Shown one piece after another: positions 1 to 64,000 of a DNA stretch of 64,000 nt; position 1 is the stretch's first letter, and every line of letters begins with the position of its first letter. The notes beneath the pieces are model-generated. The model did not search any database and was not told where the DNA came from. It was given only the letters and a program-made list of their open reading frames with translations. The position numbers and the translations under genes were made by a program. Source of the stretch: Mycolicibacterium alvei (GTDB taxonomy: Bacteria; Actinomycetota; Actinomycetes; Mycobacteriales; Mycobacteriaceae); NCBI RefSeq assembly GCF_010727325.1, contig NZ_AP022565.1, forward strand, positions 2,046,001 through 2,110,000. Direction: 5' to 3'.

Positions 1-581
1 ACGTCCTCGCCGGTGGCCAGAGGGCGGAAGCCCCCGAGCGCCCAGTACGCGTCGGCACGAAAACCCATATTGGCGCCATGGATGTGGTCGTGCCCATTGG
101 GGCCCCGCGCACTCGACTCGTAGGAACGCAGGTAACGCCGGACCAGTGCGACGGGGTGATGCCGCCAGTCGGTCACCCGCACCACGCCCAGCACCATGGC
201 AGCCGCCGACGCGGTCTGCCGAAGCAGCCAGTCGGGGTCCACCTCACTGTCGGCGTCGGTGGTGGCGTACCAGGCGCGGGATTCGTCGACGTGGTTGCAC
301 AGCGAGCGTGCATAGGCGAAGCCGGCGGCCCGGCTCGCGCCGACGTTGCCCGCCTCTACGCTGACGAAGTGGAGGTCGTGACCGAACTCGCCCGCCAGCT
401 TGGCGCTGCCGTCGTCACAGGAATCAAGGACGACGACAATCTGCACCGGCATCGGGCAGCAGGCCGCGGCCGTGGTCACGGCACGCAGGCACCGGGGCAG
501 AAGCGCCGCTTCATTGTGGGCCGGAATGACGACGATTGCCTGATCGAAGGCGGTCGCCAATTGGTTCACCCGTGCGGTCAT
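1..581 (-). CDS. Family 2 glycosyltransferase, 3' end outside window
   Basis: The protein starts at the ATG at 581 (MTARVNQL) and runs off the left edge, so about 193 residues of the N-terminal part are seen. It has the GT-A nucleotide-sugar fold signature: an early IVVIPAHNEAALL strand-turn, then VVLDSCDDGS, and a TTDADSEVDPDWL segment carrying the DxD-type metal/nucleotide site. Such enzymes transfer a sugar from a nucleotide-activated donor, usually at the cytoplasmic membrane face. Acceptor and sugar cannot be told. It is followed upstream (higher coordinates) by an 87-base gap and the PH-domain gene on the same strand. The family is clear from motifs; the substrate is unknown. Confidence 0.8.
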   Translation of the reverse strand, partial: MTARVNQLATAFDQAIVVIPAHNEAALLPRCLRAVTTAAACCPMPVQIVVVLDSCDDGSAKLAGEFGHDLHFVSVEAGNVGASRAAGFAYARSLCNHVDESRAWYATTDADSEVDPDWLLRQTASAAAMVLGVVRVTDWRHHPVALVRRYLRSYESSARGPNGHDHIHGANMGFRADAYWALGGFRPLATGED

Positions 582-668
582 GGCTGATAGATAGCCATTT
601 TCGCCGGATTTCACACCCCCTGCCGCGGTGACACCGCTAGGCAGGCGGAACTGCCGTGCGAAGTCGCG

Positions 669-1187
669 TCAGCTCGGCGACTCTTCAGAGCCCAGGGTGT
701 CGAAGACTTCGTGATACAGCAGTGAATGCACCTGTTCCACGCGCGGAATGTCGTGGAATTCCAGGGGATCCTGCGACGCCGATTCGATGATCAGGGTGCC
801 GGTGCGCATCAACCGGTCGGTCAGACCATGGCGAAACTCGACGCTGTTGATCCGCGCGAGCGGGATATCGATTCCCGAGCGGGTCAGTAGGCCGTGCCGG
901 AACATCACCCGCCGGTCGGTGATGACGAAATGCGTGGTCCACCAACTCAGGAACGGCCAGACCGTCAGCCAACCGACGACGATCAGCCAGATCACACCGA
1001 TCACGATGAACAGGACGTTCTTGGCAGTGGCCTGCCAGTCCATGGTGTTGACCACGGCAGCGACGAACGCCGCCACTGCGGTGACCAGAACCAGGACGAG
1101 GACCGGACCGATCAGGCGCTTCCAGTGGGGGTGCCGATGCAGCACCACCTGCTCGTCTTTGGCCAGCACATTCTCCGGGTAACCCAC
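669..1187 (-). CDS. PH-domain (DUF304/bPH2) membrane protein, Rv3278c-like
   Basis: This 172-residue protein has two adjacent hydrophobic stretches (about residues 28-48 and 57-80) followed by a bacterial PH-like domain (FVITDRRVMFRHGLLTR, then DIPLARINSVEF), the usual layout of DUF304 proteins. The last residues are soluble. Its place directly after birA (9-base gap, same strand) is the same as Rv3278c in M. tuberculosis, and co-transcription with birA is likely. The function of these proteins is not established; a membrane-associated scaffold role is only a guess. Confidence 0.8.
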   Translation of the reverse strand: MGYPENVLAKDEQVVLHRHPHWKRLIGPVLVLVLVTAVAAFVAAVVNTMDWQATAKNVLFIVIGVIWLIVVGWLTVWPFLSWWTTHFVITDRRVMFRHGLLTRSGIDIPLARINSVEFRHGLTDRLMRTGTLIIESASQDPLEFHDIPRVEQVHSLLYHEVFDTLGSEESPS

Positions 1188-1196
1188 GGCAGCACT

Positions 1197-1997
1197 CTAC
1201 GACTCCTCGGGGCGCAGATGCGTGATGTCGCCCGCCGACAACGTGACCTGTTCGGTTGCGGTGTCGATGATCAGGCGTCCGAGTTCGTCGACATCGGTGG
1301 CAGTGCCCACCAATGTGTTGTCGCCCGGCAGGAGCGCGCGTACCCGGTGGCCGATGGTGACGCTGCGGGTCCGGTAGTCGGCGGCGAGCGACGGATCATC
1401 GTTGCGCCAGCTGGTGATACGGGCATCGAGGTGCCGCAGCAGGGCCCGCGCCAGCGGGGCGCGGTCCACGGTCGCCGCACCGAGCTGGGTGAGCGAGGTG
1501 GCACGCGGATCGGGTGCCTCGTCGGCATTCATCGTCACATTCACCCCGAGGCCGACGACGATGACCGGGGCGGGCGAGGCCACTTCGGCCAGGATGCCGG
1601 CCAGTTTCCCGCCACGTGGGCCGACCAGGACGTCGTTGGGCCATTTCAGGCCGACCCGCGTCCCGGTGACCTCCGCGACCGCATCGACGATCGCCAGGCC
1701 CGTAGCCAGAGGCAGCCAGCCCCAACGGTTCGGGGACACTGCCGCCCCGTCGACACCGAAAGACACGATCACCTGTGAGCGCGGCGGTGCCGACCAGTGC
1801 CTGCCATGCCTGCCGCGGCCTGCGCTCTGATGTTCGGCGAACAACACCGCGCCGCCGATGTCCTCCCCCGCCGCCGCCCGCGCCAGCAGATCGGCGTTGG
1901 TGGATCCCGTCTCCTCGACAATGTCGACGCACCGCCACGACAGGCCGTCGAGCCCGTCGCGCAAGGTCGTCACGTCCAGCGCTGGCCTGGTGTTCAT
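1197..1997 (-). CDS. birA: Biotin--[acetyl-CoA carboxylase] ligase
   Basis: BirA makes biotinyl-AMP from biotin and ATP and transfers biotin to the lysine of biotin carboxyl carrier domains. The 266-residue protein has the catalytic GRGRHGRHW loop (around residues 60-68), the LKWPNDVLV substrate strand, and a small C-terminal beta domain. There is no N-terminal helix-turn-helix, so it is a ligase without repressor function, as in other mycobacteria (Rv3279c). Its client AccA3 is encoded at 12413-14209, with the MKM biotin site near its C terminus. BirA therefore completes the acyl-CoA carboxylase set in this neighbourhood. Normally accD5 lies next door; here an accessory operon separates them. 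Confidence 0.93.
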   Translation of the reverse strand: MNTRPALDVTTLRDGLDGLSWRCVDIVEETGSTNADLLARAAAGEDIGGAVLFAEHQSAGRGRHGRHWSAPPRSQVIVSFGVDGAAVSPNRWGWLPLATGLAIVDAVAEVTGTRVGLKWPNDVLVGPRGGKLAGILAEVASPAPVIVVGLGVNVTMNADEAPDPRATSLTQLGAATVDRAPLARALLRHLDARITSWRNDDPSLAADYRTRSVTIGHRVRALLPGDNTLVGTATDVDELGRLIIDTATEQVTLSAGDITHLRPEES

Positions 1998-2031
1998 TGT
2001 CGCCAGCTTACGGGGGTGCAGCGTCCGACCG

Positions 2032-3150
2032 TCACCTCCTGTTGAGCGCCGCCAGGTTGTCGGCGACCTCCCGGCGCCAGAGTTCGTTGGCGTGCGTGGT
2101 GTCGACCTCCTGCTCGAAGCGGTCGGTCATATCGGGCGTGACGTCGGCGAGATCGACGTAGAACTGTTCGTACCACCGGCGATGGTGATAGACCGGGCCG
2201 TCCTCCTCGGTCAGCAAGGGATTGTCGATGCGGGCCTTGTGTTTCCAGATCTCGACGTCCTCCATGAAGCCGTCGCCGAAGGTCCGGCTCATCGTCTCGG
2301 CGAGTTTCTCGGCCTTCTCCGCGGGCAGCCCGGCATTCCGCTGGACCGCGACGCCCCACTGCAGCACGAACGAATCGTGGGTCACCGGGTAGTGGCAGTT
2401 GATCAGGGCGATCTCCACGGTGAAATCCGGGGCGAGGTCGTTGTGTAACCAGTTGATCATGTAGGCCGGGCCGAAATACGTTGCCTCCGAACGCAGGTAG
2501 GTGCCGTCCCAGAGCTCTCTGGTGGCGTAGTCCGGACGCGGCTTGGACTCCATGAACTGGCTCGCGGTGTGGCCTTCGATGACGTTCTTGAAGTACGTCG
2601 GGTAGGCGTGGTGGATGTAGAAGAAGTGCGCCATGTCGACGTTGTTGTCGACGATCTCACGACAGTGCGACCCTTCGATCAGGATCGAATTCCATTGCCA
2701 CGGCGACCAGATGCCGTCCTCGTAGCCCTCGATCGTGGGCGGGATCAGCTCGTCGGTCGGAGTCGAGCCTTCCGGGTCGTGCCACACCAGCAGCTGACCG
2801 TTGACCTCACGGGTGTGCCATTTGCGGGTGCGCGCCAGTCGAGGGGTGCGCTTGGCGTACGGGACGAGCTTGCATTTTCCGTCGCCACCCCAACGCCAGT
2901 CATGGAACGGACAGGCAAGATTGTCGTCCTTGACCGAACCCATCGACAGGTCGCCGCCCATGTGTCGGCAATACGAATCGAGCACGTGCAGTTCGCCGGC
3001 GGAGTCGGCGTAGGCGACCAGCTTGGTGCCGAAGGCCTCGATACCGTGCGGCTTCCCGTCGCGGAACGTCTCGGCCAACCCGACGCAGTGCCAACCGCGG
3101 GCGAACCTCGTCATCTCGGTGCCGGTATCGATCTCCCGGATATCATTCAT
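2032..3150 (-). CDS. KshA-like Rieske non-heme iron oxygenase
   Basis: 372 residues. The N-terminal Rieske [2Fe-2S] domain shows CRH at about residues 62-64 and CPFHDW at about 80-85, giving the Cys-x-His...Cys-x2-His cluster ligands. The catalytic domain has the mononuclear iron motif in NNVDMAHFFYIHH (about 168-180). This arrangement is that of KshA, the oxygenase part of 3-ketosteroid 9-alpha-hydroxylase, which needs a separate reductase (KshB). No reductase gene lies nearby. The start codon overlaps the end of the upstream dehydrogenase gene by 8 bases, so the two are translationally coupled. A steroid-like substrate is inferred from family and operon partner; another polycyclic or lipid substrate remains possible. 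Confidence 0.85.
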   Translation of the reverse strand: MNDIREIDTGTEMTRFARGWHCVGLAETFRDGKPHGIEAFGTKLVAYADSAGELHVLDSYCRHMGGDLSMGSVKDDNLACPFHDWRWGGDGKCKLVPYAKRTPRLARTRKWHTREVNGQLLVWHDPEGSTPTDELIPPTIEGYEDGIWSPWQWNSILIEGSHCREIVDNNVDMAHFFYIHHAYPTYFKNVIEGHTASQFMESKPRPDYATRELWDGTYLRSEATYFGPAYMINWLHNDLAPDFTVEIALINCHYPVTHDSFVLQWGVAVQRNAGLPAEKAEKLAETMSRTFGDGFMEDVEIWKHKARIDNPLLTEEDGPVYHHRRWYEQFYVDLADVTPDMTDRFEQEVDTTHANELWRREVADNLAALNRR

Positions 3151-4690
3151 AGCTCTTCCCTAACATGTCTTTGACCGCCAGATGGCTGAACAGCATGCTG
3201 GTCCCGATCGGATTCCCGCCGCCGGGATACGCGGTGCCGCTCGGGGCGGCCATGGTGTTGCCCGCGGCGTACAGACCGGTGATCACCCGACCGTTGGTGT
3301 CGAGTACCCGGGCCGCGATGTCGGTGCGCAACCCACCCTTGGTCCCCAGGTCGGAGATGCCGAACGCGGCGGCGTGGAACGGGCCCTTCTCGATTGCGAC
3401 GAGCGGTGAGGCCCCGCCGGAGAAGGCCCGGTCGTACGCTTCGTCGCCGCGCCCGAAATCCTGGTCCGCGCCGGAGGCGACGAACGAGTTGAAGCGCTCG
3501 ACGGTGGCGGTCAGGTTCTCGGCGGGGACGCCGATCTTGGCGGCCAGCTCGTCCAGGGTGTCGGCGGTGTGCCACAACCCGGCGTCGATGTATTGCTGCG
3601 GGTCGACCATCGAGACGTTGGTGGCCTTGACGGGAGGTACGGGGCCTTCGCGATCGTCGTAGATCATCCAGTACGGCAATGTCATCGAACCGTCGGCCAG
3701 CCGCGGCAGGATCGCGCGGCCGATGCGGTCGTAGGCGGCGGACTCGTTGACGAACCGTTGTCCGTTCTGGTCGACGAAGATGCCGCCGGTGAACCACAGC
3801 GCGAACGCCGAGCGCCCGTCGGGATGCGTCAGGCCCGGGGACCACCAGGCCTGGTCCATCAGGTCGACGTCGGCACCGACGGCGATCGCGGCCCGATGCG
3901 CGCGGCCCAGGTTCGCCGGCGGTCCCATGGTGTCGCGGGCCACGCCCGGAACTCCGTATTGACGACGCATCTCGTCGTTGCCTTCGAAACCACCCGCGGC
4001 GAGCAGCACGCCGCGCCGGGCCCGGATGGCCCGTCGTCCACCGTCGGTTTCGACGATCGCGCCGGTTACCGCCTCGTCCTCGACAACCAGCTCCACCAGC
4101 GCTGTGTTGAGCCGCAGCGAGGTATTCGGGTACTGCTCAATGGCTTTCAGGAATCGCGCGATCAGTGCCCGGCCGCCGATAAAGTAGTCATCCGGTTGTT
4201 CGGCGCCGAGTCGGTCGGCGTCAAGCGGGCCGCGCACCAGCTCGCGTAGCTGCGGGGCCTTCTCCACCTTGAGCGGCCGGGCCGCGATGTGACGTTGACC
4301 GTCGGCGCGGGCCTTGGGCGCCTTGCCGAAGTAGTCGGGCCACGGCATCGGCGCGAACTTCAGATTGTCGTCGGCTTCGAGGTACTCGATCAGCCCGGCG
4401 CCGCCCCGGACGTAGGTGTCCTGCAGTTCCCGCGGGGTACGGTCGCCGACGACGGCGTGGTAATACTCCAGCGCGTCCTCGATGGTGTCGTCGGTACCGG
4501 CCCGCGTGAGCACCGGGTTGCACGGGAACCACACCCCGCCGCCACCGGAATACGCTGTGGTGCCACCGAATTTGTCGCCGGCCTCCACCAGGATCACCGA
4601 CAGACCTTCTCGGGCGGCGGTGTAGGCACCGGTCACGCCGCCGCCACCGGAACCGGCGATCAGGACATCACACTCGTCATCCCAGTTCAT
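3143..4690 (-). CDS. FAD-dependent 3-ketosteroid delta-1-dehydrogenase-like flavoprotein
   Basis: 515 residues of the fumarate reductase/succinate dehydrogenase flavoprotein family. The FAD-binding motif is at the N terminus (VLIAGSGGGGVTGAYTA, about residues 9-25). The C terminus has the second FAD contact region around LYAAGNTMAAPSGTAYPGGG. Length and layout fit KstD-type enzymes, which introduce the C1-C2 double bond into ring A of 3-ketosteroids and often act next to KshA. Its start overlaps the upstream ligase stop by 4 bases (ATGA), and its stop overlaps the Rieske gene start. Whether it acts on a steroid or on a related cyclic ketone cannot be decided from sequence alone. Confidence 0.83.
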   Translation of the reverse strand: MNWDDECDVLIAGSGGGGVTGAYTAAREGLSVILVEAGDKFGGTTAYSGGGGVWFPCNPVLTRAGTDDTIEDALEYYHAVVGDRTPRELQDTYVRGGAGLIEYLEADDNLKFAPMPWPDYFGKAPKARADGQRHIAARPLKVEKAPQLRELVRGPLDADRLGAEQPDDYFIGGRALIARFLKAIEQYPNTSLRLNTALVELVVEDEAVTGAIVETDGGRRAIRARRGVLLAAGGFEGNDEMRRQYGVPGVARDTMGPPANLGRAHRAAIAVGADVDLMDQAWWSPGLTHPDGRSAFALWFTGGIFVDQNGQRFVNESAAYDRIGRAILPRLADGSMTLPYWMIYDDREGPVPPVKATNVSMVDPQQYIDAGLWHTADTLDELAAKIGVPAENLTATVERFNSFVASGADQDFGRGDEAYDRAFSGGASPLVAIEKGPFHAAAFGISDLGTKGGLRTDIAARVLDTNGRVITGLYAAGNTMAAPSGTAYPGGGNPIGTSMLFSHLAVKDMLGKSYE

Positions 4691-6360
4691 AGATAACGCT
4701 GCCTCCCGTACTGCGCAAACTCGTCGTCCAGCGACTGCTTGTCATCGTCACCCATGGCCCGGTACACCGGCGCGCCGCGTCCCGCCCACCGGTACACCAC
4801 CTCATCGGTGCGCCAGCGTTCTCGTTGCAGTTCACGTTTGAGTACCTTGTTGGACCCGGTGACCGGCAGGTTCTTCGACACCCGCAGAAGCCGCGGAATT
4901 GCCTTGGTACCCAGGTCATCCTGCTCGGCCAGGTAGGACATGAACGCCGCAGAATCGAATCCGGCGGGATCGGATACCTCGATCGCGGCCATCACCTGAT
5001 CACCCGAGCGTGGATCGGGGACCGCGTAGACACCGGCCGCCACCACATCGGGATGACGCCGCAATACCCGCTCGATGTTCAGCGCCGAGGTGTTCTCGCC
5101 GTCCACCCGGATCCAGTCGCCACGACGGCCGGCGAAGTAGATGAAGCCCTGCTCGTCGAGATAACCGAGATCGCCCGTCCAGTACCAGCCGTTGCGGATG
5201 CGTTCGGCGTTGGCCTCGTCGTTGCGGTAGTACCCCTCGAACGTGCGGGTGCCGAACTTGTCGACGATCTCCCCCACCGCGTCATCGGGGTTGAGAACGC
5301 GGCCGTGCTCATCGAAAACCGCCGGCGCACAGTCCTCAAGGAATTCAGGGTCGACGATCGCCACGCCGGCGTGCGCAGGCCTGCCCAGAGCCGTCGGCGG
5401 GGCATCCGGGGCAAGGGCAACCGCGGCGCCACCCTCGCTGGAGCCGTAGCCCTCGAACAGTTCGGCGTCGAAGCGGCGCCGGAATTCGTTCTGGTCGTCG
5501 GGTGAGGCCTCGGTGCCGAAACCACGGACCAATGGGTTCTCGGCATCGTCGGGTTGTTCAGGAGTGGCCATCAGGTAGCCGAGCGCCTTGCCGACGTAGG
5601 TGAAGAAGGTGGCACCGAAATACCGCACGTCCGGCAGGAATCCGGACGCCGAGAACGTTCGTGTCAGACACACCGTGGCACCCACCGACAACGCCGGCGC
5701 CCACAACGCCATGATGGCGTTGCCGTGGAACAGCGGCATGCAGCAGTACTCCACGTCCTCGCGCACGTGGCCGAACTTCTCGGCGGCCGCGTACGCGATG
5801 CGCGCCAACCTGCCCTGGCTACAGATGACCGCCTTGGAGGCACCCGTGGTTCCCGAGGTGAACAACAGCAGCATCAGGGTCTCGGGCCCAACCGTGATGT
5901 GTGCACGATTTCCCTTGCCTTCCAAGAGTTTCCGCGCACGAATCGCGTCTTGGTAGGCGGGGTCGTCGATGACGAGGATGCGGTCTGGCCCCAGGCCGAG
6001 GTCCAGGCCACCGAGACGCTCGGCGCCGGCGGTGTCGGTGACGATCAATTGACAATCGGCAAGCTGGATTTCGGCCGCCATCTCGGCCGCGCCGCGCGTC
6101 GGGTTGATCCCCACGATCGTCGCCCCGACGAGCGCGGCCCCGCCCAGCCAGAACACGAAGTCCGGCACGTTGTCCAGGAGCACGCCGATATGAAGCGGAC
6201 CGTCAACTCGCATCGCCTGTGCCAGCGCGCCGCGCGCGGCGGACTCGGCGACCACCTCGTCCCAGGTCCAGTCCCGTTCGCGGGTGCGCAGGCCGACGTG
6301 CTGATCGCCGACGCGGTCCAGCAGCATCTCGGCGACCGAGTCGCGCACCGGGTCAGGCAT
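4687..6360 (-). CDS. Acyl-CoA synthetase (FadD family)
   Basis: 557 residues with the start set at MPDPVRD. ANL-superfamily motifs are present: the phosphate loop FTSGTTGASK, the EGYGSSEG region, the GWYWTGDLGYLDE motif, and the late catalytic lysine in PVTGSNKVLKREL. The enzyme would activate a carboxylate to its CoA thioester through an acyl-AMP. Side-chain-degrading FadDs such as FadD17/FadD19 are plausible relatives given the KstD-like and KshA-like genes that follow with overlapping ends. There is no good Shine-Dalgarno before this ATG; a 33-codon frame upstream ends 8 bases inside it, so translation probably depends on coupling. Confidence 0.85.
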   Translation of the reverse strand: MPDPVRDSVAEMLLDRVGDQHVGLRTRERDWTWDEVVAESAARGALAQAMRVDGPLHIGVLLDNVPDFVFWLGGAALVGATIVGINPTRGAAEMAAEIQLADCQLIVTDTAGAERLGGLDLGLGPDRILVIDDPAYQDAIRARKLLEGKGNRAHITVGPETLMLLLFTSGTTGASKAVICSQGRLARIAYAAAEKFGHVREDVEYCCMPLFHGNAIMALWAPALSVGATVCLTRTFSASGFLPDVRYFGATFFTYVGKALGYLMATPEQPDDAENPLVRGFGTEASPDDQNEFRRRFDAELFEGYGSSEGGAAVALAPDAPPTALGRPAHAGVAIVDPEFLEDCAPAVFDEHGRVLNPDDAVGEIVDKFGTRTFEGYYRNDEANAERIRNGWYWTGDLGYLDEQGFIYFAGRRGDWIRVDGENTSALNIERVLRRHPDVVAAGVYAVPDPRSGDQVMAAIEVSDPAGFDSAAFMSYLAEQDDLGTKAIPRLLRVSKNLPVTGSNKVLKRELQRERWRTDEVVYRWAGRGAPVYRAMGDDDKQSLDDEFAQYGRQRYL

Positions 6361-6454
6361 GAGCTTCGGCGGCGGTGGCGTGGGCGGTGGCGGTAGTGGC
6401 GGCAAGACGCTCTTCCACGGGGACCCAGGTCCTGGTCGGGTCGATGACGGCCAT
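6353..6454 (-). CDS. 33-residue micro-ORF leading the fadD/kstD/kshA-like operon
   Basis: The ATG at 6454 follows a strong Shine-Dalgarno (AAGGAG on the minus strand, complement of 6461-6466) at good spacing. The frame encodes MAVIDPTRTWVPVEER followed by an Ala/Thr-rich tail, and stops 8 bases inside the fadD gene. No domain is recognisable. Because fadD itself lacks a ribosome-binding site, the simplest reading is a translational-coupling leader. A real but tiny protein cannot be excluded. Confidence 0.5.
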   Translation of the reverse strand: MAVIDPTRTWVPVEERLAATTATAHATAAEAHA

Positions 6455-6586
6455 ATCGGCCTCCTTGTCGGCTGTTGCGGGCTGCACCGCAATCTTGGCC
6501 AATCCGGCGATGGCCTTCACCCGCCATGCGTCGGTCTGTTCTGGCAATTATCCCGACAAATGTCGGGGCTGGAGTGGGCCTGCCCC

Positions 6587-7767
6587 TTACAGCAGGTCAG
6601 CGTCCGCAAGCTCGGCCGACGACATCGCGATCCGTCGCACGATGAGCACCAGCGCGCACAGAAAGCGCTCCACCGGATCTTCGAAATTCCACCCCATCGC
6701 GGCCTGTACGCGGGCCAACCGTGCCGCGACCGTGCTGTGGTGCACGTGCAGTTCGGCGGCGGTCCGCCGGAGCGAGCCGTAGACGAAAAACGCCTCGGCA
6801 GTCTGCACGTCGAGATCCCCGGCGGGCGATGATGCAATCTCGTTGATGCGGGCCACATCTCGATTACGGCGCACCCGATCGATCGGGAGGTCCGCCAGCA
6901 GGTCCAGTGAGCTCAGTCGCTCATAGGCCACCACCCGCCTACCGAAGCCGGTCGATGACGCGAAACGCAGCGCGCGGACGGCTTCGTGCCACGAGGTCGA
7001 CGCGCTGAATGCGTTTCCCACAGAGCCGATTCCGACCCATGGACCCGACGCGGTGCCGACGTTCACCACGGTCGGGAAATGCTCGACGATGACACGCTCC
7101 AGGCGGTCCGAAACTCACGCATGTCGAACGATCCCTGGCACACGATGGCTGTCGCATTAGCGATCACCGCGGACCGAACCGCCGGCGCGGGCAGTTCACC
7201 GGTGATAAGGCGCACCGCCTCCCGCGGCGAATGCCCCGATGCCGCCAGCACACACGTCGGCTTGGTCTCGTCGAGCCCCAACAGCCGGATGGCCCGGGCC
7301 CGGTCTTCACGATGTTCCTTGGCCGACAGCACGACCTCGAGCAGTGCGGGATCACCCAGATGCGGAGTCCCGCTCACCCCGGTCCGCGCCACCACCCGAC
7401 CCAGAACCCGCCGCAGCCGGTCGAGCAGCACCTCGTCCAACGGATGCCCGGATCCGTCGCGTTCCACCCAGGCGACCGTCTCGTGGCGATCAGATGTCGG
7501 CGCGGCCCCGTCCTCGACCGGATCGAGGCGTCCGGAAGCGTCGTACCGGATGACGGTTCCCCCGGGCCAACGGACACCCACCGGGCACGCAGCGATCAGC
7601 GCGGCGAATCGCACGGCGGCGTCGGCGTTGACCTCCTGCTCCTCCAGAGCATCGAATTGCGCGATGAGCCGCAGCACCGATGCGGGATCGGTGCCCAGTT
7701 CGGACAGCAGAACCGGACCCGCGCTCATGGCCGAGAGCCGTATGCGCGGCGATGGGACCCGCAGCAC
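6587..7767 (-). pseudogene. PucR/CdaR-type helix-turn-helix regulator, frame broken
   Basis: Two frames on the minus strand together make one regulator. The first (7767 to about 7100) holds a sensor-like N-terminal region. The second (about 7100 to 6587) continues as ERVIVEHFPTVVNVG and ends in a PucR-type C-terminal HTH (GSLRRTAAELHVHHSTVAARL). The frames meet near 7100-7105, where restoring one C in a GCC(C)TGG stretch would give a continuous protein of about 390 residues, the usual size. Either this is a one-base deletion that kills the protein, or it is a sequencing error. The gene lies 132 bases upstream of the fadD operon on the same strand and is its likely regulator. Confidence 0.7.
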
Positions 7768-7809
7768 AGAACGCGCGGCGCAGTGTGACGCGCCATACGC
7801 CCACCTCTC

Positions 7810-7839
7810 TTAGACCAGTCTTAGGGTTACCGATAACAT
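7810..7839 (+). promoter_or_regulatory. Candidate promoter of accD5
   Basis: TTAGAC at 7810-7815 and TAACAT at 7834-7839 are spaced by 18 bases and resemble a housekeeping -35/-10 pair (TANNNT -10). The start codon follows 8 bases after the -10, implying an extremely short or absent leader. The -35 also overlaps a repeated CTTAG element (7809-7813 and 7820-7824). Confidence 0.4.
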
Positions 7840-7844
7840 CGTGA

Positions 7845-9808
<1,964 letters not shown>

Positions 9809-9819
9809 TGAGCCGCTAG

Positions 9820-10455
9820 ATGACCCGGGTCGTCCTGGGTTCGGCATCGACAGGCCGGCTTGGCGTTCTACGCCAGGCCGGCCTCGATCCGTTGGTCGTG
9901 GTGTCAGGGGTCGACGAGGACGCCGTCATCGCCTCATTGGCCGATGCCCCGCCCGAGCGCGTGGTGAGCGCGCTGGCTGCGGCCAAAGCCGACGAAGTGC
10001 TCACCCATGTTCCCGCCGCCATCGCCGCGGACTGCGTCGTCATCGGTTGTGACTCGATGTTGTTTCTCGACGGGCGGTTATGCGGTAAGCCCGGAGACGT
10101 CGATTCCGCGCGGAAGCAGTGGCATGCCATGTCCGGCCGCACCGCTCAGCTGTACTCGGGCCACGCCGTGCTCATCGTCCGGGACGGAGCCGTCACCCAT
10201 CGCCTCGCCGATACCGGTGTCACCGCAGTGCATTTCGGCTCACCCACCGAAGCCGATCTGGACGCGTATCTTGGCAGCGGCGAACCACTCTGTGTCGCAG
10301 GCGGATTCACCATCGACGGGCTCGGCGGCTGGTTCGTCGACGGTATCGACGGAGACCCGTCCAACGTGATCGGGTTGAGCCTGCCGCTGTTGCGCCGAAT
10401 GTTGGCATCCGCAGGGGTTTCCATCGCGGAACTGTGGGCCCGCCGGCCACAGTGA
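9820..10455 (+). CDS. maf: Maf-family nucleotide pyrophosphatase
   Basis: 211 residues. The N-terminal motif [18 protein letters not shown] corresponds to the Maf SxSxxR nucleotide-binding start. [12 protein letters not shown] contains the conserved acidic catalytic residue, and [18 protein letters not shown] matches the family KP...A...L.G region. Maf proteins hydrolyse non-canonical or modified nucleoside triphosphates to monophosphates. The gene sits between accE5 and sseA as Rv3282 does. The start at 9820 follows accE5 by 11 bases, so it is probably in the same transcript. Confidence 0.92.
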
Positions 10456-10533
10456 CCAAATTGCAACCTTCGCAATGGCGGCACGCCGTGCCGACGTCCC
10501 GAATAGTCTCAACCACGGGTTGACACTGGGCCG

Positions 10534-10761
10534 ATGCCAGTCGAAGAAACAATGTGGGATGTCCGCGTGGCGCGCGACTTCGAAACATGCGATCTGGAGC
10601 GGCTGCGCGCCGTATTCGCCGACATCATCGCCAAGCGCCTGTCTCCGGGCAAGCGGTTGCTGCGCGTGGTGACCTGGTCTCAGAACGGCGGCTCACTCTT
10701 CCGCGCCAACAATGGCGCCCGCCGCTTCGCCGTGGCCTACGAGGTGGCGTTCACCGCCTAG
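10534..10761 (+). CDS. Small conserved-looking hypothetical protein
   Basis: 75 residues starting MPVEETMWDVRV; a second in-frame ATG at 10552 is an alternative start. Codon third positions are strongly G/C like the neighbouring genes, which supports a real gene. No domain is recognised; the central part (DLERLRAVFADIIAKRLSPGK) looks helical, and the C terminus is beta-like. There is no convincing Shine-Dalgarno. It lies between maf and sseA, where M. tuberculosis has no extra gene as far as I recall. Confidence 0.45.
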   Translation: MPVEETMWDVRVARDFETCDLERLRAVFADIIAKRLSPGKRLLRVVTWSQNGGSLFRANNGARRFAVAYEVAFTA

Positions 10762-10803
10762 GTGTAACGGCGACTGCCCCGGCGCAGATATTCGGCCCGA
10801 CGG

Positions 10804-10809
10804 TACGCT
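10804..10809 (+). promoter_or_regulatory. -10 element giving a leaderless sseA transcript
   Basis: TACGCT lies exactly 6 bases before the sseA GTG, the spacing expected when transcription starts at the start codon. No Shine-Dalgarno is present, in line with leaderless translation, which is common in mycobacteria. Confidence 0.5.
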
Positions 10810-10815
10810 CATGAT

Positions 10816-11703
10816 GTGCCGCTGCCTGCTGATCCCAGTCCCACTCTTGCCGAGTTCGCCCACCCGGAGCGTCTGGTCACTGCCGATTGGCTGGCCAGCA
10901 ACCTGGGTCGACCCGGTTTGGCCATCGTCGAGTCCGACGAGGATGTCCTGCTTTACGACACCGGGCACATCCCCGGTGCCGTCAAGATCGACTGGCATCT
11001 CGACCTCAACGACCCCAACGTGCGTGACTACATCAACGGTGATCAGTTCGCCGAACTGATGGACCGCAAGGGCATCAGCCGCGACGACACCGTCGTGATC
11101 TACGGCGACAAGAGCAACTGGTGGGCCGCCTACGCGCTGTGGGTGTTCACCCTGTTCGGGCATCCCGATGTGCGTCTGCTCGACGGTGGCCGCGACCTGT
11201 GGGTCTCTCACGGCCGCGACACCACCCTCGAGGTGCCGACCCGGCAGTCCACCGGCTACCCGGTCGTGGAGCGCAACGACGCCCCGATCCGGGCTTACCG
11301 CAACGACGTGCTGGACACCCTCGGCAAGCAGCCCTTGATCGACGTCCGCTCGCCCCAGGAGTACACCGGCGAACGCACCCATATGCCCGACTACCCGGAA
11401 GAGGGCGCGCTGCGTGGCGGGCACATCCCGACGGCGAAGTCGATCCCTTGGGCCAAGGCGGCCCGCGACAGCGGCCAGTTCCGCAGCCGCGCCGAGCTGG
11501 AGGACCTCTACGGCTTCCTCACCCCTGACGACAAGACCGTCGTGTACTGCCGGATCGGCGAGCGTTCCAGCCACACCTGGTTCGTGCTGACCCACCTGCT
11601 GGGGCTGCCCGGCGTGCGCAACTACGACGGCTCATGGACCGAATGGGGCAATGCCGTGCGCGTTCCGGTGGCTGTCGGCCCAGATCCGGGCGAAGCTCCG
11701 TGA
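10816..11703 (+). CDS. sseA: Thiosulfate/3-mercaptopyruvate sulfurtransferase
   Basis: 295 residues with two rhodanese domains. The N-terminal domain is inactive (residues about 20-150, with the motif region YGDKSNWWA lacking the cysteine). The C-terminal domain carries the active-site loop CRIGERS with the persulfide-forming cysteine. It moves sulfur from thiosulfate or mercaptopyruvate to a thiol acceptor. The next gene, a SufE-like sulfur acceptor, overlaps its stop by 4 bases, so the two likely act together in sulfur trafficking. Position and partner match Rv3283-Rv3284. Confidence 0.93.
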
Positions 11704-12116
11704 CGATGCCGGCCGCCCTGGCCGAGGTGGTCTCCGATTTCCAGGAGGTGGCCGGCCAGGACAAGCTGCAACTGTTGTTGGAGTTCGCCAACGAGTTGCC
11801 GCCGTTGCCGGCTCATCTTGAGGAAGCGGCGATGGAGCCGGTGCCCGAATGCCAGTCCCCGCTTTTCCTGGACGTCGACGCGTCCGATCGCGGCAAGGTG
11901 CGGCTGTACTTCAGCGCTCCCCCGGAAGCCCCGACGACACGCGGGTTCGCCGCGATCCTGGCCACCGGACTCGACGGCCAAGCGGCCGAGGACATCCTGG
12001 CGGTGCCCGACGACTTCTACACCGCGCTGGGCCTGGCCGCGTTGATCAGCCCGCTCCGGCTGCGCGGTATGTCAGCGATGCTGGCCCGGATCAAGCGGCG
12101 GCTGCGCGCGGCCTGA
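11700..12116 (+). CDS. SufE-like sulfur acceptor protein
   Basis: About 138 residues. A GTG at 11700 overlaps the sseA stop (GTGA), and an ATG at 11706 is the alternative start (MPAALAEVV). The SufE fold is indicated by [25 protein letters not shown] and the cysteine in [13 protein letters not shown], at the place of the SufE sulfur-accepting Cys. SufE proteins take persulfide sulfur and activate or relay it. Here the likely donor is SseA rather than a SufS, because no cysteine desulfurase is encoded nearby. Orthologous in position to Rv3284. Confidence 0.88.
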
Positions 12117-14209
<2,093 letters not shown>

Positions 14210-14225
14210 TTCTTTTCACGCCGAG

Positions 14226-14274
14226 TGGCCACTTGTGGCACGGATTCTCCTGGATCCTGTGCCATAGGTGGCCA
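14226..14274 (+). terminator. Long hairpin terminator after accA3
   Basis: Arms of about 20 bases (14226-14245 and 14254-14274) pair with a few interruptions around an 8-base loop, starting 17 bases after the accA3 stop. There is no U-run, as is usual for mycobacterial intrinsic-like terminators. Confidence 0.55.
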
Positions 14275-14344
14275 TTCGGCACTGTGGATTCGACATTGTG
14301 GATTCTGCACTGTGGATTCGACACTGTGGATTCGGCACTGTGGA
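14275..14344. repeat. Five 14-bp tandem repeats
   Basis: Five consecutive copies of TTCGRCAYTGTGGA (unit length 14) run directly from the accA3 hairpin to 6 bases before the next start codon. The array is not a multiple of three per unit, so it is not conserved coding sequence. Confidence 0.85.
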
Positions 14345-14350
14345 GGCCTG

Positions 14351-14683
14351 ATGGAACCCGTAGAGATCAACAACGGCCAGTGGTACCTGCGCGGACTGCG
14401 CGCTGATGACCGGGTCGACGACCGGCATGCACTCGCCGATCTGGGCGAGGACGACCTGGACTACGTTCACGACGCCGAGGACGGCTGGGCCGACGACACC
14501 CGGTACACCTGGGCCGTCTGCGAGCCGACCACCGGCGAGCTGCTCGCCGAGGTCATCCTCGACCCCGTCACCGGATTCCTGAGCAGTCGGGGCCGTCCCG
14601 GCTTCGAGGACGCCGCCGCCATCTCGGAGGACACCGTGCGGCGGTACGCCACGGAAATGCTCGGGCTGAACGTGCACACGTGA
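14351..14683 (+). CDS. Hypothetical protein, possible GNAT-family fragment
   Basis: 110 acidic residues. The segment WYLRGLRADDRVDDRHALADLG and then YTWAVCEPTTGELLAEVIL resembles the N-terminal strands of RimJ/RimL-type acetyltransferases. However, the acetyl-CoA binding motif (Q/RxxGxG/A) is missing and the protein is much shorter than that family. It may be a remnant or an unrelated small protein. The start codon follows a 14-base repeat array without a clear Shine-Dalgarno. It converges on the nucleotidyltransferase gene with a 13-base gap. Confidence 0.5.
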   Translation: MEPVEINNGQWYLRGLRADDRVDDRHALADLGEDDLDYVHDAEDGWADDTRYTWAVCEPTTGELLAEVILDPVTGFLSSRGRPGFEDAAAISEDTVRRYATEMLGLNVHT

Positions 14684-14696
14684 CGACTCCCTGAAG

Positions 14697-15242
14697 TCAG
14701 CGCACGTCGATGTCGAGGCCGGTGGCCAGATCACCGCACTCCACGCTGTCGACGTCGTCGCGGCCACCGAGAAACGCCCGGGCGCCCTCGTCGCCGTGCA
14801 GCGCGCCGTCCAGCGCCCCGAGGTGCCTGCGGGCCACGACGACGGGATGACCGGGGCGGCCGTGGTAGCGGGCGCGGGCCAGACCGGAACCGGAATCACG
14901 CGCCGAGCGCAGAACCCGGTCGATGACGTCGGCCCCGATGTCCGGCGTGTCGACGGTATGCAGGATGACCCATTCCGCGTCGCCGACGGCCGCCAGCCCT
15001 TCGCGGACCGATGCGCTCATACCGTCAGCCCAGCGTGCGGCCACCACGGCGCGAGCTGGGGCGGGCACGTCCACCACGGCGGCACCCAGCACCACGATCA
15101 CCTCGTCGCAGCCACCGTCGGCAAGTGCGGTCACCGCTCGCCGGAGCCAAACACCCTCTTCAGCAAGAACTTTCGGCATCCCGAAGCGGCTGCCCGCACC
15201 GGCGGCCAGCACCACACCGGCAACTTCGTCGGCTTTGGCCAT
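14697..15242 (-). CDS. MobA/MocA-like nucleotidyltransferase
   Basis: 181 residues starting MAKADEVAGVVLAAGAGSRFG. The glycine-rich AGAGSRFGMPK loop is the nucleotide-binding signature of MobA-like NTP transferases, and HTVDTPD fits the acidic metal site. Relatives attach CMP or GMP to molybdopterin, or act in other NTP-sugar or cofactor steps. No molybdenum cofactor gene is nearby, so the substrate is open. The start at 15242 was chosen because the family signature begins a few residues later. Confidence 0.8.
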   Translation of the reverse strand: MAKADEVAGVVLAAGAGSRFGMPKVLAEEGVWLRRAVTALADGGCDEVIVVLGAAVVDVPAPARAVVAARWADGMSASVREGLAAVGDAEWVILHTVDTPDIGADVIDRVLRSARDSGSGLARARYHGRPGHPVVVARRHLGALDGALHGDEGARAFLGGRDDVDSVECGDLATGLDIDVR

Positions 15243-15285
15243 GCCAACAGTCTGACCTGGGACTCTAAGAATCCACTCAGAAAAA

Positions 15286-15339
15286 TTGTTCGATGACCTT
15301 GATGACGGTAGGGTCACTGACAGGTTGAGTTCACAGCCG
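15286..15339 (+). promoter_or_regulatory. Promoter and conserved leader of STAS gene 1
   Basis: TTGTTC (15286-15291), a 17-base spacer and TAGGGT (15309-15314) form a likely promoter. It is followed by the 19-base block CAGGTTGAGTTCACAGCCG (15321-15339), which recurs identically before the second STAS gene (19182-19200). The leader would be about 115 bases long. Downstream of the block the two leaders diverge. Confidence 0.6.
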
Positions 15340-15439
15340 CAGCGAGCGTCGTCGACATACGCGCGGGAACTTGCACACTTGTCGATTGACGCCGCACCAA
15401 CAGTACGAATACACGTATTGCGACTGATGGAGCTATCTC

Positions 15440-15862
15440 ATGACCGTCTTATCGACGAATGCACTGACCGACCGGACCGACGATTCGCCTGCGACGTTTG
15501 CGACCCGCCGACTGCCGCCGGCAACGGCGGTGATCAGCGCCCACGGTGATATCGACGCCCTCAATGCAGGCGATTTCACCGACTACGCATTGCGGCACGC
15601 CACCAATGTCGAGCATGTCGTGGTCGACCTCACCGATGTCGAATTCTTCGGCACCGCAGGGTTTTCCGCCCTCATGGCGATCGAATTACATTGCTCGGCG
15701 GCCGATGTCGCCTGGGTACTCGTTCCCAGCAAGGCGGTGAATCGACTGCTCCGCATCTGCGACCCGGATTCGGCGTTGCACACGCACTACAGCGTGGCCG
15801 CGGCACTGTCCACACTCAGCGGCAAAAATCCGCTACTGCAGCTGGTCACGAAGTCGCGCTAG
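15440..15862 (+). CDS. STAS-domain anti-anti-sigma factor homologue 1
   Basis: 140 residues with a single STAS domain (about 25-125): ATAVISAHGDIDALN, VVVDLTDVEFFGTAGFSAL. Such proteins bind RsbW-type anti-sigma factors and free the sigma factor. At the position of the phosphorylated serine of SpoIIAA-type proteins there is Ala73 (GTAG), so classical phospho-control looks impossible. The gene ends inside the sigF 3' end (30-base convergent overlap), placing it tail-to-tail with the sigF/rsbW pair it may control. A paralogue stands at 19311-19739. Confidence 0.85.
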   Translation: MTVLSTNALTDRTDDSPATFATRRLPPATAVISAHGDIDALNAGDFTDYALRHATNVEHVVVDLTDVEFFGTAGFSALMAIELHCSAADVAWVLVPSKAVNRLLRICDPDSALHTHYSVAAALSTLSGKNPLLQLVTKSR

Positions 15863-16585
15863 CGATTTCGCCAGGAGTCTCGACACATGCATCTGCGAGA
15901 CACCGACCCGCTCGGCGATCTGCGACTGCGTCATGGATTCGAAGAATCGCAGCAACAGCACCGTGCGCTCGCGCTCAGGTAATTGAGCAAGCAACGGCCG
16001 CAACGTTTCTCGATTGTCGATCTGATCCAGGCCGGTGTCGACGTCGCCGAGTGTGTCAACTATCGTCGGCGCGTCCTCTTCACCCCCGCCGCCACTGTCG
16101 ATCGACAGCGTGTTGTAGGAACTGCCGGCGACCAGCCCTTCGATCACTTCTTCGCGGTCCATGTCGAGCTCCACGGCCAGCTCTGAGGCCGTCGGCGCAC
16201 GGCCCAGCCTCTGCGACAGTTCCGCAGTCGCCGAGCCGAGCCGCAGGTGCAGTTCTTTGAGCCGCCGCGGCACCTTGACCGACCAGCTGTTGTCCCGGAA
16301 GTGTCGCCGGACCTCGCCCATGATCGTCGGTACCGCGAACGATATGAAGTCAGACCCGGCCTCGACATCGAACCGGTTGACCGCGTTGACCAAACCGACC
16401 CTCGCCACCTGGACCAGGTCTTCACGTGGTTCACCGCGACCGTCGAACCGCCGCGCGATGTGATCAGCAATCGGCAGGCACCGCTGCACAATGCGCTCGC
16501 GTTGGCGTTCGTAGGCCGAGGATTCCTCGGACAGTCCGCTGAGTTCGCGAAACATGTCGCGAACATCCGCATATTCCGACGTCAC
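15833..16585 (-). CDS. sigF: Stress-response sigma factor SigF
   Basis: 250 residues, a group 3 sigma factor of the SigB/SigF type. Region 2 is seen in EDLVQVARVGLVNAVNRFD and FAVPTIMGEVRRHFRD, region 3 in PRRLKELHLRLGSATAELSQRLGR, and region 4 in LPERERTVLLLRFFESMTQSQIAERVGVSQMHVSRLL. SigF directs RNA polymerase to GTTT-N15-17-GGGTA promoters in stress and stationary phase. Its ATG overlaps the rsbW stop (ATGA). Several promoters of that form are found in the following 6 kb (see separate entries), so the neighbourhood appears to be part of its own regulon. Confidence 0.95.
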   Translation of the reverse strand: MTSEYADVRDMFRELSGLSEESSAYERQRERIVQRCLPIADHIARRFDGRGEPREDLVQVARVGLVNAVNRFDVEAGSDFISFAVPTIMGEVRRHFRDNSWSVKVPRRLKELHLRLGSATAELSQRLGRAPTASELAVELDMDREEVIEGLVAGSSYNTLSIDSGGGGEEDAPTIVDTLGDVDTGLDQIDNRETLRPLLAQLPERERTVLLLRFFESMTQSQIAERVGVSQMHVSRLLAKSLARLRDQLQ

Positions 16586-17016
16586 CGCAGTAGGCTCGCT
16601 CGCCTCGTTGTCAGGGTGATGCCGGATACCTGACCGGTGTCGGGCCCGTCACCGTCGGTGTAGGTCTTGACCTCGTCGGTCAGGGAGCTCAACACGTGCC
16701 AGCTGAAGCTGCCCGGCTCGACCACCGAAGCACCTGCGCAGGTGGTTGAGGCGGTGATTTCCACCGTCTGCTCACCTGGATCGACGATCAGATGCAGGGT
16801 CGAATCCGGAGTCGAGGCCCGGATCAACGACGTGCAGGCCTCGTCCACTGCCAGTCGTAGGTCGGCGACGACGTCGAAGTCGAGGTCTTCGAATGCTGCT
16901 ACCGCAGCGACCATCGTGCGCACGACAGCCAGGTTTTCCAACCTGGCTGCGACCCGAATCTCCACCGACCGTTCCCCACGGTTCGGCGGGTTGGGTTGGC
17001 CCTGTTCTTCGGCCAT
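16582..17016 (-). CDS. rsbW: Anti-sigma F factor RsbW (UsfX)
   Basis: 144 residues from the ATG at 17016, which follows a GGGAGG ribosome site. It has the GHKL ATPase fold of RsbW/SpoIIAB (VEIRVAARLENLAVVRTMVAA, LRLAVDEACTSLI, then a late GSFSWHVLSSL). The N-box has Ser63 where SpoIIAB has the Mg-binding asparagine, so kinase activity is doubtful and the protein may act only by binding SigF. It is immediately upstream of sigF with overlapping ends, as Rv3287c is with Rv3286c. Confidence 0.92.
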   Translation of the reverse strand: MAEEQGQPNPPNRGERSVEIRVAARLENLAVVRTMVAAVAAFEDLDFDVVADLRLAVDEACTSLIRASTPDSTLHLIVDPGEQTVEITASTTCAGASVVEPGSFSWHVLSSLTDEVKTYTDGDGPDTGQVSGITLTTRRASLLR

Positions 17017-17238
17017 CTCACCTCCCGACATCTTGGATCGACAGTATCCCAGTCGGGATGCTGGCCCACATGCGGCGCTGCCGTTCAGTACGCCCCGCGT
17101 GGAACCTCCGGCCAGGAATGCCCATCGTGACGCGACCTGAAACCTGGGACGGCAACCTGCCGCAGGCGTCGGACCCGATTCCGACGATTTCGCGGTACTG
17201 GCACTCACCTTCTGAGCACACCCGCTTCACAAGACAGG

Positions 17239-17263
17239 GACCCGGCCGCACCGCGGCCGGGTC
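17239..17263 (-). terminator. Terminator hairpin after usfY
   Basis: A perfect 11-base stem (17239-17249 with 17253-17263) and 3-base loop begins 14 bases past the usfY stop in the minus direction. It separates the usfY operon from rsbW/sigF. Confidence 0.65.
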
Positions 17264-17277
17264 AATCGCCTCAGGGC

Positions 17278-17586
17278 TCAGCTGCTGGGCCGCTGCCTCA
17301 TCACCCCGGGATGGTCCGTGTACCAGCGATCTTCGATGCGACGCACCCTCAGATGCTCGAGTACCAACCACATCGAGCCGATGACGAACCCGGCGGCAGA
17401 CAACGTGCCCACCATCAAGCCGACATCGGCGTGGCCGGTGGCGAACGCCGCCAGAGTGCCTACGAACAGCACCAATCCCACGAGGATCAGCACCAGCGCG
17501 GGCATGATGACGTTGTCCTTCATCGACTCGCCGGCATGCGGCCGGGTTGTCCTGGCGTGGTCAACCGGATCTTTTGGGCCATGCAT
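17278..17586 (-). CDS. usfY: UsfY-family membrane protein (copy 1)
   Basis: 102 residues from the ATG at 17586, preceded by AAGGAG. A conserved N-terminal motif DPVDHARTTRPHAGES is followed by two transmembrane helices (about 28-47 and 52-76). A basic C-terminal tail ends RVRRIEDRWYTDHPGVMRQ. This matches UsfY (Rv3288c), encoded next to usfX/sigF in M. tuberculosis and of unknown function. A second copy with the same architecture stands at 23013-23321. Confidence 0.88.
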   Translation of the reverse strand: MHGPKDPVDHARTTRPHAGESMKDNVIMPALVLILVGLVLFVGTLAAFATGHADVGLMVGTLSAAGFVIGSMWLVLEHLRVRRIEDRWYTDHPGVMRQRPSS

Positions 17587-17718
17587 GGCTGCTCCTTCCG
17601 CCACTTCTCGCCCCACCTGCCTACATGGGCTGCCTCCACGGTAGATCTCCTGGGCAGGTCTGGCCAGGAAAACACCAGGATGATCTGCGTACCCGCCGAG
17701 GGGCCGCCAGACCGACAA

Positions 17719-17976
17719 TCAGTGATTCCGGAGCATCGCGATCAGCTCGCGCTTGTTTTTGTCGGAATACCCTTTGATACCAAGCTCTTTCGCCCGGCTA
17801 CGCAGATCATCGACTGGCCAGTCGTCATAGGAGCCGGACTTGCCGCCCGCGCGGCCGACGCTCGAACGCCCCCGGGCAGCAGCGGCATTGGAGATCCGCG
17901 CGGATTTCTCCTTCGAATTGCCCTCGTCGCGCAGTTCCTCGTAGAGCTTCTCGTCTTTGATGGACGGATTCGGCAT
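17719..17976 (-). CDS. Rho-N/SAP-like small stress protein (DUF7218-type)
   Basis: 85 residues. The N-terminal half is charged and rich in Lys/Glu/Ala (KDEKLYEELRDEGNSKEKSARISNAAAARG). The C-terminal 35 residues (DWPVDDLRSRAKELGIKGYSDKNKRELIAMLR) form a Rho-N/SAP-like helix-turn-helix seen in DNA- or RNA-binding proteins. A ribosome site AAGGGAGG precedes the ATG. It lies between two small membrane protein genes and usfY on the same strand, probably in a SigF-controlled transcript starting near 18392. Confidence 0.75.
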   Translation of the reverse strand: MPNPSIKDEKLYEELRDEGNSKEKSARISNAAAARGRSSVGRAGGKSGSYDDWPVDDLRSRAKELGIKGYSDKNKRELIAMLRNH

Positions 17977-17990
17977 GTTGCCTCCCTTGG

Positions 17991-18146
17991 TCAGTACCAG
18001 CTCCGCCGACCGGCGACCGGACGCCCGATGGCTCCGAGCAACCAGAACACGCCGCCGATGACCAGCAGGATCACGCCCACCACCCAGAGCAGGTACACGT
18101 TCAAGATCAAGCCGAGAATGAGCAGAATTGCACCGAGTACCACCAT
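17991..18146 (-). CDS. 51-residue hydrophobic protein (DUF6131-like)
   Basis: The frame from the ATG at 18146 (ribosome site GAGGT) encodes 51 residues. It starts MVVLGAILLILGLILNVY, continues with LLWVVGVILLVIGGVFWLLG, and ends GRRSWY. It consists of two short transmembrane segments. Small proteins of this form are common in actinobacterial stress loci; the function is unknown. It is spaced 7 bases from the upstream gene and 14 from the downstream one, so co-transcription is very likely. Confidence 0.75.
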   Translation of the reverse strand: MVVLGAILLILGLILNVYLLWVVGVILLVIGGVFWLLGAIGRPVAGRRSWY

Positions 18147-18153
18147 GGCGACC

Positions 18154-18387
18154 TCAATTCACCGCGGCGATGGGGGTCATCGCGCTGGGTTGCGGCAGAC
18201 GGCATTCGTCCACCTTCGGGTTGACGCCCGCATAGTTGAGCGGACCGGCAACGACCGTGAGCGCTATGGCGCCCGCGGTCGCGCAGTTAGTTGATCCACC
18301 ATGGAAATAGTCGCGCTGCCAGGCCGCCACCACGCCGATGAGCAGCCAGATGAGCACGAGTGTTCCGAACAATCCACCAAGTCTCAT
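18154..18387 (-). CDS. Small membrane/secreted protein of the SigF operon
   Basis: 77 residues. One N-terminal transmembrane helix (MRLGGLFGTLVLIWLLIGVVAAW) is followed by an outside part with two cysteines (about residues 35 and 62), which could form a disulfide. No known domain. It is the first gene of a four-gene minus-strand operon (this gene, the 51-residue protein, the Rho-N protein, usfY). A consensus SigF promoter ends 11 bases before its ATG. Confidence 0.7.
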   Translation of the reverse strand: MRLGGLFGTLVLIWLLIGVVAAWQRDYFHGGSTNCATAGAIALTVVAGPLNYAGVNPKVDECRLPQPSAMTPIAAVN

Positions 18388-18397
18388 GACATGCGAT

Positions 18398-18424
18398 GTA
18401 CCCCGCTGACGCGAGGGTCAAACC
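18398..18424 (-). promoter_or_regulatory. SigF-type promoter
   Basis: On the minus strand GGTTT (complement of 18420-18424), 16 bases after GTTT, then GGGTAC (18403 to 18398). This is a full match to the mycobacterial SigF consensus. The predicted start point is about 4 bases before the ATG at 18387. Confidence 0.75.
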
Positions 18425-18494
18425 TGGGGCGGCGATCGCGCTAGGGTCGAGTTGGTGCAGCGCTACCTCGACTTGGCCCAAAGGAGGCATCGGG

Positions 18495-19121
18495 ATGAAC
18501 GGCGGCGAACCCTCGTTGCTGAATCTGGCCCGTGACGAGCGGACCGACCTTGCCGAATTCCTCGCCACGCTGACCCCTCAGGAATGGCAGGCCGAGTCTC
18601 TGTGCACCGGATGGACCGTGAAAGACGTTGTAGCGCACGTCATCAGCTACGAGGATCTCAATCTGGCCGGGCTGCTCAAGCGATTTGCCAAAGGCCGGAT
18701 CGTGCACGCCAACGAGGTCGGGGTGAGGGAATACTCGACGATGTCGACCGATGAACTGCTCGAGTTCCTCAACCAGCATCTACGACCGCATGGCCTGACC
18801 GCAGGATTCGGCGGCATGATCGGCCTGGTCGACGGCACGATCCATCATCAGGACATCCGCCGCGCACTGGGCCGCCCCCGCACTGTGCCCGCGCAGCGAC
18901 TGCGACAGATCCTGCCCCGGGTGCCCGGCAACCCACGGCTGGGAGCGGGTCGGCGAATAAAAGGACTTCGGCTGCGCGCCAACGATATCGAGTGGGGGCA
19001 CGGTAGCGGACCGGAAGTTATCGGGACCGGCGAGGCATTGTTGCTGGCCATGACCGGCCGGAGACAGGCCGCCGAGGAACTCACGGGCGAGGGTGCGACG
19101 ACGCTGCTCGCCCGGGTCTGA
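18495..19121 (+). CDS. Mycothiol-dependent maleylpyruvate isomerase N-domain (DinB-like) protein
   Basis: 208 residues starting at the ATG after AAAGGAGG. The N-terminal four-helix DinB-like part is seen in RDERTDLAEFLATLTPQEWQAESLCTGWTVKDVVAHV and in the later DGTIHHQDIRRALG. The three histidines expected for metal binding (VAHV, IHHQD) are at fitting places. Members of this family use mycothiol or catalyse unknown thiol-linked reactions. The C-terminal part (about 120-208) looks like the usual TIGR03083-type extension. It stands between the two sigma-control blocks on the plus strand. Confidence 0.75.
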   Translation: MNGGEPSLLNLARDERTDLAEFLATLTPQEWQAESLCTGWTVKDVVAHVISYEDLNLAGLLKRFAKGRIVHANEVGVREYSTMSTDELLEFLNQHLRPHGLTAGFGGMIGLVDGTIHHQDIRRALGRPRTVPAQRLRQILPRVPGNPRLGAGRRIKGLRLRANDIEWGHGSGPEVIGTGEALLLAMTGRRQAAEELTGEGATTLLARV

Positions 19122-19146
19122 CACAGGGCTCGCGAACCCCGATTCA

Positions 19147-19200
19147 TTGTCCGAACCCGTCATGGGGCGTAGAGTCCCATTCAGGTTGAGTTCACAGCCG
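19147..19200 (+). promoter_or_regulatory. Promoter and conserved leader of STAS gene 2
   Basis: TTGTCC (19147-19152), a 17-base spacer and TAGAGT (19170-19175) repeat the architecture at 15286-15314. They are followed by the identical 19-base block CAGGTTGAGTTCACAGCCG at 19182-19200. The distance to the start codon is 110 bases against 100 at the first copy. Confidence 0.6.
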
Positions 19201-19310
19201 CCCCGGAACGTCATCGGGTGCAGGGCCGTGATATTCCCTGTATCCAGGGGTTTTGAGTCCACAGAGCCTGAAGTGTGACGTGACCACGGTATTTCTACTG
19301 AGGAGTCACG

Positions 19311-19739
19311 ATGTCCACCATCAGCGCCGGGAAACCGGCGATTTCTTCTGCGAACCATCACGGCCGTGCCCATTTCTGCACCCAGTGGCTGTCGCCGGCC
19401 ACCGCAGTGGTCAGTGTCCACGGCGAGTTGGATGCGTCCAACGGTGCAGAGCTGACCGAATGCGGCATCCTGCACAGCAGGCCGAGCCGACAACTCGTCC
19501 TCGACCTGAGCGCGGTCGAGTTCTTCGGTACCGGTTGCTTCGCCTGCCTGCACACCCTCAATGTGCGCTGCGCCGGCGAAAACATCGACTGGGTAATGAT
19601 TCCCAGCTCCGCCGTGTCCCGGGTGCTGGGAATCTGCGATCCGGCCGGTGCCCTGCCAACCTCCAGCGGCCTGCCTGCCGCCCTGTCGATGCTGCGGAAT
19701 CACCCACTACCGTTCCAGTTGGTCAACGTGTCTCGCTAA
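19311..19739 (+). CDS. STAS-domain anti-anti-sigma factor homologue 2 (RsfA-like)
   Basis: 142 residues, paralogous to the protein at 15440-15862 (shared TAVVSVHGELDASN, LVLDLSAVEFFGTG and ICDPAGALPT segments). The phosphoserine position is Gly75, and Cys76 and Cys79 stand beside it; further cysteines are at 23, 51, about 88 and 108. M. tuberculosis RsfA is known to be redox-regulated through cysteines, so redox control is a reasonable inference. The stop overlaps by 4 bases the end of a convergent RsbW-like gene. The pair resembles the RsfA/RsbW3 pair described in M. smegmatis. Confidence 0.82.
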   Translation: MSTISAGKPAISSANHHGRAHFCTQWLSPATAVVSVHGELDASNGAELTECGILHSRPSRQLVLDLSAVEFFGTGCFACLHTLNVRCAGENIDWVMIPSSAVSRVLGICDPAGALPTSSGLPAALSMLRNHPLPFQLVNVSR

Positions 19740-20248
19740 CCGCCGGACAGGGCCCAACGCCGCCGCATCGTCAGCGTTATACCGAATATGGATTGGCTAC
19801 TGCCATTGGTCGCGTAATCAGTCTCTTCGACGAAGGTGACGACCTTTTCAGTCAGCGCCTCAAGTACCCGGCGGCTGAAACCGCTTAAGAAGACGCTGCC
19901 GGGGGCCACGTGCAGCCGGTCACAGACCGCCGACACCCGAACATCGACCTCGCGTAGGCGGGGTTCTTCGATGAGTACCAGGTCGGAGCCGGGCTCGGCC
20001 ATGCCAATCAGCACCGTGCACGCTTCATCCACCGCCAGTGCCAAGTCGGTAGCCGTATCGCCATCCAACTGTTCGTAGTCGGCCAGGGAGCCCGTCATCG
20101 ACCTCACCAACGCCAGCGCGTGCGCACGTGCGGGGACCCGGAGTTCGACAGCTCGCGATCCCTGCGTGTGGCCATATCCCGAGTGGAGTGTTGGCCGACC
20201 GTGCAGCACAGTCAGCCGGGGCCTCGGTAAGCGGCCTGACGATGACAT
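19736..20248 (-). CDS. RsbW-like anti-sigma factor, second copy
   Basis: 170 residues if the ATG at 20248 is used; an ATG at 20254 is 2 codons upstream. The GHKL core is clear: VELRVPARAHALALVRSMTG, LALAVDEACTVLIGM, then FGITLTMRRR at the end, which matches the ITLTTRR end of RsbW 1. The N-box asparagine is replaced by valine, so ATP-dependent kinase activity is doubtful. A SigF promoter ends 4 to 10 bases before these ATGs, implying leaderless expression under SigF, that is, negative feedback. It faces STAS gene 2 tail-to-tail. Confidence 0.82.
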   Translation of the reverse strand: MSSSGRLPRPRLTVLHGRPTLHSGYGHTQGSRAVELRVPARAHALALVRSMTGSLADYEQLDGDTATDLALAVDEACTVLIGMAEPGSDLVLIEEPRLREVDVRVSAVCDRLHVAPGSVFLSGFSRRVLEALTEKVVTFVEETDYATNGSSQSIFGITLTMRRRWALSGG

Positions 20249-20257
20249 GTTCATCGC

Positions 20258-20285
20258 GTACCCAAAGTCGCCCAAGCACTAAACC
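20258..20285 (-). promoter_or_regulatory. SigF-type promoter of the second rsbW
   Basis: Minus strand: GGTTT (complement of 20281-20285), 17-base spacer, GGGTAC (20263 to 20258). The expected start point is around 20251, between two in-frame ATGs. Confidence 0.75.
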
Positions 20286-20329
20286 GAAGCGTCGGAAGCA
20301 ATGAGGTTGCGTCGTAGCGTCATCCCACG

Positions 20330-20530
20330 TCACGCTGCGCGTCGGCTACAGCCGAGAATCTCCGGCTCTGCGACATCGGTGACCAGATAATCAGGGCTGT
20401 GCCACAGCAGTTCGGTGAAGGCGTACTCGGTGAGGGCCTGCCGGTGCTGCGATTCGAGAACGTCTGCGATCCGCTCGAAGATGACTTCTCGCCCGCCCTG
20501 GACTGACGGGGATTGCGCTGACCTGGCCAT
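20330..20530 (-). CDS. Small hypothetical protein of the SigF block
   Basis: 66 residues from the ATG at 20530, which follows GAGGTGAGG. The sequence (IFERIADVLESQHRQALTEYAFTELLWHSPDYLVTDV) is mostly helical and carries no known domain. An ABC-like 'YxVTDVAEP' C-terminal strand precedes a basic tail. A consensus SigF promoter lies 32 bases upstream. It is divergent from the diiron-type gene at 20636. Confidence 0.65.
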   Translation of the reverse strand: MARSAQSPSVQGGREVIFERIADVLESQHRQALTEYAFTELLWHSPDYLVTDVAEPEILGCSRRAA

Positions 20531-20561
20531 GTTCCTCACCTCGACTTCGACAGACTGTTAA

Positions 20562-20588
20562 ATACCCCCGCAGGTACCCCGACAAACC
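20562..20588 (-). promoter_or_regulatory. SigF-type promoter for the 66-residue gene
   Basis: Minus strand: GGTTT (complement of 20584-20588), 16-base spacer after GTTT, GGGTAT (20567 to 20562). A full consensus match. Confidence 0.75.
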
Positions 20589-20597
20589 GACACACGG

Positions 20598-20623
20598 GTT
20601 TACCAGAACCCCCTGGCGGGCAT
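20598..20623 (+). promoter_or_regulatory. Divergent SigF-like promoter for the diiron-type gene
   Basis: GTTT (20598-20601), 16 bases, GGGCAT (20618-20623): one mismatch to GGGTAT. The predicted start is about 6 bases before the ATG at 20636, so the transcript would be nearly leaderless. Confidence 0.55.
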
Positions 20624-20635
20624 TCCTCATCCGCC

Positions 20636-21655
20636 ATGACGACGCTCCCCGCCCTTCTGCAACCGGGGCTCCCGTCCGCGAAGGGGCCCATCTCCGCCGC
20701 CCTGATCGAGCGGCTCGGCGACCGTGCACCGCAGAATCATCTCGAGCCGGTCTGGGTGCCGCTGCGCGATGCCGAACCACTCGGCCTGGATGTGCAGCTG
20801 GCCCTCTACATCTGCTACGAACTGCACTACCGGGGCTTCGCCGGCGTCGATCAGGACTGGGAATGGAACGCCGGGCTGCTGCACTTGCGGTCGCAGTTCG
20901 AACGGATCTTTCTTGCGGCGGTCCGCCGCGAGGTCGGCCAGATCGATGCTGACGACACCGCCGAGCGGGAGATGGCGCGCCTGTCGGTCGAGCCCGCCGA
21001 CGGAACCGGCCCGTCGTATCACCTTCGCGATGAGGGCACGTGGGAGCAGATGCGCGAGTACTTCGTACACCGGTCGCTGTACCACCTGAAAGAGGGCGAC
21101 CCGCACGCCTGGTTGATCCCCCGGCTGGGCGGCCAGGCGAAAGCCTCCTTCGTCGCCATCGAGTACGACGAATACGGGGCGGGCTCAGCGAGCCGCCTCC
21201 ACCAGAACCTGTTCGCCGACCTCTTGAGAGAAGCCGACCTGGACGACCGCTACCTCGGCTACCTGGATGCTGTACCGGCTGAAAGCCTGGCGCTGGTCAA
21301 TCTGATGTCGATGTTCGGCTTGCACCGACGACTGCGGGGCGCCGCTGCGGGTCATTTCGCGGCCACCGAGATCACCTCCTCGCCAGGATCGCAGCGGATG
21401 GTCGCCGCCTTGGAGCGCTTGGGCGCTCCCGAGGCGTGTGTGCGGTTCTACCGTGAACACGTTGAGGCCGACGCAGTGCACGAACAGGTTGTCCGTCACG
21501 ACGTGGTGGGCAATCTCGTCAGCCGCGAACCTGAGCTGGACACGGACGTGGTGTTCGGGATTCGAGCCTTCGACGCGCTGGAAGACCGGCTGGCCGCTCA
21601 CTTGATGGAGAGTTGGCAGGCGGGCCGCAGCTCGCTACCCCGGCCGCTTGCCTGA
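20636..21655 (+). CDS. Heme-oxygenase-like diiron protein (iron-containing redox enzyme family)
   Basis: 339 residues. The all-helical sequence carries the ligand pattern of the HDO superfamily (CADD, UndA and others): Glu62/His64 in CYELHYRGF, Glu176 and Glu179 in AIEYDEYGAG, and His275-x3-Asp279-x2-His282 in YREHVEADAVHEQ. HDO proteins bind two metal ions and activate O2 for oxidations; the substrate here is unknown. The 3' end overlaps by 21 bases the convergent CDGSH gene, which is co-transcribed with a methyltransferase. I recall this trio recurring in actinobacterial annotations. A SigF-like promoter precedes it. Confidence 0.82.
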   Translation: MTTLPALLQPGLPSAKGPISAALIERLGDRAPQNHLEPVWVPLRDAEPLGLDVQLALYICYELHYRGFAGVDQDWEWNAGLLHLRSQFERIFLAAVRREVGQIDADDTAEREMARLSVEPADGTGPSYHLRDEGTWEQMREYFVHRSLYHLKEGDPHAWLIPRLGGQAKASFVAIEYDEYGAGSASRLHQNLFADLLREADLDDRYLGYLDAVPAESLALVNLMSMFGLHRRLRGAAAGHFAATEITSSPGSQRMVAALERLGAPEACVRFYREHVEADAVHEQVVRHDVVGNLVSREPELDTDVVFGIRAFDALEDRLAAHLMESWQAGRSSLPRPLA

Positions 21656-21838
21656 TCGCGAAACTTTGCGATGGCTGGTGTCGCACAACGGATAGGACTT
21701 GGACCGTCGGCATGTACAGATGGCTACCATGAACCGATCTGACTCCACGATGCTCCCGTCAGGTAGTTCGATCCGTACCGGCCCCTCGATGAGGATCGGT
21801 CCGCCCTGAACCACCCGCACTTCCCGACGTTCTGTCAT
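21635..21838 (-). CDS. CDGSH-type iron-sulfur protein
   Basis: 67 residues from the ATG at 21838. The [2Fe-2S] binding motif is complete: Cys41-x-Cys43-x2-Ser46-x3-Pro50-x-Cys52-Asp53-x2-His56 (three Cys, one His). The N-terminal part forms beta strands (VVQGGPILIEGPVRIELPDG), as in other short bacterial CDGSH proteins. Such clusters are redox-active and can be transferred. The ATG overlaps the methyltransferase stop (ATGA), so the two are translated together. An electron-transfer or cluster-donor role to the convergent diiron protein is an inference. Confidence 0.88.
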   Translation of the reverse strand: MTERREVRVVQGGPILIEGPVRIELPDGSIVESDRFMVAICTCRRSKSYPLCDTSHRKVSRSGKRPG

Positions 21839-22545
21839 GGCTTGTCCGCCCTGATGACCACCAGTTCCTCTTCGGTCCTGGCATCCGCCAGCCGCCCGGT
21901 TTCGCGAAGCCACCAAGTCTGCGAGTGGAGCACCGGACCGAATGGAATCCGCTGCACGGCAAAAACATCCGCATCGAGTCCGCTTTCACGCAACAGCGTC
22001 ACTGACTGCTCGACGTCGGAGAATTCTGACTGGACCAGAAACAGGGACCCGCCGTCGGCCAGGATGGCCGCGGCCGAGCGGCACAGGGGGTCGAGTACCA
22101 GCCGGCCATCCGAACCACCGTTCCAGGAAGCCGTCGGATCGGTCGACACGACCACTCCCGTGGAGGTATCCGGCGCTACCGGCACGTAGGGCGGATTGCA
22201 CACCACGATATCGAAGGGGTCATCTTCCAGCGCCTGAGTCCAGGAACCGAGCCTGGCATCGACGTCGACCTGTGCGGCGAGCGCGTTGGCCCGGGTACAG
22301 CGGATCGCGCTGGGCGAAATGTCCAGCGCCGCCACTGCGCTGGCCCCGAGATTGGCCGCAGCGATGGCAACCACTCCGCTCCCGGCACACAGGTCCACCA
22401 CAGTGCGGCCCGCCACTGCCCCACTTCGCTCCAGCGCTTCGACCAGCAACCAGGAGTCGTGCTGGGGCCGGTAAACACCCTCAGCGCCAACGGCAATGGT
22501 CTCTACGGCCATTTCAGCAGCCAATTCGCTTCTTCTGGACAGCAC
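21835..22545 (-). CDS. HemK/MTQ2-like class I SAM methyltransferase
   Basis: 236 residues if the GTG at 22545 is used; an ATG at 22512 (MAVETIAVG) is the alternative. SAM-binding motif I is DLCAGSGVVAI (51-61), and the catalytic NPPYVP (117-122) is typical of enzymes methylating glutamine or adenine amide/amino nitrogens. The short N terminus (GVYRPQHDSWLLVEAL) is like HemK2/MTQ2 rather than PrmC, which has a long N-terminal domain. It starts 10 bases after a SigF promoter, so GTG use would be nearly leaderless. A CDGSH gene follows with overlap. The methylation target is unknown. Confidence 0.83.
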   Translation of the reverse strand: MLSRRSELAAEMAVETIAVGAEGVYRPQHDSWLLVEALERSGAVAGRTVVDLCAGSGVVAIAAANLGASAVAALDISPSAIRCTRANALAAQVDVDARLGSWTQALEDDPFDIVVCNPPYVPVAPDTSTGVVVSTDPTASWNGGSDGRLVLDPLCRSAAAILADGGSLFLVQSEFSDVEQSVTLLRESGLDADVFAVQRIPFGPVLHSQTWWLRETGRLADARTEEELVVIRADKP

Positions 22546-22554
22546 CCCTGTTCG

Positions 22555-22579
22555 GTACCCACCCGAGCATTTCGCAAAC
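22555..22579 (-). promoter_or_regulatory. SigF-type promoter of the methyltransferase/CDGSH operon
   Basis: Minus strand: GTTT (complement of 22576-22579), 15-base spacer, GGGTAC (22560 to 22555). The predicted start point is 3 to 4 bases before the GTG at 22545. Confidence 0.72.
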
Positions 22580-22705
22580 TTCCCTGGCGGGTAAAACTCC
22601 GTTCGTCACGTCACGTTTGAGGCCGCCGCATCTGGGAAATCCAGGGGGTGCGTGGAGAAGCCGCGTAGTAATCACCAATCCACTCCAGAAGCGGAAAGGT
22701 ACAGC

Positions 22706-22948
22706 ATGACCGAGAAGAACTCAGGACCCGAAGAAGGCATCAAGGGCGTCGTCGAGGATGTCAAGGGCAAGGCGAAGGAAGCAGTCGGCACCGTGACCGG
22801 CCGCGAAGACCTTGTGCGCGAGGGCAAAGCCCAGCAGGACAAGGCCGACGCTCAGCGCGAGGTCGCCAAGAAGGAGGCTGAAGCTGAGTCGGCTCGGGCG
22901 GGCGCCAAGGCTGCCGAGAAGCGTGAGCAGGCGCATCAGCGTCCCTAG
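22706..22948 (+). CDS. CsbD-family stress protein
   Basis: 80 residues from the ATG at 22706 (AAAGG upstream). It has the CsbD core GIKGVVEDVKGKAKEAVGTVTGREDLVREGKAQQ, followed by a charged helical tail of Ala/Glu/Lys/Arg. CsbD proteins belong to the general stress regulon (SigB in Bacillus); their molecular role is unclear. A weak SigF-like element (GTTT 22615-22618, GGGAAA 22634-22639) lies upstream. The transcript ends at the strong hairpin shared with the convergent usfY copy 2. Confidence 0.85.
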   Translation: MTEKNSGPEEGIKGVVEDVKGKAKEAVGTVTGREDLVREGKAQQDKADAQREVAKKEAEAESARAGAKAAEKREQAHQRP

Positions 22949-22963
22949 CGCGGCCTGATTGAC

Positions 22964-22999
22964 GAGATGGGCCCAGCCAACGTCGGCTGGGCCCATCTC
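22964..22999. terminator. Bidirectional terminator
   Basis: A perfect 15-base stem (22964-22978 with 22985-22999) and 6-base loop lies between the convergent csbD-like and usfY copy 2 genes, 15 and 13 bases from their stops. Confidence 0.8.
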
Positions 23000-23012
23000 T
23001 CATGTTCTCAGT

Positions 23013-23321
23013 TCAGCTGTTCGGTGCTTGCCTGATCACCTCGGGGTGCTCTGCGTACCAACGTTCTTCGATACGCCGCACGCGGAGGTGCGCGACGGCG
23101 AGCCACAGCCCGCCGGCCAGCAGGCCCACAGCAGCCAGGATCGCGAGCAGTACCCCGATGCCGGTGTTGCCGGTCGCGAAGCCCACCAGACACGCGACGA
23201 ACATGACCACACCGAGGCCCACCAGAACCAACGCGGGCATGTTGCGGTTGTCCTTCATCGACTCGCCGGCATGCGGCCGGGTAGTCCGGGTGTGGTCGAC
23301 AGGATCGTCGGGACCCTTCAT
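23013..23321 (-). CDS. UsfY-family membrane protein (copy 2)
   Basis: 102 residues, the same length and layout as the copy at 17278-17586: KGPDDPVDHTRTTRPHAGESMKDN, two transmembrane helices, then HLRVRRIEERWYAEHPEVIRQ. The ATG at 23321 follows GGGAG. Large shared segments (RTTRPHAGESMKDN, HLRVRRIE) show a within-locus duplication. It is 13 bases downstream of the flavodoxin-like remnant on the same strand, suggesting that the two were once an operon. Function unknown. Confidence 0.85.
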   Translation of the reverse strand: MKGPDDPVDHTRTTRPHAGESMKDNRNMPALVLVGLGVVMFVACLVGFATGNTGIGVLLAILAAVGLLAGGLWLAVAHLRVRRIEERWYAEHPEVIRQAPNS

Positions 23322-23334
23322 CGTTTCTCCCATC

Positions 23335-23677
23335 TCACTCGTAACGCGGGTACTGGCCCATCTTGAGCAGTCCCGCCAGGTGCGCGGCGTTATGCGCCGC
23401 CGCGCCGGTGGCAGCGGCGACCGAGTCAGGCACCTCGTCGAGATCCTGGTAATCGGTGCCGTGCATGGTCGAGGACCTTCGTTCGGACCTCCGGCCACTG
23501 GTCGTCACCGCCCATGTCAGCCTCGACGCCGGGTTCGATGACGTAGTCGGCGCACCGCAGCGAGTCCGTGCGGACCCCGAGCACACCAAGGCTGTCCAGG
23601 ACCGGATCCGCGATCAGCTCGCTGCTGGACTCCGCTGGTCGACGCTTGAGACTGCAGACCAGGGCCAATGCGGTCAA
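23335..23677 (-). pseudogene. Flavodoxin-family NAD(P)H:FMN reductase with its middle deleted
   Basis: The N-terminal frame (23677 down to about 23470) reads LALVCSLKRRPAESSSELIA and GVEADMGGDDQWPEVRTKVLD, the FMN-binding start of a flavodoxin-like reductase. In a different frame from about 23466 the sequence continues MHGTDYQDLDEVPDSVAAAT to KMGQYPRYE, which is the C-terminal end of the same family. The centre, normally about 85-90 residues with the TPTWLGH flavin loop and dimer core, is absent. The join lies near 23465-23475 and shifts the frame. No functional flavoprotein can be made. The N-terminal start is also unclear (TTG at 23677). Confidence 0.75.
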
Positions 23678-23749
23678 GGTCGGTCGTCACGAGTCATCTC
23701 CTGAGTTGGCTTCGAGCAGCGCCGGGAGACTTCCCTGGACGGGGCCGGG

Positions 23750-24435
23750 CTAAACCTCCGGCCCGACCCGCTGGTGGGCGGTGAGTAACAGCCGATCCAG
23801 GACCACACGGCTGGGCAGCGTCTCGGCGTAGTCGAGATCCAGGAAATCCTTGGCGAGCTGCTCGGCCAGACGACGTAGTTTCGTGTTGGTTTCCTGCGAC
23901 CGCCACTTCAGCAGCTCGAACGCCGCATCCGCATTGATCCGGTAGATCAGCATCAGCATGCCCTTGGCCTGCTCGATGGCGCCGCGGGCCTCGGCGATCT
24001 CGGCCACCACCTCACTGAGGGCATCCTCGCGTGCCTGCGTGACCGACGGCGAGACGTCGACGTAGAAGCCATGCGTTCCGATGACGGCGCCGGTGTCGTC
24101 GACCAACTCATCGCCGACCACGACGACGTGGTGGACATCGCCGGCCGTATCGATGATGCGATGCCGGGTGCTGAACGCGCTCGAGGTGCGTCGGATTTCC
24201 AGCAGGGTCGCTGCGACCTGACCGTAATCCTCGGGGTGCTTTGAGAGAGCACCAGCTCGGTCGTCGGGTGTGCGGTGCCGGGCTCATATCCGTGCATCCG
24301 CTCCACCTGCGGCGACCACTCCCAGCGCTCGTCGGCGAAAAAGAACCGGAACCAGCCGACGCGTTGCGCCTCGCCGCCGGCGAACGCATGCTCGATCGGC
24401 GACTCGGGGTTCTCCGCAGCGGGATCACTCGTCAC
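23750..24435 (-). pseudogene. PAS-ANTAR regulator, frame broken
   Basis: The frame from 24435 encodes a PAS-3 start (RVGWFRFFFADERWEWSPQVERMHGYEPG) and leaves the correct frame near 24240-24245. There, adding one A to the AAA of CTCAAAGCAC would restore HPEDYGQVAATLLEIRRT. The second frame carries the rest of the PAS domain (DELVDDTGAVIGTHGFYVDV) and a C-terminal ANTAR domain (IAEARGAIEQAKGMLMLIYRINADAAFELL). ANTAR proteins bind paired hairpins in nascent RNA and prevent termination. Either a one-base deletion or a sequencing error. Whole length would be about 229 residues. Confidence 0.75.
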
Positions 24436-24506
24436 GGACTGAGACTATCGCGCCACGACGGCAGCGGCTCGACCGATTGTCACAGCTGAGGTCTACATTC
24501 GGCGCC

Positions 24507-25070
24507 GTGAGACGGCTTCGGATCAAGCTCTTCGTCGCGGCCGGTGCGGCGGCTGCGATCGCGAGTCATCTGGCAGGCGCCGGCGTGGCGTGGAATCTGG
24601 CCATCGGTGTCCTGGTGCCGCTGGTCCTGGTCGCCACGCCACGCCTCCTGCTGGGCGCATTCCGTGGGGCCGTCACTCCCAGCGCCCGTGAGCAGGCGGC
24701 GACCGAGATGACCGGGCTGGAGTTCGAGGACCACGTGGCCCACGTCGCACGAAAGTGTGGGTTGCCGGTGGCGATGACTCCGCTCACCGGTGACTGGGGC
24801 GTCGATCTGATCGTCGGACACCGGCCGAACCGGATTGCGGTGCAGTGCAAACGACTGTCCCGGCCGGTGGGAGCGGGCGCCGTGCAGGAGGTTGTCGCGG
24901 GTGCGCCGATGCAGGATTGCACCAGGACCATGGTGGTGACCAACAACGAATTCACGCCGGCCGCACGTAAACTCGCCGAGCTTCACGGTTGCGACCTGGT
25001 GGGCGGAACCGACCTGCCGAGGCTCAAGTCGATCCTGCGTCGCGCTGCGGCGCCAGACGTCGCGACTTAG
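24507..25070 (+). CDS. Membrane-anchored Mrr-like restriction endonuclease-fold protein
   Basis: 187 residues from the GTG at 24507. Two N-terminal transmembrane helices (about 8-26 and 29-48) are followed by an Mrr-cat domain with the PD-(D/E)xK variant core: EFEDHVAHVARKCG, GDWGVDLIVGH (catalytic Asp) and IAVQCKRLSRPVG (QxK). The end (AGAPMQDCTRTMVVTNNEFTPAARKLAELHGCDLVGG) is the usual Mrr-like C-terminal region. A nuclease at the membrane could act on incoming or damaged DNA; that role is inference. The stop overlaps lat by 4 bases on the opposite strand. Confidence 0.82.
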   Translation: MRRLRIKLFVAAGAAAAIASHLAGAGVAWNLAIGVLVPLVLVATPRLLLGAFRGAVTPSAREQAATEMTGLEFEDHVAHVARKCGLPVAMTPLTGDWGVDLIVGHRPNRIAVQCKRLSRPVGAGAVQEVVAGAPMQDCTRTMVVTNNEFTPAARKLAELHGCDLVGGTDLPRLKSILRRAAAPDVAT

Positions 25071-26401
25071 TCCGTCAGAGGCGATCGCAACGCCGCCCGC
25101 ACAGTATCGAGGCACGCGTCGATCTCCTCGCGCGTCACAGTCAGCGCCGGCCGGAACCGTACCGAGTCGGGCCCGCTCGACAGCATGATGACGTGGTTGC
25201 CCCACAGCCGCCGAATCAGCTCATCGCGCGCGGCGGCGGTGGGCAGGCTGAACGCACACATCAGACCCCGGCCACGGGGGTCGAGCACGGTGTCAGGGAA
25301 ATCCGTTGCCAGTTTGTGCAACTGGCCGCGGAGATAGTCGCCGGTCACCGCGGCATTGCGGAACAGATCCTCGGACTCGATGACCTCGAGGATGCGCCGC
25401 GAGCGCACCATGTCCACCAGGTTGCCACCCCAGGTCGAGTTGATCCGCGAGCTCAACATGAAGACGTTGTCGGCGACCTCGTCCACCCGCCGACCGGCCA
25501 TCACGCCACATACCTGAGTCTTCTTGCCGAAGGCCACCACATCCGGCGTGACCCCCACCTGCTGGTAGGCCCAGGCAGTTCCGGTGATACCGCAGCCGGT
25601 CTGCACCTCGTCGAAGATCAGCAAGGCGTCGAATTCGTCGCACAGTTCCCGCATCGCGGCGAAGAACTGCGGCCGCATGTGCCGGTCGCCACCCTCACCC
25701 TGAATCGGCTCGGCGATGAAGCAGGCGATGTCGTGCGGGGCGGCCTCGAACGCGGTTCTCGCCTGACGTAGCGAATCAGCTTCGAGTGCAGCGATATCCA
25801 CGCCCGGACGAAGGTATGGGGCATCGATACGTGGCCAGTCGAACTTCGGGAAGCGGGCCACCTTGACCGGATCGGTGTTGGTCAGCGACATCGTGTATCC
25901 GCTGCGGCCGTGAAAGGCTCCGCGAAGATGCAGCACCTTGGTGCCGAGGTCGGGGTCGATCCCGTGAGACTCGTTGTGGCGGCTCTTCCAGTCGAAGGCC
26001 ACCTTGAGCGCGTTCTCGACCGCCAGAGCTCCGCCGTCGACGAAGAACAGGTGCGGCAGGTCCGGGTCGCCGAGCACGCGGCGGAAGGTGTCGACGAAGC
26101 GGGCCATCGGCACGCTGTAGATGTCGGAATTGCTCGGCTTGTTCACCGCGGCCCGGGTCAGCTCCGCACGGAACTCACCATCGTCGGCCAGCGCCGGATG
26201 GTTCATCCCGAGCGCGGATGAGGCGAAGAAGGTGAACATGTCCAGGAAGCGCGCGCCGGTGCGCGCATCCACCAGATAGGAACCCCGCGAGTGGTCCAGG
26301 TCGAGAACGAAGTCGAAACCGTCGGTCAGGATGCTGCGCGCCAGGACCGCTCGCACCCGGTCAGGCGTCACGTGCGGCGTGGTCGTCAGCACTGCAGTCA
26401 T
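25067..26401 (-). CDS. lat: L-lysine 6-aminotransferase
   Basis: 444 residues, a class III PLP aminotransferase. It has FFVDGGALAVENALKVAFDWK, the LIFDEVQTGCGITG strand with the PLP ring Asp, and VVAFGKKTQVCG with the Schiff-base lysine. Lat transfers the epsilon-amino group of lysine to 2-oxoglutarate, giving piperideine-6-carboxylate, which Pcd (26979-28529) oxidises to 2-aminoadipate. It is strongly induced in persisting M. tuberculosis (Rv3290c). The LrpA regulator gene ends 52 bases upstream, and a perfect palindrome in that gap is a likely operator. Confidence 0.94.
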   Translation of the reverse strand: MTAVLTTTPHVTPDRVRAVLARSILTDGFDFVLDLDHSRGSYLVDARTGARFLDMFTFFASSALGMNHPALADDGEFRAELTRAAVNKPSNSDIYSVPMARFVDTFRRVLGDPDLPHLFFVDGGALAVENALKVAFDWKSRHNESHGIDPDLGTKVLHLRGAFHGRSGYTMSLTNTDPVKVARFPKFDWPRIDAPYLRPGVDIAALEADSLRQARTAFEAAPHDIACFIAEPIQGEGGDRHMRPQFFAAMRELCDEFDALLIFDEVQTGCGITGTAWAYQQVGVTPDVVAFGKKTQVCGVMAGRRVDEVADNVFMLSSRINSTWGGNLVDMVRSRRILEVIESEDLFRNAAVTGDYLRGQLHKLATDFPDTVLDPRGRGLMCAFSLPTAAARDELIRRLWGNHVIMLSSGPDSVRFRPALTVTREEIDACLDTVRAALRSPLTD

Positions 26402-26444
26402 GACGCCATCCTAGCGGATTTTTTACGGCAGTTATCGCATCTGA

Positions 26445-26459
26445 CCGTAACAGTTACGG
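26445..26459. promoter_or_regulatory. Palindromic Lrp-type operator before lat
   Basis: CCGTAAC (26445-26451), one base, GTTACGG (26453-26459): a perfect inverted repeat with 7-base arms. It overlaps the lrpA stop codon and lies 44 bases upstream of the lat ATG. A related TTACGGCAGTTA is at 26423-26434. Lrp/AsnC proteins bind such short palindromes. Confidence 0.6.
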
Positions 26460-26918
26460 AACATAGTTCCGATCACTGTAAAATGTTTGCAAGATGATCG
26501 TGCTTCGGGTGCGGACGTTGGCTGCGGTCCTGATCCGCTGGAGCAGGTCCTCCAGGGCCCGGGCCGAGGCGACCCGGACCAGCAGGACGTAGCTCTCCTC
26601 ACCGGCCACCGAGTGGCACGATTCGATTTCGGGGATGCCCTGCAACCGGGTGGGTGCATCATCGGGTTGAGACGGATCGAGAGGGGTGATGGCGACGAAC
26701 GCCGAGAGCATGTTGCCCAGCGCCTCAGGATTGAGCCGCGCCGCGTACCCGGTCACCACTCCCCGCGACTCCAACCGGCGCACGCGTGCCTGCACCGCAG
26801 AGACCGACAACCCGGCCGCCGATGCCAGTTGCGCCAGCGTGGCCCTGCCGTCGGCGACCAGCGCCCGGACCAGCTTCCGGTCGGTGTCGTCCAGCACGTA
26901 TTCGTCGGCTTCACCCAT
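26454..26918 (-). CDS. lrpA: Lrp/AsnC-family regulator of lysine catabolism
   Basis: 154 residues from the ATG at 26918 (GGGGGAG upstream). The N-terminal winged HTH is LDDTDRKLVRALVADGRATLAQLASAAGLSVSAVQARVRRLESRG. The C-terminal RAM effector domain follows (LSAFVAITPLDPSQPD, IPEIESCHSVAGEESYVLLVRV). M. tuberculosis LrpA (Rv3291c) binds the lat promoter and responds to amino acids. It is divergent from pcd (60-base gap) and directly upstream of lat, so it is placed to control both. Confidence 0.93.
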   Translation of the reverse strand: MGEADEYVLDDTDRKLVRALVADGRATLAQLASAAGLSVSAVQARVRRLESRGVVTGYAARLNPEALGNMLSAFVAITPLDPSQPDDAPTRLQGIPEIESCHSVAGEESYVLLVRVASARALEDLLQRIRTAANVRTRSTIILQTFYSDRNYVP

Positions 26919-26978
26919 GGCCCGCACTGTAACTCCCCCGGCCGATCCGGCACCGCTGCCAAACCAGAAAGGCACCCG

Positions 26979-28529
26979 ATGACCACCACCGAACGGACCG
27001 ACCTTCCCACTGCAGAGGAGCTGCGCCGGCGGGTGCGGCTGGCCCTCGAAGCCATCGGGGCACGGGCCGACCTGGCTGACCCGACCGCCCCAGGCGGCGG
27101 CCTGCACTCGAGCACCCCGATCAGCGGGGACGTGTTGTTCACCCTGACCGAGCACAGTGTTGAGCAGGTCGATACCGCGATCGGCGATGCCGCACAAGCC
27201 TTCTCAACCTGGCGCACGACCCCGGCACCGGTGCGCGGCGCTTTGGTGGCACGCCTTGGCGAGTTGCTCGTCGAGCACAAGGTTGAGCTGGCGACGTTGG
27301 TGACGGTGGAGGCAGGCAAGATCACCTCCGAGGCACTGGGCGAGGTGCAGGAGATGATCGACATCTGTCAGTTCGCCGTCGGCCTGTCACGCCAGTTGTA
27401 TGGCCGCACCATCGCTTCCGAACGCCCCGGGCACCGACTGATGGAGACATGGCACCCGTTGGGCGTCGTCGGCGTGATCACCGCATTCAACTTTCCGGTT
27501 GCGGTGTGGGCGTGGAACACCGCGATCGCACTGGTGTGCGGCGACACCGTGGTGTGGAAACCGTCTGAGCTGACACCACTGACCGCGATCGCGTGTCAGG
27601 CGCTGATCGAGCGCGCCGCATCTGACGTCGGTGCGCCGACGGAAGTGAGCCGGCTCGTCCTGGGAGGGCGCGAGCTGGGTGAGCGACTCGTCGACGATGA
27701 GCGGGTGGCGCTGCTCAGCGCGACCGGTTCGGTGCGGATGGGCCAGCAGGTGGGCCCGCGCGTTGCCGCCCGGTTCGGCAAGGTGCTGCTCGAGTTGGGT
27801 GGCAACAACGCCGCAATCGTGACACCGTCGGCCGATCTGGATCTCGCGGTGCGAGCCATCGTGTTCTCGGCCGCGGGGACCGCGGGGCAGCGGTGCACCA
27901 CGCTGCGCCGCCTGATCGTGCACTCCTCTGTCGCCGACGACCTGGTCTCCCGGATCGTCGCGGCCTATGGAAGCCTGCCCATCGGTGACCCCAGCGTGGA
28001 CGGAACCCTCGTCGGCCCGCTCATTCACACCCGCGCCTACCGGGACATGGTCGGGGCGCTCGAGCAGGCCCGCGTCGACGGCGGCGAGGTGTTCGGCGGG
28101 CAGCGTCACGATCTGGGTGACGAGGGTGCGTTCTACATCGCCCCCGCGGTGGTGCGGATGCCCGCGCAGACCGCCGTCGTGCACACCGAGACCTTCGCCC
28201 CGATCCTCTATGTGCTGACCTACGACGAGATCGACGATGCGATTGCACTGAACAACGCGGTACCACAGGGCCTTTCGTCGGCGATCTTCACCACCGACGT
28301 GCGGGAGGCCGAGCGGTTCATGGCCGCCGACGGATCCGACTGCGGTATCGCCAACGTCAACATCGGAACCTCGGGCGCCGAGATCGGCGGCGCGTTCGGC
28401 GGCGAGAAGCACACCGGCGGTGGCCGCGAGTCGGGCTCGGATGCCTGGAAGGCGTACATGCGGCGCGCGACCAACACGGTCAACTACTCCTCGGAGCTGC
28501 CGCTGGCTCAGGGCGTGCATTTCGGGTAA
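26979..28529 (+). CDS. pcd: Piperideine-6-carboxylate (aminoadipate-semialdehyde) dehydrogenase
   Basis: 516 residues of the aldehyde dehydrogenase family: FNFPVAVWAWNTAIALVCG (cofactor entry), the catalytic glutamate in LLELGGNNAAI, the nucleophile in FSAAGTAGQRCTTLRRL, and ETFAPILYV. With Lat it converts lysine to 2-aminoadipate. The ATG at 26979 follows AAAGG. It is divergent from lrpA. The SDR gene behind it begins 19 bases after its stop, so it may be in the same transcript. Confidence 0.93.
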   Translation: MTTTERTDLPTAEELRRRVRLALEAIGARADLADPTAPGGGLHSSTPISGDVLFTLTEHSVEQVDTAIGDAAQAFSTWRTTPAPVRGALVARLGELLVEHKVELATLVTVEAGKITSEALGEVQEMIDICQFAVGLSRQLYGRTIASERPGHRLMETWHPLGVVGVITAFNFPVAVWAWNTAIALVCGDTVVWKPSELTPLTAIACQALIERAASDVGAPTEVSRLVLGGRELGERLVDDERVALLSATGSVRMGQQVGPRVAARFGKVLLELGGNNAAIVTPSADLDLAVRAIVFSAAGTAGQRCTTLRRLIVHSSVADDLVSRIVAAYGSLPIGDPSVDGTLVGPLIHTRAYRDMVGALEQARVDGGEVFGGQRHDLGDEGAFYIAPAVVRMPAQTAVVHTETFAPILYVLTYDEIDDAIALNNAVPQGLSSAIFTTDVREAERFMAADGSDCGIANVNIGTSGAEIGGAFGGEKHTGGGRESGSDAWKAYMRRATNTVNYSSELPLAQGVHFG

Positions 28530-28548
28530 CCGGCTGTAAGGATGAGTC

Positions 28549-29352
28549 GTGCAGATTGAGAACTCGGTGGCGGTCATCACCGGTGCGGGATCGGGAATCG
28601 GCCGTGCCTTGGCCGCAGCGTTCGCGGTAGCGGGCGCCCGGGTGATCGCCACCGACCTCGATGCCGAGTCGGCCGAACACACCGCCGAAAAGATCCGCGC
28701 GACTGGGGGGAAGGCCCTCGGTGTCCAGGCCGACGCCTGTTCTACCGCCGACATCGAGGCGCTGACCACCACCGAGTTCGGCCCGGTCGACATCTACGTC
28801 GCCAACGCCGGAATCATCGGCGCACCGGGTCTCGGCACCGACGAGGACTGGGATTCGATCCTGGACGTCAATCTGCGCTCCCACGTCCGGACGGCGCAAG
28901 TGCTTGTCCCGCAGTGGTTGTCGCGTGGCGGCGGGTATTTCGTGTCGGTCGCCTCGGCGGCCGGTCTGCTGTCCCAGATCGGGGCGGCCGGATATGCCGT
29001 CACCAAGCACGCGGCGGTCGGGTTCGCCGAATGGCTGGCGATCACCTACGGCGATGACGGTGTCGGCGTCAGCTGTGTGTGTCCGTTGGGGGTGGACACC
29101 CCGTTACTCGATGCGGTGCGTACATCGGCGGATCCGGATTCCGCGGCCGGCGCCGCGTCGATCGTGCAGTCCGGTGAGGTGATCAGTCCCCAGGATGTCG
29201 CGGCGGCCACGGTCGCGGCGGTGCAGTCGGACAGTTTTCTCGTGCTACCGCACCCCCAGGTGCTCGACATGTACCGCCACAAAGGGTCCGATTACGGCCG
29301 GTGGATCGCGGGGATGCGCCGCTACCAGCGGTCACTGCGTGCCGGCCGATGA
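28549..29352 (+). CDS. Short-chain dehydrogenase/reductase
   Basis: 267 residues from a GTG. Classical SDR features: TGAGSGIGRALA (TGxxxGxG, about 11-22), an ATDLDAES acidic end of beta-2 favouring NAD(H), VANAGIIG (NAG), and Ser with YAVTK (YxxxK, about 148-152). Substrate unknown. It lies 19 bases after pcd, where M. tuberculosis has no SDR, so it is an accessory gene riding in the lysine operon. The 3' end overlaps the convergent lipase-maturation-factor-like gene by 21 bases. Confidence 0.88.
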   Translation: MQIENSVAVITGAGSGIGRALAAAFAVAGARVIATDLDAESAEHTAEKIRATGGKALGVQADACSTADIEALTTTEFGPVDIYVANAGIIGAPGLGTDEDWDSILDVNLRSHVRTAQVLVPQWLSRGGGYFVSVASAAGLLSQIGAAGYAVTKHAAVGFAEWLAITYGDDGVGVSCVCPLGVDTPLLDAVRTSADPDSAAGAASIVQSGEVISPQDVAAATVAAVQSDSFLVLPHPQVLDMYRHKGSDYGRWIAGMRRYQRSLRAGR

Positions 29353-30780
29353 GCGCCCGGAAGGCAGCGACTGCGGCGGGACGTACACGCCCAGTGAGAT
29401 TCGGTGCCACCAGACGTGATCGCGGCGCAGTTCGGTCCAGGTGCTGAACTCGTACCGGTACAACTTCGCCCGCACATATCGTGGCGGCGCATCCGGGAAT
29501 GGATTGTGGCGCAGTAGCTTCAGTGTGTCTCGGTCGTTCTCCAGTAGCCGGGTCAGCAGCATGCGCAGCCAGCCCTGGGCATACGCCGGCGATATGGCCG
29601 CGAACCACATCAGCCAGTCCAGCCGCAAGTGATACGGCGCGCACTGCCTCGGCCACCGACGGACATCGCCGGGTTTGCCCTTGAACTCGTATTCCTTCCA
29701 CACGGTGTGCTCACCCAAGCTGGTGCCCGAGGTCCCCTCCAACACCACCTCGTCACGGGTGCGACCGACGGTGCCGAATGCACCGTAGGAATTCACCAGG
29801 TGATACCGGTTGTACGAGGCGTTCATCCGCTGCCGCCTGGAGATGAGGTTGCGCACCGGCCAGTAGCTCAGGCACGCCACCGCTACCGTGAACCCGACCA
29901 CCACGACGGCGAACCACACTGGGGTCTGACCGAATTGGTGTTCAGGTAGCGGAATCAGCACCGCGGCGCCGGAGTCCGAGAATGCGCTGAACGCCAGGAC
30001 GATGGTGATCCAGTTGAGCCAGGCGAAGTTGCCCGATGCCACCAGCCACAGCTGGGTGATCATCACGACGATCGCGGCCCCGCTGGCCACCGGCTGCGGG
30101 GCGAACAGCGCAAACGGCACCACGAGTTGGGCAAAGTGGTTGCCCGCCACCTCGATTCGGTGCAGCGGCTTGGGCAGATGGTGGAAGAACCAGCTCAGCG
30201 GGCCGGGCATCGGTTGAGTCTCGTGGTGGTAGTACAGGCAGGTCAGGTTGCGCCAGCACCGGTCACCGCGCAGTTTGATCAGCCCCGCGCCGAACTCGAC
30301 TCGGAACAGCAACCAGCGGGCCAGCCACAGCACCAGCAGCGGGGGGCCGATGTCGTCGTTGCCCAGGAAGGTGACCAGGAATCCGGCTTCCAGCAGCAGA
30401 GATTCCCACCCGAACGAATACCACGCCTGGCCCACGTTGACGATCGAAAGGTACAGCGCCCACACGAGCAGCCAGATCAGCATTGCGGCCCACAGCGGCA
30501 CCACGTCTCCGAAGCCGGCGAGCAGTGCCCCGGAGAGCACCGCCCCGGCTACGCACACCGCGGCGAAGAAGCGGTCCGAATAGTGGAGCTGAAACACACT
30601 GGGAGCGCTGCGGAATGAGTTGACGGACAGGAACCGGGGTATCGGCAGCAGACCGCGCTCACCGAGGAGCCCGCGGAACTGCCGGGCCGCCACGATGAAC
30701 GCGATCAGGTAGATCGCGGCGGTCCCCCGCTGCAACACCTGTCGGGCCAACCAATATTCGTCTGCGTTGAACCATTCCAT
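29332..30780 (-). CDS. Lipase maturation factor-like membrane protein
   Basis: 482 residues with about 8 to 10 transmembrane helices in the first two thirds and a soluble C-terminal domain. Typical LMF segments are LSIVNVGQAWYSFGWESLLLEAGFL, RWLLFRVEFGAGLIKLRGDRCWRNLTCLYYHHETQPMPGPLSW, and WKEYEFKGKPGDVRRWPRQCAPYHLRLDWLMWFAA. In vertebrates LMF1 helps lipases fold in the ER; the bacterial role is unknown. The first ATG (MEWFNADEYW) is the natural start. Neighbouring genes (P450, SDR) do not point to a defined pathway. Confidence 0.82.
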   Translation of the reverse strand: MEWFNADEYWLARQVLQRGTAAIYLIAFIVAARQFRGLLGERGLLPIPRFLSVNSFRSAPSVFQLHYSDRFFAAVCVAGAVLSGALLAGFGDVVPLWAAMLIWLLVWALYLSIVNVGQAWYSFGWESLLLEAGFLVTFLGNDDIGPPLLVLWLARWLLFRVEFGAGLIKLRGDRCWRNLTCLYYHHETQPMPGPLSWFFHHLPKPLHRIEVAGNHFAQLVVPFALFAPQPVASGAAIVVMITQLWLVASGNFAWLNWITIVLAFSAFSDSGAAVLIPLPEHQFGQTPVWFAVVVVGFTVAVACLSYWPVRNLISRRQRMNASYNRYHLVNSYGAFGTVGRTRDEVVLEGTSGTSLGEHTVWKEYEFKGKPGDVRRWPRQCAPYHLRLDWLMWFAAISPAYAQGWLRMLLTRLLENDRDTLKLLRHNPFPDAPPRYVRAKLYRYEFSTWTELRRDHVWWHRISLGVYVPPQSLPSGRSSAGTQ

Positions 30781-30859
30781 GCGCGGACCTGCCGACGTTG
30801 CGGGTCTGTCCTCGAAAACGGTACCCCGAATCGGGGCATTTCATAGGCGGTACGGACGG

Positions 30860-32251
30860 CTACCGTCGCCGCAATCCCAGCCGGAAGCCGGACGGCATCA
30901 CGGTCAGGCGCTCCTGTACCTGCAACCGGTAGTCCGGATCGGCGATCAGATCGTAGCGGCGGATCAGCACCGCCAACATCAGCACGGCTTCGTGGAGTGC
31001 GAACTGTCTTCCGATGCAGGATCTTTCGCCGGTACCGAACGGCTTGTACAGGCCACCGGGGCGCGTCCGCATCTGCTCGGGCGTGAACCGGTCCGGCTCG
31101 AATGCCTCCGGGTCGTGACCCCATCGGGGGTCACGGTGCAGGGTCGAGGTCAGGGCCAGCGCCCAGTCGCCCTTGCGCATCGGGTGAATTCCGGCCAGCA
31201 CGGTGTCCTGGCGGGCAGCCCGGTAGTAGGCCGGCACGGTCGGCTGCAACCGCAGCGACTCGTCGAGAATCCGCCGGACATACCGCAGTTTGGCGATCTT
31301 CTCGAATTCGGGCCGCTGATCGTCGCCCCACACCTGTTCGACCTCGTCGCGGGCCCGGGCGAACACCTCTGGGTGTTGCGACAGGAAGTACAGCGCAAAT
31401 GACAGTGCACCGGAAGTGGTTTCATGTCCGGCGATCAGAAAATTGATCAGCTGACAGCGGATGTTGGCGGCATCGAGATCGGACTCCAGCATGATCTGCA
31501 GCAGATCGTCATGGGCGCTCGATCCCTGTGCCCGCCGCGCCGAGACGATGTCGTCGGCCAGCCCGCGCAGGTAGCGCGCGTCGCGGCGGAGCCTGCCCTC
31601 GTAGGTCCGGAAAAAGAAGGCGGGCAGGAAGGTTTCGCGCAACACGCCGAGGCGGTCGGCGCTCCTCAACGCCGACACCATGTGGGCGATGAACGGGTGC
31701 ACCGTGTCGCTCTGGAAACACCGGAACGAATACCCGGCCGTGCACCGGCCGATGGTCTCCAGGGTTACCCGGGTGGTGTCGGCCGAGACGTCGACGGTGT
31801 CCCCCCGATCGGCTTTCCGGTCCCAATCGCCGGTCAGCTCATCGGCGACGTCGAACATCACCGCGTGGTAGCGGCGCATCGCGGCCTGGCTGAACGCGGG
31901 CATCAGCAGCTGATGGGCCGTGTGCCAGTTCGGTTCGTCGTTGTAGGCGGTGAACAGCCCGTCGCCGGCCACGATCCGCAGGGCCTCGATATCGGGGCCC
32001 ACGTGCTTACCGAAGCGGGTTTCGTCGTTCAGATCATTGACCGCGTCGGCGCCGGTGACCACCACGTAGCGCGCGCCCAGGAAGCGGAATTCACAGATCG
32101 GGCCGAGCTCGGCCATGCCCAGCGCGTTCTGCATCGAGGAGTCGGGCTGTAGACCGAAGATGTCACCGAGCAGGGGCACTCGCCGCGGCGGGTGCGGCAG
32201 TTTCGGATACTTGGCGCCTTCAGGTGAGGTCCGCGTGCCCACGAAGGTCAT
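30860..32251 (-). CDS. Cytochrome P450, CYP102-like heme domain without reductase
   Basis: 463 residues. P450 signatures: LINFLIAGHETTSGAL (I-helix AGxET), DESLRLQPTVPAYYR (ExxR), and the heme loop KPFGTGERSCIGRQFALHE with the thiolate cysteine. The overall sequence resembles the heme domain of self-sufficient fatty acid hydroxylases (CYP102), but no flavin reductase follows. External redox partners are therefore needed. It is divergent from a TetR gene, its likely regulator. A TTGACA -35 is overlapped by a palindromic ATACATGTGT. Confidence 0.88.
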   Translation of the reverse strand: MTFVGTRTSPEGAKYPKLPHPPRRVPLLGDIFGLQPDSSMQNALGMAELGPICEFRFLGARYVVVTGADAVNDLNDETRFGKHVGPDIEALRIVAGDGLFTAYNDEPNWHTAHQLLMPAFSQAAMRRYHAVMFDVADELTGDWDRKADRGDTVDVSADTTRVTLETIGRCTAGYSFRCFQSDTVHPFIAHMVSALRSADRLGVLRETFLPAFFFRTYEGRLRRDARYLRGLADDIVSARRAQGSSAHDDLLQIMLESDLDAANIRCQLINFLIAGHETTSGALSFALYFLSQHPEVFARARDEVEQVWGDDQRPEFEKIAKLRYVRRILDESLRLQPTVPAYYRAARQDTVLAGIHPMRKGDWALALTSTLHRDPRWGHDPEAFEPDRFTPEQMRTRPGGLYKPFGTGERSCIGRQFALHEAVLMLAVLIRRYDLIADPDYRLQVQERLTVMPSGFRLGLRRR

Positions 32252-32258
32252 GACACCA

Positions 32259-32287
32259 AAGATTCCTCGTTGTTATACATGTGTCAA
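32259..32287 (-). promoter_or_regulatory. P450 promoter with TetR-type operator
   Basis: Minus strand: a perfect TTGACA (complement of 32282-32287), 17 bases, AATCTT (32264 to 32259). An imperfect palindrome ATACATGTGT (32275-32284) covers the -35 and the spacer, a fitting operator for the divergent TetR gene. Confidence 0.5.
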
Positions 32288-32305
32288 GTAAGGCTCCTTT
32301 CGCGC

Positions 32306-32311
32306 TACGCT
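32306..32311 (+). promoter_or_regulatory. -10 element giving a leaderless tetR transcript
   Basis: TACGCT stands exactly 6 bases before the GTG at 32318, the same hexamer and spacing as before sseA. No Shine-Dalgarno is seen. Confidence 0.5.
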
Positions 32312-32317
32312 CCACAC

Positions 32318-32971
32318 GTGGGAGCCGAGTCCAGACGCCGACTGTCCCCCGCCGACAGACGCAACGAACTGCTGGCGCTGGGAGCCGAGGTGTTCGGCCA
32401 GCGCCCCTACGACGAGGTCCGCATCGACGAGATCGCCGAGCGTGCCGGGGTGTCGCGCGCCCTGATGTATCACTACTTCCCCGACAAGCGGGCCTTCTTC
32501 GGTGCCGTGGTGCGCGCCGAGGGCGAGCGCCTGTTCGAGGCCACCAGCACCACCGGCGAGCCGGGTCAAAGCCTTTTCGGACAGCTGCGCGACGGCGTTC
32601 TCGCCTACCTGCGCTACGACGAGGAACATCCGCACGGCGCCTGGGCGGCCTACATGGGACTGGGCCGCACCGACCCGGTACTGCGCGGCGAAGACGACGT
32701 CGACAACGACCGCCAGGCCGACCGGATCATGGGTCGGATCGGCGACGCCGTATCCGAGCCCCTGGATGCGACGGTCGAGCGCGATCTGCGGGCTACCGTC
32801 TACGGCTGGCTGGCCCTGACCTTCGAGATGTGCCGGCAACGGCTCAAGGACCCCTCGATCGACGCGGGTTTCGTCGCCGACAGTTGCGCACACGCGCTGC
32901 TCGACGCCATCGGCCGAGTGCCCGGACTGCCCGACGAACTGGCCGGTGCGGCCGGTCCCGAACACCGCTGA
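32318..32971 (+). CDS. TetR-family regulator (Rv3295-like)
   Basis: 217 residues from the GTG at 32318. N-terminal HTH: LLALGAEVFGQRPYDEVRIDEIAERAGVSRALMYHYFPDKRAFF. The C-terminal ligand domain is helical and unassigned. Its place between lat/pcd and lhr equals Rv3295. The divergent P450 gene, 66 bases away, is its probable target. The next gene, lhr, begins 37 bases after its stop. Confidence 0.87.
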   Translation: MGAESRRRLSPADRRNELLALGAEVFGQRPYDEVRIDEIAERAGVSRALMYHYFPDKRAFFGAVVRAEGERLFEATSTTGEPGQSLFGQLRDGVLAYLRYDEEHPHGAWAAYMGLGRTDPVLRGEDDVDNDRQADRIMGRIGDAVSEPLDATVERDLRATVYGWLALTFEMCRQRLKDPSIDAGFVADSCAHALLDAIGRVPGLPDELAGAAGPEHR

Positions 32972-33007
32972 AACCCGGTTGTCGGTGTGTCGCGGCAAGA
33001 TGGCTAG

Positions 33008-37552
<4,545 letters not shown>

Positions 37553-37563
37553 GTTCGGACGCC

Positions 37564-38316
37564 ATGCCCGAAGGTGACACCGTCTTCCACACCGCCACCG
37601 CGTTGCGCGATGCGCTGGCGGGTAAGACGTTGACCCGCTGCGATATCAGGGTGCCCCGCTACGCCACGGTCGACCTGACCGGGCAGGTGGTCGATGAAGT
37701 TCTCAGCCGAGGCAAGCACTTGTTCCTCCGCGTGGGCCGGGCCAGCATCCACGCCCATCTCAAGATGGAGGGCAGTTGGCGCATCGGCTGGTCCAGAGTC
37801 GCGGCCCACCGGATCCGGATCGTGCTGGAGACCGCCGATAGTCGGGCCACCGGGATCGACCTCGGCGTGCTCGAAGTGCTGGACCGCGACACCGACATGG
37901 CGGCGGTCGAGCATCTGGGCCCGGACCTGCTCGGCCCGGACTGGGAGCCCCGCACCGCGGCGGCCAATCTGGCCGCCGATCCGGACCGGCCCCTGGCGCC
38001 GACGCTGCTCGATCAGCGGGTGATGGCCGGTGTCGGCAATGTGTACTGCAATGAACTGTGTTTCGTGTTCGGGCGGCTACCTACCTCCCCGGTGAGCTCA
38101 CTGACCGACCCCCTACGTGTCGCACAACGCGCCCGGGATATGCTGTGGCTCAACCGGTCCCGCTGGAACCGCACCACCACCGGTGATACCCGGCACGGAC
38201 GGCAACTGTGGGTGTACGGCCGCGCCGGTGAACCCTGCCGCCGCTGCGGGACTCTGATCGAGACCGATGCCGGCGGTGACCGGGTGACCTACTGGTGTCC
38301 GGTGTGCCAGACCTGA
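37564..38316 (+). CDS. nei2: Endonuclease VIII/formamidopyrimidine-DNA glycosylase
   Basis: 250 residues. The N terminus MPEGD carries the catalytic Pro2 and Glu3 of Fpg/Nei enzymes. The middle has the helix-two-turn-helix ([20 protein letters not shown]), and the C-terminal zinc finger is CRRCG...WCPVCQ. It removes oxidised bases and cleaves at the resulting abasic site. Genes lhr and nei2 are adjacent as in M. tuberculosis (Rv3296-Rv3297). Confidence 0.93.
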
Positions 38317-38344
38317 TCCCGTCCCACTTGGCGAGCCCGCCCCG

Positions 38345-39184
38345 CTACGGGGTACGCGGCACGCCGGCAATCTTTGCGATGATGCGATCACGCAGCGCTA
38401 CCGGGATATTCGTCATGAGCGACAACTGAAACTTGCTTGCGAGTCCGACCAGGTACCGAGCTCGGGGCCGACGCGCGGTGAGCGCCTTCTCGACCACCGC
38501 GACCACGTTGGAAGTCGGCACCGCCATCTTCTTCGACATCGGAACGAACTTTTTCATCCCGGCAATGTGCTTGTCGTACAAGGCGCGATGCTCTGCCGAC
38601 ATCGCGGTTTCCAGCTCCACCACCATGTCGTCGGCGGTGCGCCACATGTCGGTGTCGGTCTGCGCCGGCTCCACCACAGCCACCCGCACACCCCACGGGC
38701 GTACCTCCATCCGGAGTGCATCGGCACCTGCTTCCAAGGCGAATTTGGACGCCGCGTATGCCCCGAGTAGCGGTGAGGACAGTTGCCCGTTGACGCTGGA
38801 GATGAAGATCGCGCGGCCACGGGAAGCCCGCAACTTCGGCAGTACTGCATTGGTCACCGCAAATTGGCCGATCACGTTGACGTCCAGTTGCCTGCGCCAG
38901 TCCTCGGGGCTGAGCGTCTCGACCGGACCGGCTACCACGATGCCCGCGTTGTTCACCACTGCGTCGAGTCGCTGCGGGAGCGCAGCAGGCAAAGCCGCGA
39001 GATCGTCCGCGTTGGTGACGTCGAGAATCACCGAGGAGATGCGTTGCGGGTTGACCGCCGTCAATGCGGCCGCGTCGGACTGCGACCTGACTCCCGCGAT
39101 GACGTCCCACCCAGTAGCGGCCAGGTGCTCGACTATGGCCTTGCCGATTCCGCGACCTGCTCCGGTGACAAGAACTGAAGGCAT
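38345..39184 (-). CDS. Short-chain dehydrogenase/reductase
   Basis: 279 residues: VTGAGRGIGKAI (TGxxxGxG), VNNAGIV (NNAG), the catalytic Ser in FISSVNGQ, and YAASKFALE (YxxxK). The absence of an acidic residue after beta-2 (GVRSQSD with Arg) suggests NADP(H). The C-terminal extension (SKFQLSLMTNIPVALRDRIIAKIAG) resembles that of mycobacterial SDRs acting on lipids or ketones. Substrate unknown. Confidence 0.87.
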   Translation of the reverse strand: MPSVLVTGAGRGIGKAIVEHLAATGWDVIAGVRSQSDAAALTAVNPQRISSVILDVTNADDLAALPAALPQRLDAVVNNAGIVVAGPVETLSPEDWRRQLDVNVIGQFAVTNAVLPKLRASRGRAIFISSVNGQLSSPLLGAYAASKFALEAGADALRMEVRPWGVRVAVVEPAQTDTDMWRTADDMVVELETAMSAEHRALYDKHIAGMKKFVPMSKKMAVPTSNVVAVVEKALTARRPRARYLVGLASKFQLSLMTNIPVALRDRIIAKIAGVPRTP

Positions 39185-39220
39185 GACGTCAGAGTACGTC
39201 CAGTTAACTTTGATTACCTG

Positions 39221-39733
39221 CTAGTTCCGACGCCGGCCGGCAGCGGACAGTTCCTGAACCACCTCCTGCGCCACCCGTAGGCCCGACTCGATGGCACCCT
39301 CGATGTAACCCGGATGGTCACGGGCGGTTTCGGTTCCCGCCCAGTGAATATTGCCGACGGGCGCAGAGGGCAACGGAAGAAGGCCCTCCAGGAAACCCCC
39401 GATGGGCAGCGCCATATAACCGCCACCGACGTATTCGTCGGTCTGCCATGACTTCTCATGCCAGCTGACCGGTTGGAGCACCGGGTCAGGCCGAGTTCGT
39501 CGGCCAGAGTCGTGAGCCGGTGGTGGTCGTGGCCGATCCACTGACCGCCCAGGTCGACGGTCGATCCCAGTGCGGTGGTCTCGCTCATCGTCCGCCCGCC
39601 GATGCGGTCGGCGGCCTCCAGCACCATGCCGTCAACCCCCCGGGCGGTGCAGTTCGCGGGCTGCCGTCAGTCCGGAGATGCCTGCGCCGACCACTACCAC
39701 CGTGACGTCCGTTGCGCTGCCTGGCGCTGTCAT
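39221..39733 (-). pseudogene. Flavin monoamine oxidase remnant (frameshift plus large deletion)
   Basis: From the ATG at 39733 the frame encodes the FAD motif VTVVVVGAGISGLTAARELHR, then shifts in a run of six G (near 39640-39645); one G fewer would continue into MVLEAADRIGGRTMSE. This goes on to GQWIGHDHHRLTTLADELGLT and then, near 39470-39485 and in another frame, jumps to PVSWHEKSWQTDEYVGGGY, with the C-terminal FAD contact NIHWAGTETARDHPGYIEGAIESG. About 270-280 residues of the middle are missing against an ordinary amine oxidase. No active enzyme is possible. Confidence 0.8.
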
Positions 39734-39805
39734 GGGACGACCTCCCTCAACTGAGCGACAGCCTAGGAGAAAGTCAGACGACCGACCGAGTCAACGCCCC
39801 GAAAA

Positions 39806-40957
39806 TCAGCAGTTGACGAGTTCTGGCTCGCAGATCGACTGCTGAGTGGGTGCGGTTTCTTCGACCGCGGGTTGCTTCGCAGCGGCTTCGGACTCCTTGG
39901 GCTTTCCGCCCCACGGGAACGCCAGGCGCACGATCTTGCGCACCACGGACGCGAACTGCTGGTGGATCGGGCCCGAGTTGTAGGGCAGACCGTAGCGCTG
40001 GCAGATCTCCTTCACCTCGCCGGAGATCTCCGCGTAGCGATGCGCCGGAATGTCCGGGAACAGGTGGTGTTCGATCTGGAAGGACAGGTTGCCGCTGAAG
40101 ATGTGGAACCACTTGCCGCCACTCAGGTTTGCCGAACCGAGCAATTGGCGGAAGTACCACTGCCCACGGGTCTCGTTCTCGGTCTCCTCGATCGTGAACT
40201 CGTGGGTGCCCTCGGGGAAGTGCCCGCAGAAAATGATGGTGTACGACCACACGTTGCGCATCAGGTTGGCAGTCATGTTGCCCGCGAACACAAATGGCGC
40301 GAACGGTCCGGCCAGCAGCGGGAAGGCCACATAGTCCTTCACGGTCTGCTTGCGCACCTTGACCCACATCTCGCGCAGCGTGTCCTTCTTGTCGCGGAGC
40401 TTGATCTCACCGGTGCGGATGCGCTCGGTCTCCAACTCGTGCAACGCGACGCCGTACTGGAAGAACACCATCAGCAGGAACGCGTACAGCGGGTTACCCA
40501 GGTAGTACGGGCTCCACTTCTGGTCCTCGCTCATGCGCAGGACGCCGTAGCCGATGTCGCGGTCCATGTCGACGATGTTGGTGTAGGTGTGGTGCATGTA
40601 GTTGTGGGAGTGCCGCCACTGATTCGACGGGCAGGCCGAATCCCATTCGAAGTTCTGGCCGCGCAACGCCGGATCGCCCATCCAGTCGTACTGGCCGTGC
40701 ATGACGTTGTGGCCGATCTCCATGTTGTCGAGGATCTTCGACAGTCCCAGCATCACGGTCCCGACCGGCCACGCCGGCGGCAGGAACAGCAATGCACGGC
40801 CGCCGACCTCAAGCTTGCGCTGCAACTTGATGATGTCGCGGATATAGGTGGCGTCGCGCTCACCGAGGTCGGCGAGGGTGCGTTCACGGATGGAGTCGAG
40901 TTCGGCGCCGAGGGTCTCGAACTGCTCGGGGGTCAGGGTGACGGATCGTTGAGTCAT
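39806..40957 (-). CDS. desA3: DesA3-type acyl-CoA delta-9 desaturase
   Basis: 383 residues. Membrane desaturase histidine boxes: GHNVMHGQ (about 82-89), WRHSHNYMHHTYTN (about 113-126), and FQIEHHLFPDIPAHRYAEI (about 308-326). Transmembrane helices surround them. DesA3 (Rv3229c) converts stearoyl-CoA to oleoyl-CoA, receiving electrons from the oxidoreductase Rv3230c. The matching reductase gene is 38 bases upstream here. The start follows a weak ribosome site. Confidence 0.9.
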   Translation of the reverse strand: MTQRSVTLTPEQFETLGAELDSIRERTLADLGERDATYIRDIIKLQRKLEVGGRALLFLPPAWPVGTVMLGLSKILDNMEIGHNVMHGQYDWMGDPALRGQNFEWDSACPSNQWRHSHNYMHHTYTNIVDMDRDIGYGVLRMSEDQKWSPYYLGNPLYAFLLMVFFQYGVALHELETERIRTGEIKLRDKKDTLREMWVKVRKQTVKDYVAFPLLAGPFAPFVFAGNMTANLMRNVWSYTIIFCGHFPEGTHEFTIEETENETRGQWYFRQLLGSANLSGGKWFHIFSGNLSFQIEHHLFPDIPAHRYAEISGEVKEICQRYGLPYNSGPIHQQFASVVRKIVRLAFPWGGKPKESEAAAKQPAVEETAPTQQSICEPELVNC

Positions 40958-40995
40958 GGTGTGTCCTTTGTTCGAAAAAGGCTGGGAATAGGTGT

Positions 40996-42048
40996 CTAGA
41001 GGTCGATCTGGACGTCGCCGCAGGGCGCCGTTACGCAGATTTCGATGTTCTCGTCAGGGTCCGTCGAGACAGCGCCGGTGATCAGGTTCTTCACCGGACC
41101 GCTGATCTTCTTGCGGGTGCAGGTGTGGCAGATGCCCATCCGGCAGCCGTTCCTCGGGTTCAGCCCGGCGGCCTCGGCTTGCTCCAGAATCGAGCGGCCA
41201 TCGTCGACTACTGCAACGACACTTTCGGTGAAGGCGACGGTTCCGCCGGACACCTCGGTCGGCACGGCGATCACCGGTGGCACAAAGCTTTCCGACCGAG
41301 CGTCGGGCAGCAGATCCTTGACCGCGGAGACCAGAGCCGGCGGGCCGCAGACGAACACCGCGTCAGGGTCCGGCATTGCCGCGGCCAGGTGGTGCGGACC
41401 GAAGTGTCCGGTGAGGTCGCCCCGGTTCGATCGGGTGTAGCTGTGCAGCACCGTCACACCCGGTGTCGCGGCCAGCTCTGTCGCGTACGCGGCCTCTTCA
41501 GGGTTACGGGCGTAGTGGACGAAGGCGAGTTCACCGTCGAAGTTCTCCTCCCGCAAGGTGCGCAGCATGGAGAGCACCGGCGTGATGCCGCTGCCACCGG
41601 AGATCAACAGGATGCGGCGGGGCCGCTGCGCAGGGAGGACGAAGTCGCCGCCGACCGAGTCGAGGCCCAGGACCATGCCCGGCGCTGCGTTGCGGTACAG
41701 ATGCTGCGAGACCAGCCCGCCGTCGTGCAGGCCGATAGTCAACTCGATGACGGGACTGCCTTCAGCGTTGGCCGGCGAGTAGCACCGGGTACGGCGGCGA
41801 CCGTCGATCTCGACGGTGAGGTTGATGTGCTGGCCGGCCCTGAAACCCCGCCAGGCGTCGTTGGGCTGCAGCGTCAGGGTGACGCTGCGCGGTGTCTGCT
41901 TGCGGACGGCGACCACCTTGGCGCGGGCGTCGTCGACGGTCCAGGTGCGGTCGTAAACCTCGGTGTACCGGTCCACGCCGTGCGGGCCGGTGAGGATCCC
42001 AACCAGGGCGGAGCGCCGAATTCGGCGGCTCAAAGTTTCGGTGAACAT
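40996..42048 (-). CDS. Flavin/2Fe-2S reductase partner of DesA3 (Rv3230c-like)
   Basis: 350 residues. The FAD-binding domain has RCYSPANAEG (RxYS), the NAD domain has LLISGGSGITPVLSML and FVCGPPALV, and a C-terminal plant-type ferredoxin domain has Cys ligands in NGCRMGICHTC and a later Cys (VTAPCGDV). It passes electrons from NAD(P)H to the desaturase. The operon with desA3 and the divergent TetR gene suggests repression when unsaturated acyl groups are sufficient. The ATG lies inside an operator-like palindrome (42041-42056), so bound regulator would also cover the start of the transcript. Confidence 0.9.
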   Translation of the reverse strand: MFTETLSRRIRRSALVGILTGPHGVDRYTEVYDRTWTVDDARAKVVAVRKQTPRSVTLTLQPNDAWRGFRAGQHINLTVEIDGRRRTRCYSPANAEGSPVIELTIGLHDGGLVSQHLYRNAAPGMVLGLDSVGGDFVLPAQRPRRILLISGGSGITPVLSMLRTLREENFDGELAFVHYARNPEEAAYATELAATPGVTVLHSYTRSNRGDLTGHFGPHHLAAAMPDPDAVFVCGPPALVSAVKDLLPDARSESFVPPVIAVPTEVSGGTVAFTESVVAVVDDGRSILEQAEAAGLNPRNGCRMGICHTCTRKKISGPVKNLITGAVSTDPDENIEICVTAPCGDVQIDL

Positions 42049-42132
42049 ATGTACACAATGAAGCTGTGTATACGTTCACGTCAAGGGTTAAACTGCTGGT
42101 TGTTGCTGGGATCACACAGTGAACGTATGTAC
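42041..42132. promoter_or_regulatory. Three operator-like repeats between reductase/desA3 and tetR
   Basis: Copy 1, GTGAACATATGTACAC at 42041-42056, is a 16-base palindrome with one mismatched pair. Copy 2, TGTGTATACGTTCAC at 42065-42079, is on the other strand. Copy 3, GTGAACGTATGTAC, is at 42119-42132. The shared core is GTGAACRTATRTAC. Three copies in a divergent promoter region are typical TetR operator arrays. Confidence 0.6.
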
Positions 42133-42193
42133 CTTTATGTCATATACAGGCGTTCCGATCAGTTGTTCGATCCCGCTGTGCTAGCTTTTTTCG

Positions 42194-42874
42194 GTGAACA
42201 GTCGTAGCCCCAGTTCACGAGACCGGCGGTCAAGCCGCTCGTCAAGCTCCCGTTCCAAGGACAAACCGTCTCGCGAGGAGCGCAAGGAAGCCACCCGCCG
42301 CGCGATCATCACGGCTGCACTGCAGCTGCTCGAAGCGGACAGCTTCAGCGCACTCAGCCTGCGTGAGGTCACCCGCGAGGCCGGCATCGTGCCCGCCGCC
42401 TTCTACCGGCACTTCGAATCGATGGACGCACTCGGCCTGGTGCTGATCGATGAGTCCTTCCGCGCCCTGCGCGAGATGCTCCGCGGTGGCCGCGCGGGCC
42501 AACTCGACCCGAAGCGCATCATCGAGTCCTCGGTCGACATCCTGTTCAACAGCGTCGCCGAACGTCCCGAGCATTGGCGCTTCATCAGCCGCGAACGCAA
42601 CAGCGGCGTCACCGTCGTTCGGTATGCGATCCGCACGGAAATCCGGCTGATCACCTCCGAGCTGGCCATCGACCTGGCCCGACTGCCGGGTTTGACGACG
42701 TGGAGCAGCGAAGACCTCAACATCCTGGCCGGACTGTTCGTCAACTCGATGATGGTCACCGCGGAATCCATCGACGACGCCAACGACGTGAACGCACTCG
42801 ACGACATCAAACAGGCCGCACGCAAGCAGCTCCGCATGATCGTGGTCGGCGTCGCCGGCTGGAACAGCCGCTGA
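42194..42874 (+). CDS. TetR-family regulator of the desaturase operon
   Basis: 226 residues. A Ser/Arg-rich N-terminal tail of about 25 residues (NSRSPSSRDRRSSR) precedes the HTH (RRAIITAALQLLEADSFSALSLREVTREAGIVPAAFYRHFESMDAL). The ligand domain is helical. The GTG at 42194 is exactly 6 bases after TAGCTT (42182-42187), so the transcript is probably leaderless. Divergence from reductase/desA3 and the three repeats between them make it the likely acyl-CoA-responsive repressor, analogous to known fatty-acid TetR regulators; ligand unproven. Confidence 0.88.
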   Translation: MNSRSPSSRDRRSSRSSSSRSKDKPSREERKEATRRAIITAALQLLEADSFSALSLREVTREAGIVPAAFYRHFESMDALGLVLIDESFRALREMLRGGRAGQLDPKRIIESSVDILFNSVAERPEHWRFISRERNSGVTVVRYAIRTEIRLITSELAIDLARLPGLTTWSSEDLNILAGLFVNSMMVTAESIDDANDVNALDDIKQAARKQLRMIVVGVAGWNSR

Positions 42875-42935
42875 CCCCACTGGTGAAGAACCGCAGCCAG
42901 ATCCTGTCGGTCGGCACCGAGCAGCCTGGCCGAGG

Positions 42936-43724
42936 TCAGCGAGGTGTGCCGCCACCGTCGACGATGATCACCTGCCCGGTCATGTAGCTGCCGGCGTCCG
43001 AACACATCAAGAGCGCGGCACCGACCATCTCGTCCGGGGCGGCCAGCCGATTCATCAAGGTCCTGCCCTTCATGAGATCGATGGCCTCCTGCGGGTTGTT
43101 GCGCATCATGTCGGTGTCGACGGGGCCCGGGGCCAGGGCGTTCACCCGGATACCCAGCGGCGCGAACTCGGCCGCCATCGACCGGGTCACCGACATCAGC
43201 GCGGCCTTGCCCGAGGCATAGATGGACAGCGCAGGTGCGAAGTTGAACGCTCCGACCGACACCATGTTCAGCACGGCTGCCTTCGGGCTCGCCTCCAGCT
43301 GTGGGAGTGCGTGCTGCACCAGGAACACCGGCCCACGCAGGTTCACCTCATAGGACTTGGCCCAGGCCTCCGGCGTCATCTGTCCCAACGGCTGGGCCAG
43401 CGCGTTGGCGGCGTTGTTGACCACCACGTCGATCCCGCCGAACTCGGCGACCGTGCGCTCCACCAGTGCGCCGAGGTCGTCGACGTTCCCGCTGTGTGTG
43501 GGCACTCCGATCGCCTGTCCCCCCAGCCCACGCAGGTGCTCGGCAGCCCGGTCGCAGGCCTCGGGCTTGCGGCTGGCAACCACCACCCTGGCGCCGGCCA
43601 GCGTAAAGCCCTCGGCCAGAGCCAATCCGATGCCGCGGGTGCCACCGGTGACGATCACGGTCCGGTCGGTCATGTCGAAGAGGTGGTCGAAAGTCTCACG
43701 GTTCACCCCGTCAGTAGACATCAC
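42936..43724 (-). CDS. Short-chain dehydrogenase/reductase
   Basis: 262 residues: VTGGTRGIGLALAEGF, ASRKPEACDRAAEHL (NADP-type Arg/Lys after beta-2), VVNNAANALAQPLGQ, the YASGKAALMSV catalytic Tyr/Lys, and VNALAPGPVDTDMM. The end CSDAGSYMTGQVIIVDGGGTPR is the normal SDR finish. Substrate unknown. It may be co-transcribed with nothing upstream; a 22-base gap separates it from the pseudouridine synthase gene on the same strand. Confidence 0.88.
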   Translation of the reverse strand: MMSTDGVNRETFDHLFDMTDRTVIVTGGTRGIGLALAEGFTLAGARVVVASRKPEACDRAAEHLRGLGGQAIGVPTHSGNVDDLGALVERTVAEFGGIDVVVNNAANALAQPLGQMTPEAWAKSYEVNLRGPVFLVQHALPQLEASPKAAVLNMVSVGAFNFAPALSIYASGKAALMSVTRSMAAEFAPLGIRVNALAPGPVDTDMMRNNPQEAIDLMKGRTLMNRLAAPDEMVGAALLMCSDAGSYMTGQVIIVDGGGTPR

Positions 43725-43746
43725 CGCGGTCCACTCACGTCGGCCT

Positions 43747-44607
43747 TCAGCCCAATAGCCGGGCGCTCACGAATTCGCGGTCCTCGCCGGTGATCGGGTC
43801 GGTGAACTCCAGGCGATGGGCCAACAATTGCAGCGGATCGTCGAAATCATCGGGAGCTACGTCGATCACGTTGGGGTACAGGGAATCACCGATGATCGGC
43901 AGTCCGATCGAGGCCATGTGTACCCGCAGTTGATGAGTCCGCCCGGTACGCGGTGTCAGGCGGTACATCCCGTCTCCCAGCTCCTCGACATACGTCTCGG
44001 CGTTGGGCTCACCGGGTTCGGTGAACGCCTGTAACTGCCCGCGTTGCTTGATGATCCGGCTGCACAGCGTGGCAGGCAACGGCACCGTCGCCGTCCCCTC
44101 GGTACAGGCCAGATACGTCTTGCGCGTCCCGCCTTCGGCGAACAGTCGCTGATAGCGGCCTCGGACCTCACGACGCACGGTGAACAGAAGCACGCCCGCG
44201 GTCAACCGGTCCAGCCGATGCGCGGGGCTCAGTTCCGGTAGGTCCAGTTCACGGCGCAGCCGCACCAGCGCGGTCTGCGCCACGTGCCCGCCACGTGGCA
44301 TGGTGGCCAGGAAGTGGGGCTTGTCGACCACCACGATGTCGTCGTCGCGGTACAGGACCGGGATGTCGAAGGGAACCTCCACCTCGTCGACCAGGTCGCG
44401 GTAGAAGTAGACGTGCGCGCCGACGGGCAACGTCGTCGTCGCATCGACGACCCTGCCGTCGGGTAGAACCACCTCTCCGGCAAGTACTTTCGCGCCGAGG
44501 CCGAACCGCGCCTGCAGTTCGTCGTGCACGTTGCCACCCAACAGCCGCAGCCGCGCCGGGCCGAGGCCATCACGCACCGGTAGCGGCGGCGATGAACGCT
44601 TTCTCAA
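43747..44607 (-). CDS. RluA-type pseudouridine synthase (Rv3300c-like)
   Basis: 286 residues. The catalytic Asp is in SPAHRLDRLTAGVLLFT. Other family parts are KPHFLATMPRGGHVAQTALVRLRREL and TGRTHQLRVHMASIGLPIIGDSLYP. These enzymes isomerise uridine in rRNA or tRNA; the target here is not known. The ATG overlaps the glpD2 stop (ATGA), so the two are coupled. The phoY1 gene found between them in M. tuberculosis is missing. Confidence 0.88.
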   Translation of the reverse strand: MRKRSSPPLPVRDGLGPARLRLLGGNVHDELQARFGLGAKVLAGEVVLPDGRVVDATTTLPVGAHVYFYRDLVDEVEVPFDIPVLYRDDDIVVVDKPHFLATMPRGGHVAQTALVRLRRELDLPELSPAHRLDRLTAGVLLFTVRREVRGRYQRLFAEGGTRKTYLACTEGTATVPLPATLCSRIIKQRGQLQAFTEPGEPNAETYVEELGDGMYRLTPRTGRTHQLRVHMASIGLPIIGDSLYPNVIDVAPDDFDDPLQLLAHRLEFTDPITGEDREFVSARLLG

Positions 44608-46361
44608 TTGAGCGGCACGGGCTCGAGGATCTCGGCGCGGGCTTCGGGGGCGGCCTGGCGCAGCGCATCGGCGGATTCATCGTCGGGTTGGGTCTGGGAC
44701 AACACCTCGGCCTCCACCCGGGCGATATACGTGGCGACCTCACGGTCGACATCCTCGGCAGTCCAACCCAGCACGGGCGCAACCACTTCGGCGACCTCGC
44801 GGGCGCAATCGACGCCGCGGTGCGGATACTCGATGGCGATCCGCATCCGCCGGGCCAGGATGTCCTCCAGGTGCAGCGCCCCCTCCGCCGCGGCGGCGTA
44901 GTAGGCCTCCACCTTGAGATACACCGGGGCATCGGTGATCGGTTCGAGGAGGTCGGGCCTGGCTCCGGCTGGTTCGCTGGCCAACTTGAGCACCTCACCG
45001 ATCAGCGAGCCGTAACGGTCCAGCAGGTGCCGGACGCGGTATGGATGCAACCCGTATTGCTTGCCGACGTATTCGGTCTGGTTGATCAGGGCGAAGTACC
45101 CGTCGGCCCCCATCAGCGGAACCTTCTCGGTGACCGAGGGCGCCACCCGGGCCGGGATGTACTCTGCGGCAGCGTCGATCGCGTCGGCCGCCATCACCCG
45201 GTAGGTGGTGTATTTCCCACCGGCGATCGCCACGAGTCCCGGAGAAGGCACTGCCACGGCGTGCTCTCGTGAGAGCTTGGACGTCTCCTCGCTCTCGCCG
45301 GCCAGCAGCGGACGCAACCCGGCATAGACGCCGTCGATGTCGTCGTGGGTCAACGGGGTCACCAGCACGGTGTTGACGTGTCCGAGGATGTAATCGATGT
45401 CGGCCTTGGTCGCGGCGGGGTGCGCAAGGTCGAGATTCCAGTCCGTATCTGTGGTCCCGATGATCCAGTGCGTACCCCACGGAATCACGAACAGCACCGA
45501 CTTCTCGGTGCGCAGGATGATCGCCACCTCGCTGACGATCCGGTCGCGCGGCACCACGATGTGCACACCCTTGGACGCACGCACCCGAAACCTGCCGCGC
45601 TCCTTGGACAGTGCCTGGATCTCGTCGGTCCACACGCCGGTGGCGTTGACCACGACGTGGCCGCGGACGTCGGTGGTGGCCCCGTCCTCGGAATCCCGCA
45701 GGGTCACCCCCACGACGCGATCGCCCTCGCGCAACAGCGCAACCACCTGGCTCGACGAACGCACCACCGCGCCGTAGTGGGCCGCGGTGCGAGCCACGGT
45801 CATGGTGTGCCGGGCGTCGTCGACAACGGTGTCGTAGTAGCGGATTCCGCCGATCAGCGAGCTGCGCTTGAGCCCCGGCGCCAGCCGAAGCGCCCCGGAT
45901 TTCGTCAGATGCTTCTGCGCCGGAACGGATTTCGCTCCGCCGAGCTGGTCGTAGAGGAAGATCCCGGCTGCGATATAGGGCCGCTCCCACCAACGGTTGG
46001 TCAACGGGAACAGGAACGGCAGCGGCTTGACCAGATGCGGCGCGAGCGTGGTCAGACTCAGTTCACGCTCGTACAGGGCCTCACGCACCAGCCCGAACTC
46101 CAACTGCTCGAGGTAGCGCAGGCCACCGTGGAACATCTTCGAGCTGCGGCTGGAGGTACCGGATGCGAAATCCCGCGCCTCGACCAGCGCGACTTTCAAT
46201 CCTCGGGTGGCCGCGTCGAGTGCCGCGCCGGCGCCAACGACACCGCCGCCGATCACCACCACGTCGAACTGTTCATGGCCGAGTCGTTGCCAGGCTTGCG
46301 CCCTGTGCTGCGGTCCGAGGAAGGTTTGCCCGTCGCCCGGTGCTGAGATCGGGTCAGTCAC
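44604..46361 (-). CDS. glpD2: Glycerol-3-phosphate dehydrogenase, FAD-dependent
   Basis: 585 residues from a GTG at 46361 (VTDPISAPG). The FAD motif is VVVIGGGVVGAGAALDAATRG, followed by SGTSSRSSKMFHGGLRYLEQ and the C-terminal domain typical for GlpD. It oxidises glycerol 3-phosphate to dihydroxyacetone phosphate at the membrane, feeding electrons to quinone. An open frame extends upstream into the insertion sequence, but this is accidental because the IS ends 48 bases before the GTG. The IS insertion probably separates glpD2 from its original promoter. Confidence 0.92.
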   Translation of the reverse strand: MTDPISAPGDGQTFLGPQHRAQAWQRLGHEQFDVVVIGGGVVGAGAALDAATRGLKVALVEARDFASGTSSRSSKMFHGGLRYLEQLEFGLVREALYERELSLTTLAPHLVKPLPFLFPLTNRWWERPYIAAGIFLYDQLGGAKSVPAQKHLTKSGALRLAPGLKRSSLIGGIRYYDTVVDDARHTMTVARTAAHYGAVVRSSSQVVALLREGDRVVGVTLRDSEDGATTDVRGHVVVNATGVWTDEIQALSKERGRFRVRASKGVHIVVPRDRIVSEVAIILRTEKSVLFVIPWGTHWIIGTTDTDWNLDLAHPAATKADIDYILGHVNTVLVTPLTHDDIDGVYAGLRPLLAGESEETSKLSREHAVAVPSPGLVAIAGGKYTTYRVMAADAIDAAAEYIPARVAPSVTEKVPLMGADGYFALINQTEYVGKQYGLHPYRVRHLLDRYGSLIGEVLKLASEPAGARPDLLEPITDAPVYLKVEAYYAAAAEGALHLEDILARRMRIAIEYPHRGVDCAREVAEVVAPVLGWTAEDVDREVATYIARVEAEVLSQTQPDDESADALRQAAPEARAEILEPVPLN

Positions 46362-46419
46362 GATCCCCAGGCTACGTGGGAGGCGTGGGATCCGCCCGAT
46401 TCCGCCTAGGTCGTGTCTG

Positions 46420-47081
46420 TTAATTGCGGACTCGGTGGAAGGTGATGATCGCGGCCAGGGTGACTCCGCCGAGGTATGAAAGGGCGTACTTGTCGTAGCG
46501 GGTGGCGATGGCTCGCCAGTGTTTGATGCGGTTGAAGCACCGCTCGATGGTGTTGCGATGCTTGTAGATTCGCCCGGCGAATGCTGGTGGCCGTCCGCCT
46601 TTGCTGCCCTTGGCTTTGCGGCGTTCGATCTGATCACTGCGTTCGGGGATGGTGTGCGCGATCTTCAGCTGGCGTAGCCGCGCCCGGGTCGAGTCGTGCG
46701 AATAGGCCTTGTCGGCCAGCAGGCGGAACGTGTTGATATCGGTGTCGGCAAGCAGGTCCAGCAGTGGCCATAGCATCGGATTGTCGCCGGCCTGGCCAGC
46801 CGACAGCACCATGGCGACCGGACTGCATCGTTGGTCGGCCAGCGCATGGATCTTGGTGGTCAACCCGCCCGGGAACGTCCAATGGCGTGGTCGTCAGGCT
46901 CGTCGGGGTACTTCTTGTAATTCGATAGATCCCCCTGTGTGCCGCCCCGGGCGTGCACCAGCAGCATGCTGATGCACACGTACGCTGGTCGAATCCACCG
47001 ACAGCAGCAGTTCGGCCAGATCAGCGTCGGTGTCATCAATATCGTTAGCGATCGCTGCGAAGATCCGTGTGTAGGTCCCAT
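46420..47081 (-). pseudogene. IS5-family transposase OrfB (copy 1, broken)
   Basis: The orfB frame runs from 47081 through YKKYPDEPDDHAIGRSR and stops right after, because CCCGGGCGGG near 46868-46877 has one G less than in copy 2. The remainder continues in another frame as TTKIHALADQRCSPVAMVLSAGQ with LADKAYSHD (second Asp) and RNTIERCFNRIKHWRAIATRYDK (Glu). No complete OrfB can be made from this copy. Confidence 0.75.
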
Positions 47082-47295
47082 CGGTGGACCAGCGCAGATG
47101 TCGTTCGGCTACCGACTGCCAGGCACCGAACTGCTCGGGTAGATCGCGCCACGGTGATCCGGTGCGGAAACGCCAGATAATGCCTTCCAGCGTCAGGCGA
47201 TGATCATTCCACGGGCGGCCCCGCCGTCGGGCGGAGGGCAGCTCCGGCTCGATCGCCGACCACAACTCATCAGAAATCACACCTGTACGTATCAC
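46894..47295 (-). CDS. IS5-family transposase OrfA (copy 1, intact)
   Basis: 133 residues starting MIRTGVISDELWSAIEPELPS, with the DUF4096-type N-terminal domain and FRTGSPWRDLPEQFGAWQS. The first catalytic Asp is in LLSVDSTSVRVHQHAAGARPG. It ends EVPRRA. Production of a full DDE transposase requires a shift into the orfB frame, which carries the second Asp and the Glu. In copy 2 the same gene has a 2-base deletion. Confidence 0.8.
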   Translation of the reverse strand: MIRTGVISDELWSAIEPELPSARRRGRPWNDHRLTLEGIIWRFRTGSPWRDLPEQFGAWQSVAERHLRWSTDGTYTRIFAAIANDIDDTDADLAELLLSVDSTSVRVHQHAAGARPGRHTGGSIELQEVPRRA

Positions 47296-47321
47296 CTAAA
47301 CAGCATCAGTCACAACACTGT

Positions 47322-47573
47322 TCACATTAAGCAGACACGCCCTAGGCCGGTGTGGCTGCCGGCCAGTACCGTGCCGTCGGCGCCGAGGTGCAGGCCGTGC
47401 AGGTGATCGAGTGCCGGGGTCAACGTCACACTGGGCGCGGTTGACTCGGTGGCCGAGACCGACTCGGCGGTTGTGGTGGGTGGTTCGCTGGTTGAGCACC
47501 CGACAAGCACAGCCGCCGCAGTAGCCGCGACGAGGACGGGCGTCAACCGGCGCAGGAGAACTTTCGCCATCAA
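47322..47573 (-). pseudogene. Lipoprotein gene cut by the insertion sequence
   Basis: From the ATG at 47573: a basic start, hydrophobic helix and lipobox VLVGCSTSEPP give an exported lipoprotein. A Thr/Ser linker and a beginning beta-propeller-like repeat LDHLHGLHLGADGTVLAGSHTGLG follow. There the CTAG target and IS copy 1 begin; the last five residues come from the IS end. The 3' part of the gene is not found on the other side of the IS (there glpD2 begins). It lies 24 bases downstream of the ATPase gene and was probably the last gene of that operon. Confidence 0.7.
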
Positions 47574-47597
47574 AATACGGAACTCGTTTCGGATCGG

Positions 47598-49757
47598 TCA
47601 GGTACGGGCCAGGCGGTTCGGGTCGAGGTCGAGGCGGCGCAGTAGTTGGGCATTGAGGGCGACCACGATGGTGGAGATGGACATCAGGATTGCGGCGACG
47701 GCCGGGGAGATCGCGATGCCAGCGAAGGCGAGCACACCCGCGGCCAGTGGGACGGCGAGGATGTTGTAGCCGGTCGCCCACACCAGGTTCTGCCACATCT
47801 TCCGGTAACTGGCGTGGGAGAGTTCGATGATCGACAGCAGCGCCCGTGGATCGTTCGCCGCCAGCACCACCCCGGCGGATTCGATCGCCACATCGGTGCC
47901 GGCCCCGATTGCCACTCCGACGTCGGCTCGGGCCAGGGCTGGGCCGTCGTTGACGCCATCGCCGACCATGGCGACCTTGTGGCCTCGTTGCTGTAGCTCG
48001 GTGACCTTGGCGTCCTTGTGTTCGGGCAGCACCTCTGCGAATACCTCGTCGATGCCGAGATCGGTGGCCACCGCGTCGGCGACCTGCCGAGCGTCGCCGG
48101 TGATCATCGCGACTTTGACTCCGCGGGCGTGCAGGGCGTCGATCGCTTGGCGGGATTCTTCGCGGACTGCGTCTTCAAGCGCGACCGCGCCGAGCACCTG
48201 ATCGCCTTCGGCGATGTGTAGGACCGAGGCGCCTCGCCGCACCCACTGCTCGGTGATCGCGGTGACCTCGGCTGGGACCGACAACGACAGCGCGGTAAGC
48301 ATGGCGGGGCCGCCGACGGTCACCTCGCTGCCGTCGACGACTGCGCGTACTCCTCGTCCGGGTAGTGATCGGAAGTTGGTGGCGGTGATCTGATCGGTCG
48401 CCGGGACGCGGTCCTCGGCAGCGGCCACGATCGCCTGAGCGACGGGATGTTCGCTGTCGGCTTCGACCGCGGCGGCGCGAGCCAGCAGATACGACTCGTT
48501 GATCCCGTGGGCGGTCGTGATGCCGGTGACCTGGTGTCGGCCCTGGGTGAGGGTGCCGGTCTTGTCGAACAGCACCACCCCGACGGTACGCATGCGTTCG
48601 AGCGCGAGACGGTCCTTGACCAGTACTCCGGCTTTGGCGGCGCGTTCGGTGGACAGCGCGATCACCAGCGGGATCGCCAATCCCAGGGCGTGGGGGCAGG
48701 CGATGACCAGCACGGTGACCGTCCGCACCACCGCTTCGTCGATGTTGCCGAGCAGCGCCCACACCACGAATGTGACCAGACCGGCGATGGCGGCGAAGTA
48801 GAACAAGAACGCCGCAGCCTTGTCCGCCAGCGCCTGCGCCCGCGAAGAGGAGGCCTGGGCGGCGGCGACCATGCGTTGGATGCCTGCCAGGGCGGTGTCC
48901 TCACCGATGGCGGTGACCCGCACGCGCAGGGCGCTGTCGGTGGCGACGGTGCCGGCGACCACGGTGTCACCGTCCTCGCGGGTGACGGTCTTGGATTCGC
49001 CGGTGATCATCGATTCGTCGACTTCGGCGCGCCCGTTGACAACGGTGCCGTCCGCGGGGACCCGAGCCCCGGCCCGCACGAGCACCACGTCGTCGAGGGC
49101 CAACTCCGACAACGAGATTTCCTGAGTGCCGTCGTCGGTGATCTTCTCGGCGGTGTCGGGAAGCATCGCCGCCAGCGCGTCGAGTGCGCCGGATGCCGAG
49201 CCGAGGGCGCGCATTTCGAGCCAGTGCCCGAGCAGCATGATCACGATCAGCAGCGCCAGTTCCCACCAGAAGTCCAGATTGAACCCGCCGAGGCCGAGGG
49301 TGGTGACCCACGAGGCGAGGAACGCGACGCTGATGGCCATCGCGATGAGCAGCATCATCCCTGGCCGGCGTGAGCGGAGTTCGGCCCAGCCGCCGGTAAG
49401 GAACGGCATGCCACCGTAGACGAAGATCACCGTGCCCAGCACCGGCGGAATCCACATGGCGCCGGGGAAGTCGGGTATGTGGTAGCCGAGCAGTTCGGCG
49501 ACCATGTGGCTGAAACCCACGACCGGTATCGACAGGATCAACGACACCCAGAAGCGGCGGCGGAACATCTCCCCGTGCGTGCCGTGTCCTGCGTGCCGGT
49601 CGTGGCCGCCGTGCTCTGCGGACCCGCCGAGGTGGGCGAGGTGCTCCCCGTGCCCGGCATGTGCATCGTGGGCGTCGGTGGGCGGGCTCTGTGTGGGGAT
49701 ACCGTGATCGTGTTCGGCCAGCTCCCAGTGGGGGGGTCCGTGTTCCGGGTGTGACAT
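47598..49757 (-). CDS. Copper-type P1B ATPase with CPH motif (CopB-like)
   Basis: 719 residues. The N-terminal 60 residues are rich in His and lack CxxC metal domains (HDAHAGHGEHLAHLGGSAEHGGHDRHAGHG). Eight transmembrane helices contain the CPH motif (VLVIACPHALGLAIPLV), placing it in the CopB/P1B-3 class. DKTGTLT holds the phosphorylated Asp; TGES and MVGDGVNDGPAL complete the ATPase set. It exports copper ions. It is followed by the truncated lipoprotein and preceded by DUF305 and multicopper oxidase genes on the same strand, so this is one copper-resistance operon. Confidence 0.92.
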   Translation of the reverse strand: MSHPEHGPPHWELAEHDHGIPTQSPPTDAHDAHAGHGEHLAHLGGSAEHGGHDRHAGHGTHGEMFRRRFWVSLILSIPVVGFSHMVAELLGYHIPDFPGAMWIPPVLGTVIFVYGGMPFLTGGWAELRSRRPGMMLLIAMAISVAFLASWVTTLGLGGFNLDFWWELALLIVIMLLGHWLEMRALGSASGALDALAAMLPDTAEKITDDGTQEISLSELALDDVVLVRAGARVPADGTVVNGRAEVDESMITGESKTVTREDGDTVVAGTVATDSALRVRVTAIGEDTALAGIQRMVAAAQASSSRAQALADKAAAFLFYFAAIAGLVTFVVWALLGNIDEAVVRTVTVLVIACPHALGLAIPLVIALSTERAAKAGVLVKDRLALERMRTVGVVLFDKTGTLTQGRHQVTGITTAHGINESYLLARAAAVEADSEHPVAQAIVAAAEDRVPATDQITATNFRSLPGRGVRAVVDGSEVTVGGPAMLTALSLSVPAEVTAITEQWVRRGASVLHIAEGDQVLGAVALEDAVREESRQAIDALHARGVKVAMITGDARQVADAVATDLGIDEVFAEVLPEHKDAKVTELQQRGHKVAMVGDGVNDGPALARADVGVAIGAGTDVAIESAGVVLAANDPRALLSIIELSHASYRKMWQNLVWATGYNILAVPLAAGVLAFAGIAISPAVAAILMSISTIVVALNAQLLRRLDLDPNRLART

Positions 49758-49802
49758 CGAAAGCTCCTGACTGTGGCGGACCGACGGTGGTGAGCTGGGG
49801 CG

Positions 49803-50438
49803 TTACAGGCTGCTCAGCAGCTGACGCATCGTCTCGATCTCCTGCTGCTGGGTATCAATGATGCTGCGGGCCAACGCCACCGCGTCGGGGAACTGCCCAT
49901 CGTCGACCTCGGTCTGCGCCATCTCGACGGCGCCTTCGTGGTGGGCGATCATCTGCTCGAGGAACAGGCGGGCAGCGTCGGTGCCCTGGGCCTGCGAGAG
50001 GGCCTGCATGTCCTCTGCGCTCATCATCCCTTTCATTCCGCCCATGCCCGATTCCTCGTCCATGCCGGGCATGTCGTGATGCCCCTCGGGCATCGACGTG
50101 GGTGCACCCCACTGTTCGAGCCAGGACTCGAGCTGCTCGATCTCCGGACCCTGGGCGGCCTTGATCTGCCCGGCCAGCGTGGTCACCTCGACGGGGATGT
50201 CCTCTTTGGCCAGAATCATGTCGCTCATCTCGATCGCCTGGGCATGATGTGGGAGCATCATCTGGGCGAACATCACATCAGCGTCATTGTGCGCCGCCGC
50301 CTCCTCGACAGAGGTGCTCACCGAGGGCGACGCGGGGGAACTCGCCGCGGTGGTTTCGGTGTCGGAGTTACTGCAGGCAGCGGCGGCGAACACCACGGCC
50401 AGGGCGGTGGCGCCGACGGCGAGACATTTCTTGTTCAT
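49803..50438 (-). CDS. DUF305 lipoprotein, His/Met-rich
   Basis: 211 residues from the ATG at 50438 (AAAGGA upstream). A lipoprotein signal (VVFAAAACSNSDT) is followed by two DUF305 repeats, each with a paired-His motif (MMLPHHAQAIEMSDM and QMIAHHEGAVEMAQT). A Met/Gly/His-rich linker lies between (GHHDMPGMDEESGMGGMKGMM), a likely copper-binding stretch. DUF305 proteins are frequent in copper loci and have a ferritin-like four-helix form. Its role here is probably periplasmic copper binding, by context. Confidence 0.85.
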   Translation of the reverse strand: MNKKCLAVGATALAVVFAAAACSNSDTETTAASSPASPSVSTSVEEAAAHNDADVMFAQMMLPHHAQAIEMSDMILAKEDIPVEVTTLAGQIKAAQGPEIEQLESWLEQWGAPTSMPEGHHDMPGMDEESGMGGMKGMMSAEDMQALSQAQGTDAARLFLEQMIAHHEGAVEMAQTEVDDGQFPDAVALARSIIDTQQQEIETMRQLLSSL

Positions 50439-50513
50439 CGGGTGTGTTCCTTTCTCGAACAATTACGGGTATCGGGACGACCGAGTCCGGTCGCCGCTGG
50501 GCGACTGCCGGGA

Positions 50514-52031
50514 TCAGGCCAGGTAGGACACGGTGGTCATCATTCCGGCTTCCTGGTGGTAGGCGTTATGGCAGTGCAGCGCCCATTGCCCGGGGTTGTC
50601 GGTGTCGAATTCGATCTCCACGGTGCGCATCGGCCTGATGGTGACGGTGTCCTTGCGCAGTCCGGTGTCGGTCAGCGCGAAGGTGTGTCCGTGCAGGTGC
50701 ATCGGGTGGAACATGTCGGACATGTTCCGCATCCGCATGCGCACCCGTTGTCCCGCGTTGACGTTCAGTGGCGGGACGTCCGGATGGGTGCGGCCGTTGA
50801 GGGTCCACCGGTAGGGCGACATGGTTCCACCCATGTCGACGCTGTGATAAAGATCGTGATCCTGCTCGGCCAACCGCACATGGTCGCGGGGCGCGAGATC
50901 GGTGCCGAGCAGCACCCGCCCGTCCAGCTCACGCGGCCGGGGTTGAGGTGGAAGATCGCCGGTGGCGGTGCGCACCAGGGCCTGTCCGTGCCCGGTCTTG
51001 CCTTCGGCCTGGGCGAACAACGGGAACACGCCGTCGCCGAGGGTCACGAGCACATCAAAACGTTCGCCCATACCGATCAGCAGCGCGTCGGTGTCCTGCG
51101 GCACGACCGGGAAGCCGTCGGTGTGGGTGACGGTCATCCGATGCCCACCCAATGCGACCCTGAAAGCGGTGTCCGCGCCGGCATTTACGAATCGGACCCT
51201 TGCCCGCTGACCGGGTGTCGCGGTGAAGACCATCAGATCGTCGGGCACGCGCCCGCCGACCAGGAAATGGGGATAGCTCACGTCCCCTGCGCCACCGAGC
51301 AGTCGGGAGAGCATTGTTTCCTCGCCCATGGTGCCGTGGCCCATCTCACCCATGCTGCCGTGGCCCATCCCGCCCAGGTCTTCGGCACCGTCACCGCTCC
51401 CGGCGCCGATTCCGAGTTCGCGGGCCACCTCGTCGGGGGTGCGGCCGGTGCCGTCGAGCCAGTCGTCGAGCACCACGACCCATTCGTGGTCGTAATCCCC
51501 CGGCTCGTGTGGATCGTCGATGATCAGAGCGCCGTACAGACCACGATCGAGCTGCACGCCCGAATGGGAGTGGTAGAAGTACGTGCCCGCGTCCGGGGCG
51601 GTGAACTCGTAGACGAACCGACCATCGGCGGCGATCGGGTCCTGTGTCAGCCCAGGCACCCCGTCCATGTCGTTGCTCAACGCAAGCCCGTGCCAGTGCA
51701 CACTCGTCTCCACCGGCAGTTGGTTGTCTACCTCCACTCGCAGCAGATCCCCGGCGCGGGCGCGCAGCAGCGGACCAGGCAGAGAGTCGTCGTATCCCCA
51801 GGTAGTCACTATCCGGCCGCCGAAGTCCACCTCGACCGGACGCGACGTCAACCGCGCCGAAACCACCTGCTGGCCGGGGGTGCGGCGCTGTTGCTCAAGC
51901 CGACGCACCACGGGTGATGTTGCGCGTACCGGCGCACCGGCGGCCGCTCCCGGCCCGGAGCAGGCCGCCAGCGCCCCAGCACCGGCAAGCAACGAACCGA
52001 TCAGAAAAGAGCGCCGGGGCAACCTAACCAC
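50514..52031 (-). CDS. Multicopper oxidase (MmcO-like), Tat lipoprotein
   Basis: 505 residues. The twin-arginine signal RRSFLIGSLLAGAGALAAC includes a lipobox cysteine. Copper ligands: HWHGLALS, YFYHSHSGVQ, FHPMHLHGHTF, and WALHCHNAYHQEAGM with the type 1 Cys. A His/Met/Gly stretch (GGMGHGSMGEMGHGTMGEE, about 200-220) is a probable extra copper-binding loop. M. tuberculosis MmcO (Rv0846c) oxidises Cu(I) and is needed for copper resistance. Its ATG overlaps the SHOCT gene stop by 8 bases. Confidence 0.92.
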   Translation of the reverse strand: MVRLPRRSFLIGSLLAGAGALAACSGPGAAAGAPVRATSPVVRRLEQQRRTPGQQVVSARLTSRPVEVDFGGRIVTTWGYDDSLPGPLLRARAGDLLRVEVDNQLPVETSVHWHGLALSNDMDGVPGLTQDPIAADGRFVYEFTAPDAGTYFYHSHSGVQLDRGLYGALIIDDPHEPGDYDHEWVVVLDDWLDGTGRTPDEVARELGIGAGSGDGAEDLGGMGHGSMGEMGHGTMGEETMLSRLLGGAGDVSYPHFLVGGRVPDDLMVFTATPGQRARVRFVNAGADTAFRVALGGHRMTVTHTDGFPVVPQDTDALLIGMGERFDVLVTLGDGVFPLFAQAEGKTGHGQALVRTATGDLPPQPRPRELDGRVLLGTDLAPRDHVRLAEQDHDLYHSVDMGGTMSPYRWTLNGRTHPDVPPLNVNAGQRVRMRMRNMSDMFHPMHLHGHTFALTDTGLRKDTVTIRPMRTVEIEFDTDNPGQWALHCHNAYHQEAGMMTTVSYLA

Positions 52032-52311
52032 GAACCTGCCCTCGCCGATCGGCTTTCGCAGCGGGGTTGCCGATCTGCGTCAAGACCTGTCGGCGGCCGA
52101 CGAACTCCTCGGCGCCGATGTCGCCTCGGGCGAACCGCTCTTCGAGCCCCCGCAGCGGATCACCCTGTCGCCCGAGGCGAGCAGGACCGTCTGCGCGGTC
52201 GGTGCGGAACATCGTGGCTATCAGGTAGATCACCACCATCCAGAACACGAGCATGCACCCGACCATGACGGCCCATCCCGCCCAGCCGATGTCACCGACC
52301 CAGGCCATCAT
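52024..52311 (-). CDS. SHOCT-domain small membrane protein
   Basis: 95 residues. The start is set at 52311 because GGAGG lies at proper spacing; an ATG at 52323 sits on that ribosome site. One transmembrane helix (GWAVMVGCMLVFWMVVIYLIATMF) is followed by a SHOCT motif at the C terminus (PLRGLEERFARGDIGAEEFVGRRQVL). SHOCT proteins accompany copper and other stress operons; the function is unclear. It is the first gene of the minus-strand copper operon, divergent from the response regulator. Confidence 0.8.
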   Translation of the reverse strand: MMAWVGDIGWAGWAVMVGCMLVFWMVVIYLIATMFRTDRADGPARLGRQGDPLRGLEERFARGDIGAEEFVGRRQVLTQIGNPAAKADRRGQVRG

Positions 52312-52379
52312 CGTCGCCTCCATCCTCGATTCGTGTCTTCAGCTTCGAGCGCCCACCCCAAGGATTCGATGGAGGTCGT

Positions 52380-53216
52380 ATGAAGATTTGCTCAAGAAGC
52401 CCGTCCCGACGCCGGGACGGGACGGTGCTGGCGATGATGGACGCCATGACCTCCTCCGCTCGCATACCCGCACCGATCGGCGACCCGGCGACGGCGCAGC
52501 GCCCACCCACCGGCTTGCGGGCGATGATCATCGAAGACGAAACCCCGCTGGCAGACCTGGTCGGCTCATATCTCGAACGCGACGGCTTCGAGGTCACGAT
52601 CACCGCAGACGGGGTCGACGCCGTTGCTCTCGCCCGACAGGTCGATCCCGACGTGGTCGTCCTCGACCTCGGACTGCCGGGCCTGGACGGGGTGGAGGTG
52701 TGCCGGCAACTGCGGACGTTCTCAGATGCGTACGTGGTGATGCTCACCGCCCGCACCGAGGAGATCGACACCCTCATCGGGCTGTCCGTCGGCGCCGACG
52801 ACTACATGAGCAAACCGTTCAGTCCCCGCGAACTGATGGCCCGCGTCCAGGCGATGCTGCGCCGCCCTCGCCCTCGCACCACCGCACCGGGCTGGCCTGC
52901 GGGTGCCCTCCCCACCCGAACCTTCGGTGACCTGAGCCTCGATGTCGACGGCCGCGAGGTCGCCGTCGGCGGGACGCCGGTCGCCCTGACCCGCACCGAA
53001 TTCGACATTCTCGCGGCGCTGGCACGTGATCCCGGCGTGGTGCTCACCCGCGCTCAGCTGATCGACGCGGTGTGGGGGCCGAACTGGATCAGCGACGAAC
53101 ACCTTGTCGCCGTGCACATCGGTCACCTGCGCCGCAAACTCGGCGACGACGCCACCCGCGGTCGCTATGTGCGCACCGTCCGCGGCGTCGGCTACCGGAT
53201 GGGCACCGGCACATGA
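52380..53216 (+). CDS. OmpR/PhoB-family response regulator
   Basis: 278 residues from the ATG after GGAGGTCGT; ATGs at 52434, 52437 and 52446 are later options, and the receiver domain begins only near residue 45. Receiver: MIIEDETPLADLVGSYLERDGFEV, phospho-acceptor VVVLDLGLPGLDGVEV, then VVMLTARTEE and DDYMSKPFSPREL. The C-terminal winged helix is GGTPVALTRTEFDILAALARDPGVVLTRAQLIDAVWG. The stop overlaps the kinase start (ATGA). It is divergent from the copper operon and is the likely copper-responsive activator. Confidence 0.88.
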   Translation: MKICSRSPSRRRDGTVLAMMDAMTSSARIPAPIGDPATAQRPPTGLRAMIIEDETPLADLVGSYLERDGFEVTITADGVDAVALARQVDPDVVVLDLGLPGLDGVEVCRQLRTFSDAYVVMLTARTEEIDTLIGLSVGADDYMSKPFSPRELMARVQAMLRRPRPRTTAPGWPAGALPTRTFGDLSLDVDGREVAVGGTPVALTRTEFDILAALARDPGVVLTRAQLIDAVWGPNWISDEHLVAVHIGHLRRKLGDDATRGRYVRTVRGVGYRMGTGT

Positions 53217-54367
53217 ACTCCCCGATCTCCGCTACGCGAGGATCAGTGCGGCGCACCTTCGCCGGGTCGAGCTTTGGTACCCGATTGTTTCTCGCCCTGA
53301 CCGTGGTGGTGATCGGCTGCGCCGTCAGTGCTTGGCTCGTGGCCTCCGCACTCGCGCCCGGAATCTTCCAAGATCACCTCGGGCAGGCCGGCATCGACCA
53401 CAACTCCAGCCAGGCCAGTCACGTTGAAGAAGCCTTCACCTGGTCGATCGTCCTCGCGTGGGGGCTGGCCGTCGCGATCGCGGTGCTGTTGGCACTGGCG
53501 GTGAGCTGGTACATCACCCGGCGGGTGCAACGCTCTCTGACCGCCGTGACCACCTCAACTGCACGGATCGCCGCAGGCCGCTACGACACCCGCATACACA
53601 GCCCCGGACTCGGCCGCGAATTCGACGAACTCACCGTCACCGTCAACGAAGTTGCCCGCCGCCTCGAAGCCACCGAAAGTACCCGGCGCCGGATGCTCGC
53701 CGACCTCGGTCACGAAATGCGCACGCCGATCGCCACCCTCGATTCCTACCTCGAAGCCCTCGAAGACGGCGTCCGCAGCCTGGACGAGGACACCGTACAG
53801 ATCCTGCGTGCCGCCACCCACCGGCTCGACCGCCTCGCCGAGGACATCACCGCCGTCTCCCGCGCCGAAGAACATCTCACCCGCATCCTCCCGGTACCCA
53901 CCACCACCACAACCCTGATCACCGCCGCCGTCGACTCCGTTCGGACACGCTACGACGAGAAGGGCGTCACCATCGAGGCCCGCATCCACCGATCCGTGCC
54001 GGTCACCGTCGACCCGGACCGGTTCGGGCAAGTACTGGGCAACCTGCTCGACAACGCGCTGCGCCACTCCCCCACCGGCGGGACCGTCACCATCACCTGC
54101 CAGCAGACCCACCCCACCCACGCCGAGATCGTGGTCGCCGACACCGGAGAAGGTATCGCCGCCGAACACCTCGGCCACATCTTCGACCGCTTCTACCAAG
54201 CCGACCTCGCCCGCAGCCGTCGCCACAGCGGCAGCGGCATCGGTCTGACGATCACCCGCGCGCTGGTCGAAGCCCACGGAGGCCGGATCAGCGCCGACAG
54301 CGACGGCCCCGGCCACGGCGCACGGTTCACCATCGACCTGCCCATCACCGGCACTCCCCGGGCGTAG
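53213..54367 (+). CDS. Sensor histidine kinase of the copper island
   Basis: 384 residues from the ATG overlapping the response regulator stop. Two transmembrane helices (about 25-47 and 80-103) enclose a short external sensor of about 30 residues with one His (IDHNSSQASHVEEAF). A HAMP region, the HisKA box LADLGHEMRTPIATLDSYLEAL, and an HATPase with DNALRHSPTGGTVTI and GSGIGLTITRALVEAHGG follow. It phosphorylates the partner regulator. The short external loop is not CopS-like, so the signal (copper, envelope stress) is uncertain. Confidence 0.88.
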   Translation: MNSPISATRGSVRRTFAGSSFGTRLFLALTVVVIGCAVSAWLVASALAPGIFQDHLGQAGIDHNSSQASHVEEAFTWSIVLAWGLAVAIAVLLALAVSWYITRRVQRSLTAVTTSTARIAAGRYDTRIHSPGLGREFDELTVTVNEVARRLEATESTRRRMLADLGHEMRTPIATLDSYLEALEDGVRSLDEDTVQILRAATHRLDRLAEDITAVSRAEEHLTRILPVPTTTTTLITAAVDSVRTRYDEKGVTIEARIHRSVPVTVDPDRFGQVLGNLLDNALRHSPTGGTVTITCQQTHPTHAEIVVADTGEGIAAEHLGHIFDRFYQADLARSRRHSGSGIGLTITRALVEAHGGRISADSDGPGHGARFTIDLPITGTPRA

Positions 54368-54897
54368 TGGCGCCACATCGCGCAGTTTGGCGCGTCCTCG
54401 GGCGTGAAAGCCAACCGAAACCGGCGTAGCACACCATCCCCGACAGCCCTCAAGGAAAGGTTGAAAGCCCCTGTCGCGGAGACGAATTCGGTGCGGACTT
54501 CGGAACTCTTCAAAGACTCGCGAAACCAACGGCTGCCGCTAACGGATCTTATCCAGGGACCATTCGGCCAGCGCGGACACATGGATGCCCGCTTTCCTTC
54601 GTAGCGAGAATCACCCGGTCGACGCGTTTCTGAGAAACCCCAGGCGCGGGAACGCAGATTCGACAAGTTCGGCGACCTACACTCGCAGCAGCATAACCAA
54701 ATAAGCAGTTGGTTGGACTTACTGAAATGTTCAATGACGGCACCGGCGGCGGCCGCGCGTAGCGAAGACGGCGACGGTGCGACTCGACCACCCCGGGTTA
54801 CATGGCCGGCGCTGTCAGCGGCACGTACCGTCAGCAGGTACTGCCGAACCAGTCGGCTGTCGGTCGAACTGCCGTTGGCACTCTATACATCGAAGGG
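54368..54897. other. 530-base stretch without a gene
   Basis: No supported coding region. An inverted repeat AACCAA-8-TTGGTT lies at 54695-54714 in a less GC-rich patch. Otherwise nothing is recognisable. Confidence 0.5.
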
Positions 54898-55284
54898 TCA
54901 AGTCCAGGGACGTGGCGTCGAGCTGGGATCCCGGACGGCGGTCGCGGCACGCAATTTATCCATATCCACCAGCTTGATTTGCTGGATAAGTTCCTCGAGC
55001 ACGCGAGCCGACAGCGCGCCCGGTTCCCGATAGATCAATACGCCGTCACGAAATACCAGCGTCGTCGGAACGTCGGCTACTCCGGCGATTTGAGCGAGGT
55101 GCTGTTGCTGATCGGTATTGACGTCGGCGTGCAGCACCGCGGGATGTCGTCGTGCCGAGCGGTCGTAGATCAGTTCAAAACCATCGCCGCCGGGGCTTCC
55201 CACTGACCAGAAGTGCACTAGGGCAATGGGTTTGAGAGCCAACGCCGATTCCAGGTTGTCGAGGTCGAGGTGCATCCGTGGCAT
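54898..55284 (-). CDS. Thioredoxin-fold protein lacking the CxxC
   Basis: 128 residues from the ATG at 55284 (GGAGG upstream). Thioredoxin features are IALVHFWSVGSPGGDGF, ILH-like strands with ADVNTDQQQHLAQIAGVADVPTTLVF (cis-Pro76 region), and RDGVLIYREPGA. At the place of WCGPC it has GSPGG, so both redox cysteines are gone. It cannot work as a disulfide reductase and may serve as a chaperone or binding protein. It is divergent from the beta-propeller lipoprotein, with a CsoR/RicR-like palindrome between them. Confidence 0.8.
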   Translation of the reverse strand: MPRMHLDLDNLESALALKPIALVHFWSVGSPGGDGFELIYDRSARRHPAVLHADVNTDQQQHLAQIAGVADVPTTLVFRDGVLIYREPGALSARVLEELIQQIKLVDMDKLRAATAVRDPSSTPRPWT

Positions 55285-55377
55285 TGCGGTCCTCCTGCGG
55301 ATCAGCGCGCGCAACTGAGTGAAGCAGTCCGGTCAGCTAAGGGTTCAGTATGCCATCGCAAATCCCCGCTTGGGCAC

Positions 55378-55394
55378 ATACCTGCCGGGGGTAT
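55378..55394. promoter_or_regulatory. Copper-repressor-like palindrome
   Basis: ATACCTGCCGGGGGTAT: ATACC and GGTAT arms separated by 7 mostly G/C bases, close to the G/C-centred TACC-GGTA operators used by CsoR/RicR-type copper repressors. It lies 9 bases before the beta-propeller gene start and 93 bases from the thioredoxin-like start. Confidence 0.45.
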
Positions 55395-55403
55395 GGTCGG
55401 GTC

Positions 55404-56609
55404 ATGTCATCGGTCACCACTACGACGTCGTCTGGGATCCGGCCACCGGGCGGTGGCTGGTGGCGGGCTGGGTCGGCGCGCACCACACTCATCGCCGTTC
55501 TGTCCACAGTGCTGCTGGCCGCGGTTTTGGCGGGCTGTTCTGGTGGTGACACCGGGCAGGCCGGGCAGTCACCAACCAGTCCCGTCCCACCGGAGCCGAC
55601 CCCGGTAGCGGGGTCGGTGTGGGTTGCCGACGAGATCGGCAACAGTCTGACGGTCCTCGATGCGGCGGCCAACACGGTGGTGACCACCCTGACCGGCATC
55701 CAAGGACCGCACAACGTCCAGGTCGGGCAGGACGCCGCCACGGTGTATGCAACCAGCGTCGGAACCGACACCGTGGTGGCTATCGACGCCGATACCTACC
55801 AGGTCAGGGCGACCGGCCAGACCGGGCACCACCCGGCGCATGTGATCGAGGCGCCCAACGGCAAGGTCTATGTGGCCAACGCCGACGACGGCACGGTGTC
55901 GATATTCCAGAGTCAAAGCCTGCAGCCGCTGGGCCTGATCGAGGTGGGTGGGATGCCGCACGGTCTACGCGCGGCCAGTGACGGCTCGGTGATCGTCGTC
56001 GCCAATCACATGACCGGGGCGCTGGATGTGATCGACGCCCAGACCGATCAGATGCAGTTCTCCGTGCCGGTGGGCGACGGGCCGGCGCAGGTAGCGGTCA
56101 GCGCCGACGGACGTTACGCCTATACCGGCATCACCGAGCCGGCGGCGGTGGTGAAGGTGGATCTCGACGCGCGCACGGTGGCCGGCAGCGTCGCGGTGTC
56201 GGCGGCCCCGGTGCAGGTCTACCTCACGCCCGACAACGCGACGGTGGTCTCGGCTGACCAGGGCACCCCGGATGCCCCCGGGCATGCGGTATCACTGATC
56301 GACACGGCCACGATGACCGTGCGTACCACCGTCGCGACCGGTGCTGGGCCGCACGGTGTGGTGATCGACCCCGCGGGGACGCTGGCCTGGGTCACCAACA
56401 GCTACGACAACAGCGTCTCGGTCGTCGACCTGGCCGGCCAGACGGTGTCGGTAACCATCCCGGTCGGCGAGGGACCCAACGGCATCAGCTACTCACCGCG
56501 AACGCCGGGATCCAGCACGCCCACGGTTGCGCTGGACCTCCCTGCACCTGCCGCCGTGACCGACGAGGACGGCAGCGCCGAGTCGCCGCACCAGCCAGGG
56601 CATCGGTGA
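55404..56609 (+). CDS. YVTN/NHL-type beta-propeller lipoprotein
   Basis: 401 residues from the ATG at 55404. The lipoprotein signal is TTLIAVLSTVLLAAVLAGCSGGD. Seven or so repeats of about 42 residues follow, each with a strand such as VWVADEIGNSLTVLDAAANTVVTTL, VYVANADDGTVSIFQSQ, AYTGITEPAAVVKVDLDARTV or AWVTNSYDNSVSVVDLAGQTV. This is a surface beta-propeller of unknown ligand; such proteins are frequent in metal-stress loci. It is divergent from the thioredoxin-like gene. The stop is followed by 226 bases without a gene before the convergent MFS gene. Confidence 0.85.
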   Translation: MSSVTTTTSSGIRPPGGGWWRAGSARTTLIAVLSTVLLAAVLAGCSGGDTGQAGQSPTSPVPPEPTPVAGSVWVADEIGNSLTVLDAAANTVVTTLTGIQGPHNVQVGQDAATVYATSVGTDTVVAIDADTYQVRATGQTGHHPAHVIEAPNGKVYVANADDGTVSIFQSQSLQPLGLIEVGGMPHGLRAASDGSVIVVANHMTGALDVIDAQTDQMQFSVPVGDGPAQVAVSADGRYAYTGITEPAAVVKVDLDARTVAGSVAVSAAPVQVYLTPDNATVVSADQGTPDAPGHAVSLIDTATMTVRTTVATGAGPHGVVIDPAGTLAWVTNSYDNSVSVVDLAGQTVSVTIPVGEGPNGISYSPRTPGSSTPTVALDLPAPAAVTDEDGSAESPHQPGHR

Positions 56610-56835
56610 CCTGGCGCAAATCGTCCGGCCTCGCTGGTCGGCGTCGTTTTTCAGCTCAGCGGCGGAGGCTCAAGCCGTGGGATCTGCGCGATCGGAGCCC
56701 GGACCGGATGGACCGACGACTGCCGCGGCCCGTGCGGCGCACGATGGAAGCAAGCACAACGGTGTCAAGTCTGCTGAGAGCAAAGTGCTGTCGTCAGGAC
56801 GCAATGGGAGTGCTGTACCGGGCGGTCGGAGGCGG

Positions 56836-58101
56836 TCAGTCTGCTGTCGCGATGGGTCCGGTGGCCGGTAGAGGTTGCAGGCGGCCCGTGCGGTCGAGTC
56901 GGTAGAGAGCAGTCGCGGACAGTAGTCCGATCAGTGCGAGCCCTACCCACACGAGTTCGTCGACGCCGGCGAGGTGGGCAGCGTGCATCAGCGATCCCGT
57001 CGCAAGGTTGCCGGCGAGGATTCCGATCCCGACGATGGTGTTGTAGAAGCCGTAGTGGGTGCCGACCAAGCGACCGTCCGCCAGCGACACGACGGTGTCC
57101 ATCTCGAACGGAAACACCGCCGCGGAACCGACCGCCAGCAGCCCCGCTGCCACCAGCAGCGCGGCCACCGCCGCGCCGTGGCCCAGGCGCTCGCTGTCGG
57201 GTATCACCATCAGTGGGATGAACGCCGCGCTCAAGACCGCCAACCCGACCACCAAGGATCGCCCCGGCCGCCAGCGTGCGGCGAACCAGCGGGTGATGCG
57301 CATTTGCCCAAAGACAGCCACCACACCTGATACGACGAAAATCCCTGCCACGATGAGCGATTGGTCGCTCGGGGCGAGTATCCCGGCCTGCAGCGGCAAA
57401 GCAAGGTAGACCTGGAATGACAGCACGTAGGAGCCGATCATCGCCGCGGCGAACAATATAAATGACCGGTTGGCTGCCACGGTGCGCCAGTCGACCAACA
57501 CCGAAGTTGTCCCTGCCGGCACGTCGGTGCTGTGCTGGGGCAGTGCGAACAGTTGGGCGATGGTCAACAGTGCGAATACGACCGCGGCCGCTGCGGCAGT
57601 GACGCGAAAATCGAGCATCATCAGCGCCAGCCCCACCAGCGGGCCGGCCAGGATGCCGGCCTGGTAGAAGATGTTGAACACCGCGAACGCCTGCACGCGG
57701 CGCGGCCCGGCGTCAACGGCCAAGTAGGCCCGAACCGCGGGGTTGAACAGCGCACCGGCGAATCCGGTGGCCGCCGAGGCGATAAGCAGCCCCGGCAGCG
57801 ACTCGGCGATGACCAGCAACCCGAAACCGGCTGTGCGCAACAGGCAGCCGGCCACGATCAGCGGCTTGTAGCCGAGCCGATCGGCCAGGGTGCCCCCGAT
57901 AATGAACATTCCCTGTTGGGAGAAGTTGCGCACGCCGAGCACCAGTCCCACCGCCCACGCGGCGAACCCTAGTGGGCCGGCGAGGTAGCCGGCCAGATAG
58001 GGCATGAGCATGTAGAACCCGAGATTGATCCCGAACTGGTTGATCATCAACAGTCGGCTCGGCCAGCCAAAGCTGCGGAACTGCGTGAGAATGCCGATCA
58101 C
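56836..58101 (-). CDS. MFS transporter (Rv0849-like)
   Basis: 421 residues from a GTG at 58101 that overlaps the cysK2 stop (GTGA). Twelve transmembrane helices; the MFS loop 2-3 motif is [15 protein letters not shown]. In M. tuberculosis Rv0849 follows cysK2 in the lpqS-cysK2-Rv0849 operon of the RicR copper regulon. The same three-gene order here supports orthology. The exported or imported substrate is unknown; a product of CysK2 is a fair guess. Confidence 0.85.
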
Positions 58102-59207
58102 CCCATCACCGCCACCGGGTCGACGACGTGGGTGCAACGGGTCCACGACGACACAATTCTGATGCGCGGATCGTCGATGACGGCCGGCTCAGGAGGCGGG
58201 ACGACTCCGAGCAGGCCGTGGGCGCGGCAGTAGTCGTCGTTGTAGACGGTGTCGAAGTAGCGTTGCGGCCCATCGGGGAAGATCGCAGCGATGGTGGCGT
58301 CGGGTCCCAGCGTGCGTGCCGCCCAGCCGGCTACCAAGGCGACCGCTCCGACACTCCACCCACCGCTGGCGTAATGGGTGGCCGCCAGCGTGCGGCAGGC
58401 CCACACCGCCTCGGCCGGCGCCACCCAGTGCACCTCGCTGAACGCCGCGTAATCCACATTGCGCGGGTAGATACTCGAGCCCAGCCCGCGCATCAGCCGG
58501 GTGCCGGACGGCTGTCCGAAGATCGTCGATCCGACCGTGTCCACCCCGATCAACCGCAGCTCGGGATTGAACTCGCGCAGCACCCGTGCCACCCCGGCCG
58601 AATGCCCACCGGTGCCCACCGAGCACACCAGCACGTCGATGTGGCCGAGTTGAGCCTGCAATTCCAGCGCCAACGGCCGGTACGCCTCGACGTTGTCGGG
58701 GTTGGTGTACTGATCGGGGTACCAAGCGTGCGGATCGGCGCCCAGCAACTCGGCGACCCGGTCGCGCCGTGCTTGCTGCCACCCACCCTCGGGATGGGGC
58801 GAGCTCACCACATCGACCTGGGCACCGAAAGCCGTCAGCATCCGAGCGATGATGGGCTCCAATCCGGGGTCGGTGACCAGCGTGACCGGATGGCCGTACA
58901 CCGTGCCGGCCAGCGCTAAGCCCAATCCCAGGGTGCCGCTGGTCGATTCGATGATGCGCGCCCCGGGTCGCAGTTCTTCGCGAGCCCGGCCCCGCTCGAC
59001 CATGTACAACGCCGGGCGGTCCTTCATGCCGCCGGGATTGAAGCCTTCGAGCTTGGCCCAAAAGCCACGGCCATCGGTGGTGAACGGGGCGCCAAAGCGC
59101 AGCACCGGAGTCCGGCCGACCATCGTGGCAGGCCGGTCGCAACGGCCCAGGAAATGGTGGCGGGAGGCGTGCAGATGTGGGGGCTGAGCGGACAGAATGT
59201 GGTTCAT
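58098..59207 (-). CDS. cysK2: CysK2-like PLP-dependent S-sulfocysteine synthase
   Basis: 369 residues from the ATG at 59207 (MNHILSAQ). Cysteine-synthase family (beta-substituting PLP enzyme): the Schiff-base lysine in [13 protein letters not shown], the substrate loop [12 protein letters not shown], and the phosphate loop [12 protein letters not shown]. tuberculosis CysK2 makes S-sulfocysteine from O-phosphoserine and thiosulfate. The gene is between an lpqS-like gene and the MFS gene exactly as in the RicR-controlled operon of M. tuberculosis. Its place in a copper island suggests a thiol-protective role. Confidence 0.86.
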
Positions 59208-59320
59208 GGTTTCGTCGCTTCCGAAAGGATGCCGCGGCATGTGTTGGGACGCGGCTGCGGGTACTGGCAGCGGTCACCGACGGCCCTGCCGGATAGGCAA
59301 GGCGATCTGGCGCGACACCG

Positions 59321-59743
59321 TCAGCGGCGCGCGATGCACATGCGGGTCAACCTCTGCCGACCGCTCCACACGGCGCCCCTGCCGCGAGGTGGCCCTCGCA
59401 CTCCCCGCCATAGTCGGGGGCGCCACAGCAAGGCCACCAGGCCGATCGCGACAGCCAGACCCAGGGCCACCAGTGCGGTTGCTGCTCGGGGCAGCACGGC
59501 CTCGGCGACGATGTCAGGCACCACCGGCAGCGACCCGTTTTCGAAGTGCGGATGGTCAGCTGCGACAGCAAACTCGCCGTAGGGGCCGGCGACCGTCGCG
59601 TGCGGGCCATGAGACCCCGACGGCTCAGCGCTCCCCGATGCCCACCCGACGCCGATCACCATTACCAACAACCCCAGCGCCAGCGCCAGCGCCGCGATGG
59701 CGGCACTGTGCGTCGCGCGAGTTACGTTAGCGGTCGACGTCAC
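59321..59743 (-). CDS. LpqS-like copper-regulon membrane protein
   Basis: 140 residues. One N-terminal helix (SAAIAALALALGLLVMVIGVGW) without a lipobox cysteine is followed by an external segment with His (GEFAVAADHPHFENGSLP), a second helix (ATALVALGLAVAIGLVALLW), and a basic end RGPPRGRGAVWSGRQRLTRMCIARR. From memory, the EF...DH.H, AVLPR.AT and RGPP...G..LLTR.C.ARR segments are shared with M. tuberculosis LpqS (Rv0847). Position before cysK2 supports this. It is 113 bases upstream of cysK2 on the same strand. Confidence 0.7.
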   Translation of the reverse strand: MTSTANVTRATHSAAIAALALALGLLVMVIGVGWASGSAEPSGSHGPHATVAGPYGEFAVAADHPHFENGSLPVVPDIVAEAVLPRAATALVALGLAVAIGLVALLWRPRLWRGVRGPPRGRGAVWSGRQRLTRMCIARR

Positions 59744-60166
59744 AATGCGCTGACACTAACAGCGGATGCGAACCTCTCCCGCGTCTCGGATACTTGACGC
59801 CATCTTGTTATCGCACTGCGGCTCCCCGGTAGCCGATCGCCGATTTCGGCGTCTTCGACGGCTCCTGCACTGTGGTAACCACCCGACAGCCAACGCGAAC
59901 CACGCCAGCAACTGTCGCCCCTGCCAATAAAGCTGCAGTTCTGCCAGTTACCCGCAGACTTGCTGCCGGGTCGCCCCAGACGATCGGGCACGCGATCAAC
60001 GGGTACTGCACGCCGTGCGCGCGCACAGCGCGTTCGAAGGGTCGACAACACGCCGAAGGGGCGCGGCATTGTCTGGCCGCGAGCTGACCGGTGCCCTCCT
60101 GCGGCCGAGCCGAGATACGAACCTTGGAAGCGCCGGGCACATGCGCGCCGCTTAGCGCGCCGTCGA
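59744..60166. other. Upstream of lpqS-like gene to IS copy 2; no gene
   Basis: 423 bases holding the lpqS-like promoter region and remnants of unknown origin. No clear TACC-GGTA copper palindrome was found here, and no coding region is supported. It ends at the CTAG target of IS copy 2 (60167-60170). Confidence 0.45.
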
Positions 60167-60216
60167 CTAGGGCGTGTCTGCTTAATGTGAACAGTGTTGT
60201 GACTGATGCTGTTTAG

Positions 60217-60616
60217 GTGATACGTACAGGTGTGATTTCTGATGAGTTGTGGTCGGCGATCGAGCCGGAGCTGCCCTCCGCCCGACGGCGGGGCCGCCCG
60301 TGGAATGATCATCGCCTGACGCTGGAAGGCATTATCTGGCGTTTCCGCACCGGATCACCGTGGCGCGATCTACCCGAGCAGTTCGGTGCCTGGCAGTCGG
60401 TAGCCGAACGACATCTGCGCTGGTCCACCGATGGGACCTACACGGATCTTCGCAGCGATCGCTAACGATATTGATGACACCGACGCTGATCTGGCCGAAC
60501 TGCTGCTGTCGGTGGATTCGACCAGCGTACGTGTGCATCAGCATGCTGCTGGTGCACGCCCGGGGCGGCACACAGGGGGATCTATCGAATTACAAGAAGT
60601 ACCCCGACGAGCCTGA
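60217..60616 (+). pseudogene. IS5-family transposase OrfA (copy 2, 2-base deletion)
   Basis: The reading starts MIRTGVISDELWSAIEPEL as in copy 1 but leaves the frame at GTYTDLRSDR because two bases of ACACAC are missing. The remainder (RIFAAIANDIDDTDADLAELLLSVDSTSVRVHQ...EVPRRA) continues in another frame. The protein would stop after about 82 residues, before the catalytic Asp. Confidence 0.75.
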
Positions 60617-61091
60617 CGACCACGCCATTGGACGTTCCCGGGGCGGGTTGACCACCAAGATCCATGCGCTGGCCGACCAACGATGCAGTCCGGTCGCCAT
60701 GGTGCTGTCGGCTGGCCAGGCCGGCGACAATCCGATGCTATGGCCACTGCTGGACCTGCTTGCCGACACCGATATCAACACGTTCCGCCTGCTGGCCGAC
60801 AAGGCCTATTCGCACGACTCGACCCGGGCGCGGCTACGCCAGCTGAAGATCGCGCACACCATCCCCGAACGCAGTGATCAGATCGAACGCCGCAAAGCCA
60901 AGGGCAGCAAAGGCGGACGGCCACCAGCATTCGCCGGGCGAATCTACAAGCATCGCAACACCATCGAGCGGTGCTTCAACCGCATCAAACACTGGCGAGC
61001 CATCGCCACCCGCTACGACAAGTACGCCCTTTCATACCTCGGCGGAGTCACCCTGGCCGCGATCATCACCTTCCACCGAGTCCGCAATTAA
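60360..61091 (+). CDS. IS5-family transposase OrfB (copy 2, open)
   Basis: An open frame of 243 codons; the meaningful part begins around codon 75 with KKYPDEPDDHAIGRSRGGLTTKIHALADQ. It holds the second Asp in LADKAYSHD and the Glu in NTIERCFNRIKHWRAIATRYDK, the C-terminal two thirds of the DDE domain. It should be translated as a fusion with OrfA by a +1-type shift, but OrfA in this copy is broken. Confidence 0.75.
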   Translation: MARSTRAVRCLAVGSRTTSALVHRWDLHGSSQRSLTILMTPTLIWPNCCCRWIRPAYVCISMLLVHARGGTQGDLSNYKKYPDEPDDHAIGRSRGGLTTKIHALADQRCSPVAMVLSAGQAGDNPMLWPLLDLLADTDINTFRLLADKAYSHDSTRARLRQLKIAHTIPERSDQIERRKAKGSKGGRPPAFAGRIYKHRNTIERCFNRIKHWRAIATRYDKYALSYLGGVTLAAIITFHRVRN

Positions 61092-61173
61092 CAGACACGA
61101 CCTAGGTCGGGTCCCGGCGCCAAGCTGACTAACGGGCTCCACGGCCCGAGGAAGTGTCGGCGTCGGCGGGTAA

Positions 61174-62638
61174 GTCCCCTGGGGTGGTGGGGTTTCGGGC
61201 CTGAGGCTGACCCGGCCGGACTCTGTTCGGTGTGTCGTTGAGGGCTTTGGGGTGGGGCATCGCGTAGTGGTCATTGAGTTACCGACCAAAGTGACTCAAG
61301 CAAAGGACGCACCACGCGATGACCCAGGACCATTCTGCCTTGCTCGCCCAGCTCGATGCGCTCAAGTCCGCTGATGCCGGGGCGGTGTTCGCCGAGCTGA
61401 TCCGCGCCGGGCTGCAGGCGTTGATCGAGGCCGAGGCCACCGAGGCGATCGGCGCCGCCGCTACGAACGCAGCGGCGATCGCAGTACGCATCGCAACGGG
61501 CACCGTCCCAAGACGGTGTCGACCACCGCCGGGGATATCGAAGTCCAGATCCCCAAACTGCGGGCCGGATCGTTCTTCCCGTCGCTGCTCGAGCGGCGAC
61601 GCCGTATCGACAAGGCCTTGCACGCGGTGATCATGGAGGCCTACGTGCACGGGGTGTCGACCCGCAACGTCGATGACCTCGTCGCAGCGCTCGGTGTCGG
61701 TTCGGGGTCTCGAAGTCGGAGGTCTCACGCATCTGCGCCGGCCTAGACAAGGAGATCGAGGCCTTTCGCACCCGCAACCTGACCCACACCCAGTTCCCGT
61801 ACGTCTTCTGCGACGCGACGTTCTGCAAGGTCCGTATCGGGGCTCATGTGGTATCCCACGCTTTGGTGGTGGCCACCGGGGTGTCCATCGACGGCACCCG
61901 CGAGGTGCTGGGCACCGCCGTTGGTGACAGCGAGTCCTTCGAGTTCTGGCGGGAGTTCCTGGCTTCCCTCAAGGCCCGCGGGTTGGCCGGGGTGCACCTG
62001 GTGATCTCCGATGCCCACGCCGGGCTCAAGGCCGCCGTCGCCCAGCAGTTCGCCGGATCCTCCTGGCAGCGGTGCCGGGTCCATTTCATGCGCAACCTGC
62101 ACGGCGCGGTGGCCGCCAAACACGCCCCGGCGGTGACCGCGGCGGTCAAGACCATCTTCGCCCACACCGACCCCGCCGACGTCGCCGCCCAATGGGACCA
62201 GGTCGCCGACACGCTGTCGTCGAGCTTCCCGAAAGTGGCCACAATGATGGACGAAGCGAAAACTGACGTGCTGGCGTTCACGGCGTTCCCACGCGGACAC
62301 TGGCAAAAGATCTGGTCGAACAACCCCATCGAACGCCTCAACAAGGAGATCAAACGCCGCGCCGATGTCGTGGAAATCTTCCCCAACCCCGCAGCATTCC
62401 TGCGGTTGGCCACCGCCGTGGTCATCGAAGCCCACGACGAATGGCAAGTCACCCGCCGCTACCTATCCGAGGTCTCCATGGCTGAACTGCGCAAAGTCAT
62501 CGCCGCCAAACACGCCGCCGCCCAAACAGAGACCGAACCGGTTCCCGAACAACGCCAAATCGCCTAGCATTCACCACGACTCGTTGATCACCACGCGTGA
62601 ACCCACGCCGATCCGAAGTCCACCACCCCAAGGGGCAC
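61174..62638 (+). mobile_element. IS256-family (Mutator-like) element, defective
   Basis: Imperfect inverted ends: GTCCCCTGGGGTGGTGG from 61174 and, reversed from 62638, GTGCCCCTTGGGGTGGTGG. Both ends continue into TTTCGG/CTTCGG. They enclose one transposase gene with two frame breaks. No clear direct target repeats were seen at the borders, so exact ends are uncertain. Confidence 0.65.
61319..62567 (+). pseudogene. IS256-family transposase with two frameshifts
   Basis: The three frames together give a full transposase of about 415 residues. Frame 1 (MTQDHSALLAQLDALKSAD) breaks near 61460, where one C added to GCCGCC would yield GAARYERSGDRSTHRNGHRPK. Frame 2 (TTAGDIEVQIPKLRAGSFFPS) breaks near 61708, where one G added to GGGG restores GVSKSEVSRICAGL. 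Frame 3 carries the DDE motif: FCDATFCKV, VISDAHAGLKAAV, IWSNNPIERLNKEIKRR. Either a dead element or two sequencing errors. Confidence 0.82.
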
Positions 62639-63044
62639 TATCGCGTCGGCAGGCGACCCGACCCCATTTTCACGCCTACGAGGCGTCACGCAAAGGGATA
62701 GGGAGCTGACTACCAATGCACGTGTTACCAATTCCGCAGGGTGGCCCGGCGTTGGCGTTGCACGGTGGGCCTAGCCTAAAACCTCCCGGTCTCAATCACG
62801 GGGAACACGCCAACCTGACCCACCGACGATGAAAGACCACCGGCCCCAGGAAAGCCCGCCCCACCCGGCGACACGGGACAGCATCGCCATGCCACCAAGC
62901 GAAAACCACTACCCAGCAACACAATTCAGCAGCCGAACGGTGCCAGCATCAACTTCGATGCAAAATCGAGGCTAGAGTTAGGCTAGAGTCGAATATTGGG
63001 CGCTTGTCGAGCCTAGCGGTGAGCAGGTGGCAACAGGTCGGTAT
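62639..63044. other. About 400 bases without a gene
   Basis: No supported coding region. There is a lower-GC patch (62930-63000) that may hold the end of the mmpL operon transcript; no clear hairpin was identified. Confidence 0.4.
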
Positions 63045-63482
63045 CTACCATGTCCAGACGGACTGATCCTCGGGCGGGTAGTTGGCGCACACATCGGTGG
63101 TATGGGCGGCGACACCCTTGTTGTTGAAGAGCAGCTTCGCGTGATTGGGCCATGCCGCCGTCAGGGGATCGGCGAAGTTGGTGACCACTTCCTCCGAGTA
63201 AGCTCTGCGCCCGGCGTAGTCCATCGAGAAGAACCAGTGCATCTTGTCTCGAGTAGCCCGCTGAATCTCGGGTGACTTGTTGTTGTAGTCGATCATGTAC
63301 CGCTCGTAGTACACCGGATCGGCATCGCGAGCAGCGGCCATGACTTGCTCGGCTGTGCACGCCGTCGTCAACATCCGATTCGGGATTGGATAGTCATCGG
63401 TGGCGTCGGCCAAGGCGATTCCCGGAAAGGCCAGCGCGGCGCAGCCTAGCAAGGCGATCCCGAGGATCGTCTTTCGTAACAT
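63045..63482 (-). CDS. DUF5078 secreted protein
   Basis: 145 residues with a signal peptide (MLRKTILGIALLGCAALAFPGIALADA). The mature part DDYPIPNRMLTTACTAEQVMAAARDADPVYYERYMIDYN is typical of DUF5078 proteins, small exported mycobacterial proteins often encoded beside MmpL transporters. Two cysteines (in TTACTAEQ and VCANYPP) probably form a disulfide. It is the third gene of the mmpL operon, 13 bases after the DUF732 gene. Function unknown. Confidence 0.82.
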   Translation of the reverse strand: MLRKTILGIALLGCAALAFPGIALADATDDYPIPNRMLTTACTAEQVMAAARDADPVYYERYMIDYNNKSPEIQRATRDKMHWFFSMDYAGRRAYSEEVVTNFADPLTAAWPNHAKLLFNNKGVAAHTTDVCANYPPEDQSVWTW

Positions 63483-63495
63483 GTTGTCGCGCTTG

Positions 63496-63822
63496 CTATC
63501 GCGCCGCTTGTTCTAGGATCGGCCGCTGGTCGGGACAGTATGTGCGCAGTGCGGCGCCAAGGAATTGCCACGCTTGCTCGGTGGTGCTGCCTGTTTGCAG
63601 ATTGGTGTAGACGAACTGGGCCGACCTCTTCGCATCGGTGTCCACGCCGTTGCGTAACCGCTTACAGACGATCTTCCCGATCCAGGCGTTGTAATCGTTT
63701 TGGCCGTAGATGCCGTAGGTGTGCAGCTCGTCGGCGAAGTTGGTGTCGACGTCGGCCTGCGCGGCCGGGGCGAACGCGACTGCCGTTGCGACTGCGGCAG
63801 TTCCAAGAACCGTCCACTTCAT
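63496..63822 (-). CDS. DUF732-type secreted protein
   Basis: 108 residues from the ATG at 63822 (GGAG upstream). The signal peptide is [23 protein letters not shown]. The mature sequence [48 protein letters not shown] fits DUF732 proteins, with two cysteines. Its start overlaps the mmpL stop (ATGA). Companion genes of this sort accompany MmpL genes in several mycobacteria; a role in the transporter complex is inferred only from position. Confidence 0.83.
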
Positions 63823-64000
63823 GGCGTGTCTCCCGCCGGACCCGTTCGCGCCACCTCCGGGGTTCTTGGCCACGGCGACGGCACAGGCCGCGGACGCACT
63901 CGCTGCGGCCACCAGAACCAGCGCCCGAGAAGCGCTGCGATGGACGGAGTCATGAACGCCCGCACGATCAGCGTGTCGAACAGCAAGCCGAGGCCGATGG
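63819..64000 (-). CDS. MmpL-family RND transporter, C-terminal end only
   Basis: About 60 residues are seen: [37 protein letters not shown], the last transmembrane helix and conserved FDTL(I/V)VR(A/S)...P..A.LLGRW.WWP end of MmpL proteins, then a Pro-rich tail. MmpLs export lipids or siderophores across the inner membrane. Most of the gene lies beyond the right edge. It heads a coupled operon with the DUF732 and DUF5078 genes. Confidence 0.85.

Follow-up and report, generated by a model that had tools for sequence, protein, structure and literature searches.

A 64,000-nucleotide stretch of the Mycolicibacterium alvei genome (contig NZ_AP022565.1, positions 2,046,001 to 2,110,000; hereafter the window, meaning this whole stretch as analysed) places side by side the genes of a heme-oxygenase-like diiron oxygenase (HDO), a CDGSH-family [2Fe-2S] protein and a HemK2/MTQ2-type methyltransferase. 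The question raised by this locus is whether the three genes form a functional unit and, if so, what the unit might do.

Genes, proteins and promoters of the locus

The HDO and CDGSH genes (Table 1) are convergent with a 3' overlap of 21 bp, and the methyltransferase and CDGSH genes overlap by four bases (ATGA), in agreement with a preliminary description of this DNA. That description set the start of the module at position 20330, and so included a further open reading frame of 69 aa (20330-20539, minus strand) on which it is silent.

Table 1. Positions of the HDO locus, its promoters and sigF within the window
Feature	Position	Strand	Remarks
HDO, heme-oxygenase-like diiron oxygenase	20636..21655	+	339 aa; PF14518
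CDGSH-family [2Fe-2S] protein gene	21635..21838	-	67 aa; CDTSH variant; PF09360
HemK2/MTQ2-type methyltransferase, NPPY	21835..22545	-	upstream gene of CDGSH operon; TIGR00537
SigF-type promoter of HDO, GTTT-N16-GGGCA	20598..20622	+	13 bases 5' of ATG; motif scan
SigF-type promoter of methyltransferase-CDGSH operon, GTTT-N15-GGGTA	22556..22579	-	motif scan
sigF, likely controlling sigma factor	15833..16585	-	about 4 kb off; NF005514 474.9 bits, cut-off 372

In a Pfam profile search the HDO matches PF14518 with 207 bits (cut-off 28.9). Its H-x3-D-x2-H motif begins at residue 275, so the preliminary assignment of H275, D279 and H282 is right, and alignment to SznF identifies the upstream ligands, proposed earlier as glutamates, as E153 and E179 together with H189. 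These six residues show no variation in 80 aligned sequences and make up a predicted 3-His/3-carboxylate (3H/3C) ligand set. Ser186, three residues before H189, stands where SznF has an Asp that is perhaps the seventh ligand of that enzyme, so a 3H/3C set would be expected in the HDO. Model and alignment support a diiron-type fold with its ligand residues, in favour of the preliminary description, which would have been refuted by a predicted HDO fold lacking metal ligands: the predicted structure (pLDDT 94) has the heme-oxygenase-like helical fold. The fold ranking of this model places the N-oxygenases HrmI (33.3), SznF (29.1) and RohS (28.0) above FlcD (24.8), CADD (22.4), BesC (19.1) and UndA (18.7), and it is on this ranking, at 17-18% identity, that the HDO may be assigned to the N-oxygenase type; FlcD, which is not an N-oxygenase, likewise matches the model over the full FlcD length. 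The same ligands serve different chemistries among HDOs (PMC13108848).

The CDGSH protein matches PF09360 with 59.4 bits (cut-off 29.5), the only Pfam domain found in it. Its motif CTCRRSKSYPLCDTSH (C-x-C-x2-S-x3-P-x-C-D-x2-H) retains the three Cys and one His ligands and reads CDTSH, not CDGSH as previously described, a variant present in 76 of 77 mycobacterial matches, the window counted in. The literal CDG is the signature consensus of CDGSH/NEET proteins, and is kept in 18 of 37 HDO-CDGSH pairs; since it is missing here, the product is classed as a divergent PF09360 protein rather than a canonical CDGSH protein. Net charge, computed on whole chains and without a control set, is negative for the HDO in 37/37 pairs and positive for the CDGSH protein in 36/37.

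The methyltransferase matches TIGR00537 (HemK2/MTQ2) with 109.3 bits against a cut-off of 87, as the preliminary description had supposed, and its nearest solved structure is N6AMT1/HemK2 (E 1.7e-15). NPPY and a W-x2-G-x2-GR stretch are kept in 11/11 aligned relatives, mostly as in N6AMT1; the relative in Streptomyces CA-256286 scores 86.7 bits with TIGR00537, slightly under the cut-off. Identification as PrmC was rejected (TIGR03534, 99.5 bits against a cut-off of 199.1), the true PrmC being encoded elsewhere in the genome (232.5 bits).

A motif scan of the window places GTTT-N15/16-GGGNA in front of the HDO and methyltransferase genes; the window contains eight matches where 1.89 are expected, and 0 of 100 shuffles reach eight. 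Counted over the window together with related loci of mycobacteria (the best 80 of 237), the motif precedes the methyltransferase in 76/78 cases, the HDO in 48/81 and the CDGSH gene in 0/77, against 151/8100 in random 180-mers; the reverse-strand control at the methyltransferase is high (35/78), probably owing to a divergent neighbour. A SigF promoter belonging to the CDGSH gene itself was accordingly rejected, and the preliminary claim that all three genes have one holds for the other two.

In Mycobacterium smegmatis, MSMEG_1771-1773, the presumed orthologues of the M. alvei genes, have a like gene order and a strong dependence on SigF, with log2 values of -6.17, -5.91 and -5.98 in exponential-phase cells without sigF, and their sole annotation is as a methylase and conserved hypotheticals (PMC4694148). 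The MSMEG_1771 promoter, GTTT-N15-GGGTA, is identical to that of the methyltransferase here, whereas that of MSMEG_1773 reads GTTT-N15-GGGAA in place of the GTTT-N16-GGGCA before the HDO. The SigF regulon of M. smegmatis is induced when respiration is blocked, either in an aa3-oxidase mutant or by KCN (PMC7693655). In M. smegmatis arrays, MSMEG_1771 and MSMEG_1773 show no difference between stationary- and log-phase naive cells (probability 1% and 0%), nor when cycled powder is compared with naive powder (11% and 0%) (PMC5445863). SigF control of the HDO/CDGSH/methyltransferase set is supported.

Recurrence of the gene pair

An HDO scoring at least 150 bits occurs in 93 of 121 genomes of the family, and all 93 also have a CDGSH gene; 26 genomes have neither and two have a CDGSH gene alone, an association for which the Fisher test ignores kinship. 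The methyltransferase is found in 90 of the 121, every one among the 93, and is absent from the remaining 3 of these (from one match list, which reaches down to about 39 bits, this count takes the 21 methyltransferase rows with at least 114 bits; it omits 13 CDGSH rows that were second or double-motif matches or belonged to genomes G250 and G302, and has one row entered twice). A CDGSH gene lies within 10 kb at 91 of 96 family HDO places, and none is on the same contig at the other five. As a rougher guide, in seven genera that include both states (g1, g2, g171, g185, g187, g188 and g189) HDO and CDGSH genes are present or absent jointly, with the exception that G302, of g2, retains other CDGSH proteins; G307, of g171, has both genes without the methyltransferase.

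Across 246 genomes of the phylum, a CDGSH gene lies within 5 kb at 32 of 49 places where the HDO scores at least 150 bits, compared with 0/41 at 80-150 bits and 0/15 below 80 bits (0/56 together); of the 17 such places that have none within 5 kb, ten are in genomes without any CDGSH match. The pair was seen in 13 families, in convergent, same-strand or divergent orientation. Among 16 plasmid records of HDO relatives, the 12 at 43.7-59.9% identity have a CDGSH gene within 1.1 kb, and the four at 24.5-42.0% have no CDGSH match. On Curtobacterium pW21 the two genes overlap by four bases, and the Curtobacterium plasmid cassette carries HDO and CDGSH without the methyltransferase. The HDO-CDGSH linkage is not due to chance. 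A frozen ancestral operon was rejected as its sole cause, given the variation in gene order and strand and the repeated presence of the pair on plasmids. The three-gene neighbourhood that the preliminary description had placed in other actinobacteria is borne out by these counts, as is the linkage beyond chance on which it had made its claim depend; the module recurs, but its core is the HDO-CDGSH pair, with the methyltransferase as a frequent third member. Our literature searches returned nothing treating CDGSH proteins together with heme oxygenase-like diiron proteins or "iron-containing redox enzyme", and, for CDGSH with Streptomyces biosynthesis and oxygenase, returned ferroptosis reviews only, as judged by title and abstract.

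Other neighbours differ by lineage in tblastn searches: a GT2-like protein at 12 loci, a YbdK/GCS2 ligase at four besides the query, and a dimethylargininase at one. The ligase count includes a methyltransferase locus without HDO (L132), and a looser cluster of YbdK reading frames spans nine loci (F10), partly shadow frames. The GT2-like name is our own reading of the sequence, with no Pfam match at E 0.001 for one member and no NCBIfam match at 1e-5 for two. The dimethylargininase adjoins the HDO in Kitasatospora and was found by tblastn in no other examined locus; the arginine substrate at which it hinted was therefore dropped. A VOC gene lies next to the HDO in one Streptomyces plasmid only. 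Because these accessory neighbours vary among lineages, a single product is hard to reconcile with them.

Candidate roles of the gene set

That the three genes occur together in many actinobacteria suggests a single stress pathway not yet described, with the CDGSH protein as the probable source of electrons for the HDO. The HDO, as a diiron enzyme of N-oxygenase type with 3-His/3-carboxylate ligation, would activate O2 and oxidise a small molecule resembling an amino acid at a nitrogen of an amine, amide or guanidine group; the CDGSH protein, as its dedicated one-electron donor, would use a basic surface to dock on the HDO, which is acidic, and re-reduce the diiron site between turnovers; the methyltransferase, where present, might methylate the substrate or the product; and under stress SigF would turn the set on, with the product protecting the cell. 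We judge the chances to be about even that an N-oxygenase-like HDO has the CDGSH protein as its dedicated donor and that, with the methyltransferase, a stress-protective small molecule is made under SigF. DtpC, an HDO-type protein that holds H2O2 low in dried Acinetobacter baumannii and depends on its ligand residues, speaks for this reading too (PMC13232832). It is doubtful that the whole actinobacterial HDO subfamily employs the CDGSH protein as obligate reductant and, with the methyltransferase, yields an undescribed N-oxidised, methylated general-stress protectant in most mycobacteria and many streptomycetes. The O2-dependent oxidation aided by an Fe-S protein that was originally envisaged is supported as an idea, its electron transfer, substrate and methyl acceptor being conjectural.

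It is unlikely that the HDO and CDGSH protein instead remove H2O2 or O2 like rubrerythrin and rubredoxin, with the CDGSH protein giving electrons, no metabolite being formed and the methyltransferase in a side role. Such a stress-defence function agrees with SigF control and recalls DtpC of Acinetobacter baumannii, which limits H2O2 in dried cells lacking katE, requires its predicted metal ligands to do so and has an E143-x9-H153 spacing equal to E179-x9-H189 of the HDO; however, DtpC is apparently not protective against acute H2O2 (PMC13232832). Moreover, the structures nearest the HDO are substrate-oxidising enzymes, and a nearby methyltransferase, amide ligase or GT2-like gene would be unexpected beside a scavenger. 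The linkage itself fits electron donation and delivery of iron or a cluster alike, and cannot tell whether the CDGSH protein is rather a maturation factor bringing iron or a [2Fe-2S] cluster to a labile HDO diiron site, another reductant serving turnover. Proteins of the mitoNEET-type CDGSH group are known to transfer clusters, whereas no HDO studied to date is known to need a helper of this kind to take up Fe(II) in vitro. Labile clusters are reported for many HDOs (PMC13108848), but a one-to-one partner beside the enzyme on plasmids is, in our judgement, more usual for redox partners, and we consider a maturation role distinctly unlikely.

That the methyltransferase modifies a protein Gln or Lys like its HemK2/MTQ2 relatives, perhaps in the HDO, making the set a regulated protein-modification unit, seems very unlikely. 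Its TIGR00537 score and its conserved motifs would suit such a function, and the genome has one Trm112-like gene; that gene is unlinked to the methyltransferase locus, however, the separate PrmC serves release factors, and the HDO-CDGSH pair occurs without the methyltransferase. If electron donation by the CDGSH protein in a SigF-controlled pathway to a protective product is true, a group of bacterial CDGSH proteins would gain a biochemical role, HDO chemistry would be tied to the general stress response rather than to antibiotic pathways, and an overlooked protective metabolite in mycobacteria would be suggested.

Comparison with known HDO systems

HrmI (PDB 9n1x), a lysine N-oxygenase, belongs to an antibiotic pathway and is not known to have a CDGSH partner. 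It is 18% identical to the HDO and in the alignment has a Phe opposite E153. The central domain of SznF, an N-methylarginine N-oxygenase, is given as 3H/4C in one article (PMC13108848), and SznF has extra domains. DtpC resembles the HDO in type, in stress protection and in its E-x9-H spacing, and is set apart by a description, as far as its available text extends, in which it is co-transcribed with katE and no CDGSH or methyltransferase partner is described (PMC13232832). A parallel in arrangement is MboA/MboB of mangotoxin biosynthesis, an HDO and a dedicated Fe-S redox partner in one operon, just as the partner gene adjoins the HDO here by the family, phylum and plasmid counts. MboB is a flavin and Fe2S2 NAD(P)H reductase, whereas the partner here is a 67-aa CDGSH-family protein in which PF09360 is the only domain found; the opposite charges of HDO and CDGSH protein are reminiscent of MboA and MboB, for which an acidic region and a basic patch have been proposed (PMC13185094). 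Hardly any dedicated electron donor has been described for an HDO; according to the same source MboA/MboB is possibly the earliest dedicated pair of HDO and redox partner to be characterised, and HDO-CDGSH would be a second kind.

Linkage of the HDO, CDGSH and methyltransferase genes

The gene for the heme-oxygenase-like diiron protein (HDO) is overlapped at its end by the final 21 bases of the CDGSH-family [2Fe-2S] protein gene, which has an ATGA in common with the gene for a HemK2/MTQ2-type methyltransferase; the whole genome contains one HDO match and one CDGSH match (E <= 0.001).

Features of the window in and around the three-gene set
Feature	Coordinates	Strand	Remarks
DUF7218 + Rho_N protein	17719-17976	-	sigF region
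STAS-like gene	19311-19739	+	below Pfam cut-off
RsbW-like gene	19736-20275	-	below Pfam cut-off
69-aa reading frame	20330-20539	-	own SigF-type promoter, 20563-20587 -
HDO	20636-21655	+	339 aa; PF14518, 207 bits
CDGSH-family gene	21635-21838	-	67 aa; PF09360, 59.4 bits
Methyltransferase	21835-22545	-	TIGR00537, 109.3 bits (cut-off 87)
CsbD-like gene	22706-22945	+	NCBIfam microaggregate-binding protein 1, 122.8 bits; SigF-type promoter 22615-22638 +, divergent from methyltransferase
Mrr-type restriction endonuclease domain protein	24270-25070	+	sigF region
sigF			about 4 kb from set; NF005514, 474.9 bits
GTTT-N15/16-GGGNA motifs around set	20563, 20598, 22556, 22615	-, +, -, +	four of the window's eight

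Among 121 genomes of the family (thresholds: HDO, at least 150 bits; methyltransferase, E <= 1e-20), HDO is present in 93 and CDGSH in 95, with both in 93 and neither in 26; only G250 and G302 have CDGSH without HDO. All 90 genomes with the methyltransferase are HDO-positive, leaving three HDO-positive genomes that lack it (G246, G284, G307). CDGSH lies within 10 kb of HDO at 91 of 96 HDO places (61 convergent, 16 same strand, 14 divergent) and is found nowhere on the contig at the other five; at 69 of 94 methyltransferase places, the methyltransferase leads into a CDGSH gene no more than 150 bp on. All three genes are retained in the fetched stretch at 76 of 80 mycobacterial loci (the best 80 of 237), the exceptions being L011, where CDGSH is missing from the stretch, and L012, L042 and L080, where CDGSH and methyltransferase are both missing.

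Across 246 genomes of the phylum, CDGSH lies within 5 kb of HDO at 32 of 49 HDO places of at least 150 bits, spread over 13 families, and the methyltransferase (at least 114 bits) at 15 of the 49. Seven of the 17 places without CDGSH within 5 kb are in genomes with CDGSH elsewhere; the other ten are in genomes without any CDGSH match. As a built-in control, none of the lower-scoring HDO places, 41 of 80-150 bits and 15 of less than 80 bits, has CDGSH nearby. Arrangement varies between lineages: HDO-methyltransferase-CDGSH in one direction (L099, L106, L107, L108); methyltransferase-CDGSH-HDO (L112); and, in a distant family, convergent as in the window (L092).

Plasmid records number 16 with an HDO relative and 17 with a CDGSH relative; the 12 common to both have the two genes at most 1.1 kb apart and are those with HDO identity of 43.7-59.9%. 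The four HDO records without CDGSH are a Gordonia plasmid at 42.0% identity, in which the HDO gene is broken into two reading frames (L155:4651-5691) with no CDGSH motif nearby, and a further three whose identity is 24.5-29.5%. An HDO match is absent from five CDGSH records. On Curtobacterium plasmid pW21, HDO and CDGSH stand by themselves, with a 4-base overlap, and all three genes occur on plasmids of Streptomyces NBC_00984, Streptomyces CA-256286 (methyltransferase slightly below the TIGR00537 cut-off) and Kitasatospora NBC_00039, the last two with SigB/SigF-type, STAS or SpoIIE regulators adjoining the set.

SigF-type promoters and neighbouring genes

The window contains eight SigF-type motifs, versus 1.89 expected. 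Counted over the window and its relatives, the motif lies ahead of the methyltransferase in 76 of 78 loci, of HDO in 48 of 81, of CsbD in 17 of 20 and of the CDGSH gene in 0 of 77, against a background of 151 in 8100 random 180-mers; the reverse-strand control counts are 35/78, 9/81, 11/20 and 0/77, respectively, and the high ones among them are probably due to divergent neighbours. The STAS and RsbW-like genes, which lie end to end between sigF and the set, resemble rsfA/RsbW3 of M. smegmatis, described as neighbours there (PMC7693655). No sigF match is present in the 80 fetched mycobacterial loci (best 80 of 237). Many mycobacteria have an RsbU/SpoIIE-type phosphatase gene in the HDO stretch (L057, L061-L063, L065-L070, L073-L076, L078, L079, L109), several of them slow growers.

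From their order, names and promoters, we infer that MSMEG_1770-1774 are orthologous with the window genes. These five genes are down by log2 3.3 to 6.4 in M. smegmatis without sigF (PMC4694148), blocked respiration raises the SigF regulon (PMC7693655), and log-phase spray-dry-cycled cells have MSMEG_1770-1774 up relative to naive cells (probability 76-100%), but MSMEG_1771 and 1773 are unchanged both from log to stationary phase in naive cells and in powder (0-11%; PMC5445863). The 69-aa frame, which may be the counterpart of MSMEG_1774, is retained in nine mycobacterial loci at 40-53% identity and matches no Pfam or NCBIfam profile above cut-off.

Further neighbours occur in other loci. A GT2-like protein, so named by reading and with no Pfam or NCBIfam match among the members tested, adjoins or lies near HDO in 12 loci (L085, L087, L090, L093, L095, L101, L103, L105, L116, L119, L120, L156), and a YbdK/GCS2 ligase is present in four loci besides the query; the two suggest a metabolite whose details differ by lineage. 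On a Kitasatospora plasmid, a dimethylargininase (L154:4127-4948; NF045659, 386.7 bits) sits between a YbdK ligase and HDO, all in one direction.

Proposed function and comparison with known systems

The most economical reading is a SigF-controlled set in which HDO would carry out an O2-dependent, N-oxygenase-like oxidation of a small molecule, the CDGSH protein would serve as its dedicated electron donor, and the methyltransferase would modify the same small molecule. Linkage alone cannot discriminate this set from one that reduces peroxide, one in which the CDGSH protein delivers iron or a cluster, or one that performs protein methylation. A stress role of HDO would have one precedent, the HDO-type protein DtpC, which holds H2O2 low in dried Acinetobacter baumannii without katE, an effect that requires the predicted ligands (PMC13232832).

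The component parts are of known kinds; their pairing, CDGSH joined with HDO, is undescribed in the literature searched. The motif of the window protein is CDTSH, as in 76 of 77 mycobacterial matches (window counted); among 37 HDO-CDGSH pairs of the phylum, 19 have the same change and 18 retain CDG. By net charge of whole chains, with no control set, HDO is acidic in all 37 pairs and CDGSH basic in 36, a polarity resembling that proposed between the mangotoxin HDO MboA and its reductase MboB, which, according to PMC13185094, may be the first characterised pair of an HDO and a dedicated redox partner.
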